Shown: piece after piece, positions 1-42,260 of the stretch
How the letters are laid out: each line of letters starts with the position of its first letter
Position numbering within the stretch: the stretch's first letter is position 1
Source of the DNA: Polyangiaceae bacterium
Lineage (GTDB): Bacteria; Myxococcota_A; Polyangia; Polyangiales; Polyangiaceae
Direction: 5' to 3'
Assembly: GCA_009781005.1 (NCBI GenBank)
Contig: WQYX01000030.1
Span: 1-42,260, forward strand
DNA: 42,260 nucleotides
The notes under the pieces: model-generated
The model's input: the letters and a program-made list of their open reading frames with translations, nothing else
Database searches by the model: none
Told to the model about the DNA's origin: nothing
Made by a program: the position numbers and the translations under genes

Positions 1-65
1 ATGAATTCTCGAAGTTGTCCCCACTGTTCATCATTCAAGTCGGAATCGTAGGGTTTGCGCGACAT
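1..65 (-). CDS. IS5-family transposase, N-terminus only (runs off the window)
   Basis: Reverse-strand reading from the ATG at 65 gives MSRKPYDSDLNDEQWGQLRE, which matches the characteristic start of IS5/IS1031-type transposases (a 'KPYxSDLTDxQW' opening in the DUF4096-like N-terminal region). Only 21 codons are in the window, so the DDE catalytic domain cannot be checked. A plausible IS terminal repeat lies 42 bp upstream (108-122), as expected for the gene-start end of such an element. The assignment is by recognised sequence pattern. Confidence 0.75.
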   Translation of the reverse strand, partial: MSRKPYDSDLNDEQWGQLREF

Positions 66-122
66 ACGACCGCCAGCTACCAAAAAGACCCTTTCTGGGC
101 CAAATTCCTGGTAAACATGCTC
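1..122 (-). mobile_element. End of an IS5-family insertion sequence with terminal repeat GAGCATGTTTACCAG
   Basis: The transposase start codon (65) is followed outward by a short untranslated segment ending in CTGGTAAACATGCTC at 108-122; read inward this is GAGCATGTTTACCAG. The next three bases are TTA, a plausible TNA-type target duplication. The 18-bp string CTGGTAAACATGCTCTTA recurs exactly at 16478-16495 at the edge of a palindromic element, which supports it being a mobile-element end. The other IS end is outside the window, so TIR pairing and target duplication cannot be confirmed. Confidence 0.6.
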
Positions 123-126
123 TTAG

Positions 127-1023
127 GAATGGCGTCGGGTACTCGAAGCACTTCAGCGCACTGGTGCGCCCGTGACTCGATGGCACCCCCACGAAGCCAG
201 GAAACTGCAGCCATCCAACCTTCAGCCAGTTCGAGAAGCCGTTCCGGCGTTGGGGCGTCTTCTTCTACAGCCCCGCGTTGGAGCGCTTCTCACAAACTTG
301 AAGCTCCTCGACCTCGTTGTTCGACGCCTCGACGGCGGGACAGACATCGACGCCTCAGCCTGGGTTGGTGAGTCGAGCGTCGCCGAATGGTTCTGGATCG
401 CAGAGATCGAACGAGGTTCAGATCGGCTTGCGCGGGGGCAGTTCGCGCGCGGCATCGCTCAGGCACAGGCAGACCAACTCGCCAGCTCTATCTCCGTGGA
501 CGCTCTCGACGCGAACACACTGAGCGCTGCCCAGTCCCTCGTCGCAGACCAGCTTCTTGTGCAGGACCGGGGTGATCGACTTGCGTTCGCGCACGACCTT
601 TATGGCGACTGGGCACGCCTTCGAATCCTGCTGAACCAACGCGCCAACCTCGCGACGTTTCTTCAGGAGCGATACGAATCGCCGCTGTGGCATCGAGCGA
701 TCCGTCTCTTGGGAATCCACTCGCTTGAGCGCGAGAGCGGGGTCGCCGAGTGGAAGACGCTGATGGCGTCCTTCAACAATGGCGACATGACCGTCGTTCG
801 AGACCTTCTCCTCGAAGCACCTGCGTTTGCGATGAACGCGAGAACACTCGTTGACGAGATGGCCACGCTCCAGTCGATGGACGCCATGCTCGACGCCGCC
901 CATGCAGCCGGCCTGGCGCTCGACGTCATGCCGATCCAACGCCGGCCGCCGTCGCTGTGCGGCTGCGACGATGCAAACCAGAGTTGCTTGAGCAGATTCA
1001 CGCCGAACAATGCCGGCACCTAA
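127..1023 (+). pseudogene. STAND/NACHT-like ATPase remnant (C-terminal part)
   Basis: An open frame begins just after the IS boundary ([19 protein letters not shown]...) and runs to 1023. It has the look of the sensor-proximal part of a large STAND ATPase: a '[20 protein letters not shown]' helix typical of the region after the nucleotide-binding fold, and a '[20 protein letters not shown]' segment typical of the winged-helix part (ending in a his-asp-x-x-x-asp/glu-W pattern). The Walker A and B region is missing; the reading frame is interrupted by a TAG at 124-126 at the IS junction, and the last ~25 residues (after '[12 protein letters not shown]') look out of frame. Such ATPases are often anti-phage or signalling proteins, but the role of this one cannot be read. 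It is best treated as a truncated, non-functional fragment. Confidence 0.5.
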
Positions 1024-1187
1024 AAACATTTGAATACTTCCAGTCGAAATCAGATACTACGATATCGATATCGCGCTCCGGGCATGCACAAGCGGCGTGC
1101 GTTCGAAGACGCGCTCGTCAGTCGACTCGAGGCGATGAAGCGCGGTTGTGCGTGCAAGCTATGTGTGTTTCCTCGCAGAGAAGCAAG

Positions 1188-1373
1188 TCATTCGGACACC
1201 TCTCGGCACTGCCTTTTCCAGCGCTGGCGTGCGCCAGATCTGATACAGCGGCGAATCGTGCGCTGAATCTTCGTAGTTATCCCATCCGAGCGCAGCTCCC
1301 AGTATCTATATCTGCGGCGGGCGAAATCGACGATCTGGAGTGCCTCTCGTGTGACGCGAGCGATGCGACTCAT
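1188..1373 (-). CDS. Possible small ORF, unknown
   Basis: 61 codons starting MSRIARVTREALQIVDFARR, basic and arginine-rich. Its ATG overlaps the stop of the preceding 25-codon ORF as ATGA, which is the only support for it being real. No family is recognised. The rest of 1024-1443 shows nothing convincing on either strand. Confidence 0.18.
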   Translation of the reverse strand: MSRIARVTREALQIVDFARRRYRYWELRSDGITTKIQRTIRRCIRSGARQRWKRQCREVSE

Positions 1374-1447
1374 GACGATACCCCCTCGGCGATCGGACAG
1401 TTATTGATCTCTTCGAATCCGGCGTGTCCGTTATCGTAAGGTTTCAT
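1370..1447 (-). CDS. Possible 25-residue ORF with a good ribosome-binding site
   Basis: Reads MKPYDNGHAGFEEINNCPIA.... A strong Shine-Dalgarno (GGAGG) lies six bases before the ATG at 1447, and the stop overlaps the next ORF as ATGA. The arrangement resembles a leader peptide or a small two-gene unit, but it lies in a zone of decayed genes and may be the surviving start of a broken gene. No homologue recognised. Confidence 0.25.
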   Translation of the reverse strand: MKPYDNGHAGFEEINNCPIAEGVSS

Positions 1448-1684
1448 CGTTCGCCTCCGCATGGATTGCATCGCCATACAGGCTCCGATTCGCACCCAAA
1501 GCAAGGTCGTTTTGCGAATGATTTCGACATTCGCATGGAGGCCGCAAGACCTACGACCCATCCACACGTGATCAGATTACGAAGTCTTATCGCGATGACC
1601 GTCGACAGCCGCTTTGATCGAGTGGAGCATTCATCAATCTTCGTCATGGCTTCGGCCTGCGCGCGTTCCATCGCCTCGATCTTG

Positions 1685-2094
1685 TCATAGGGGTCGCGGA
1701 GGATGGCTTTCTTCCTTTGATTGATACGCAAGAATGCCAGGACGAAGACCTTGAAATCTCCCTCCGTTACTCGTCGGTTGAGATGCTCCGTTTCTCTCAA
1801 CCGCGATATTGGGATTTTGAATAGAATCCCCGTTGCTTCGGACGAGTGCGAACTGGAATGTGTCCCCCGCGACATAAGGAAGGTCGGTCAGATCGACGCG
1901 GATGCGCGCCGAGCCGTCGTCGGAGAGAATGGTTCTTTGGCCAAGGCGACGTGCTGCGGGGCGTTCGCATCAACCATGACGCGGAGGCTAACTCCAGGCT
2001 GAATATGCACTGCTTGCATGGTGGGCAGACGGACCTTGAACGTCGCTGTCTCGGTCGAAAAGGAAACCCCTGGATTTACAGCGTGAACTCGCAC
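1685..2094 (-). pseudogene. Frameshifted fragment of an unknown, beta-rich protein
   Basis: Two reverse-strand frames join into one sensible sequence. The first (2094 to about 1940) reads ...VSFSTETATFKVRLPTMQAV... through VMVDANAPQHVALAKE. The second (about 1938 to the TGA at 1687-1685) reads TILSDDGSARIRVDLTDLPY... through GDTFQFALVRSNGD to KEESHPPRPL. The switch lies in the GCCAAAGAACCATTCTC region (about 1930-1945). The composition suggests an all-beta carboxypeptidase-regulatory or Ig-like fold, but no family is identified. No start codon is evident upstream, where an in-frame stop lies next to a 28-bp palindrome. Either a pseudogene or a sequencing error in a truncated gene. Confidence 0.4.
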
Positions 2095-2117
2095 AGTTCC
2101 GACGTCGGAACTGTGCG
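2090..2117. repeat. Perfect 28-bp palindrome
   Basis: CGCACAGTTCCGAC is followed directly by its exact reverse complement, with no loop (centre GACGTC at 2101-2106). It sits at the upstream edge of the frameshifted reverse-strand fragment. A perfect uninterrupted palindrome of this length suggests a dimeric-protein binding site (operator or recombinase/resolution site) or the centre of a former inverted repeat, rather than a transcription terminator, since no T-run follows on either side. Confidence 0.6.
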
Positions 2118-2152
2118 CCTACAAACGTGGTCAGACCACTCGCGGATTCCCG

Positions 2153-2397
2153 TTACGACCGAGGCTGCTTGGAGTCGGCAAAGTCCTTGCGCTTGATCTT
2201 CGCACGGCGCCCATCTGGATGGTGGAACACAATCCCTTCGGCAAGGTGACCCGGAGAAAACTTGTTATCCAGATCAGCAAGAAACGTCTTTAGGCCGTCG
2301 TAAGTTCGAGGAACGTCTTCGTAGACTCGTTCACGACGATTCACGCGGAGGACATCCGCACGCAGGTCGAGGCGATTTACGAAGAGTGCTAACGCTC
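2153..2397 (-). pseudogene. RNA-ligase-like C-terminal remnant (DUF5565-like)
   Basis: The reverse frame reads LALFVNRLDLRADVLRVNRR... and ends SPGHLAEGIVFHHPDGRRAK followed by IKRKDFADSKQ. The pattern 'EGIVxHHPDGRxAKIKRxDF' is the nucleotidyltransferase motif IV-V region ('EG(I/V)V' and 'K-x-K') of small RNA-ligase-like proteins found in phages and actinobacteria. The catalytic lysine motif (KxDG) and the whole N-terminal half are missing, and an in-frame stop lies at about 2398. It is therefore a remnant and unlikely to be active. Confidence 0.45.
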
Positions 2398-2710
2398 ATC
2401 TCCAGTCTTTGGTCTACGAGCGATTCGATGGCTATGCGGCGTCTTGCGAGAGCGCGCGCGAGCCAAGATCGGAAGCACTCGTATAAGAGCTCGATCCAGT
2501 ACGATGCGAAACGCCGCCCCGGCGCGCGCAACGTTTGTGGATCGGTTTCCAGAGCTTCTCTTACGAAGCCGCTGTCATTCCATCGTGCGGTGGCGGACTC
2601 GGGACAGCGAGCGCCCGTTCGCGCTGTCCGAGCCCGCGGCTGCTCACGTCGCGCTCCGGTTGAAGACGCGCTCCCGGTGCCACGGCAGGTCCTCGCATGT
2701 CCCTATGTCC
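2398..2710. other. Stretch without recognisable genes
   Basis: Short overlapping frames on both strands are arginine- and serine-rich and show no recognisable domain. It lies between the RNA-ligase-like remnant and the stop codon of the lipoprotein gene. I see no tRNA, clear promoter or terminator in it. Confidence 0.4.
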
Positions 2711-3619
2711 TCATGGAAGCTTCACGCTAACGTGACATTTTTGCCCTGTTAAAGTCACCTGGTGGCCGACAGCACTCACCGACTCGATGTCGAATACCGA
2801 TTCGGCGGAATCTGAGTCCCCGGCGGAATCTGAGTCCCCGTCGCTGTTCTCGTACAACCGCTGACGATATGAGAAGACGCGATCACCTGTGATCGGGTCC
2901 ACGATGACGTCGAACCGCGACTTGCTGAACAAGCACGTCCCCTGACCTGTTAAAATCCCCAAATCGTTGACATCGTTGAGCATTGGATAGTCGACCGTCA
3001 CATGAAGAAGTCCGCCGCGCTCAACCCGAAAACTTATGCTGTCGGCGGGCGATAGGGTCCCTCCCTCGCACAAATCGGGCGCCGAAGTCTGGAGTTTTTC
3101 AATCAAAGCAAACTTGCCATCATTGAGTCGGACGATGATATTTGCATCCCATCGAGAAGTATCTTTCACCCAGAAGAAGGATGCGTCGGGACCATCACAA
3201 GAGCCATGACCGCCTTCATCATCCTCAGGCTCGCACAGTGCACGCTTGGCCATGGAATCGTTCGCAACTCGCGGATCCACCTCCTTTCCCATCAGGACTT
3301 GGTACGCTTCAAGCCAACTGCTGACCACCGGCATCGCCGTACGATCGACATCAATACCAACGAAAGCGTAGCAAGCACGGAGCTCCTGCTCAGCTCGCTC
3401 AAGCACATCACCTGCTGCCGTACGAGTTTCGCGGCCTGAGGAAGGGACACCACCATCCTTCGTCGCTGGCCGGGTATCCGCTGGAACTCCCTGGCTTCCC
3501 GCTTGATCGGTTGCAACTGCATGGCTCGGGACAGACGCCGGGGAGTTGAGGCGTTCCTGATGACATGAAGTCATCAGCAATACGCTCACCACGGTAATTG
3601 GTAGATTTGGGTGGTTCAT
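2711..3619 (-). CDS. Hypothetical lipoprotein
   Basis: 302 residues from the ATG at 3619, chosen because a purine-rich site (GAGAAGAGGA) precedes it and it begins the signal peptide; an ATG ten codons earlier would add a charged stretch. MNHPNLPITVVSVLLMTSC is a lipoprotein signal with lipobox MTS-C19. A low-complexity linker follows (about residues 20-70), then a globular domain with paired cysteines (ACYAF, ALCEPEDD, SCDGP, LCEGG, TCLFS) and beta-rich sequence (FALIEKLQTSA, LLHVTVDYP). Near residue 265 is an acidic run made of a duplicated GDSDSAE-type unit. Probably anchored at the cell envelope. No family recognised; lipoproteins of this kind are common in myxobacteria. It seems intact although surrounded by gene remnants. 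Confidence 0.75.
   Translation of the reverse strand: MNHPNLPITVVSVLLMTSCHQERLNSPASVPSHAVATDQAGSQGVPADTRPATKDGGVPSSGRETRTAAGDVLERAEQELRACYAFVGIDVDRTAMPVVSSWLEAYQVLMGKEVDPRVANDSMAKRALCEPEDDEGGHGSCDGPDASFFWVKDTSRWDANIIVRLNDGKFALIEKLQTSAPDLCEGGTLSPADSISFRVERGGLLHVTVDYPMLNDVNDLGILTGQGTCLFSKSRFDVIVDPITGDRVFSYRQRLYENSDGDSDSAGDSDSAESVFDIESVSAVGHQVTLTGQKCHVSVKLP
2803..2838. repeat. Two tandem copies of an 18-bp unit inside the lipoprotein gene
   Basis: CGGCGGAATCTGAGTCCC occurs twice in succession (2803-2820 and 2821-2838). It encodes a duplicated six-residue acidic/serine unit in the lipoprotein. Being a multiple of three, copy-number change would keep the frame. Confidence 0.8.
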
Positions 3620-3787
3620 TTGGTCCTCTTCTCCATCGCGCTTACGCATCTAAGCCTCCTGCTTAATCAGCGCGTTTCATGTCTACCCAGTCGGGATGTT
3701 CTTCTCTTGTGTTGCTCGAAAAACGATCTCAATCGATACTGGACGCAGTTTGTCGAGGCGCCGGAGTACCGAGAGGGCTGCAATGGA

Positions 3788-3823
3788 GAGCCCGGTGCAT
3801 AGCGAAAGGTGCACGCCGGGTTC
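3788..3823 (+). ncRNA. Possible group II intron domain V (remnant)
   Basis: The segment starts GAGCCCGGTGCAT, has a GCGAAAGG loop region, and ends TGCACGCCGGGTTC. It folds as a hairpin: GAGCCCGG pairs with CCGGGTTC, TGCAT pairs with GTGCA, a two-base CG bulge lies on the 3' side and a GAAA tetraloop caps it. This is the layout of group II intron domain V, including the AGC triad at the 5' side. The hairpin is 36 rather than the usual 34 bases, so it may be mutated. No reverse-transcriptase gene survives upstream, so at most a 3' relic remains. The rest of 3620-3933 shows no gene. Confidence 0.42.
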
Positions 3824-3933
3824 GGATGGGGGCGCGCGGAAACCTCCCGTTGCAAGTCGGAAAAAGCGCCGCGCGCCTACCAAACTTCCCACCGAGATCT
3901 GGATCAACAAACCCCATCAAGAGGTTTCATCCG

Positions 3934-4043
3934 TCAATTCCGCTCTGTAATTTCTTCCTCCACTTGTCTCATCCTCGTTGACAGATTCCGCAAGATGCGT
4001 CGCAACTCAGCGTCGCGCTTCTCGAGGGACGTCGTCCTGCTCA
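3934..4043 (-). CDS. Possible 36-codon ORF downstream of the AbiEi remnant
   Basis: Reads MSRTTSLEKRDAELRRILRN followed by LSTRMRQVEEEITERN, a charged, helical, coiled-coil-like peptide. Its ATG overlaps the TGA of the AbiEi-like frame as ATGA, the coupling usually seen between antitoxin and toxin genes of AbiE-type pairs. It does not resemble an AbiEii nucleotidyltransferase toxin and is far too short. It may be a relic or a short unrelated gene. Confidence 0.28.
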
Positions 4044-4400
4044 TCTGCTCGCTCCAGCCTTCGCGAGCAGCTCGTGGAGCTTTTGTGTGGTCAGCGGGCG
4101 GCTTCTCTCCGAAGGGATCTTCGCAAGCCAATGGGACGGCTCCTTGCGCCGGAAGCCGCGTGGCAGCTCGAGCTCGGGCAGACTCGTGAAGAGGCGTGAG
4201 CGGCCGCTCGACAGGGGACGCGAAGTCGAAGAGCGCCTTCTCGGCCGTCGCGAGCTTCGCGCCGCGCTCAGTCTCCTCGTGTGCGAGTTCGGCCACCTGG
4301 CGTGCCGCCGAAGGCGCCAAAGACTGGGGCGCGCCTTCCTGCGCGCCGACGGGGAAGCCCCATGACCGCGGCACCGCGGCAAGATTGTACTTCTTATGGG
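4041..4400 (-). pseudogene. AbiEi-type (type IV) antitoxin remnant, frameshifted
   Basis: Two reverse frames join. One reads SLAPSAARQVAELAHEETER followed by GAKLATAEKALFDFA; the other reads SSGRSRLFTSLPELELPRGF and continues FRRKEPSHWLAKIPSERSR to the TGA at 4043-4041. The combination 'GxKLATxEKALxDxxYLSxxRSRxFxxLPELELPRGFR' is the hallmark C-terminal half of AbiEi-family antitoxins. The frame changes at about 4215, in GCGTCCCCTG, by what looks like one extra base. The N-terminal winged-helix DNA-binding domain is absent: sequence above about 4400 is not recognisable and the next gene starts at 4529. The intact family acts as transcriptional repressor and antitoxin for AbiEii nucleotidyltransferases. 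This copy should be inactive. Confidence 0.5.
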
Positions 4401-4528
4401 AGTACATCACGCAGGCAACAATGTGTGCCATGCACCGAGATAGGAGGTGGCGGAAGGAGGATGCTGGGCGGTACAATGCGAACGTTCGCGAGGCCGCGTC
4501 TGCTGATTTTAAGGATTAGGAAATCAAA

Positions 4529-6379
4529 ATGACTTCCAAGAATCGTTTCTTTGTTTTCGCAGGCACAAGTGTAATAGGCATTCTTGCGTTTTCTTGCGGA
4601 AGCTCATCCTCTAGTTCACCAGCGAATCCCGAAGATCCTTTGCAACAAGCGCCCGTGCCCAATCCCGACGCGTCCGCATCGGATTCGTCGACGGCACCTC
4701 CGGCACCCCAAATCGAACCCGATGGCTTTGACGGCAGTTCCGTGGATGTCGTCACCGTGATCAAAACGCAGGAAGATCGAAAAACGATCTCGCCGCTCAT
4801 CTATGGAATGAACACCACGCGAGGCACCCACGACGCCGATCTTGCGCCCGCCGACGTGCTCGCGGGCGTGACCTTCATCCGGCGCGGCGGCGACAGAGGC
4901 AACTCGTACAACTGGGAGACGAACATGTCGAACAGCTCCGTCGAGGGCGGCTTCGTCAACGATATGTATCTCTCCGAAAAACTCGACAATCCGTCCGCGC
5001 CGGGGGAGCTCGATCGCGCACTCATCGCGAACGGCCGCGCCGCGGGGCGCGGCACGATGATCCCGTTCGTCATGAATGACTACGTAGCGGCAACACTTGG
5101 CGGCAATATCCCTTATACGAATCCCAATTGGATCAACGGAAATACCATTGACCAGTATTTCCATCAAGTACAGCTCGTCAAACCAACCGCGTTTTCGGCC
5201 ACGCCGGACCTGAATGACGGCGTTGTCTACACGGACGAGCATATCGATTTTCTGCGCCGCCAATTCCCAACAGTCCCGACAGACATCTTCACGCCTGGCC
5301 CATCGCAAGTCATGGTGGGCACCGACAACGAGCCGGATCTTTTTGCATACAACTATCCCATGCTTCAACGAGGTGGCGGCGCCAACATCTACGATCCGGG
5401 CGGAAGTGGAGCTGTCGTTGGCCATCTCGTGACGGGCACGGAGTTCACCGACAAATTCGTCACCTTTGCCAAGCACGTAAAACAGATGGCGCCTTCGGCA
5501 CCCATCGTTGGTCCGGACCACTACGCCTACGACGGCTGGACAACATGGTGGGAAACGATGCCTCAGTATACGGACGACGGCCGCTGGTACATGGATGACT
5601 TCCTCGCCACCGTTCGCACCGAGAGCGAGTCGATCGGCACGCGCTTGCTCGACACGTGGGACTTTCATTGGTACCCGCAGCGCAAGTTTTCGGGCACGTT
5701 CACGTGGTCGCTCGACAATGCAACGCGCACCATGACGGCAGACGAAATTGACGCTGTCGTGCAAGGACCGCGAAGCTATTGGGATACCGAGTACGACGAG
5801 CACTCGTGGATTACCGATGATCACCTCGGCGGCCCCGCATACATCTTGACGAGGCTCATGGATCGAATTGCCACGGATTATCCCGGCACGAACATCGGCG
5901 TGACAGAATATTTTCCGGGCGGCTGCGCCCACATCTCGAGCGGCCTCGCCACGGCAGACACCCTCGGCGTCTTCAGTCGCATGGGCGTTCATATGGCCGC
6001 CATGTGGCGGCACGAATGCGATCTGACGTACGCCGACGGCGGCTTCCGACTCTTGCGAAATGCGGACGGTCAAGGCCTTGCTTTTGCGGGCACAAGCGTC
6101 AGCGTGGAGCATCCGGAGAAGGCCGAATCCTCGGTTTATGCGGCGAGCGACGTACCCGGATTCACGACGGTGCTCGTCATCAACAAGACGAACGCCACGA
6201 GACGCTTTGGTCTTCGCGTCTACGACAGCGTCCCGCTCACGGACGTCGACATCTATCGCATCGCAAGCGGCAGCCCCAGTCCCGTGCACGTTGCACACGA
6301 TGCATTCACCAAGCTCAATGCCTATGCCTACGAAGCGCCTGCCATGAGCGCGGCCCTCGTGGTCCTGAAAACGCATTGA
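4529..6379 (+). CDS. Secreted GH44-like glycoside hydrolase (lipoprotein)
   Basis: 616 residues with an AGGA ribosome-binding site nine bases before the ATG. The signal peptide ends in a lipobox (FS-C24) followed by a serine/alanine/proline linker to about residue 55. The catalytic part resembles glycoside hydrolase family 44 (a TIM barrel plus a beta-sandwich): '[12 protein letters not shown]' near 90, [15 protein letters not shown] near 117, the acid/base motif GTDNEPD with E268, 'TWDFHWYPQ' near 380, and the nucleophile motif VTEYFPGG with E460. The tail from about 505 is beta-rich ([20 protein letters not shown]), matching the C-terminal beta domain. GH44 enzymes are endo-acting on cellulose, xyloglucan and mannan; which substrate this one uses cannot be read. 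It stands alone, with no carbohydrate-binding module or dockerin. It probably acts at the cell surface on plant or microbial polysaccharide. Confidence 0.8.
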
Positions 6380-6389
6380 TCACATATCG

Positions 6390-6408
6390 CGGCAAATCGA
6401 AAACGGTC
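6390..6408 (+). repeat. Half copy of a dispersed hairpin repeat
   Basis: CGGCAAATCGAAAACGGTC matches 18 of 19 bases of the right arm of the hairpin at 41900-41918. It lies in the short gap after the glycosidase stop codon. The left arm is missing here. Confidence 0.5.
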
Positions 6409-6414
6409 TATGCC

Positions 6415-6698
6415 ATGATCGGCACCATGGATTGGAAGCTTCTCGCTTCAACCTTCGTGGCCATTTTCGTCGCCGAGCTCGGAGACAAAACGCAGCTTGC
6501 TGCTCTCTCGCTCTCGGCAGGATCGAGCTCGAAATGGGCCGTGTTCTTCGGCTCGGCGCTCGCACTCGTTGCAACATCGGCCATCGCCGTCCTTGCCGGA
6601 GAAGCGATCTCACGCTTCGTCTCCCCCTCGTGCTTCGCCGCATCGCGGGGGTAGTGTTCATCGCGATGGGCGTACTCTTCCTCGTAAAAACGTCGTAG
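6415..6698 (+). pseudogene. Single-domain GDT1/UPF0016 family transporter, frameshifted at a C-run
   Basis: Reads [20 protein letters not shown] then [17 protein letters not shown], with the E-x-G-D-K-T signature (E21-T26 counting from 6415) of the GDT1/TMEM165/MneA family of Mn2+/Ca2+ exporters. The frame then enters 'ISRFVSP' and stops at 6652-6654, but the next frame continues the family's second and third helices: [20 protein letters not shown] then KTS and TAG at 6696-6698. One more C in the CCCCC run at 6623-6627 would join them into a ~94-residue protein with three hydrophobic segments. Single-repeat members normally work as dimers or hetero-dimers. Either a true loss of function or a homopolymer sequencing error; the latter is quite likely because both halves are otherwise well preserved. 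Start may be 6415 or 6427. Confidence 0.65.
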
Positions 6699-6755
6699 GC
6701 CGCCACGGCTGCTGAAAAGTTGTCTGTTCGAAGTCTGACCTGATACGGCGGACCC

Positions 6756-7613
6756 ATGGGTCCTCGTGAGGACAGAGACGCATCGCCGTCGAACGAAAAT
6801 GACAATCCCTCATGGGGCTCCGAAGGCCGAGCGTTCAGGCCTCTTTTGCGCGCGGGAGAGCGTTTTGCGCGCGACGCCGCAAGCCGGCCCATTCTCATGT
6901 TCGAGGACGTCTACAAATCCTATCGACCAGGCGCACCCGTTTTGCGCGGGATGAACCTCATTATCGAACGCGGCGAATTCGTCTTCATCACAGGTCCGAG
7001 CGGCTCAGGAAAAAGCACGCTTTTGCGCATCCTTTATGCGGCGGAGAAACCCGACGAGGGACGCATTCTCTTTCTCGGTCGCGACATCACGCGACTTCGC
7101 AGCGAGTCCATTCCATTTCTGCGAAGGAATATCGGTGTCGTCTTTCAAGACTTCAAGCTCGTTGGATCGTGGAGCGTTTTCGAAAACGTCGCGATCACTC
7201 TCGAAGTGCTCGGACTTCCGGCGAGGCTCATTCGGTCGCGCGTTGGCGAGGCTCTCGAACGCGTCGGTCTCCAGGGGCGCAGTGCAGATCCGGCCGGCGT
7301 TCTCTCCGGTGGTGAGCAGCAGCGCGTTGCCGTGGCGCGCGCCATCGTCGGTGAACCTGCGCTCATTCTTGCCGATGAACCAACGGGCAATCTCGATCCG
7401 CAGCTCGCGATCGACGTCCTCGGTTTGTTCGAAGAGATCCACGAGGCGGGCACCACGGTGATCTTCGCCACGCACGATCGTTCGCTGCTCGACGTGCACC
7501 GGCGCCGCCTCGTCGTGCTCGACGAAGGAAGGACCGTCGACGTGCCGAATGGTCTCGCAACGAGCGACGACGCAGGCGCGTGGACCCGCAGCGACAACCA
7601 CCTTCCTCTGTGA
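6756..7613 (+). CDS. ftsE: FtsE, cell-division ABC ATPase
   Basis: 285 residues from 6756, or 238 from the ATG at 6897 (MFEDVYKSYRPG), where most FtsE proteins begin. The first 47 residues are not conserved, and neither start has a strong ribosome-binding site. ABC motifs in order: Walker A GPSGSGKS (80-87), Q-loop VVFQDF (128-133), signature LSGGE (183-187), Walker B LILADE (203-208) and an H-loop histidine in FATHD. The 'GPSGSGKSTLL...IGVVFQDFKL' wording is typical of FtsE rather than LolD or MacB. It energises FtsX at the inner membrane to activate septal peptidoglycan hydrolysis. FtsX follows after 12 bases and an EnvC-like protein after that, a complete three-gene division module. Confidence 0.9.
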   Translation: MGPREDRDASPSNENDNPSWGSEGRAFRPLLRAGERFARDAASRPILMFEDVYKSYRPGAPVLRGMNLIIERGEFVFITGPSGSGKSTLLRILYAAEKPDEGRILFLGRDITRLRSESIPFLRRNIGVVFQDFKLVGSWSVFENVAITLEVLGLPARLIRSRVGEALERVGLQGRSADPAGVLSGGEQQRVAVARAIVGEPALILADEPTGNLDPQLAIDVLGLFEEIHEAGTTVIFATHDRSLLDVHRRRLVVLDEGRTVDVPNGLATSDDAGAWTRSDNHLPL

Positions 7614-7625
7614 CAAGGAGCGAAC

Positions 7626-8516
7626 ATGCTCGATGGTTCAATCGGCACGACGAGTAGGGCACGGCGCGGCATGCTCCGCGAGTGGCGGCTGCACACGCTC
7701 AGCGTGTTCTCACTCGCCGTGGCCTTCGTCTGCCTTGGAGCCGCACTCCTGGTGCTCACGAATCTCCAGGCCATCGAAGAACGATGGGCCCACGCCGGCC
7801 GCGCATCGATCTATCTGAAAGACAACGCACCCGCACAAGACGTCGAGTCGCTGAAGAAGGCGCTCGCGAACGTGCCAGGAATGCTCGGCGTTCGTTACGT
7901 ATCACCCACCCAGGCAAGAACCGAATTCGGTCAACTCGAGACCGGTTCGCGTGCCGAGCTCGCTGCGCTGCCCGTCGAGGCATTCCCGGCGTCGATCGAA
8001 ATCGAAGTCAGCCCCGATGTCTCCGACTCCGATCTCGACGGCATCGTCAGCAAGCTGCGGCAGCTTCCTGCCGTCGACGACGTCGAGACGTATCAAGCTT
8101 GGACGGAGCGCCTTGCGCGCCTCATCAAAGGCGGCGTCGCGGCAGCAGCGTTGCTCTCGCTCGTCGTCTTTGCGTCGGTGCTCGCGGTCATCGGCTCGAC
8201 GATCCGCCTCGCGCTTCAGCGTCGCCGCACGGAAGTCGAGGTCCTCAAACTCGTTGGTGCGAGCGACCGGTTCATCAAAGGTCCGTTCCTCATCGAGGGC
8301 AGCGCCCAAGGCGCGCTCGGCGCGCTCGGCGCCGTCGTGCTGCTCGCAGCACTCTTCTTCCTCGTGCGCGGTCGACTCGACGCGGAACTCGCAAGCCTCA
8401 TCGGCATCGAGCCATCGTTTCTCCCTTGGTACGTCGTCGTCGGCATGGTGTGCGTCGGCATCGTGCTCGGGAGGTTCGCCGCGGCACTCGGTCTGCGAAA
8501 ACTCGTGACGTTATGA
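7626..8516 (+). CDS. ftsX: FtsX, cell-division ABC permease
   Basis: 296 residues; AAGGAG precedes the ATG at 7626. The topology is that of FtsX: a short cytoplasmic start, TM1 (about 25-46), a large periplasmic loop (about 50-165) with the Porter-like core (YVSPTQARTEFG, 'AFPASIEIEV'), then TM2 (170-192), TM3 (226-247) and TM4 (267-289). The cytosolic loop after TM2 carries 'RRRTEVEVLKLVGASDRFIK', the conserved FtsX segment that contacts FtsE. It transmits ATPase-driven movement from FtsE to a periplasmic coiled-coil activator. The last codons overlap the next gene as ATGA, so translation is probably coupled to the activator. Confidence 0.92.
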   Translation: MLDGSIGTTSRARRGMLREWRLHTLSVFSLAVAFVCLGAALLVLTNLQAIEERWAHAGRASIYLKDNAPAQDVESLKKALANVPGMLGVRYVSPTQARTEFGQLETGSRAELAALPVEAFPASIEIEVSPDVSDSDLDGIVSKLRQLPAVDDVETYQAWTERLARLIKGGVAAAALLSLVVFASVLAVIGSTIRLALQRRRTEVEVLKLVGASDRFIKGPFLIEGSAQGALGALGAVVLLAALFFLVRGRLDAELASLIGIEPSFLPWYVVVGMVCVGIVLGRFAAALGLRKLVTL

Positions 8517-9508
8517 AAAGTATGACAAGGCTACGAAGGACTTCGCTCGTCGTTGCACTCACGGTCGGCGCCGGCGCATCGCTCCCCGTACACGCGGCTC
8601 AGACGAGCAGCGGTGTCGGCGCGGAGCAGCCGTCGTCGGCGCTTGCACTCGCGGCGCTCGATCGTCGCATTGCAGATCTCGACGCCGAAGAAGCAACGAG
8701 CAAACAGGAGCTCTCCGAGCTCGGCTCCAAGATCGCCGAGGCCCATGCACAGTCGCTAAGCCACGGCCGCGCGCTCTACCGACTGACGCGGGCGGGCATG
8801 CTTCCCATGGGCGGCGGCTTCGGCGAGTTCGTCTCGCACGCGATCCGCGTCGAGCGCTCGCGCCGCGCGCTCTCGGCCGATCTTGAGAGCGAAAAAAAAC
8901 TTCGCCAGCGCGGAGCCGAGCTCTCACGTGCGCTCGAGCGCGTCGCTCGTGATCGCGTGGCGCTCGCGAGCCAGCGGAGCGCAATGGACGCGGCACGCAT
9001 GGCGATGGATGAAGAGGCTCGGCGTCAGGCCGCCTTCGATCGCGCCTTCGAGACATCGAGGGACGGAAACGATTTCGTCGCCGTGAGCGGTCAGAGCTTG
9101 GCCACGCACGATCGCGCGCAGGGCGGCTTCTCTGCTTCACGCGGCAAACTGCTGTTCCCGCTTGCGGCGCGCGCCGAGGTTCACCCTGCACAACGCGAAG
9201 GGACCGATGGTCCTGGTCTCGAGATCAAGACAACGCTCGGCGCGCCGGTGCGCGCGGTCTTCGCGGGCCGCATCGCGTTCGCGGATCGCTACGGTGCTTA
9301 CGGCCGCCTCGTGATCATCGATCACGGGGATCACTACTACACGGTCAGCGGCAACCTCGCCGGCATCGATGCGAAAGTAGGCGACGACATCTCCGCCGGC
9401 GAGCGCATCGGCACGGTGGGCGACGAAGGCAAAGGCCCGTCGCTCTACTTCGAGATCCGACACGGCACCGAAACGATTACACCCGGCCCCTGGCTCGGTT
9501 TGCCATAA
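8513..9508 (+). CDS. EnvC-like periplasmic activator with degenerate LytM domain
   Basis: 331 residues starting on the ATGA overlap with ftsX. Signal peptide (about 1-29), a long coiled coil (about 43-180) and a C-terminal LytM/M23 domain (about 232-328). The domain keeps the fold (GAPVRAVFAGRIAFADRYGA, RLVIIDHG, LYFEIRH) but lacks zinc ligands: the usual H-x-G-I-D is GPGLEIKT (233-240) and the usual Y-A-H-L is SGNL (279-282). Such degenerate LytM factors (EnvC-like) do not cut peptidoglycan; they activate amidases and are driven by FtsEX. Gene order ftsE-ftsX-this gene supports that role. The partner amidase is not in the window. The 3' end overlaps the convergent LeuA-like gene by 32 bases. 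Confidence 0.82.
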   Translation: MKSMTRLRRTSLVVALTVGAGASLPVHAAQTSSGVGAEQPSSALALAALDRRIADLDAEEATSKQELSELGSKIAEAHAQSLSHGRALYRLTRAGMLPMGGGFGEFVSHAIRVERSRRALSADLESEKKLRQRGAELSRALERVARDRVALASQRSAMDAARMAMDEEARRQAAFDRAFETSRDGNDFVAVSGQSLATHDRAQGGFSASRGKLLFPLAARAEVHPAQREGTDGPGLEIKTTLGAPVRAVFAGRIAFADRYGAYGRLVIIDHGDHYYTVSGNLAGIDAKVGDDISAGERIGTVGDEGKGPSLYFEIRHGTETITPGPWLGLP

Positions 9509-10757
9509 CCGAGTCGATGATGGCTACGATTTCGTCGTCGGTCAGAATGTGGTCTTGGGATTTGGCAGTTTTGAGGATTTCGGCGACAAGCTTTTCGTCG
9601 TTCGGAATGCCTCGCTGCGAAAGCCAATGATTGACATTCGATGCGCCGCTCATGGGACCGATACAAATCTCCTGGGTGCGCCCAATCATCGAGGCAGGCA
9701 CACTGCTGTAGACGCGATCGGCGAGCCAACCGTCGTTCTTCTGCATGGACTTGAGGATCGCGGCCGCGTGCACGCCCGTGGCCGTGCGGAACGCGTCACG
9801 GCCGACGAGCGGGTAATTGATCGGGATATTCCAGTGAAACGTTGTTGCAATCCAGTTGCAGTACTCGCGTAGCTTCGTGAGCGGCTGGTGTTCGAGGTGA
9901 CCGAGGAGCTTGAGATTCAAGAGCAAAAGCTCCATGGCCACGTTGCCAACTCGCTCTCCTATCCCAAGCCCCGTTGCATGCACCCGGTCCGCACCGTATT
10001 CGAGCGCCCAGATTGCATTTTCGAGTGCCAATCCGCGATCGTTGTGACCGTGCCAATCCATGCCGATATCGGTGCGTCCCATATCCACGAGAACGCTCTT
10101 GGCGAACTGAATCAAGTTGCGCACGCCATTGGGCGTGGCGTGGCCCACGGTGTCCGAGAGGCAGATGCGCGAAGCTCCATGATCGATCGCAGAGCGAAAG
10201 AGCGTGGCGAGTGCCTCGGGGCGTGATCGCGTGGTGTCCTCCGTCACGTAGGCGACGGGAAGCCCCGCGTTCACCGCAAGATCGATGGCATCCGTGCTGC
10301 GCTTGGCAATGAAATCGATATCCCAGTTTTCGGCGTACTGGCGGATAGGGCTCGAGCCAATGAACGCGTAAACCTGGATTTCGATCCCGATGCGTTGTGA
10401 CAGCTCGATCATGGGTACGATGTCCGCCACCACCGTGCGGCCGGCGCAGGAGGGGCGGATCTTGAGCTTGCAGTCGGAAATCTCTTTGCATAGGAGGAGC
10501 GCATCGTCGAAGGCGCGCTCGCTCGATCCCGGCAGACCCACGTTGGCAACATGGATGCCGAGTTCATCCATCAAGTGGAGCAATTGAATCTTGGAGTCGA
10601 TATCCGGAATGACAACAGAGGGATTCTGAAGCCCCTCACGAAGTGTTTCGTCCACGAACGAAGCGTTATCCGGCAAGATTCGCTCGTTACGATGGATTTC
10701 GTTCCAATCGAAGATGAGATCGGATCCGCGATCGCGCTCGGTGGCAAATTCAGACAT
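9477..10757 (-). CDS. LeuA-like DRE-TIM metallolyase (isopropylmalate/homocitrate synthase family)
   Basis: 426 residues. The catalytic TIM barrel carries FVDETLREGLQNP (D36, E37, R40), the DRE motif that binds metal and substrate, and DWHGHNDRG with H236 and H238 as the other metal ligands; SDTVGHATPNG is the expected strand-7 loop. The barrel is followed by subdomains I and II (GVHAAAILKSMQKNDGW, 'GPMSGASNVNHWL'), but the C-terminal leucine-sensing domain of full-length LeuA is absent. The reaction is a Claisen condensation of acetyl-CoA with a 2-oxo acid; which 2-oxo acid (2-oxoisovalerate, 2-oxoglutarate, pyruvate or other) cannot be read. The start lies six bases after the dnaK stop, so it is probably co-transcribed with grpE-dnaK, an unusual partnership. 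Confidence 0.8.
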   Translation of the reverse strand: MSEFATERDRGSDLIFDWNEIHRNERILPDNASFVDETLREGLQNPSVVIPDIDSKIQLLHLMDELGIHVANVGLPGSSERAFDDALLLCKEISDCKLKIRPSCAGRTVVADIVPMIELSQRIGIEIQVYAFIGSSPIRQYAENWDIDFIAKRSTDAIDLAVNAGLPVAYVTEDTTRSRPEALATLFRSAIDHGASRICLSDTVGHATPNGVRNLIQFAKSVLVDMGRTDIGMDWHGHNDRGLALENAIWALEYGADRVHATGLGIGERVGNVAMELLLLNLKLLGHLEHQPLTKLREYCNWIATTFHWNIPINYPLVGRDAFRTATGVHAAAILKSMQKNDGWLADRVYSSVPASMIGRTQEICIGPMSGASNVNHWLSQRGIPNDEKLVAEILKTAKSQDHILTDDEIVAIIDSVMANRARGRV

Positions 10758-10763
10758 ACGAGT

Positions 10764-12599
<1,836 letters not shown>

Positions 12600-12607
12600 C
12601 CCACTCC

Positions 12608-13210
12608 TTATTCGGATGATTCCGAGGGATCCGCGTCGTCGTGACCGCCGTGGTTCGTCTTCGGCTTGGCAACGATGACCATCGCCGCGCGAACCAGCCT
12701 GTCGCCTTGAAGATACCCTGGTTGCACTTCCGCGACGACGGTTCCTGCAGGGTGCTCGTCCGTGTCGAGCTGCTGAATGGCATCGTGAACAGCGGGATCG
12801 AAGCGCTGACCGACCGCGGGCACTTTCGTGATCCCAACACGCGCGAGAGTGTCGACGAGCTGCCGGAGAATCATGGTGAGACCGTCGGCAACGGGTTTCG
12901 CCTCCGTCGCGGATTGCGCACTTTGAATGGCCCGCTCGAGATTGTCGAAGACGGGCAAGATCTCTCGCAAGAGATCCTCGCGGCCCCCTTTACGCGCATC
13001 TTCGATTTCGCGCCGCGTACGCTTGCGGAAATTGTCGAAGTCGGCGGCCGTGCGAACCCATTGATCCTTCATACGCGCGGTTTCGGCCTTGGCCTCGGCA
13101 AGCGCGTCCGACGCGGGCGCCGATTCTGTGGCGCGCTCTTCGCCTTGGTCGCTCTGGTTTTCGCTCGTCGGTTCGATGTCTTCACCGTCTTGTTCGTTCA
13201 TCTTGGGCAC
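12608..13210 (-). CDS. grpE: GrpE, DnaK nucleotide-exchange factor
   Basis: 200 residues. Acidic disordered N-terminus (about 1-40), long coiled-coil helix ([20 protein letters not shown]...), the conserved '[19 protein letters not shown]' segment, the '[14 protein letters not shown]' helix and the C-terminal beta domain with '[13 protein letters not shown]' and '[21 protein letters not shown]'. The protein is a homodimer that opens DnaK to release ADP. An ATG at 13201 is an alternative start; neither has a clear Shine-Dalgarno sequence. A TATAGT-like -10 element lies just upstream (about 13218-13224 on the reverse strand). Eight bases separate it from dnaK. Confidence 0.93.
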
Positions 13211-13305
13211 GTTGCCGACTATACCTGAAGACCTTCGGCGTGTGTGCGGCCGTCGCGCGGAGACGAGACTAGCGGTCGCGCAGGGGGACGGCTAAGCGGC
13301 TCTCG
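13211..13305. promoter_or_regulatory. Divergent intergenic region between grpE and the helicase gene
   Basis: 95 bp must hold promoters for both directions. On the grpE strand a TATAGT-like -10 is visible near the gene; on the other strand no convincing -35/-10 pair is seen. No CIRCE repeat (TTAGCACTC-N9-GAGTGCTAA) is present. Confidence 0.35.
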
Positions 13306-15600
13306 ATGACGCAGCTCGAGCTCAATCCACCGCAGGCCGAGGCCGTTGCGCACGTCCACGGACCGCTTCTCGTCTTCGCAGGCGCGGGCAGTGGGAAGAC
13401 GCGTGTCATCACTTATCGCATCGCAAACCTCGTCGCGCGCGAGCACGTCGCACCATGGAGGATCCTCGCGGTCACCTTCACGAACAAGGCCGCCGGCGAG
13501 ATGCGCGCGCGCCTCGAGCATCCCGAAATGCTCGGCCCCATCGCACGCGATCTGTTCGCTGGCACTTTCCACTCGACGTGCGCGAAATTTCTCCGGCTCT
13601 ATCCGGAAGCCGTCGCGCGAACCAGAAACTTCGTCATCTACGATTCAACCGATCAGAAAGCCGTCGTCGCGCGCGCGTTGCGTGATCTCGGTTTCGACGA
13701 GCGGCGTTATCCGCCAAAACAAGTGCTCGCCCGCATCCAGAAAGAGAAACAGGAAGGGCGCGCGCCGCGCGACATGAGCCTCGACAGCTATATGGATGAT
13801 GCCATCCAAAAAGCATATGCGCGCTACGAGCAATCCCTCGCGGCCGCCAATGCCCTCGATTTCGAAGATCTCATTCTCGATGTCGTGCGTATCCTCGAGG
13901 CCAAACCTTCCGAACGAGCAGATATTTTGCATGCGAAAGAAGCATTGGAGAAGAAATTCGACTTTCTCTTGGTCGACGAATTTCAAGATACGAACCAGAT
14001 TCAATATCGGCTCTTGCAGCGGCTCGCGGCGCGCACGCGGAACTTGTGCGTCGTGGGCGACGACGACCAGAGCATCTACCGGTGGCGAGGAGCCGACGTC
14101 CGCAACATCCGCGGATTCCGGCGCGACTACCCCGACGCGAAGGTCATCAAACTCGAACAGAATTATCGATCCACCAAGCGCATCGTTGCCTCGGCGCTCG
14201 CGGTGATCGCTCCTTCGATGACGCGCGAGCCGAAGGAGCTCTGGACCGACAACGTCGACGGTTCGCCCATCCGCGTCATTGCAACGGCGGACGAACGCGA
14301 CGAAGCAGCATGCGTCGTGCGCGCGATCCGCGACGCCGCCGGAGCCGGCATCTCTCCTCGCAAGATTGCCGTTTTCTATCGCGTGCACGCGCAATCACGT
14401 GTTCTCGAAGAGGCCTTGCGCTCCGTCAATATTCCTTATCAGATCATTGGCGGCACGAAATTCTATGAGCGCGCAGAAATCAAAGATGCCATTGCGTACT
14501 TGCGGGTGCTCATCAACCCCAAAAGCGACGTCGACATGGCACGTATCATCAACACGCCGCCGCGGGGCATTGGAGCCACCACCGTCGAGCGTGTGGCGGC
14601 TTACGCGTCGACGCAGCGCATTTCAATCTTCGAGGCGCTCGAACGTCTCGAAGATTTCGCCGAAGATCTCGGCACGGCGCCCAAGAAGCGGCTCGGACAA
14701 TTTCGCGAACTCATGAAAGGTCTGGTGACGGAGAGCAAGGGGCGGCCGCCAGCAGACGTGCTTCGCATCGTGCTCGCGAAGAGCGGATACAAATCCGTGC
14801 TCGAAAAAGAAGACACCGCCGAAGCAGAAGGCAGACTCGAAAATCTCGCCGAGTTCGAAGGGTCGATGCACGACTACGCGATCGAGGCCGAAGCGCGCGG
14901 CGAAGAGCCCTCGCTCGAGGGATTCCTCGAGCGCGTCTCGCTTCAGAGCGACACGGATTCAATGAGCGAGTCCGAGAAGGTGACCCTCATGACCGTGCAC
15001 GGCGCCAAGGGCCTCGAGTTTCAGCTCGTGCTCCTCACCGGCATGGAAGAAGACATGTTCCCCTACCGGAATCAGGAGCCGCGAAGCACCGATGAAATGG
15101 ATGAAGAGAGGCGGCTCGCATACGTTGCGGTCACGCGCGCGCGCGAACACCTCGTTGTCACGCACGCGAAGGAGCGGCAAATCTTCGGCACGACGCGCCG
15201 CGGAATGCCCAGCCGGTTCGTGGGTGACTTACCGGCGCAAGCGATCGAGACCATGGAGACACCGGCGGCGCGTGCAGCGTCCAGCGCAGGACGATGGATC
15301 GATCGCGAATGGGGCGGCACGTCAAGGCGCACAAGCAGCAGCGTGCATGCAGGGGCTTGGCAGCATCCGCAGGCGCCCGCGAAGCGCGATCCCGGAGAGA
15401 GCTACGTGGAACTGGATCCGGATGCCGCCGCCGAAAGCGACGAGGCGCAACCGATTCGCCGCGGAATGAAGGTGTTGCACGAGCGCTTCGGGCGCGGCGA
15501 AGTGCTGAACGTCGTTCATGCAGGCGAGCCAGCAGTGGTCGCGTTCTTCCCGGGGTGGGGCGAGAAGAAGGTGCTCGCGCGCTTCTTGCGGCGCGCGTGA
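13306..15600 (+). CDS. pcrA: UvrD/PcrA-type superfamily 1 DNA helicase
   Basis: 764 residues, the usual size of UvrD/PcrA. Helicase motifs in order: Q motif LNPPQAEAV (6-14), Walker A GAGSGKTR (26-33), Ia 'AVTFTNKAAGEMRAR', Walker B LLVDEFQDTN with D224-E225, III 'VVGDDDQSIYRWRGAD', IV 'KLEQNYRS', V 'LMTVHGAKGLEF', VI 'RRLAYVAVTRAREHL'. The C-terminal 45 residues (RRGMKVLHERFGRGEVLNVV...) form the Tudor-like domain that in PcrA binds RNA polymerase. It unwinds DNA 3'-5' in nucleotide-excision and mismatch repair and clears transcription-replication conflicts. The start has no obvious ribosome-binding site but aligns with the family. It converges with the hydrolase gene, leaving three bases between the stops. 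Confidence 0.93.
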   Translation: MTQLELNPPQAEAVAHVHGPLLVFAGAGSGKTRVITYRIANLVAREHVAPWRILAVTFTNKAAGEMRARLEHPEMLGPIARDLFAGTFHSTCAKFLRLYPEAVARTRNFVIYDSTDQKAVVARALRDLGFDERRYPPKQVLARIQKEKQEGRAPRDMSLDSYMDDAIQKAYARYEQSLAAANALDFEDLILDVVRILEAKPSERADILHAKEALEKKFDFLLVDEFQDTNQIQYRLLQRLAARTRNLCVVGDDDQSIYRWRGADVRNIRGFRRDYPDAKVIKLEQNYRSTKRIVASALAVIAPSMTREPKELWTDNVDGSPIRVIATADERDEAACVVRAIRDAAGAGISPRKIAVFYRVHAQSRVLEEALRSVNIPYQIIGGTKFYERAEIKDAIAYLRVLINPKSDVDMARIINTPPRGIGATTVERVAAYASTQRISIFEALERLEDFAEDLGTAPKKRLGQFRELMKGLVTESKGRPPADVLRIVLAKSGYKSVLEKEDTAEAEGRLENLAEFEGSMHDYAIEAEARGEEPSLEGFLERVSLQSDTDSMSESEKVTLMTVHGAKGLEFQLVLLTGMEEDMFPYRNQEPRSTDEMDEERRLAYVAVTRAREHLVVTHAKERQIFGTTRRGMPSRFVGDLPAQAIETMETPAARAASSAGRWIDREWGGTSRRTSSSVHAGAWQHPQAPAKRDPGESYVELDPDAAAESDEAQPIRRGMKVLHERFGRGEVLNVVHAGEPAVVAFFPGWGEKKVLARFLRRA

Positions 15601-15603
15601 TCG

Positions 15604-16488
15604 TTACCCCCGTCGGCCCATCGTTTTGTCGACGAAGGGCACGAGATGCGCGTTGACGGCCGCGGGATCTTCGAGTGCCGACATGTGACCGAGTCGTTCG
15701 AGGATGACGAGCTCGGAGCCCGAGATCGCGCCCGCCATGTTCTTGCTCCTGCTCGGCGGGCACGACCGATCCTCACGGCCGCAGACAATGAGCGCGGGCA
15801 CGCGAATGGATGAAATCTTTTTTAGGATATCCGTACGACGCACGAGGACTGCAAGTGCGGCGCGTGCCAAACCTTCGGGATTGAATCTCATCATCGCCGC
15901 GTAGCTCTCCATCACGAGCTCACTCTGTTTTCGCATGGTCTCGGGCGCAAACAGGAGCGGCGCTACACCCGAGAGGAACGTGCGGCGAGGAAGCCCCAAC
16001 CACCGATGAAGCTCGACGAACGCGCGATAGCGAATTTTCTCGATCGCCGTTGGCGCCTCCGCGCTCGTGTCGAGAAGCGCGAGCCCGGCGACACGCGACG
16101 GATGCTGTAGCGCGACGCGCATCGCGAGCATGCCGCCCCAGGAGAGGCCAACGAGGATCGCGCGCGTGACACCGAGATCGGTGAGCGCCCTAGCAAGTGC
16201 GTCGGCGTGCTCCTCGAGCGAAAAATTGGGCGGCACGTCGCTCTTGCCGTGACCGGGGCCGTCGAACACGACAACGCGACCGAGCGTTGAGAGAGGTTCG
16301 ATCTGTCCGTTCCAACTTCCGCCGTCGAAGAGCAGCCCGTGCAAAAGGACCACTACGGGATCATCGTCCTTTTTCGCTTTTCCCCGTTCTTCGTAAGAAA
16401 GGCGACCAAGCGCAGTCGTGACGTATGCTTGCGCGGGCTCCTCGCGCTCCGCCCTAGCCTCGATTCGCTCGCGACGGCTGGTAAACAT
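15604..16488 (-). CDS. Alpha/beta hydrolase
   Basis: 294 residues from the ATG at 16488, four bases after the glutamate dehydrogenase stop. Canonical fold: HG oxyanion motif at 50-51, nucleophile elbow GLSWGG with S116, acid CGRED with D240 and base LGHMS with H268. The cap region resembles 3-oxoadipate enol-lactonase and haloperoxidase-like esterases, but the substrate cannot be read. The first ~20 residues (MFTSRRERIEARAEREEPAQ) are encoded by a copy of a dispersed repeat (16432-16492), so the start codon itself appears to come from a mobile element; the ancestral protein would begin near VTTALGRLSYEERG, residues 23-36. Last gene of a six-gene run. Confidence 0.85.
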   Translation of the reverse strand: MFTSRRERIEARAEREEPAQAYVTTALGRLSYEERGKAKKDDDPVVVLLHGLLFDGGSWNGQIEPLSTLGRVVVFDGPGHGKSDVPPNFSLEEHADALARALTDLGVTRAILVGLSWGGMLAMRVALQHPSRVAGLALLDTSAEAPTAIEKIRYRAFVELHRWLGLPRRTFLSGVAPLLFAPETMRKQSELVMESYAAMMRFNPEGLARAALAVLVRRTDILKKISSIRVPALIVCGREDRSCPPSRSKNMAGAISGSELVILERLGHMSALEDPAAVNAHLVPFVDKTMGRRG

Positions 16489-16492
16489 GCTC
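16432..16492 (-). mobile_element. Half copy of a palindromic MITE-like element at a gene junction
   Basis: 49 bases (16432-16480) are identical to 30650-30698, and 16478-16495 is identical to the IS5-family end at 108-125. On the reverse strand the element starts GAGCATGTTTACCAG directly after TAA, which is the stop codon of the glutamate dehydrogenase gene and also a TNA-type target site. Only one arm is present; the other side has become part of the hydrolase gene. The ATG used by that gene lies inside the element's terminal repeat. Confidence 0.65.
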
Positions 16493-17836
16493 TTACGGGA
16501 AGATCTCGCGTTCCTTGTAAACTGCTTCAATGCGTGAAAGCGCGAGAGCATATCCGGCAATACGGCGATCGACCTTGTTCTGGCGCGAGAAGTCGCTGAT
16601 CTCGCGGTACGCACGGGTCATTGCCTTTTCGAGCTTCGTGTCGACTTCCTCCTCCGTCCAGCTCTCCGAACGCTTGTTCTGCACCCATTCGTAGTAGCTC
16701 ACCGTGACACCACCGGAGTTCACGAGAACGTCGGGGAGAATATCGATCCCCCTCTCGAGCAGGATCTTTTCGCCGGCGGGATTCGTGGGTCCGTTGGCGC
16801 CTTCGAGAACGACCTTGCAATCGAGCGAACGCGCTTCGCTTTCGCCAATCTGATTTTCGAGCGCGCACGGCGCAAAGATATCGACCTTCTGCTTGAAAAA
16901 GTCTTCGCGCGTGACGGCTTTGCCACCCGGATAACCCGCAATGGATCCGTGATCGACAACCCAATCTTGAAGCTTGTGTGCATTGAGACCTTCGGGGTTC
17001 ACCATGTAACCCGAGTGATCACCCACCGCGACGGTGGACACGCCGAGGCGCGAGAGGATCACTGCAACGTGGGAGCCTACGTTGCCGAACCCCTGAACGG
17101 CCATGGTTGAACCTTCGAGCTCGAACGACTTCTCTTTGGCCCATTCAATGGCGCAGAAGACAGCGCCTTGACCGGTGGCCTTCGCGCGTCCGAGCGTTCC
17201 GCCCGATGCCACCGGCTTGCCGGTGACGACGCCCTTGACGCTCTGCTTGCGCGCTGAGCCCACCATATTCGAATACGTGTCCATCATCCAGGCCATGGTC
17301 TGGCTATTCGTGCCAAGGTCGGGCGCGGGGATATCGTATTCGGGTCCGATATTCTCACTGAGAGCATGGGTGAAGCGGCGCGTAATGCGCTGAAGCTCGT
17401 CTCTGCTAACCGTATGCGGGTCAAATTTGACACCGCCTTTGCCGCCGCCAAATGGGATGCGCATGAGTGCGGATTTCCAAGTCATCATCGCAGCAAGCGC
17501 TTTGACGTCGTCGAGTGTGACCGACGGGTGAAAGCGTATACCGCCCTTGAACGGCCCAAGGAGGTTATTGTGCTGAACCCGATAACCTTTGAAAAGACGC
17601 ACTTCCCCGCCGTCCATTTTGACAGGGAAGTTGACGATAATTTCATTTTTAGGCTCACTCAAAATCGTGCGTACGTAGTCCTGAAGGTTAATCGTTCGCG
17701 CCGCGCGATCGAGGTAATCCTGAACGACCTTGAAGAAGTCGAACTCCTTGACGATGATCGTGCGCGACGAGCCGGGAGCCGCGGGAATCGAGCCTGACGC
17801 CTGGACGGTTTCGGACGGAGAATCAATCGTTTTCAT
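16493..17836 (-). CDS. gdhA: Glu/Leu/Phe/Val dehydrogenase (glutamate dehydrogenase)
   Basis: 447 residues, the size of hexameric bacterial GDH of the NAD-dependent type. Substrate-binding motifs GPFKGGIRFHP (94-104), K121 in 'MTWKSALMRIPFGGGKGG' and catalytic K133; D173 in PAPDLGT; Rossmann motif GFGNVGSH (249-256); 'LEGANGPTNPAG' and 'VNSGGVTVSYYEWVQN' in the closing domain. It interconverts glutamate and 2-oxoglutarate plus ammonia. The N-terminal 25 residues are a Ser/Pro-rich extension. It lies 27 bases after cdsA, separated by a small hairpin that may tune read-through, and its stop codon abuts the mobile repeat described at 16432-16492. Coenzyme choice is not certain. Confidence 0.92.
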   Translation of the reverse strand: MKTIDSPSETVQASGSIPAAPGSSRTIIVKEFDFFKVVQDYLDRAARTINLQDYVRTILSEPKNEIIVNFPVKMDGGEVRLFKGYRVQHNNLLGPFKGGIRFHPSVTLDDVKALAAMMTWKSALMRIPFGGGKGGVKFDPHTVSRDELQRITRRFTHALSENIGPEYDIPAPDLGTNSQTMAWMMDTYSNMVGSARKQSVKGVVTGKPVASGGTLGRAKATGQGAVFCAIEWAKEKSFELEGSTMAVQGFGNVGSHVAVILSRLGVSTVAVGDHSGYMVNPEGLNAHKLQDWVVDHGSIAGYPGGKAVTREDFFKQKVDIFAPCALENQIGESEARSLDCKVVLEGANGPTNPAGEKILLERGIDILPDVLVNSGGVTVSYYEWVQNKRSESWTEEEVDTKLEKAMTRAYREISDFSRQNKVDRRIAGYALALSRIEAVYKEREIFP

Positions 17837-17840
17837 CGAA

Positions 17841-17870
17841 CGCTCTCTTAGCCCGAAAGCGGGCTAGCGT
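17841..17870 (-). terminator. Small hairpin between cdsA and the dehydrogenase gene
   Basis: TAGCCCG (17849-17855) and CGGGCTA (17860-17866) form a perfect seven-base stem with an AAAG loop, flanked by CGCT/AGCG that could extend it across a bulge. It overlaps the cdsA stop codon. There is no T-run, so it is a weak terminator at most and may instead be an mRNA-processing or attenuation point. Its CTAGCCCG and GAAAGCGGGCTA strings also occur in the dispersed repeats at 24845 and 41921, so it may be a repeat relic. Confidence 0.4.
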
Positions 17871-18709
17871 AAAAACCAAAGCGAGTAGGCATAGGTGACG
17901 GCGCTCGTGACGAGCAGCGCGTCCACGCGATCGAGGATCCCACCGTGACCGGGAACGATGGCGCCGGAGTCTTTGATGCCGGTCGATCGCTTCAGCAACG
18001 ACTCGCCGAGATCGCCAGCCTGACCGAGCGCGCCCGCGACGAGTGCGAGCACGATGCCGCGGATGAGCGACAACGACGGCAAAAACCACGCGTGCGCGAG
18101 CACTGCGGCAAACACGCTGCCGACGAGGCCGCCGACGGCACCTTCCATGGTCTTTTTTGGTGAGACCGCCTCATAAAGTTTGTGTTTGCCAAAAAAGCGC
18201 CCCGCAAAATAACCGCCCGTATCGCTGAACCAGGCAAATAGAATGGCAACGACGACATAGCCGGCGCCGTCCGGCAAATCTTTTCGTAATAAGGCAAGTG
18301 CCGTCAAAGGAATACCAATGAACAGCGGTCCAAAACCCATTGCGCATGCACGCAGCGCCGCTGTTTTCATGTCGCCAATCGAAAAGAGCGTGAGCAGCGG
18401 ACCAAGGAGCGGAACGAACAAGACGAGCGTGGCAAGAATGCGAACGTCGCTCCCCCAAAACCACATGGCGAGCGACGCGACCGCCGTCATCGCGACGCCG
18501 ATGGTCTGCGACGGTCTGTCCCCGGCGTGCGTCATGTTGAAGAGCTCCCACGCGCCAACGAGCGACGCAGAAAGCGCAAGAATATAAAAACTCCACGGCG
18601 GGCCTTCGTAGAGCAGCCCTACGAGGATCGGCGCGGCGACCACCGCCGACGCGATGCGCACGGCAAGATTGCTGTTTGCCTTCGGTGGCTCTCCGCGTGC
18701 TTCAGCCAT
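17864..18709 (-). CDS. cdsA: CdsA, phosphatidate cytidylyltransferase
   Basis: 281 residues, an integral membrane protein with about eight hydrophobic helices. The family signature is complete at 237-261: S-x-L-K-R-x4-K-D-x-G/A-x2-I-x-G-H-G-G-x-x-D-R, seen here as SLLKRSTGIKDSG and GHGGILDR. The upstream 'AWFSDTGGYFAGRFFGKHKL' carries the conserved SDT motif near residue 162. It makes CDP-diacylglycerol from phosphatidic acid and CTP, the precursor of all phospholipids. It follows uppS after 22 bases, the common bacterial order, but dxr, bamA and the rseP-like gene that often follow are replaced here by glutamate dehydrogenase. Confidence 0.95.
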   Translation of the reverse strand: MAEARGEPPKANSNLAVRIASAVVAAPILVGLLYEGPPWSFYILALSASLVGAWELFNMTHAGDRPSQTIGVAMTAVASLAMWFWGSDVRILATLVLFVPLLGPLLTLFSIGDMKTAALRACAMGFGPLFIGIPLTALALLRKDLPDGAGYVVVAILFAWFSDTGGYFAGRFFGKHKLYEAVSPKKTMEGAVGGLVGSVFAAVLAHAWFLPSLSLIRGIVLALVAGALGQAGDLGESLLKRSTGIKDSGAIVPGHGGILDRVDALLVTSAVTYAYSLWFLR

Positions 18710-18731
18710 CGGCCGTGCTGGTTAGCACGTA

Positions 18732-19535
18732 TCAGCCGACGAGGCGCAGGTGCGACTTGTCCGCGGCCGCTGGTGGGGCGGAGGGCAGGGCGAGCTTGTC
18801 GTCGGGCATTGCTGGTTTGCCGACGAGCCCGAAGCGGCGCTCGCGACGCTGGTAGCTACCGATGGCTTCGTAGAGATCGACTGCGTCGAAGTCGGGCCAC
18901 AACGTGTCGGAGAAATGGAGCTCCGCGTACGCGAGACCGTAGAGAAGAAAATTCGAGATGCGACGCTCACCGCCGGTACGGATGATGAGATCGGGATCGC
19001 CCACACGCAGGCTCGGCATGCGTCGGCGAAGAGCGTCTTCCGTCACGTCCTCGGGACGCAGGCGGCCATCTTTGACTTCGGACGCGAGCTCGCGCGCCGC
19101 AGCCGCAATCTCTTCGCGACCGCCGTAGCTGAGAGCGAGGGTGAGCGTCATCTCCGTGCTCGCAGAGCTGTCATCGCGCAAAGGATCGAGCACGGCGCGC
19201 ACGATGCCCGGGAGCTTGCCGATGTTGCCGACCGCATTCAGACGGATGCCGTTGTCGAGGATCTCGCTTCGCTCGGACAGGAGGAAGTCGCGCAGGAGGG
19301 CCATGAGCGCGTCGACTTCGTCCTCCGGTCGCGCCCAATTTTGCTCGCTGAACGCATAGAGCGTGAGCGCGCGAAGCCCGAGACGGCGCGACGCACGGAC
19401 AATGCGACGCACGGCACGCGAGCCTTCGCGATGGCCTTCGACGCGCGCATGACCGCGAAGCTGCGCCCAGCGGCCGTTGCCATCCATGATGATCCCGACG
19501 TGATTCGGCAGATTGCGCGCTTCGATAAGGGGCAT
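18732..19535 (-). CDS. uppS: UppS, undecaprenyl diphosphate synthase (cis-prenyltransferase)
   Basis: 267 residues. All conserved regions of cis-prenyltransferases are present: 'HVGIIMDGNGRWA' with D18, 'GHREGSRAV', 'LTLYAFSEQNWARP', 'ALSYGGREEI', and 'IRTGGERRISNFLLYGLAYAELHFSDTLWPDF' (given here in two motifs: RTGGE...R-x-S-N-F and E-x-x-F-x-D-x-L-W-P). It condenses isopentenyl diphosphate onto farnesyl diphosphate to give the C55 carrier for peptidoglycan and O-antigen. The last ~25 residues are an Ala/Pro-rich extension beyond the family core. Twelve bases separate it from the upstream kinase gene, so it is likely in the same transcript. Confidence 0.95.
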   Translation of the reverse strand: MPLIEARNLPNHVGIIMDGNGRWAQLRGHARVEGHREGSRAVRRIVRASRRLGLRALTLYAFSEQNWARPEDEVDALMALLRDFLLSERSEILDNGIRLNAVGNIGKLPGIVRAVLDPLRDDSSASTEMTLTLALSYGGREEIAAAARELASEVKDGRLRPEDVTEDALRRRMPSLRVGDPDLIIRTGGERRISNFLLYGLAYAELHFSDTLWPDFDAVDLYEAIGSYQRRERRFGLVGKPAMPDDKLALPSAPPAAADKSHLRLVG

Positions 19536-19547
19536 GAGCCGTATAGG

Positions 19548-21476
19548 TTAGCGCGGAGGGTTACTCGCACGCGCGCGAATCGCATCCGGATCGGTTTCGA
19601 GGGGCAGCCACGCGCGAAGAATCACGCCTCCGCCTTCGGCGTTGTCGATCTCGAACGTCCCTCCGTGGATCTCGACGATCGAACGCGCAAGTTGAAGCCC
19701 GAGGCCAAGTGCACCATGACGGCGCGCGCTCTTGGCGCTCTTGAAAGCGTCGAACATCTTTTCGCGCTCATCGTGAGGCAAGCCCTCGCCGCTCGTCTCG
19801 ACCTCGATGCGCAATCGGTCACCCTCGTCCGGCAGCGTCGCGCGCACCTCGACGATGCTCTTCTTGCTGAAGCGCACGGCCGTCATCACGACCGCGGTGA
19901 GCGCTTGCACGATGCGCGTACTGTCCACGAAAAGCGTCGGGATCCCCGGTTGAATCTGGCCCTTGATTTGGACGTCGGTGCCCACCACGAGATCGCGCGC
20001 GTCGAGCACCGCCGACATGACGACATCGCTCACGTCGGTTTGAACCGAAACGATCTCGAGCTCGCCCGCTTCGGCGCGCGCACTGTCGAGGATCGTGTCG
20101 ATGAGCATGAGGAGCTCTCGCCCGCGTTGCTCGATGATCGCGAGGCTCTCGCGCTGACCCTCCGTGAGCGAGCTCCGTCGAACGAGTTCGGCAAAGCCGA
20201 GGACCGCATTGAGAGGTGCCTTGAGATCGTGACTCATGGACGCGAGCAGAAGGCCGCGCATCTGCTCGGTGCTTCCGCGCGCCTCGATGGCTCGCTCTTG
20301 CGCACCGGCGAATTCGCGGAAGACGCCGCCGAGCGCATCGATGGCCCCAAGGAGCGCGCGGACGTTGGAGAAGCGCGCCTCATGGAGGATGATCGTGCCG
20401 CGCATGACGTCGGCGACGCCCGCTCGCTGCACCGCGCGGCGCGCAAGAGCCACGTCGGCCTCGAACGTGACGGCGATGCGCGATCCGAGGATGGCGGCAA
20501 GCGCGATCGCCGCGAGCGCGAGAGCCACGTAGATGGCCACCGTCGGCGACAAGCGAGACGCGTCGAAGCGAATCATCGCCGCCCCGGGTGACACGGAAAC
20601 AACGAGATCGGTCTCGCCTTCGTCGCCATGCCGAACGATGGACGGGCCGCTATACGACGGGTCGAACGTCACCGCGAAGCCGAACTCCGCGGCGGCCTTG
20701 ACGATCTCGGCCACGCCGCGATCTTGCGGTGTCGCGCGCACGCCGCCACCGCGTCCAACCCGGCGCGCCTCATCTCCGAGAGGTTCGAACACGGCGCGCG
20801 CCATGTCGGAGGCATCCTCGACCCGCGTGTCTCGATCGTAGGCGCGCGCGTGAGCATCGACGAGCAACGAGGCACCGAGCGCGACGAACGCAACCGGTGC
20901 CGCAACGGCAAACACGAATCGCTTGCGAACGCTTCCGAGATTTCTTCGGCCGAGGTGGCGGAGGGCCGCGCGCGTTGCATCGGGAGACACAAGCTCGAGG
21001 ACCTTCGCGACCGACGCGCGCAAGGTGACGTACGCGGGCAACGCCGCCGTGCTGACCCACGTGAGAATCAAAAGAACGAGGGCGAGATCGCTATACGGAT
21101 CGAGCTGCGGCGGACGCAGCTTGGGCGAGAGGGTCGCGACGGACAACAGGAACACGAAGCTGACGTTCGCGAGCGAGAGCCGCGCAGGCACCACGTCGAG
21201 CCGGCGCACGTCGAGCTCGCGGATGTTCGGGTTGCCGGCCGCGAGCGCGCGCAGTGCGGGACCGAGCGGACGGGTAAGCACAAGCGTCGCGGCGACGGAG
21301 AACGCGGCCGAGAGTACGAAAAAACCCAGGGCGAGCACGCGCGCACCAGAGGCAGCACTCGGCTCGAGCAAGAGCATGCGCGGTGCGAAGAGCGCGAAGA
21401 GCGTATAGGTGATCGCGCGCACCACGATTTGCAACACGGCGAGCCTGACGACAAGACGCGAGGCCGCACGATTCAT
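19548..21476 (-). CDS. Membrane histidine-kinase homologue with degenerate ATP site
   Basis: 642 residues. N-terminal membrane region with four or five helices (about 12-36, 45-67, 101-117, 130-150), another pair around 186-208 and 312-331 bracketing a periplasmic segment, then a coiled linker, DHp domain with SMSHDLKAPLNAVLGF (phospho-acceptor H416) and a HATPase-like domain (about 515-625). The ATP-binding residues are altered: the N-box Asn is Thr532 (QALTAVVMTAVRFS) and the G1-box Asp is Thr561 (ETSGEGL), although G2 (GALGLGLQLA, 588-597) is kept. Inference: it may accept or relay phosphate, or act as a scaffold to the intact kinase encoded just upstream (4-base overlap), rather than autophosphorylate. 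No response regulator gene is nearby. Confidence 0.85.
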   Translation of the reverse strand: MNRAASRLVVRLAVLQIVVRAITYTLFALFAPRMLLLEPSAASGARVLALGFFVLSAAFSVAATLVLTRPLGPALRALAAGNPNIRELDVRRLDVVPARLSLANVSFVFLLSVATLSPKLRPPQLDPYSDLALVLLILTWVSTAALPAYVTLRASVAKVLELVSPDATRAALRHLGRRNLGSVRKRFVFAVAAPVAFVALGASLLVDAHARAYDRDTRVEDASDMARAVFEPLGDEARRVGRGGGVRATPQDRGVAEIVKAAAEFGFAVTFDPSYSGPSIVRHGDEGETDLVVSVSPGAAMIRFDASRLSPTVAIYVALALAAIALAAILGSRIAVTFEADVALARRAVQRAGVADVMRGTIILHEARFSNVRALLGAIDALGGVFREFAGAQERAIEARGSTEQMRGLLLASMSHDLKAPLNAVLGFAELVRRSSLTEGQRESLAIIEQRGRELLMLIDTILDSARAEAGELEIVSVQTDVSDVVMSAVLDARDLVVGTDVQIKGQIQPGIPTLFVDSTRIVQALTAVVMTAVRFSKKSIVEVRATLPDEGDRLRIEVETSGEGLPHDEREKMFDAFKSAKSARRHGALGLGLQLARSIVEIHGGTFEIDNAEGGGVILRAWLPLETDPDAIRARASNPPR

Positions 21477-23059
21477 CGATGCCTCCGCGAGAAGGGCAAG
21501 GCATCGGAGGGGCGGGACGGCGGACGAGACGAGCGATGCGATGGCGCCACGTCGCTACTGCCGGTTGGCAGAAGCACCTTGAAGGTCGAGCCGCGACCGA
21601 GTTCGCTGTCGACCTGAATGGATCCGTGATGGAGGAGAACGAGCCGCCTGGCAATGGCAAGACCGAGTCCGGTGCCGCGACGTCTCTGCGCTTCGCATCC
21701 TGCCTGCTTGAATTCACCAAAGATGTGAGCGCGTTCTTGCGCCGAAATGCCGGGCCCCGTGTCCGTGACACTGAGCGTCGCAATGCCTCGATCTTCGGCG
21801 ACGCGCACGACCACTTCACCGCGCTGCGTGAACTTGATGGCGTTGTTGACGAGATTGCCGAGGACTTGACGCACGCGGCGGCCATCGGCGCGCGCGAACA
21901 CGGGCGCGCTCGACTCCATGTAGAATGCAATTTGTTTGTCGCCGATGAGGCCGCGCGCTTCGCGCACCACCTCACTTGCAAGACCCGCGAGATCGACCCG
22001 ATCGCGCGTCAGCCGAAGCTGACCGCTCTCGAGCGCCGAGAGCTCGAGGATGTCGTTGATGAGGCCGAGCAGATGCGCTCCCGATCCTCGAATCTGTTCG
22101 ACCTCGTCGCGCGCGGACGCGTCGAGCGGTCCGTCCACTTCCTGCATGAGGATATCGGCGAAGCCGAGGATCGCGTTGAGCGGGCTCCGGAGCTCGTGAC
22201 TGACCGCCGCGAGAAACGCGGCACGTTCGCGATCGGCAGCGTGAGCACGATCGAGATCTTCGCGATACTGGATGCGCGCCTTTTCGAAACGGCCAACGAG
22301 TTTGTTGAACGCTGCGGTGAGAAGACCGACTTCATCCAACGTTCGCGCTGGAATGAGCTCCCCCGTCGGCTCCGTGCGCGCGCGCGCCATGCCTTCGACG
22401 CGATGAGTAACGAAGTCGACGTCGCGCGTGACATCACGCGAGACGGCAAAAGCCACGACGGCCGCCGTACCAAGGAGCAGAACGGCGAGCGCAACGAGCG
22501 CGCTGACGAGCGCAGGTGCGCCAGGCGGCGAGGACGGCTCGGTAACGAAGACGACGAGGCGCGCGGCCGCTCGATTGTCGCCGACGGATCGAACTGCGTA
22601 GCGCGCGCGGCCGAGGCGCATGACCGCGACACCCTTTTTCGCCCGGAGAATTTCCTCGAGCACTGCATGATCGGGCGCACCGAGCGTCACGTCGTGGACG
22701 ACGTTCGCGTCCGGCGCCACGACGAGGAATTCAGCGGCCGTGCGCCGGCTCGCAAGCTGCACGGCTTCGAGCCTTCGACTCTCGGGAAGCTGCGCAAGAC
22801 GAGAGGCAACGGTCGCCGCGATCAGATCCGCACGCGCTGACGCGTACTTGTCGCCCGCACGCGCAAGAGCGTCGAGCCCGACAACACCGATCGAGAGCAC
22901 AACGGCGATGCCGACGATCACAACCACGAGCGGCGCAAGCAGAACGAACACCCTCCCCGCGCCCACGCGCGGTCCACGCGAAGATCCCGTATCCGCCAAC
23001 GAGACATGTGGCCGCGCGTCAGATCCCGGACGGGACTCCGCCCGCAGGTGGTCGATCAC
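21473..23059 (-). CDS. Sensor histidine kinase
   Basis: 528 residues. Two membrane helices (about 38-61 and 184-206) enclose a ~120-residue periplasmic sensor, followed by a HAMP-like linker (about 207-258), DHp domain with AVSHELRSPLNAILGF (H288) and a complete HATPase domain: N-box NLVNNAIKFT with N406, G1 TDTGPGI with D433, F-box 'IFGEFKQA' and G2 RRGTGLGLAIAR. The C-terminal 30 residues are Ser/Arg/Pro-rich. It should autophosphorylate normally. Its stop overlaps the start of the second kinase as ATGA, so both are made together and could form heterodimers. The signal is unknown; position ahead of uppS-cdsA suggests an envelope or lipid-precursor cue. First gene of a six-gene run. Confidence 0.9.
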   Translation of the reverse strand: MIDHLRAESRPGSDARPHVSLADTGSSRGPRVGAGRVFVLLAPLVVVIVGIAVVLSIGVVGLDALARAGDKYASARADLIAATVASRLAQLPESRRLEAVQLASRRTAAEFLVVAPDANVVHDVTLGAPDHAVLEEILRAKKGVAVMRLGRARYAVRSVGDNRAAARLVVFVTEPSSPPGAPALVSALVALAVLLLGTAAVVAFAVSRDVTRDVDFVTHRVEGMARARTEPTGELIPARTLDEVGLLTAAFNKLVGRFEKARIQYREDLDRAHAADRERAAFLAAVSHELRSPLNAILGFADILMQEVDGPLDASARDEVEQIRGSGAHLLGLINDILELSALESGQLRLTRDRVDLAGLASEVVREARGLIGDKQIAFYMESSAPVFARADGRRVRQVLGNLVNNAIKFTQRGEVVVRVAEDRGIATLSVTDTGPGISAQERAHIFGEFKQAGCEAQRRRGTGLGLAIARRLVLLHHGSIQVDSELGRGSTFKVLLPTGSSDVAPSHRSSRPPSRPSDALPFSRRHR

Positions 23060-23068
23060 GCAGCGATC

Positions 23069-23088
23069 CTAGCCCGGATGACTCATGA
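23069..23088 (+). repeat. Solo end of the CTAGCCCGGAT palindromic element
   Basis: CTAGCCCGGATGACTCATGA matches 18 of 20 bases of the terminal repeat of the element at 41921-42104. No opposite end is found nearby. It lies just upstream of the sensor kinase start (23059), where it could overlap the promoter of that operon. From here to 23330 there is no convincing gene on either strand; 23163-23190 carries two copies of ACGATGCCGAAAC. Confidence 0.55.
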
Positions 23089-23330
23089 ACGAGCTTCCAC
23101 GCCCCCGGAAGCTGAACCGGTTGGGGGCCCAGAGCCGCTCTGGACACATTGGCGGCACGCCCTACGATGCCGAAACGTCTCGCGACGATGCCGAAACCGT
23201 CACGCGATCAAGCGAAAAGAGCATGAGAAGCATGAAGCGAGAAAGCCACGTTCGACGCGTCGCGGCATACGATTTTGACGATCGAGCCTTGTCGTCGGAA
23301 TCAAGCAGGGGCACAAGTTATAACGGTGCC

Positions 23331-23621
23331 ATGAGTCTCAAACGCGCGGGCGCAGGCGATCTGACGATCCCCCTCGACATCGGCGATGACTCGGTGGAGA
23401 GCATGCCTCTCGCTCGAAACAGCGTGACGCTTTTCGTGTTCGGCTGGCAGAACGTGGAGCCGGGTCCGCTCTCGTGGGTCTTTCCAAGCCTGCGCGCGGC
23501 GCTCGATGCTGTGCGCACCATGCGCAACGCCGTGCGGTGGTGCGTCGTCGCGGGCAAGGAATGGACGAGTGTGGATGCAGCACGCGCGATGGGACGCGTC
23601 CTCGTGGAGCAATTAGGCTGA
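23331..23621 (+). CDS. Small hypothetical protein
   Basis: 96 residues from MSLKRAGAGDLTIPLDIGDD, ending ...AARAMGRVLVEQLG. Chosen start is the ATG at 23331: the frame is open upstream to 23085, but that part is low-quality. A TATAAC-like -10 lies six bases before this ATG, which would give a leaderless transcript if used. A beta-strand rich first half (NSVTLFVFGWQNVEPGPLSW) is followed by two helices. It has no signal peptide and no recognised domain. Single gene upstream of the metallophosphoesterase (60-base gap), same direction. Confidence 0.6.
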   Translation: MSLKRAGAGDLTIPLDIGDDSVESMPLARNSVTLFVFGWQNVEPGPLSWVFPSLRAALDAVRTMRNAVRWCVVAGKEWTSVDAARAMGRVLVEQLG

Positions 23622-23681
23622 CCGCGTTCTAAGCATCGTGCGTTGGCGATGTTTCCGCGCTGGTGATACGCAAGGGCGTTC

Positions 23682-24836
23682 ATGCGGACGCTCGTCGTCG
23701 CCGATGTTCACTTGACCACTCATACGCCGCGTGCGGTCTCGCGCGATCTCGCGCGGCTGTTCGAAACGAATCGCGGCGCACGCATCATCGTCGCTGGTGA
23801 TCTCTTCGACCGGTCGGCCGAGTGTGCGCCGACACCATCCGTAGAGGAGGTCCTAGAACGGCACGAAGACGTTCGCCGCGCGCTCGGAGAACACGTCGGC
23901 CTCGGTGGCGAGCTTTGGCTCTGCGCAGGCAATCACGACGCCGAGCTCACCGACGAAACCTTCCGCACGAACCTGCGCGACGCTCTTCGTCTCGACGCGG
24001 ATGCGCACGCGAGGCTCAAGACAACACCGTGGCTTCTGCGCTTCGGCAGACTGCATGTCGAACACGGACACTTGTATGATCCAGACAATGTTCCGGCGCA
24101 CCCGCTTGCCATAGGATCGCCAAGCCTTGGCGTTACGTTCGTCAAGGAGTTCATCGCGCCCACCGGCGCGTTCGCGTATCTGAATCGCAACGACAAGCTC
24201 CCGCTCGAACTCTTCATCGAAGCGTTTACGCGCTACGGCTGGCGCGGCCCGCATGTCGTCGCAACGTATTTCAGGGCGGCGCTGTCTTGCCTGCGCCGGA
24301 GCGGCGCGCGCTACCGGCCCGAAAACGCGCGGTCCGTCGGAGATGCCGCATTGCCCTCGTTCGCACGCGAGCACTGCCTCGACGAGCGCCAATTATATGC
24401 ATTGTGCAACGCAGCGCCGGCGTCCACGATGGCGAGCTTCGGCGATACCTTTGCGCGCCTCTACCTCGATCGCGTGATGGCAACGATGGCGCTACTCGCG
24501 GGCGCAGGTCTTCTCGCCGGCAACAAGCGCAAAGCCGGCGTGGCACTCGGCGCGCTCGGCGCGCTCGGCCTTCTGACGAGCTGGTCGAAGAAGAAAGATC
24601 GCTACGGGGGACGCGTCCCCGAGCTTCTCCGCGACGGTGCCGCGCTCGTCCAACGCGTGACCGACGCGCGCGCAGTCGTCTTCGGGCACGCGCACGTGCC
24701 CGAAATCTCCGGAGCGTATGCGAACCCCGGGAGTTTCTCTTTTCCCGTTGGCAGCGGCGGGCGCACATACGTCGAAATCGAAGGGACGTATGACGCGCCC
24801 CGACCCGTCATGCGCCGACTTCCGATTTTGCTGTGA
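23682..24836 (+). CDS. Calcineurin-like metallophosphoesterase (LpxH-like family)
   Basis: 384 residues with all metallophosphoesterase motifs: D8-x-H10 (VADVHL), GDLFD (39-43), GNHD (83-86), HGH (128-130) and GHAH (335-338), the arrangement of UDP-2,3-diacylglucosamine hydrolase and YbbF/YkuE-like enzymes. Between the last two motifs is a ~200-residue helical insertion that includes two hydrophobic stretches (about 264-281 and 286-299: MATMALLAGAGLLAG, ALGALGALGLL) separated by NKRKAG, resembling a membrane hairpin or membrane-facing patch. Longer than LpxH (about 240 residues), so the substrate may differ; a lipid or nucleotide-sugar phosphoester is likely. It converges with the Hsp70 gene. 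Confidence 0.82.
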   Translation: MRTLVVADVHLTTHTPRAVSRDLARLFETNRGARIIVAGDLFDRSAECAPTPSVEEVLERHEDVRRALGEHVGLGGELWLCAGNHDAELTDETFRTNLRDALRLDADAHARLKTTPWLLRFGRLHVEHGHLYDPDNVPAHPLAIGSPSLGVTFVKEFIAPTGAFAYLNRNDKLPLELFIEAFTRYGWRGPHVVATYFRAALSCLRRSGARYRPENARSVGDAALPSFAREHCLDERQLYALCNAAPASTMASFGDTFARLYLDRVMATMALLAGAGLLAGNKRKAGVALGALGALGLLTSWSKKKDRYGGRVPELLRDGAALVQRVTDARAVVFGHAHVPEISGAYANPGSFSFPVGSGGRTYVEIEGTYDAPRPVMRRLPILL

Positions 24837-24844
24837 GATCGCGT

Positions 24845-24858
24845 CAACTTGAAAGCGG
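24845..24858 (+). repeat. Fragment of the dispersed hairpin repeat at a convergent gene junction
   Basis: CAACTTGAAAGCGG is the exact reverse complement of 41874-41887. It fills most of the 23-base gap between the stops of the phosphoesterase and Hsp70 genes, a typical place for REP-like sequences. Confidence 0.45.
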
Positions 24859-24859
24859 G

Positions 24860-27610
24860 CTAACTTGATAAGCGCAGACCGATCGGCAGCCCCTCGCCGA
24901 GGATCGCGATGCGCTCGTCTTCACCGACCTCGACGAGCTCGCGCACGGCCCGAATCCACGCGGGCTTGCTGTGGATCGCAACGAGCTTCTTCTCGACCTC
25001 CTTGCGGTGTCTCTCCGAGACGTCGCGCGCTCGGTCGCCTGTCACGCGCGCGAGTTGCACCGCGGCGTGCGGTGCCGTCGAGACGGCATCCCACTTGAGC
25101 CGCAAGATCCGGTCGAGCCACGCTTCCGCGTTCTTCGCCGGCACCACGTGATGCACGCTTGCGTAAAGGGGCACGCGCGCGCCGATACGACCGAGATCCG
25201 ACCAGAGCCGCGGATCGCCGGACGACCACGTGCGCTCGACGACCCATTCGCCCAGCACGACTCGCCGCGCGACCGGGACGCGCTCGAACGAAGCCAGCGT
25301 CGTGAGCAGTTCATCGGGCATCTCCGGCATGCGTTTCGGCTTCTTCAGCCCCGCGTCCGCGGGCGCGATCACGGCGTCCATCGCGTCGCGAAATGCAGTC
25401 TGCATCGATTCCGTCATCCCGCCCGCGATGCGCCGCCACGCGATGAAGAAGTGCTGCCAACCGCGTGCCTCGCCGGGAAACGCGAGCCTGCTTTCGAAGA
25501 GGGGCCACGCGCGCGCGACACGCGCGACATCGCCGGGATCGCCGACGCCCGGACGCATGCAGTAGCCGAGCAAGAGCCAGTAATTGCGCTCGTGCGGAGC
25601 GCTCCTCCGCCGCGCACCCGGGTTGTCGAGAAGGCGGTCGGCCAAATCGCGTGCAGTCTGCATGGTCCACGACGCGCGATCGCCAAGGACCTTCTCGAGA
25701 TCGCGCACGACATCTTTCACCTCGCGCGGATCGGCCTCGCCTTTTCGACCGAAGACGCGCTCGATGGTTCTGTCGACCTCGGCTCGCTTGACCGTCGATC
25801 CCGCTTTCGCGCTCTGTGGAGTCATGGACGGCGGCGGCGACGCACCTGCCGTGCGCGCGCCTTCGCGGAGCGAAAACTCGAGACGGTGACTTCGCGTTGG
25901 GACATCTTCGCTGCCCGTGATCTCCGTGCATGCGAGCGCAAGCTGCCCCGTCGCAAGGAGCTCGCCACCGAGATGCACGGGCACGATCTCGGCGTTGCTC
26001 GTCTTCGGGATCCGTGCGACGACCGCGGGCAACCGTTCGAAGCTCTCCTCGTCGATCGTCACGAGCGCGCCCGCTTCGTCGCGCGCGACATCCGACGCGA
26101 ACATGTCGAAGCGCACGCTGCGCCCAACGACGAGCTCGAAACGGCGGCCTGCTTCGTAGTGGACCCCCTCCTTCGCACCACGCGGCAATATGCATACTGC
26201 ACGCATTTGGGGCGAGCCCGAATCGTCGGAGGCAACGGCCACGTAGCAGCCATGCGAGGCTCCGCTCTCCACGCGGTAGACCATCCCCCGCCGCGCGAGG
26301 CCGTAGCGGACGGCGCCGCGAGCAACCGCCAGATCCGGATCGCGGTTGGCGAGCATCGCGGGCGGCTTGCCACCGCCCCATGCGGTCATCGCATCGAGCA
26401 GTGCACGGACGATGGGCGTCGCATGAAAGACACCACCGTTCAGGAGCACGGCATCGGGCACACCGTTCGGCAGCGACGCTGCGTGCCGCAAGAGAAACTG
26501 GCGCACGTGGCGCGTGATCTCGGGATCGCGCTCGTACGGCAATCCGAACGCAACGATGCCACCGCGCGCGCGTGGGGGTTGGGCGTCGCCGGAGACCATT
26601 GGAAAGAAACCGCCGAGCAAGAGCTCGAAGACTTCCTCCTTCGTGAGCGTCGTCGTGCGCGCACCACCAACGAGCCTGCCTCCGCGCCCCAAGACCGTGA
26701 CCTTGGCTGCACTCGCTGCGCCAGAGAAAATTCGTTCCTTCGCCTCGCGACACGACGCAACGAGCGCTGCGAGATCGGCCGGCTCGAGGCAACCATTAGG
26801 TTGCACCATACGCGCTTCGGCAAAGTGCGCGAGCGCGAGATCCATGTTGTCGCCGCCGAGAAGAATGTGCCGCCCGACCGCCACGCGCCGCACGGTGAAG
26901 CCGTCGTCGTCCTCGTCGCCCGTGGAAGGCGCCACGGACATGAGCGAGAGATCGGTCGTGCCTCCACCAACGTCGCACACGAGCACGGTGCGCTCGCCGT
27001 GACGCGCGAGTTTCAACACGGCGCGCTTGTCCTCGAGCGCATCGTAAAATGCGGCCGTGGGCTCCTCGAGCAGCGCTGGCTCGAGCCCGACGTTCTCGGC
27101 CGCTTTCAGCGTCAAGACGCGCGCGACTTCATCGAACGACGCCGGCAGCGTGAGCACCACGTCCTGATCCGCAAGCTTCGCCGTTGGGTGCGCCGCATCC
27201 CATGCATCACGGACGTGCGCGAGGATGCGTGCGCTTGCATCCACGGGCGAGATGCGCGGCGAGCCTTCGTCGTGCGAGGCTCCCCATGGAAGGATCGCGG
27301 CGAGCCTGTCGACGGCAGCGTGCGAAAGCCAGCTCTTGGCCGACGAGACATAGCGCGCGGTGATTTCGCTGCCGCGCCGGCGCGCAAACTCACCGACGAC
27401 CCAATCCGGATCGCCCGGGATCTCGGATGGAAGCGGCGCGTAAAGCGAGGATGCCAGAAGCGGCCGCGCCTCCATGACGCGCGCGGCGGTGAGCTGAGGC
27501 ACCTCGAAGATCTTTGGTCGCGGCGGAGTTGCGCGCGCGACGAGCTCCGAGAACGCCACCACCGTGTGCGTGGTTCCGAGATCGATGCCGACGATGAACT
27601 GCGCACCCAT
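24860..27610 (-). CDS. Large Hsp70-family protein with C-terminal DUF3731-like region
   Basis: 916 residues. The first ~400 form an Hsp70 nucleotide-binding domain: 'FIVGIDLGTTHTVVAF' (phosphate 1), 'VVLTLPASFDEVARVLTLKAA', 'LLEEPTAAFYDAL', 'VLVCDVGGGTTDLSLM' (phosphate 2) and 'LLNGGVFHATPIVRALLDAM' (adenosine). Then a short beta segment, and from about 580 a long helical, arginine-rich region (VFGRKGEADPREVKDVVRDL..., 'WLLLGYCMRPGVGDPGD', 'WQHFFIAWRRIAGG') in place of the DnaK peptide-binding domain. This fits the Hsp70-DUF3731 type. It probably hydrolyses ATP, but its client is unknown and the J-protein partner is not evident. It follows the smaller Hsp70 after 33 bases and belongs to a three-gene cassette. 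Confidence 0.88.
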   Translation of the reverse strand: MGAQFIVGIDLGTTHTVVAFSELVARATPPRPKIFEVPQLTAARVMEARPLLASSLYAPLPSEIPGDPDWVVGEFARRRGSEITARYVSSAKSWLSHAAVDRLAAILPWGASHDEGSPRISPVDASARILAHVRDAWDAAHPTAKLADQDVVLTLPASFDEVARVLTLKAAENVGLEPALLEEPTAAFYDALEDKRAVLKLARHGERTVLVCDVGGGTTDLSLMSVAPSTGDEDDDGFTVRRVAVGRHILLGGDNMDLALAHFAEARMVQPNGCLEPADLAALVASCREAKERIFSGAASAAKVTVLGRGGRLVGGARTTTLTKEEVFELLLGGFFPMVSGDAQPPRARGGIVAFGLPYERDPEITRHVRQFLLRHAASLPNGVPDAVLLNGGVFHATPIVRALLDAMTAWGGGKPPAMLANRDPDLAVARGAVRYGLARRGMVYRVESGASHGCYVAVASDDSGSPQMRAVCILPRGAKEGVHYEAGRRFELVVGRSVRFDMFASDVARDEAGALVTIDEESFERLPAVVARIPKTSNAEIVPVHLGGELLATGQLALACTEITGSEDVPTRSHRLEFSLREGARTAGASPPPSMTPQSAKAGSTVKRAEVDRTIERVFGRKGEADPREVKDVVRDLEKVLGDRASWTMQTARDLADRLLDNPGARRRSAPHERNYWLLLGYCMRPGVGDPGDVARVARAWPLFESRLAFPGEARGWQHFFIAWRRIAGGMTESMQTAFRDAMDAVIAPADAGLKKPKRMPEMPDELLTTLASFERVPVARRVVLGEWVVERTWSSGDPRLWSDLGRIGARVPLYASVHHVVPAKNAEAWLDRILRLKWDAVSTAPHAAVQLARVTGDRARDVSERHRKEVEKKLVAIHSKPAWIRAVRELVEVGEDERIAILGEGLPIGLRLSS

Positions 27611-27643
27611 TCGGAGGGTGTTTACCAGCCGCCGCGAGCGACG

Positions 27644-29478
<1,835 letters not shown>

Positions 29479-29482
<4 letters not shown>

Positions 29483-30069
29483 AGCTCCACCTCGGCCTGG
29501 GCAACGATGCGTGCGTCGTGCTCGCCAACAGCCGTGGGCAGCGAGATTGCGGTGACCTTCCAACCGCGATGCTGAAGCGTGCCCGTGTACGGCGCCGTGC
29601 CCTGCACGTTGCCAGTGAGCTTCACTTCCTCCGCGTTGAACCCCGGAGGCAAGGTGACACGAGCACCTTCCTGTTCCGCGCGTACAGCTTCGAAGGTCAC
29701 GTGAGCGCGCAATGCTTTGCGACAGCCCGCATGCACGATGCGCGCTGCAGCTCCGATGTCAGAATCAGCGAAGCTCGCGACGTCTTCTTCGAGGAAATCG
29801 ATGAGCCGGCCTTCGCGCTGGAGCAATGCGAGAAGTTGGAGGGCCGCGTCGATCGGCGGTGCGGCCGGCGCGATAGGCGCGGACTGCACGGTAACGACAG
29901 GCGCCGGTTCGGGCGCGGCCTCGGGGAGCACACGCTCCTTTTCATGCGCCGGCGGGAGCTGCTTGATGTCGTAGACGTCACGCGCGTAAACGCCGTTGAA
30001 CAGGACGCGGAAGAAGCAGATCCACGCAAACCAGAGCCTCGTCAGAAAGGACAGCGGAGGGGAAGGCAC
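29479..30069 (-). CDS. DUF2760 protein
   Basis: 196 residues from a GTG at 30069, where the family's amphipathic/hydrophobic start lies (FLTRLWFAWICFFRVLFNGV, residues 8-27). An Ala/Pro-rich linker (about 48-72) leads to a domain of helices and strands (LQLLALLQREGRLIDFLEED, 'VHAGCRKAL', 'GTLQHRGWKV') typical of DUF2760. Its stop overlaps the start of the following Hsp70 gene, so the two are translationally coupled; in other proteobacteria DUF2760 genes also sit directly before this Hsp70 pair (recalled context). Inference: a dedicated, possibly membrane-attached cofactor or client adaptor for the two Hsp70 proteins. Its biochemical activity is not established as far as I know. Confidence 0.82.
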
Positions 30070-30104
30070 GGCGGCGCATTTTAGTCACTGAACAGTGCTG
30101 CGGT

Positions 30105-30370
30105 CTAATTCCAGAGACGGGAGACCACCCAATGGCCCCCAGGATGAGTCCATGAAAGGACGATGATCCGCCCGTCTTTCGCACGCGCGCTACTGTGGAT
30201 GTCCCAAATGACATTCCTCCCGGTATCGTGGGGGAGTCAAATATGGCGCCCGTGGGGGAGGGGTATTCGTTCTTCCGTCCGTGCCAAACGAAGTATCCCG
30301 CGCGCCGTCGTCCATGAAACGCGAGACGGCCTCCAGCGGCGTGGTGTTAGGCATATTAGTAAGGTGCTCG
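30105..30370 (-). pseudogene. Delta-60 beta-propeller remnant, C-terminal part
   Basis: Reverse-strand reading gives TTPLEAVSRFMDDGARDTSF then GTDGR, a stop, and in another frame ARAKDGRIIVLSWTHPGGHW then VVSRLWN and a stop at 30107-30105. Both parts parallel the C-terminus of the intact delta-60 lipoprotein (ALESVWRFTDDGAADISFGV and ARVQKDGRIVVLTWTDQNIL...SRLWN). It is a decayed paralogue, broken by an internal stop and a frameshift. Confidence 0.7.
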
Positions 30371-30432
30371 AGGGGTGACCGATGCGCCACCCCTCGCCGC
30401 GAATTGCCCTTTCTCGGATGGGAACCAATTGG

Positions 30433-30540
30433 TTACTGCCACACGGGTGTGATCTTGCGGATTTTGTTGTTCCAGCTATCGGCAACGTAGATAATCCTGT
30501 CAGGATTAGTCTTCAGGCGATCCACCAGGTCCATCACCCT
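30433..30540 (-). pseudogene. NHL-repeat beta-propeller remnant, C-terminus
   Basis: Reverse frame ending LKTNPDRIIYVADSWNNKIR then KITPVWQ and stop at 30435-30433. 'IYVADSxNNKIRKI' is the NHL-repeat hallmark. Only about one blade is recognisable; upstream is lost at the MITE-like element side. A second decayed propeller gene next to the delta-60 remnant. Confidence 0.5.
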
Positions 30541-30637
30541 CCGTCGGGGGCTCGAACGCGTCCAGATGGCCGTCGAAGGTGTCCTCGCTTGGCAGGACCT
30601 ATGAGCCCAATGACAAGGCTATGCCGGGGGATTGTTA

Positions 30638-30825
30638 GAGCGAGTTCGACAGCCGTCGCGAGCGAATCGAGGCTAGGGCGGAGCGCGAGGAGCCCGCGAA
30701 AGCGTACTTGTCGTACGTGCGCAGGCACCGCAGCGCCCACCTGAGGTCCCGCCGCAGGCGGCCGGGCAGCGCCGAAGGCGCCATCGAAGCGAATCGATTC
30801 GCGCAGCAGGCTGCCCTACACGCTC
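30638..30825 (+). mobile_element. 188-bp MITE-like palindromic element abutting a stop codon
   Basis: Begins GAGCGAGTTCGACAGCCGTC and ends with ...GCAGCAGGCTGCCCTACACGCTC, imperfect inverted repeats of about 37 bases. It is flanked by TTA on both sides (30635-30637 and 30826-30828), a TNA-type target duplication. The right-hand TTA is the stop codon (TAA on the reverse strand) of the delta-60 lipoprotein gene. 49 bases (30650-30698) are identical to the half element at 16432-16480. It is too short to encode a transposase; the related IS5-family element at the left edge is a candidate driver. Confidence 0.65.
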
Positions 30826-32166
30826 TTAGTTCCAAAGGCGGGAGACCACCAAGATGTTCTGGTCGGTCCATGTGAGAACAACGATCCGTCCGTCCTTTTG
30901 CACGCGCGCCGCAAAGGAACACCCATTCGTGAAGTCTGCAAGGGAAGAGGTTGTCGCTTGCCCGTTGACGCCAAATGAAATGTCCGCCGCACCATCGTCC
31001 GTGAAACGCCAGACGGACTCCAATGCGGGTGGGGAGCACGTGGCCACAAGGAGATGGTTTTGATTGTCAAGGGAAACGTAAGGCAATGATCCGTATGTGC
31101 GAGCCATGGACAACCTGCCATTGTTACCAAATGTCGTGTCGAGATCCGTTCCATCCGCTTTGAAAGCCAACAAACCGGCGAAATTATGCGTCGCGATGAT
31201 TTTGCCGTCCGGAGTTATCACTGGCGACGTATGGCCCCACTGGAGTCCCTGCCCTAAGTCGACCATCGTCTGCCCATCGATTCCAAAGGATGTGTCGAGA
31301 GCACCGCTGCTATCGAGCTGCAGGATGCGAACGGCCTTGTCTTCAACAAGTCCGCTATTTCCAGGCCCATCAGCTAGAACAACGATTTTGCCATTCGGCC
31401 GCACTGCGAGGCCATCCGTAGTGTATATGTTGATATTCGTTAAATCCCAATTCGCATAGCCGCCGGCACCAAAGGTTGTGTCGAATTCTCCAGCACTCGT
31501 GATCTTCGCAACGTTTACAGTGAATCCATTCGTGTTCAAATCCGTAGCCGAAAACAACCCGATCACGCTGTCGTCCGGAGCAAGAGCGATTTGAACGACA
31601 TCGCCAGCCGTGTTTCCAAGTGCCGTGGCGGGAAAATTCGTAATTGTGCTGTTTTTCCCATTTGCATCGAGGATGCCGTAGGCTGCTACATCGTTTGCCG
31701 AGCCTCCCACGACAATGCTACCGTCCGAAAGGATCACCGCATCCGTCGGCGACAAACCATCCAGCGTGGCAATGCCGCTATTGCCATACGATGGATCGAG
31801 TATGCCATCGGGGGTAAGTCGCGTAACGCATGTTTCCGCGGTTGCGTTGATGCCCCCCGATGTGCAGCTGCCGGGCAGCAAAATAGAATCGTCCGCCGCC
31901 ACCAAGAGCGTCATCGGACTCAGCATTCCTCCGAGCGGGTTGATGACTCGGCCATCCGTTCCAAACGTGGTATCGAGGGTGCCTGCCGCGTGAGTCACGA
32001 CATCTCCGTCTTTGGGCAGAGATTCGGCGTCACCATCAGGCGTGTTTCCAGCGTCGCTTGACACTGGTTCCGTCACGGGTCGACTGCCAAGATCTTGCTC
32101 GGTAGTGCACCCGCCGAGCAAAAATAAAACGAAACAAGCGCTCAAGGGGAACAATTGTATTTTCAT
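30826..32166 (-). CDS. Delta-60 repeat beta-propeller lipoprotein
   Basis: 446 residues. Signal peptide with lipobox LGG-C20, short acidic linker, then a beta-propeller made of delta-60 repeats, whose hallmark 'LDxTFGxxGxV' occurs at about 64 (LDTTFGTDGRV), 121 (LDPSYGNSGI), 226 (FDTTFGAGGY), 290 (LDTSFGIDGQ), 347 (LDTTFGNNGR) and 394 (ADISFGVNGQ). Each blade also has a 'DGxIxV' turn (DGSIVVGG, NGKIVVLAD, DGKIIATH, DGRIVVLTW). Such proteins are surface-exposed or secreted and abundant in myxobacteria; the partner or ligand is unknown. The stop codon lies directly at the boundary of a mobile element. A decayed paralogue lies just beyond that element. Confidence 0.85.
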   Translation of the reverse strand: MKIQLFPLSACFVLFLLGGCTTEQDLGSRPVTEPVSSDAGNTPDGDAESLPKDGDVVTHAAGTLDTTFGTDGRVINPLGGMLSPMTLLVAADDSILLPGSCTSGGINATAETCVTRLTPDGILDPSYGNSGIATLDGLSPTDAVILSDGSIVVGGSANDVAAYGILDANGKNSTITNFPATALGNTAGDVVQIALAPDDSVIGLFSATDLNTNGFTVNVAKITSAGEFDTTFGAGGYANWDLTNINIYTTDGLAVRPNGKIVVLADGPGNSGLVEDKAVRILQLDSSGALDTSFGIDGQTMVDLGQGLQWGHTSPVITPDGKIIATHNFAGLLAFKADGTDLDTTFGNNGRLSMARTYGSLPYVSLDNQNHLLVATCSPPALESVWRFTDDGAADISFGVNGQATTSSLADFTNGCSFAARVQKDGRIVVLTWTDQNILVVSRLWN

Positions 32167-32219
32167 GATTACCGGTGGCTTGTGCCCATCTTGCAGAATC
32201 CATCATGGCATTTTTTCTC

Positions 32220-32975
32220 TCATGGCGAGCCGTCCAAGGCTGCGTCGACAGCAGGCATGAGCATGCTTGCGGGAAATGTTCTGCGGAATCGTGCTGCCTT
32301 GGCCGCAACCTCTTGATGCTTGCCAGCCGCGGCGAGCGCCTGAATCAAGACGACCTCCCGCTCTTCTTCAAGATATCCTCGCGGCCATCTTCGGGCGTGC
32401 TCATTCGCGGCAGCGATTGCGTCCGCGGGACGTCCGCGCGCGAGGGCCGCGCGCGCAACATCGAGCAACTCGCGCTCCTTCGCGAGATCACCGCGCGCCG
32501 CCGATGACGCAGGAGCAGTCGTGCGCGATGCAACGGGTACCGGGGGCGGCAATGCTGTGACGGAGCTGCCACCGGTCGATGGCGCAGATGCAGCAATCTC
32601 GATGATCGGCGCGGAAGGAGGAGGATGACTCGCGGCAAGTACCGGTGTTGCCACCGGGTTTTCGCTTCGTTGAAGCAAGACAGCCGTCGAAGCAGAACCC
32701 GCAGCCCCACCCACCGCCAGCGCCGCCAGACCCACGCCGATAAGTTTCTTCGCTCCAACCGACACGCCCACCTTCATCGCCTTCATCGCATGTGGGGTTG
32801 CATCTGGAACTGCGGGACCGCCCCCACCTCCGGCCGAACCCGCGAGTGCGATTGCCGTCTCCACGCGATCAAACACTTCGGCCTTGAGCTTCGGATCGGG
32901 GGGGTGCGACCGACACTCAAGTTCAAGAAGGGCTGTCAATTCCGGAGGAAACGGGTCTTGTGAATCTTCAATCAT
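32220..32975 (-). CDS. Single-pass membrane protein, probable regulator of the ECF sigma factor
   Basis: 251 residues starting on an ATGA overlap with the sigma factor gene. Short cytoplasmic N-terminus with 'ELTALLELECRSHPPDP', one membrane helix (about 76-100, KKLIGVGLAALAVGGAAGSA), a Pro/Ala/Ser-rich periplasmic linker (about 108-165) and a helical C-terminal domain with TPR-like pattern (LLDVARAALARGRPADAIAA, 'HARRWPRGYLEEEREVVLIQALAAAG'). No zinc-binding anti-sigma motif is present. This layout is common downstream of ECF sigma genes in myxobacteria, so an anti-sigma or signal-sensing role is likely but inferred from position and topology only. Confidence 0.7.
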   Translation of the reverse strand: MIEDSQDPFPPELTALLELECRSHPPDPKLKAEVFDRVETAIALAGSAGGGGGPAVPDATPHAMKAMKVGVSVGAKKLIGVGLAALAVGGAAGSASTAVLLQRSENPVATPVLAASHPPPSAPIIEIAASAPSTGGSSVTALPPPVPVASRTTAPASSAARGDLAKERELLDVARAALARGRPADAIAAANEHARRWPRGYLEEEREVVLIQALAAAGKHQEVAAKAARFRRTFPASMLMPAVDAALDGSP

Positions 32976-33517
32976 GGCGTTCCTCCCTTCTTTTGAAGAT
33001 GATCCACAGCTTCACGAAAGTCGGCACGCGCGAGCCGGATCCGAGAGTAAACAGTGTTGACCGGAATGCCGAGTTGCGCCGCAATTTCCGGCGCATCAAA
33101 TCCTTCCATGTCGTGCATGACGACGATCGTTTGGCGATCGAAGTCCAAGCGACCGAGCGCGCGGAGGACAAGATCGCGCGCTTCAAGTGCGGGACGATGT
33201 TCGGTCGGAAGCGCAGACTCGTCATGGGCATCGTGGTTCCGATTGCGACCAAGCCGGCGATAGTTGGACGCATAACGTACCGCGAACGAGAAGAGCCAAG
33301 GTCGTATCGGACGAGCGCGATCGTAGTCACGCATACGACCGTGAACAGCGACAAAGAGTTCCTGCGCAACGTCCTTGAGATCGGCCTCACGTACCCCAAG
33401 GCGTCGGAGCGAACGGCACACGTAGTCGAACTCCGCGTCGAAGAGTTCGCGGAAGTCGGGGGAAAGAGCCCCTGCAGTTCGTTCGCTCGTCTGCACCTGA
33501 TCTGGACTTGTTTCCAT
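32972..33517 (-). CDS. ECF-type RNA polymerase sigma factor
   Basis: 181 residues from the ATG at 33517 (METSPDQVQTS...), the usual length. Sigma-2 domain about 25-92 (DYVCRSLRRLGVREADLKDV, 'AQELFVAVHGRMRDYDRARP', 'WLFSFAVRYASNYRRL') and sigma-4 domain about 118-172 (LRALGRLDFDRQTIVVMHDM, 'APEIAAQLGIPVNTVYSRIRLARADFR'). A longer open frame upstream (to 34147) is out-of-frame read-through of the neighbouring gene and was not used. It directs RNA polymerase to its own promoter set, normally held inactive by a co-encoded regulator. It is followed by the membrane protein (4-base overlap) and preceded, 13 bases away, by a secreted protein gene, so the three likely form one operon. Confidence 0.92.
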   Translation of the reverse strand: METSPDQVQTSERTAGALSPDFRELFDAEFDYVCRSLRRLGVREADLKDVAQELFVAVHGRMRDYDRARPIRPWLFSFAVRYASNYRRLGRNRNHDAHDESALPTEHRPALEARDLVLRALGRLDFDRQTIVVMHDMEGFDAPEIAAQLGIPVNTVYSRIRLARADFREAVDHLQKKGGTP

Positions 33518-33530
33518 CCACGGCAAACCG

Positions 33531-34538
33531 TCACGGCACCGTGACGACGACACCGAGTTCGAACGCTGCCGCGAAAGGAGGAGCTGTCCACACCGACGCC
33601 CCATCGATGGTGAGCGAGGTCCGCACGAGCGGGAACTCCGCGGACACGAGACCACGAAGAGCAAGAGCCGAAGAGAGCGGCAAGATGTAGCCGCCACGAG
33701 CACCAAGCGCGGCGATGAGCGACGTTCCGAGGCTCGGATGAACGACGTCCGGTGCACGTCCTTGAAGAACACCCAGTCTGCCGGTGCCGCACGCGAGCCA
33801 GCGACCCAAATGTCCACATGGAGAAAGTACGGCCGAAAACACCGTTGCCTGGACTCGATCGCCGGAGTCCGCTCGCGTCGTTCCTGGAGTCGTTTCGACT
33901 TGGCCAGACACCTCAAGGGAGAGCACGTCGCGCCGAAGTCCAACACCAACCCCGCCTCCGACCGCCGGTCCCGGCGCGAGCCCCACGGCCGCCAGCGCGC
34001 CTGCGGTCCCGAAGATCGTGATACGCGGCGAGTGACTCGATGGGGGCGCTTGCGGCGGAGCGCGTTGTTCCGGTGGCGGTGGTGGTGGTTCTGGCGGCGG
34101 CCGATCGTTGGTTGCTGGAGGAGGCGCGACGATCGCCGGCTGCACACTCCTCACGGGATCGATGGCGATCGCCACGGTGGTTGCGAGCGCCGACACGAGA
34201 GCCTCACACTTCGTGATTTCCCCATCGAGCTCCCGAACACCCGGGTTGGCTTGACCCGATCTCAGAACCTCCGCGCGTCCGTGCACGCGATCGCGAACAG
34301 CGCGCAGAGTCACAGAAACATGGTGTTCGCCATCTTGCTCGAACGGCTGGTATCCGAGACGCGCCGCTACTTGGTTTCGAAACGATTCCTCGTCAGGGCA
34401 AGGGCCCGTCGCACCAGACGCCGCGAAGGTGAGGGTGGCGGTCTGCAGGTTGTCGGCGGAGACTGGCTCGCAAAGAAGCAGGAACCCAAGTCCCGCGGCA
34501 AGGCTGAAAATCGTGCGACGGGTCGGAGGCGTCGTCAT
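33531..34538 (-). CDS. Secreted/outer-envelope protein of unknown function
   Basis: 335 residues from the ATG at 34538 (MTTPPTRRTIFSLAAGLGFL), which starts a clear signal peptide cleaved near VSA-DN; an ATG 21 codons earlier would bury it. N-terminal domain (about 30-150) with 'CPDEESFRNQVAARLGYQPF' and 'VSVTLRAVRDRVHGRAEVL', a pattern often seen in myxobacterial periplasmic proteins; a Pro-rich linker (PPPEPPPPPPEQR, about 150-180); then a glycine-rich, alternating C-terminal domain (about 190-335) that could be a small outer-membrane beta-barrel. The gene precedes an ECF sigma factor by 13 bases. Inference: envelope component under or reporting to that sigma factor. Confidence 0.7.
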   Translation of the reverse strand: MTTPPTRRTIFSLAAGLGFLLLCEPVSADNLQTATLTFAASGATGPCPDEESFRNQVAARLGYQPFEQDGEHHVSVTLRAVRDRVHGRAEVLRSGQANPGVRELDGEITKCEALVSALATTVAIAIDPVRSVQPAIVAPPPATNDRPPPEPPPPPPEQRAPPQAPPSSHSPRITIFGTAGALAAVGLAPGPAVGGGVGVGLRRDVLSLEVSGQVETTPGTTRADSGDRVQATVFSAVLSPCGHLGRWLACGTGRLGVLQGRAPDVVHPSLGTSLIAALGARGGYILPLSSALALRGLVSAEFPLVRTSLTIDGASVWTAPPFAAAFELGVVVTVP

Positions 34539-34657
34539 GAAGGGTCCGGCGCGCACCAGAATATAAGTAACAGCCGAGCGTCGCAATGGCCGCGGCGGCA
34601 ACCTTCTGGTTGCTCTCGCCGCGGCCTCGTAGAAATGATTCGATTACGGCGGGTTCA

Positions 34658-35962
34658 TCACTGGAAGTCTTGCGTGGCCCAATATGTTTTTTCGTCCGCG
34701 CTGGCCGCATATCCACAAGCAACTTTCGTGTATTTCGAACTGGTCATCGCGGCGGAACCTCCGGCCCACATCTGAGCAAGGCATTTCGTGATGCTTTGAT
34801 CGATAGGCATCGGCCAGCCGGTACACTCGCTTTGCGTTCCCCCGCCCCCACCAAGACACTCCGGGAACGTGCTGTGAGGGATGTTCTTGGCTATGTCGGT
34901 TGAAGCTGCCTTGGTGACGCACGATTCGGCACTCGTCCAGCGCGCGAGCGCCGGCAGACCACGCGTCGCGCGGTATCCGTTGATGGTATCCACACAGAGC
35001 TGCTGAAGGTCGACCGCCGGAGTCCCAGAGCTCGCTGGTGGGGTGCTTGGAGTCCCCGCATCCGGGGACGACAGGTTCGGATTGGAGTTATTTTCATACC
35101 ATGGCTGGGCACCGGCGAGCTGGTAACCCGAGAGAATGAGACTCTTGAACGGCGAAAGCTTGGTGTAGATTTGCCTCGCGCTGGAACCCTGGCACGCTCC
35201 ACCACGTGAGACGACACCGAGGACTGCATTTGCGGCCGAGAATGCAGGGCCACCGCTGTCGCCCGAACAAACCGACTCGCCGAGCTCGAATTCGTTCGGT
35301 GGCATGGATCCAGGTCCAACGGCGAGAACAGTTAGGCCGGTGCGTTCCTGGCGGACACTGGGGAGGGAGGAGGCCCCCTGACTTGTCAGGCCCCACCCAA
35401 CCGCGGTGACGCTCTCACCAACTTTCACGTCCGAGTCGAGCCGCACTGGGGAAATCGGCATGTTGGTAATGGCGGTGTCGAGAACGATGAGCGCAATGTC
35501 GTGGTTGCAGAGGTTCGTCGAACCATCGGTGAGAACCTGCGCACCTCGCGCGTTGTACGACGTTGTTGGGTTGGCAGGCATCGTCTGGCCGGTGTGCACG
35601 TAAAGCGTGCTCGGACTGTAGCTCGCTCCGACGTTGCCGCCGCCAGCCGGCGTACCATCGGAATAACATGAGACGGAGCTATCCGCCGGCGCGACGCAGT
35701 GGTGAGCCGTGAGCACCAGCTTCGGCGCGAGAAGGATTCCCGTGCATGAATCATAGCTGTAGGAGGTTGAGGTCTGGGATGTCGTGTGGGTGAGAAGAAC
35801 AACCGAATTCTGGGATGCATCTGACGCCGTACCACCGATGATGGGCGAGATTGCCTCACCGGGATTCTCACTCGGCTCGTCAGACTCCGTCGCGGAAGAG
35901 CACGCGACAAACGCCAAAGATGAAAGAACGAGGGGGAGGAAGAAGCGTGTGTGCGTTTTCAT
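34658..35962 (-). CDS. Trypsin-like serine protease fused to a CAP/SCP domain (lipoprotein)
   Basis: 434 residues from the ATG at 35962, which begins the signal peptide (lipobox FVA-C21). Residues about 41-285 are a chymotrypsin-fold protease: mature start IIGGT (41-45), TAHHC with H88, NHDIAL with D155 and GDSGGP with S236. After a Ser/Pro linker (about 290-318) comes a CAP/SCP-like domain (about 320-434: TINGYRATRGLPALARW, 'IPHSTFPEC', ...YTKVACGYAA), with several cysteines likely paired. IIGGT implies activation by cleavage before residue 41, as in trypsinogen. CAP domains bind lipids or act as proteases; joined to a trypsin domain the likely role is surface-bound predation, defence or processing (inference). 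The mRNA start is preceded by strong inverted repeats (35963-36001). Confidence 0.85.
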   Translation of the reverse strand: MKTHTRFFLPLVLSSLAFVACSSATESDEPSENPGEAISPIIGGTASDASQNSVVLLTHTTSQTSTSYSYDSCTGILLAPKLVLTAHHCVAPADSSVSCYSDGTPAGGGNVGASYSPSTLYVHTGQTMPANPTTSYNARGAQVLTDGSTNLCNHDIALIVLDTAITNMPISPVRLDSDVKVGESVTAVGWGLTSQGASSLPSVRQERTGLTVLAVGPGSMPPNEFELGESVCSGDSGGPAFSAANAVLGVVSRGGACQGSSARQIYTKLSPFKSLILSGYQLAGAQPWYENNSNPNLSSPDAGTPSTPPASSGTPAVDLQQLCVDTINGYRATRGLPALARWTSAESCVTKAASTDIAKNIPHSTFPECLGGGGGTQSECTGWPMPIDQSITKCLAQMWAGGSAAMTSSKYTKVACGYAASADEKTYWATQDFQ

Positions 35963-36001
35963 GTGTATACACTTGATGCGGCTGCGCCGTAGCATCAAGT
36001 G
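35963..36001 (-). promoter_or_regulatory. Overlapping inverted repeats directly upstream of the protease start codon
   Basis: GTGTATACAC (35963-35972) is a perfect ten-base palindrome touching the ATG. CACTTGATGC (35970-35979) and GCATCAAGTG (35992-36001) form a perfect ten-base stem, extended by GGC/GCC around a TGC loop with a three-base bulge. In the mRNA this hairpin would end about eight bases before the ATG, where a ribosome-binding site should be; no Shine-Dalgarno is visible. Either an operator or a translational control hairpin. The rest of 36002-36121 is unusually AT-rich and could carry the promoter. Confidence 0.5.
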
Positions 36002-36121
36002 CAATCAAACACGCAATCCCCATTTTCCCCATTTCAATTGTAATCCTTGAGGCAGATTGGAAATTTTGACTGTAAATATTTAGTAAAGAAAGAAACCCGT
36101 GCCAAACACGCCTGCCATCTG

Positions 36122-38902
36122 TCACTGCCCGACGCCAAGCGTGCGTCCGTTCGCTGCCACGTCGTCGGTGGGATGACCCTGCGAGAGGAGGCCGGCAACC
36201 CCTCGCAGGAGAGCCGCGAGTGTCTCGCGCGGCGGGACGGCGAACGACACGCGGCGCTCCCCGCGCTCGCCCGCGACCACCTGGACGTCGAGCCCGTTAC
36301 GGAGTGGACCGAGCAGCGATTCGGAGGCCCCATGATGCTCACCGGCGACCGCGCCGAGGAGTTCCAGCGCCGCCTCGAGGAATCGGCTCCCCGTTGCCGC
36401 GAGGCGGTCTTCGTTCGCGGCGCGCGCCGCGGCCTCCTTCACGGTCTCGTCGACAGGCGCCTCCGGCTTCGCACCAAGAAGCACCTCGAGCTTGGCCTTG
36501 ATGTCGTCGGCCTGCGAGCGCACGTCGACATCCGCGATCTGTGAGTCCGGATCCAACGCGGCCATCGCGAGATCGCGCTTCGACGAGAGCGTGCTGAGGA
36601 GGTTCTCCTCGATCGTCGCCTCCGTCACGAGGACGACGACGCTCACGGGGCGCGTCTGTCCCATGCGGTGTGCGCGCGCGATCCGCTGCTCGAGCACCGC
36701 CGGGTTCCACGGCAGATCCACGCTGACGATCGTATTGGCGGCCTGGAGGTTCAAGCCGGTCGAGCCCGCGTTGGTCGTGATGAACAAGCGCACCTTCGGG
36801 TTCGACTGGAACTCCGTGATGAGCGTCTGCCGTTTTTTCTGCGGGACCGACCCGTCGAGACGCACGTACGCGAGCTTCTTCTTTTTCAGCATCGGCTCGA
36901 TGACATCGAGCATCTTCGTCCACTCCGAGAAGAGGACGACCTTCCGATCCGGCTCAGCGGCGATCTCGTCGAAGATCGCGTCGAGCCGCTCAAGCTTCGT
37001 CGAGTACCCGGGTGGCTGTTTGTCGACGAGGAACGTGCTGTCCGCAGACATACGGCACATGAGCAGGGCCATCCGAAGACGGAGCAGATCCATTTCCGTC
37101 AGGAAGGATTTGCGCACGATCGCTGCGACCTGACGCATGTACTCGTCGTGGAGGGATTTCTGCTCGTCCGTCGGCGGGACGCGGACGATCTCCACGGTGC
37201 GCGCAGGGAGCTCGAGGCGAACGGACTCACGCGTGCGCCGGAGGAGGATCGGCCGGAGGCGCGCGCGCAGATCGTCGAGGTGCTTGAAGCCAACGAGCTT
37301 GCCATCGTCGTTGCGCCGCTGATGGCGATGGAGGAAACGGAACGCAGGCCCGAGTCGATGAGGATCGACGAATGCGACGACAGAGTGCAGATCGTCGAGG
37401 CGATTTTCGAGAGGCGTACCGGACAGCACGAGCGCGAACCGTGACGACAGGCCCTTGATGACGCGGCTCGTCTTCGCCTCCCAGTTCTTGATGCGCTGCC
37501 CCTCGTCGAGGACGATGAGGTCCCAGCGCGTCTTCTCGACGTGCAGGATGTCCTTGAGGACCTGCTCGTAGTTGCAGATCGTGAAGAACGCGTCCCCGGC
37601 GTACGCGCGGGCGCGATCGCTCGCGGAGCCGGCAACGATCTCGACGCTGCGCCCGGAGAAGCGCTGGATCTCGCTGCGCCATTGGGACTTGAGTGACGCC
37701 GGGCAGACGATGAGCACCTTCTTGATGCCGACTTCGCGCGCGAGGAGCTCGGCGACGCCGACGCCCTGGATGGTTTTTCCAAGCCCCATCTCGTCGGCGA
37801 GGATGGCCCGACCCGCGCCAACAGCGAACGCGATCCCGTCGAGCTGATACGGCAAGAGTTCCTGCTTGAGCAGCGTCTTCCTGAGTGGGTGATTGGCAGG
37901 CACGCTTCGGATCTCGGCGACGAGCCGCGAGAGGCGCGCCGCGAGGAGCCGGCGCTCGATGAACTCTTCGGCATCCGGCGTGACGAAGAAGGCGTGACCG
38001 CCGGCTTCGAGCTCGCGGAGCCGGCGCACGAGATCGGAGGCTTCGATGCGCGGATCTGCCGAAGGCGGGACGCGCTTACCGTCGATCGGATCCTTCGTGA
38101 TGAGTGGCGAAACGATCGCCTTCGCATCATCGGGCAGGCGCGCAGGCAGCGCCACGGCGAGCGAGACGCCGTCCGTGTAGCGGAGGTGAACCGTGACGCG
38201 CTTCCGAACGTAGGGTTCGTTTCGAACCGCACGAGGGAAAGAGGTCTGGGCTTTGCTCAGCACCTTCATGATGTGCTTGCACGTCCCGAGCGTGTTCGTT
38301 TTGAAGTCCGGGCACGAGCAGTACGACTCTCCGCGCACCTCGCTGCGCAAGGCGACGCGATAGGTCTTGCCGCTGATCGCGCTCGTGACCTCGTAGTCCG
38401 TCCACGGAGCGTTCGAGTCCGACGCGCGGATCTTCATCCGTTCCTTTTTCGCGCGCTCGGCGCGCTCGGCGAGCGCCTGGTTCAGGAGCTGCTCCTCGCC
38501 CGCGTCGCGCAAGATCTCCGGCGGCGGCGCGGCGAGGCCCAGGTCCGTCTTCAGCTCGAGGACGATCGAGAGAAGGCCGCCGACGTGCTCGCAAACCGTC
38601 GTGCACGCGCTGCACTCGACGCGCAAGCGCCCCCTCCTCGCGGGATCGAAGGTGATTCGCGACACGAGGCCGCCGGGGCCAGGCTCCCACTCGAGACGCG
38701 CCTCCTCATCGTCGATATGAAGCTGGTCGAGCGACTCGAGCTCAAAGCCGCCACCCCGAATGAGAAGGCGCTTGCCCTCGGGTCCGAGAAGCTTACAGGC
38801 CTCTTCGAACGACAGGTGGGAGAGGCGGTCGCGCATCGAAAGCGCATGGGATGGCTTGGTGGACACGGCCCGCTCGGTACCCGACCCGTGACCCATCGAC
38901 AA
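36122..38902 (-). CDS. SNF2-family ATPase with N-terminal SWIM zinc finger
   Basis: 926 residues. N-terminal region with a Cys/His cluster (C97-x2-C100-x3-C104-x-H106) and then a SWIM motif C195-x-C197...C208-x-H210 (SYCSCPDFKTNTLGTCKHIM). SNF2 ATPase core: motif I DEMGLGKT (370-377), II DEGQ (466-469), III 'LVLSGTPLENRLDDL', then the helicase C lobe with 'KVVLFSEWTKMLDVI', 'RLDGSVPQKKRQTLI', 'ITTNAGSTGLNLQAANTIV', and motif VI 'EQRIARAHRMGQTRPV'. It translocates on double-stranded DNA; bacterial homologues (HepA/RapA-like, SWIM-SNF2) remodel transcription complexes or act in DNA repair. A C-terminal ~100-residue extension is not recognised. It diverges from the acylphosphatase gene (71-base gap). 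Confidence 0.9.
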   Translation of the reverse strand: MSMGHGSGTERAVSTKPSHALSMRDRLSHLSFEEACKLLGPEGKRLLIRGGGFELESLDQLHIDDEEARLEWEPGPGGLVSRITFDPARRGRLRVECSACTTVCEHVGGLLSIVLELKTDLGLAAPPPEILRDAGEEQLLNQALAERAERAKKERMKIRASDSNAPWTDYEVTSAISGKTYRVALRSEVRGESYCSCPDFKTNTLGTCKHIMKVLSKAQTSFPRAVRNEPYVRKRVTVHLRYTDGVSLAVALPARLPDDAKAIVSPLITKDPIDGKRVPPSADPRIEASDLVRRLRELEAGGHAFFVTPDAEEFIERRLLAARLSRLVAEIRSVPANHPLRKTLLKQELLPYQLDGIAFAVGAGRAILADEMGLGKTIQGVGVAELLAREVGIKKVLIVCPASLKSQWRSEIQRFSGRSVEIVAGSASDRARAYAGDAFFTICNYEQVLKDILHVEKTRWDLIVLDEGQRIKNWEAKTSRVIKGLSSRFALVLSGTPLENRLDDLHSVVAFVDPHRLGPAFRFLHRHQRRNDDGKLVGFKHLDDLRARLRPILLRRTRESVRLELPARTVEIVRVPPTDEQKSLHDEYMRQVAAIVRKSFLTEMDLLRLRMALLMCRMSADSTFLVDKQPPGYSTKLERLDAIFDEIAAEPDRKVVLFSEWTKMLDVIEPMLKKKKLAYVRLDGSVPQKKRQTLITEFQSNPKVRLFITTNAGSTGLNLQAANTIVSVDLPWNPAVLEQRIARAHRMGQTRPVSVVVLVTEATIEENLLSTLSSKRDLAMAALDPDSQIADVDVRSQADDIKAKLEVLLGAKPEAPVDETVKEAAARAANEDRLAATGSRFLEAALELLGAVAGEHHGASESLLGPLRNGLDVQVVAGERGERRVSFAVPPRETLAALLRGVAGLLSQGHPTDDVAANGRTLGVGQ

Positions 38903-38973
38903 GACGCATCGTCACGGTCGTGCAGCCTGTGGTTCGTGTTGCCGATCCGCCGATCCTTCCGCTAAAAAAAACC

Positions 38974-39252
38974 ATGGCCCAAAAGCGAATTCAGCTCGTC
39001 GTGCGTGGGCGCGTGCAGGGCGTGTACTTTCGTGCCGCGACTCAGAGAGAAGCACGCCGTCTTGGGATCACGGGTTGGGTGCGAAACCGCCCTGACGGAA
39101 GCATCGAGCTCGTTGCCGAAGGTGACGAGGACGCCGTAAAGGAGCTCGCAAGCTGGGCGAATCACGGTCCCTCGGCCGCCCGCGTCGACGCTGTCGACGT
39201 TCGCTGGCGCGGCTACACGGGCGAGTTCCCCGAGTTCCAAATCGTCGAATAG
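38974..39252 (+). CDS. acyP: Acylphosphatase
   Basis: 92 residues, exactly the family size. Signature [20 protein letters not shown] at residues 10-29: the R-G-x-V-Q-G-V-x-[FY]-R pattern includes the phosphate-binding loop and catalytic Arg; then '[20 protein letters not shown]' contains the catalytic Asn. It hydrolyses acyl-phosphates such as acetyl or carbamoyl phosphate. Start is the ATG at 38974; the longer frame upstream overlaps the divergent SNF2 gene and lacks family similarity. A 28-base gap separates it from the next gene, same direction. Confidence 0.93.
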
Positions 39253-39280
39253 CAGGCGGCGCGCGCGGCGTTCTCACGCA

Positions 39281-40441
39281 ATGAAGCGGACCCCCAGAAC
39301 GCATTTCAAAACCGTTGCGAGCGCCGTCTTGGCTGCTCTCCTCGGAGCGTCGGTCGCGGCACCTTGCAGCGCCGCCGAACCCAACGCAACCGAAGCGCCG
39401 CACGCGCAGAACGAACCATCGCTTTCAATCGGGGATCTCCAGAAGTTGCTCGATCCTCTCGGATCGAACGACGTCAACGAGAGACGCGCCGCGCTCAAGT
39501 CCGTACGCGAGCTCGTGAAGACCGGCGGTCCGCGCCGCCTCGAGATTTCGCGCCGCGTTCAATCTCTTGGCGACAAGGCCGTGCCCGCGTTGATCGAAGC
39601 GCGCGGCTCGGCGGATCTGCGAAGTTGGGCAAATGGCCAGCTCGAGGCCATGGGCAAGCGCATACCCGCCGATGCCGTGCAGACGAATGACAGCCGCGTG
39701 CTCGCCGACGTCCTCCGCGCCTACGGCACCATCCACGATCTCGACAGCATGCCCGTCGTGCTCTCCTTCGTGAACGCCGATCGTCCCGTCGTGCGCACCG
39801 CAGCACGTGAGGCCATGATCACGTTCGGCGATGATGCAACCTGGAAGTTGCGCGAAGCGTACGCCAATCTCGCGGGCGCACCTGCCCCTGACGGCTGGCG
39901 CGCGGCCGACGTCGCGAAGGGGCTCTTTGCCACTTATGATCGCCTGCGCCTCGCCGAAGTCTACGGCCTCTTGGACGATGGCTTGAAGAAGCAGAAAGAC
40001 GGCAAGACGGAGGAAGCGGCAGCCGCCTTCGATCGAGTTCTTGCGCGTCAACCGCTCATCGATCGGCGTGCCGAGATGATCCCCACTTACGTTGCCCTTG
40101 CTGAAAGCCAGGAACCACGTGACACGATCTCGGCGCTTGCGACACTGCGAAAGGCCCTGCGACTTGCGCCCGAGGGTCCTCACGCAGCACAGATCAACGC
40201 CGAGATCGCCTACCTCGAAGGAGAAGGTCTCGCCGCACGCGGCATCGTGGATCGCGAGCCTTTCGAGCGCGCGCTCACGCTGAACCCCGCGCACGAAAGA
40301 GCGCGCGCCGAGCTCTCGCGCATCGATCGAGTCAACGCGGATCGGACCGAGCGTACGCGTTACCTCGCCATTGCTGCAGTCTTCGGCCTCGCGACGCTCG
40401 CCGGCGTGATCCTCTTCGCGTTCGGTCCGCGCCGCGCGTGA
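39281..40441 (+). CDS. HEAT/TPR-like repeat protein with signal peptide and C-terminal membrane anchor
   Basis: 386 residues. Signal peptide (about 1-32, ...APCSAA), then HEAT-like helices (about 46-215: [20 protein letters not shown], '[13 protein letters not shown]', ...[15 protein letters not shown]), a TPR-like region (about 235-345: [20 protein letters not shown], '[23 protein letters not shown]') and one C-terminal hydrophobic helix (about 358-380) ending FGPRRA. It should be attached to the inner membrane and face the periplasm. No family is recognised; the architecture suggests a protein-interaction scaffold. It lies 28 bases after acyP, so may be co-transcribed. Confidence 0.75.
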
Positions 40442-40472
40442 CACCATCGGCTCATTGCTCTGGGACAGCAGC

Positions 40473-40510
40473 AAAATCGTTATTGCATCTCAGTTGCAAT
40501 TCGTTATTTT
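40473..40510. terminator. Probable bidirectional terminator between convergent genes
   Basis: ATTGCA (40482-40487) and TGCAAT (40495-40500) form a six-base stem, flanked outside by AAAAT and ATTTT, so either strand ends in a T-rich run. It lies between the convergent HEAT/TPR-like gene and the gene on the other strand, overlapping the latter's stop codon. A weak stem, so moderate confidence. Confidence 0.45.
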
Positions 40511-41787
40511 CCGCGCTTCCCCTTCTTCGTGTCGGGCGTCGCTGCTTCGGGTGGCGTTAGTGGATGCGCGGAGGCTGACACCGACGCGGAGGTCGCCGCG
40601 TCGCGAGCACGTCCAACGCGCGCGCGATTCGCGAAGAAGACGGCGCCGATCACGATTGGGATCAGCAAGAGGAAGATCCATTTTGGAAAGCCGCCGCTCG
40701 ACGCGATCACCGGTGCAGCCGCCGGCTGAAGCGGCATGCCGAAAGGCGCGCTGAAGGCCGGTGATGCAGCGCTGGCGCCCGAGCTCCAGTCTTCGTTCTG
40801 GTACGACGTCATGGTCTCGACGAGGCTCTGATAGTCGTTGATCTTCGAGCGCAAGAACACGCGCTCGGGGACCGCCTTGTGCTGGATCGGAGCGAACGCG
40901 GCCTCAAGGGTAGCGAGCTTTTCGCGGGCTCGGTTCAGGCAGCGGCCGACCGCGCCGCTGAAATCATCGCTTCGGTTGCCGAGATCCCAGAGCCAGCGTG
41001 CGGCGTCTTCGGCGTCGGACGTCGTCTCGTCGTCGTGCAGCTCGATGATGTCGAGGAGCAGCGGCGTGACGATCGCGATCGCCTCGGCCTTGTTGGGAAC
41101 GTTGCCCAGATCGGCCATGTGGGCGTAGCGCCGCGCGTAACGCCATCGCTCGTTACGGCTCTTCGAGGCCATTTTCTGCCGGCACAACTCCGGCGTGAGC
41201 TCCTCTTCCGGCTCATCGATGACGTCTTTTGGCGCGTTCGCTTCGGCGAGGATCGCGGCCGTTTGATTCACCATCTCCTGCTGGAACGAAGGGCCGGCGT
41301 ACTTCTGATAGAGCTGGCCGTACTGCATCGACAGCGCGTACGTGGTGTCGGCGCCCATCTTTGCTGTCCAAGCAGCGTTTGCGCGTTGCCAGTGCGCCAT
41401 ATCCCGAAGCCCGAATTTGCGGACGATCTCGTTGGCATTTGCGCCAGCGCGGCTGATCGCGACGGTGAGCTGTGCGTACGTGTCGAGCGTGATCCCTTCA
41501 GCGACATCGGCGCTCATATCGCGCACGTCGCCGAAGTGCGTACGCGCCGAGAGCTGCGCCATCCGCATGTGGAACCCAGCTTCCAACTGACCGGTGGGAT
41601 CTGCGCGGAATCGCTCTTGCCACGCGTTGTGCGCGTGGGCGTATTGGTCCCAGGTGAGCCCCTTGCTCGCGAGCCAGCGCTCGAACTCGACGCGGCCTTG
41701 CTGCTCTCCGTATTGCGCGCGCAGATCTCCGTCCTTGCTCAGCGTCTCGGCAAGCAAGTCCAGCGTCACACCATAAATGGCTTCCAT
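40504..41787 (-). CDS. Hypothetical protein with two similar N-terminal units and a C-terminal membrane helix
   Basis: 427 residues from the ATG at 41787 (MEAIYGVTLDLLAETLSKDG), chosen for the purine-rich GAGGGAAGAG just upstream; an earlier ATG adds 14 charged residues. The first half appears duplicated: unit 1 has LTWDQYAHAHNAWQERFRAD and a following 'HMRMAQLSARTHFGDV'; unit 2 has 'LRDMAHWQRANAAWTAKMGAD' and 'SMQYGQLYQKYAG'. A helical domain with WRYARRYAHMADLGNVPNKA and 'DAEDAARWLWDLGNRSDDFS' follows, then a Pro/Ala-rich stretch, one membrane helix (KWIFLLLIPIVIGAVFFANR) and a lysine-rich end. No signal peptide, so the bulk is cytoplasmic with a tail anchor. Resembles a myxobacterial family of unknown function (a DUF6620-like label is recalled but unsure). 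Confidence 0.75.
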   Translation of the reverse strand: MEAIYGVTLDLLAETLSKDGDLRAQYGEQQGRVEFERWLASKGLTWDQYAHAHNAWQERFRADPTGQLEAGFHMRMAQLSARTHFGDVRDMSADVAEGITLDTYAQLTVAISRAGANANEIVRKFGLRDMAHWQRANAAWTAKMGADTTYALSMQYGQLYQKYAGPSFQQEMVNQTAAILAEANAPKDVIDEPEEELTPELCRQKMASKSRNERWRYARRYAHMADLGNVPNKAEAIAIVTPLLLDIIELHDDETTSDAEDAARWLWDLGNRSDDFSGAVGRCLNRAREKLATLEAAFAPIQHKAVPERVFLRSKINDYQSLVETMTSYQNEDWSSGASAASPAFSAPFGMPLQPAAAPVIASSGGFPKWIFLLLIPIVIGAVFFANRARVGRARDAATSASVSASAHPLTPPEAATPDTKKGKRGK

Positions 41788-41871
41788 TCGCTCTTCCCTC
41801 GTTCGATGTGTCTCGCGGAGAAGACACACGTCGTCCTTCGGGAGTAGCGGGCAGGAAAAAGTTTTCTATCC

Positions 41872-41918
41872 GACCGCTTTCAAGTTGCCGATGAGATCAC
41901 GGCAAATCGAAAGCGGTC
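41872..41918 (+). repeat. Hairpin repeat (complete copy)
   Basis: GACCGCTTTCAAGTTGCCG (41872-41890) and CGGCAAATCGAAAGCGGTC (41900-41918) form a 19-base stem with about three mismatches. Half copies occur at 6390-6408 and 24845-24858. REP-like, no coding content; directly upstream of the 184-bp element. From 41830 to the window end no gene is seen. Confidence 0.6.
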
Positions 41919-41920
41919 AG

Positions 41921-42104
41921 CTAGCCCGGATAATTCACGACGACTCCACTCAGACGAGCCGATCCCTTTGCTGCAAAGGGCGTACGGCGTTTCTCGGACC
42001 TGCGGCGTACGTACAGTACGCCTCGGTCCTGCGGTGCGGCGTGCGCCCTTTTCGCTGCGGTCTCGGCCGTCTGCAGAAATCGCGTCATGAATTATCCGGG
42101 CTAG
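41921..42104 (+). mobile_element. 184-bp palindromic MITE-like element
   Basis: Terminal inverted repeats CTAGCCCGGATAATTCACGA (41921-41940) and, at the other end read inward, CTAGCCCGGATAATTCATGA (42104-42085), one mismatch in 20. The inside is also nearly palindromic: AAAGGGCGTACGGCG pairs with the CGCGTGCGCCCTTT-type arm, and GGCGTACGTACAGTACGCC forms the centre. The whole could fold as one long hairpin. It encodes nothing recognisable. A solo end of the same family lies at 23069-23088. Confidence 0.65.
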
Positions 42105-42260
42105 TGCCGCCGGGCAGAAGTTTTGTTGGACTTGCCAGGAAAGGGCGGCACGAGGAGAAGCCGCGGGAGCGGCTTCGGGGGACGGGGGGCGGAGCCCCCA
42201 AGAAAGGGAGAGTGCCGTTCGGGCGCTGCGAAGCAGCGCATCGCGCAGAAGTTCGGCGAA
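42105..42260. other. Right edge, no recognisable feature
   Basis: A GC-rich segment with GGGGGACGGGGGGCGGAGCC and AAAGGGAGAG runs; no open frame of note and no matching repeat within the window. Confidence 0.4.

Follow-up and report, generated by a model that had tools for sequence, protein, structure and literature searches.

Histidine kinases are taught as self-phosphorylating homodimers, and the hetero-kinases that have been demonstrated are few and mostly single cases. The window analysed here, a stretch of 42,260 nucleotides of Polyangiaceae DNA, carries two overlapping histidine kinase genes, HK1 and HK2. It raises the question of what HK2 does with a phospho-acceptor histidine that stands beside a degenerate ATP site. 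The two genes and the positions discussed below are the following:

21473..23059, minus strand: HK1, 528 aa, GTG start; membrane HisKA histidine kinase, intact, the proposed ATP-dependent donor
22196..22198, minus strand: codon of HK1 H288, whose equivalent His is replaced in 8/8 pairs of the f17 order
21473..21476, minus strand: overlap of the HK1 stop with the HK2 start, 4 nt, ATGA type
19548..21476, minus strand: HK2, 642 aa, ATG start; membrane pseudokinase with an intact phospho-acceptor His and a degenerate ATP site
20229..20231, minus strand: codon of HK2 H416, the phospho-acceptor His, which is His in 111/111 loci of the order
19893..19895, minus strand: codon of HK2 A528, at the site of the first N-box Asn (HK1 N402)
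19881..19883, minus strand: codon of HK2 T532, at the site of the Mg/ATP N-box Asn (HK1 N406); Asn in 0/98 covered rows of the window's family
19794..19796, minus strand: codon of HK2 T561, at the site of the adenine-binding G1 Asp (HK1 D433); Asp in 1/96 covered rows of the window's family
19695..19715, minus strand: retained HK2 G2 loop GALGLGL, residues 588-594

Pfam recognised both kinase domains above their cut-offs in each protein: HisKA at 279-346 (61.1 bits) and HATPase_c at 392-499 (96.6 bits) in HK1, HisKA at 407-471 (58.2 bits for a cut-off of 26.9) and HATPase_c at 518-627 (68.9 bits) in HK2. It found no Response_reg domain in either. The motif residues are H288, N402, N406, K409 and D433 in HK1 and H416, D417, A528, T532, R535 and T561 in HK2. 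A first-pass annotation of this DNA had equated T532 of HK2 with N406 of HK1 and T561 with D433, and this held exactly, with the right residue numbers; its statement that HK2 retains H416 and the G2 loop held as well. The losses are wider than it said, since the substitutions affect the Lys and each of the two N-box Asn (N402 to A528, K409 to R535). It can also be completed on one point: the Gly-x-Gly that follows T561 (G563, G565) persists in the window HK2, though it is gone in most of the family. Measured against a competent HisKA kinase, HK2 has the His and the D/E residue and lacks the N-box Asn and the G1 Asp; ATP binding and autophosphorylation were not assayed.

The window's genome contains 31 HisKA matches. 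Loci were obtained for 30 of them and 29 could be aligned over the ATP site, the L230 protein having no catalytic domain. The N-box Asn was missing in just two of these 29 kinases, HK2 and the protein of L224. Because this loss is rare in its own genome and, as described below, extends over the whole family while the His is invariant, the state of HK2 exceeds what chance would give. The L224 protein (G000:C26:3721-3930, minus strand) is a second degenerate HisKA protein of this genome, in which an HDLRNP box and the G2 helix are kept while the N-box Asn and G1 are lost.

Structure models were calculated with AlphaFold2. The HK2 model, obtained with the 30-sequence HK2 alignment A1 (mean pLDDT 82.3, pTM 0.53), displays six long N-terminal helices and a small alpha/beta segment near 255-304, followed by a long helix running into the DHp (370-433, then 439-469) and by a catalytic fold up to residue 625. 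By the look of this model, with six long helices ahead of the DHp, HK2 is predicted to be a membrane sensor. The HK1 model (80.9 and 0.47) has two long helices flanking an alpha/beta segment ahead of the DHp. These single-chain predictions are silent on ATP binding and on an HK1:HK2 complex. The five best Foldseek matches include GacS (7z8n), RetS (6dk7) and the RetS-GacS co-complex (7n0e), in agreement with the sequence search, and the DivL structure (PDB 4q20) was among the matches of both the sequence and fold searches.

Of 183 genomes searched in the order, 113 gave a match at 1e-60 to a profile made from the 30 HK2 sequences of A1. Together, 96 retrieved regions and 15 earlier loci make 111 loci, with 111 HK2 and 101 HK1 rows; the HK2 rows comprise 100 from the window's family (f1), 5 from f8 and 6 from f3, f5, f9 and f11. 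One of the 100, L056, is a named record whose membership of the family is assumed. The HK2 His was present in 111/111 rows, followed by Asp in 109 and by Glu in 2. No N-box Asn was seen in the 98 covered rows of the window's family, where His (56), Thr (15) and Ser (9) are the commonest replacements, nor in the six rows of f3, f5, f9 and f11, all of which have His there; it is present in 5/5 rows of f8. The G1 Asp is found in one of 96 covered rows of the window's family, in 5/5 of f8 and in 4/6 of f3, f5, f9 and f11. Every box (N, N, K, D and GxG) is intact in three HK2 rows only, all from f8, and the GxG is kept in the window's genus. Four residues after the His, Ser occupies the position in 66/100 rows of the window's family and Ala or Gly in 32/100, the window's genus among the latter. 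The HK1 orthologues were uniform: the His, both N-box Asn, the G1 Asp, both G1 Gly and two G2 Gly are present in 101/101.

Mean identities of the sequence blocks were computed with about one row per genus (47 HK2 and 41 HK1 rows, the f11 row L200 and L056 included). They were 0.85 for HK2 versus 0.84 for HK1 in DHp helix 1 and 0.76 versus 0.69 in DHp helix 2, but 0.53 versus 0.78 in the N-box, 0.43 versus 0.74 in G1 and 0.38 versus 0.60 in the lid, with 0.75 versus 0.80 in G2 and the next helix. The phosphotransfer domain of HK2 is therefore constrained as tightly as that of HK1, and its ATP site is not. The arrangement of the genes is conserved too: both lie on the same strand in 101/101 pairs, and the 4-nt overlap is found in 89 of the 99 pairs whose HK2 start could be placed and at the same position in 20/21 further, more distant loci. 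For this count the HK2 start codon nearest to the HK1 stop was chosen, which biases toward near positions, yet a 4-nt overlap is a single position. The f8 HK2 proteins, in which the N-box Asn is kept, also carry a C-terminal tail, and a PTVQMPAL-like motif is common to the three tails that were read (L023, L027 and L033).

The survey was extended to 377 genomes drawn from the phylum, and 16 regions were taken from the further matches. Fifteen of them contained an HK2 homologue, 14 of these with an adjoining HK1; one locus (L296) is truncated by a contig end and another (L301) is a lone ordinary kinase. The 14 more distant HK1 have N and D intact in 14/14 and the His in 13/14, while the 15 more distant HK2 have the His in 15/15 and the N-box Asn in a single case (L290, f18). 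A second set of ten regions yielded the fusion of genome G498 described below and two f17 pairs that are part of the counts given here; the other seven contained nothing but ordinary kinases, so a dead neighbour is not general to any kinase match. Summing up, 134 HK2 were collected (111, 15, 7 from f17 besides that of G308, and 1 from G498). The His and its following acidic residue are present in 134/134; the N-box Asn is missing from 125, is present in 7 (the five of f8, L290 and G498) and falls outside the covered part in 2. For HK1 the total is 122 (101, 14 and 7, the G498 fusion being excluded). The N-box Asn and G1 Asp are there in 122/122; 114 retain the His and 8 do not.

The eight losses of the HK1 His come from another order of the class. 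In G308 (f17), HK1 has Ala in place of the His and reads FLANVAAEIGAPLEEI, as against FLAAVSHELRSPLNAI in the window, with its ATP boxes NLVGNAVKF, DTGPGI and GAGLGL intact; the gene that follows it, HK2, reads SHDLRSPLNSVLGF and has a broken N-box. The order of G308 was searched at 1e-35 over 14 genomes. An HK2 match was obtained in 9 and an HK1 match in 10, several of which are other kinases, and no HK2 match at 1e-35 was found in 5/14. The f17 pairs, from eight genomes, have the HK1 His replaced in 8/8, by Ala in G308, Lys in G497, Arg in G489, Val in G485, G386 and G499, Leu in G496 and Gln in G490. In all eight HK1 the Glu after the replaced His is present and the N, N, D and Gly positions are intact. 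The eight HK2 all have the His and Asp and the retained G1 Asp, and their N-box Asn is changed to Arg (7) or Glu (1). A different arrangement occurs in G498 (L333 2474-5617, minus strand), where a single frame of 1048 aa fuses an HK1-like part to HK2. The HK1-like part consists of a sensor and a DHp (73 bits to the HK1 model) with the His changed to Ala and no catalytic domain; the HK2 part is a whole HK2 whose His is intact and whose catalytic domain is only partly so. This fusion argues for a physical association of HK1 and HK2, but it comes from a single genome and is in an odd catalytic state. It is not a clean case, because the HK1 catalytic domain is gone and that of HK2 only partly intact.

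In order to follow the history of the pair we built a tree from 94 rows and 198 columns of the DHp and CA domains, with the His, N, G1 and G2 boxes excluded and one or few rows per family rather than all 134. All 36 HK1 fall on one side of a branch (98/92), all 36 HK2 likewise (100/99), and the 22 other kinases, taken from the window's genome and from f17 genomes, stay outside. The f17 HK1 and f17 HK2 form one clade each, nested in the HK1 and HK2 clades respectively. Two separate clades imply that the pair is old. The state of the N-box Asn requires at least three changes on this tree and the HK1 His at least one loss. Under a losses-only model, which is possible, the Asn was lost separately in f16, in the window's family and in the group of f17, f3, f5, f9 and f11, and kept in f8 and f18; one loss with two regains costs the same and may equally have occurred, as the count does not exclude it. 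Gene conversion from HK1 was considered as the origin of the intact f8 HK2 and is unsupported: these proteins cluster with the HK2 of the window's family rather than with HK1.

The surroundings of the pair were also examined. A Pfam scan of 28 ORFs of the window found no Response_reg gene, and no constant neighbouring response regulator or partner emerged among the scanned neighbours of HK1/HK2 loci (Pfam on 20 neighbours). Clustering of flanking ORFs was swamped by the shadow ORFs of GC-rich DNA, and the neighbours came from a crude gene caller that missed some HK2 genes. Those identified by Pfam include ruvB, a REC-GAF-PAS-PAS-HisKA protein, Ser/Thr kinases, an acetyltransferase, an amidase and others. 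A general link to cell-envelope lipid genes was rejected: uppS, cdsA and gdh come directly after HK2 only in the window's genome and G009, and uppS, where present in other surveyed loci, lies about 4 kb or more from HK2. Divergent from HK1 is a gene of 178 aa without Pfam family (window 23085-23621, plus strand), part of which was seen upstream of HK1 on the opposite strand in 13/49 loci, many being too short to show it. Ser/Thr protein kinase genes stand upstream of HK1 in several genomes (L118 97-2313, L122 7610-9781, L180 104-2230).

Other observations were made along these loci. In the window's genome (G000:C25, L230/L222) a HisKA protein without catalytic domain ends right at the start of a complete kinase's open frame, and the REC-GAF-PAS-PAS-HisKA protein of L122 (337-2367, minus strand) has no HATPase_c; either could perhaps belong to a second split or relay pair. 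The window further contains a tandem of two Hsp70-like genes (24860-29563, minus strand), the first with the DnaK-related DUF3731, a separate dnaK-grpE pair (10764-13210) and a single protein joining Trypsin and CAP domains (34658-36004, minus strand).

What the sequences establish is which motif residues each protein has and how well they are conserved, that the pairs are orthologous, that the overlap is conserved, and that one other order of this class shows reciprocal loss. On these grounds we consider it likely that HK1 and HK2 form one two-protein split histidine kinase in which HK1 phosphorylates HK2 in trans. This trans-phosphorylation is inferred from sequence alone, as are the hetero-oligomer, the direction of transfer and the onward transfer. 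The catalytic domain of HK1 would bind ATP and phosphorylate H416 of HK2, most likely within a hetero-oligomer formed through the DHp helices of the two proteins, and phosphorylated HK2 would hand the phosphoryl group to a response regulator encoded elsewhere, not next door. With a membrane sensor on each partner, both inputs would govern whether HK2 becomes phosphorylated. The direction HK1 to HK2 fits best because an invariant acceptor without the Mg-ATP ligand is accompanied by an overlapping gene whose ATP site is always intact, and because in the f17 order the protein bearing that site lacks an acceptor. An intact ATP site on one partner only, the first mark of a split kinase, is found here (HK1 122/122; HK2 N-box Asn lost in 125/132 covered). 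An acceptor on the other partner only is found in the f17 order alone, in 8/8 pairs, and not in the window, where HK1 keeps H288. In the window's family trans transfer is not forced, since HK1 keeps its His in all pairs and may autophosphorylate as well; the claim inferred for the window pair is accordingly one step weaker.

The first-pass annotation had offered two readings of HK2: either its overlapping partner phosphorylates this pseudokinase in trans, or HK2 regulates that partner. It had held that orthologues with intact N and G1 boxes would refute it. The alignment of orthologues it called for shows that the loss of the N-box Asn is conserved and not a decay confined to one genome. The refuting kind of orthologue does exist as a minority, the N-box Asn being kept in 7/132 covered HK2 and the full N/N/K/D/GxG set in 3. 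These three f8 proteins with all their ATP boxes are counter-evidence to a dead HK2; on the tree the minority can be read as the outcome of several separate losses from an active ancestor, a possibility no more parsimonious than one loss and two regains. Moreover, the G1 Asp is kept in the HK2 of several families (4/6 in f3, f5, f9 and f11, 8/8 in f17), so that some HK2 may still bind nucleotide. Between the two readings, sequence evolution favours the first, because the HK2 His and acid are kept in 134/134, the HK1 ATP site is intact in 122/122 and the f17 HK1 lack the His in 8/8.

The regulator reading deserves attention nonetheless. HK2 would then act allosterically on HK1, as DivL does on CckA or RetS on GacS, its DHp binding shifting the balance between kinase and phosphatase while its own His stays unphosphorylated. 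In its support, GacS, RetS and their co-complex are among the solved structures closest in sequence and fold, and the His is dispensable in the ChrS pseudokinase (PMC9491836). We find it unlikely, as it leaves the invariant His and acid of HK2 (134/134) unexplained, and as control of HK1 autophosphorylation cannot be the role of HK2 in f17, where HK1 has no His. HK2 could otherwise be a phosphotransfer protein of the Spo0B/ChpT kind, for which a receiver domain rather than HK1 would be the phosphate source. A His kept on a DHp beside a dead ATP domain agrees with this. However, HK2 resembles a membrane sensor in its model and not the soluble DHp protein expected, the constant neighbour with an intact ATP site has no explanation, and the f17 HK1, without a His, could not initiate a relay; we regard this origin of the phosphate as very unlikely. 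Equally remote is a weak kinase or a phosphatase of a response regulator. The kept G2 loop, the GxG of the window's genus and the Ser at His+4 in 66/100 of the family count in its favour. Against a weak kinase, the window HK2 lacks both the N-box Asn and the G1 Asp. Against a phosphatase, the Ala or Gly at His+4 in 32/100, the window's genus included, is ill-suited to a conserved phosphatase, and the phosphatase action of such proteins needs no invariant His.

Split kinases are an accepted kind, of which CheA3/CheA4 of Rhodobacter sphaeroides is the type case: the ATP domain and the phospho-acceptor are on different proteins and neither is phosphorylated alone with ATP (PMC3591291, PMC6829392). 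Hik36/Hik43 is likewise a split CheA (PMC7656254). In CheA3/CheA4 the split arose through loss of whole domains from CheA, whereas HK1 and HK2 both keep HisKA and HATPase_c and have lost single boxes. Split, bifunctional proteins could make up as much as 1.7% of histidine kinases (PMC3591291), an estimate counted from HisKA proteins without HATPase domain (PMC3591291); such counts would miss HK1/HK2 because Pfam detects both domains in each protein. The nearest experimental model, by analogy only since homology has not been established, is FasB/FasC of group A Streptococcus. These adjacent sensor kinase genes encode proteins that form a heterodimer by two-hybrid (PMC12675982). The kinase domain of FasC is dispensable and its H246 needed, and the authors propose that FasB phosphorylates FasC, a pseudokinase (PMC12675982). 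The FasB/FasC locus holds the regulator FasA, unlike the window, without a response regulator gene among its 28 scanned ORFs; the loss of the active partner's His seen in f17 is not known from FasB/FasC. RetS/GacS of Pseudomonas aeruginosa is alike in being a heteromeric kinase pair and in providing the nearest solved DHp-CA relatives (PDB 7n0e, 6dk7, 7z8n), but GacS has a receiver domain and HK1 and HK2 have none; a review describes RetS as an inhibitor (PMC12189002). In Caulobacter, DivL is a pseudo-histidine kinase acting on a partner kinase (PMC4211667, PMC5361649). DivL has a Tyr at the His position, while HK2 keeps its His. Rv0600c/Rv0601c of Mycobacterium tuberculosis is a split pair; no paper on its biochemistry was found in the literature searched. 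No paper on the HK1/HK2 pair itself was recognised in the literature searched, most subscription papers lying outside it.

Split kinases being already known, what appears new, as far as sequence alone allows, is a pair with full domains in both proteins, caught at several stages of the split. A bolder reading, toward which we lean with some reserve, is that of an ancient two-protein kinase present in nine or more families of a single class, whose split was made by reciprocal decay: both partners would have been active at first, then the ATP site of one would have been lost and, within a single order, the histidine of its partner, with one fused chain besides. Phosphate would then pass only from the HK1 ATP site to the HK2 His, and the pair would act as a two-sensor AND gate. 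For annotation the pair is a warning, as with Pfam scores above cut-off for both domains a search by domain content sees only ordinary kinases. In this group of myxobacteria-like organisms, the graded series, which runs through at least nine families and leads from pairs with both partners intact to pairs that complement each other fully, would show a route from a homodimeric kinase to an obligate pair, in which the direction of the phosphate can be tested by mixing the two proteins.
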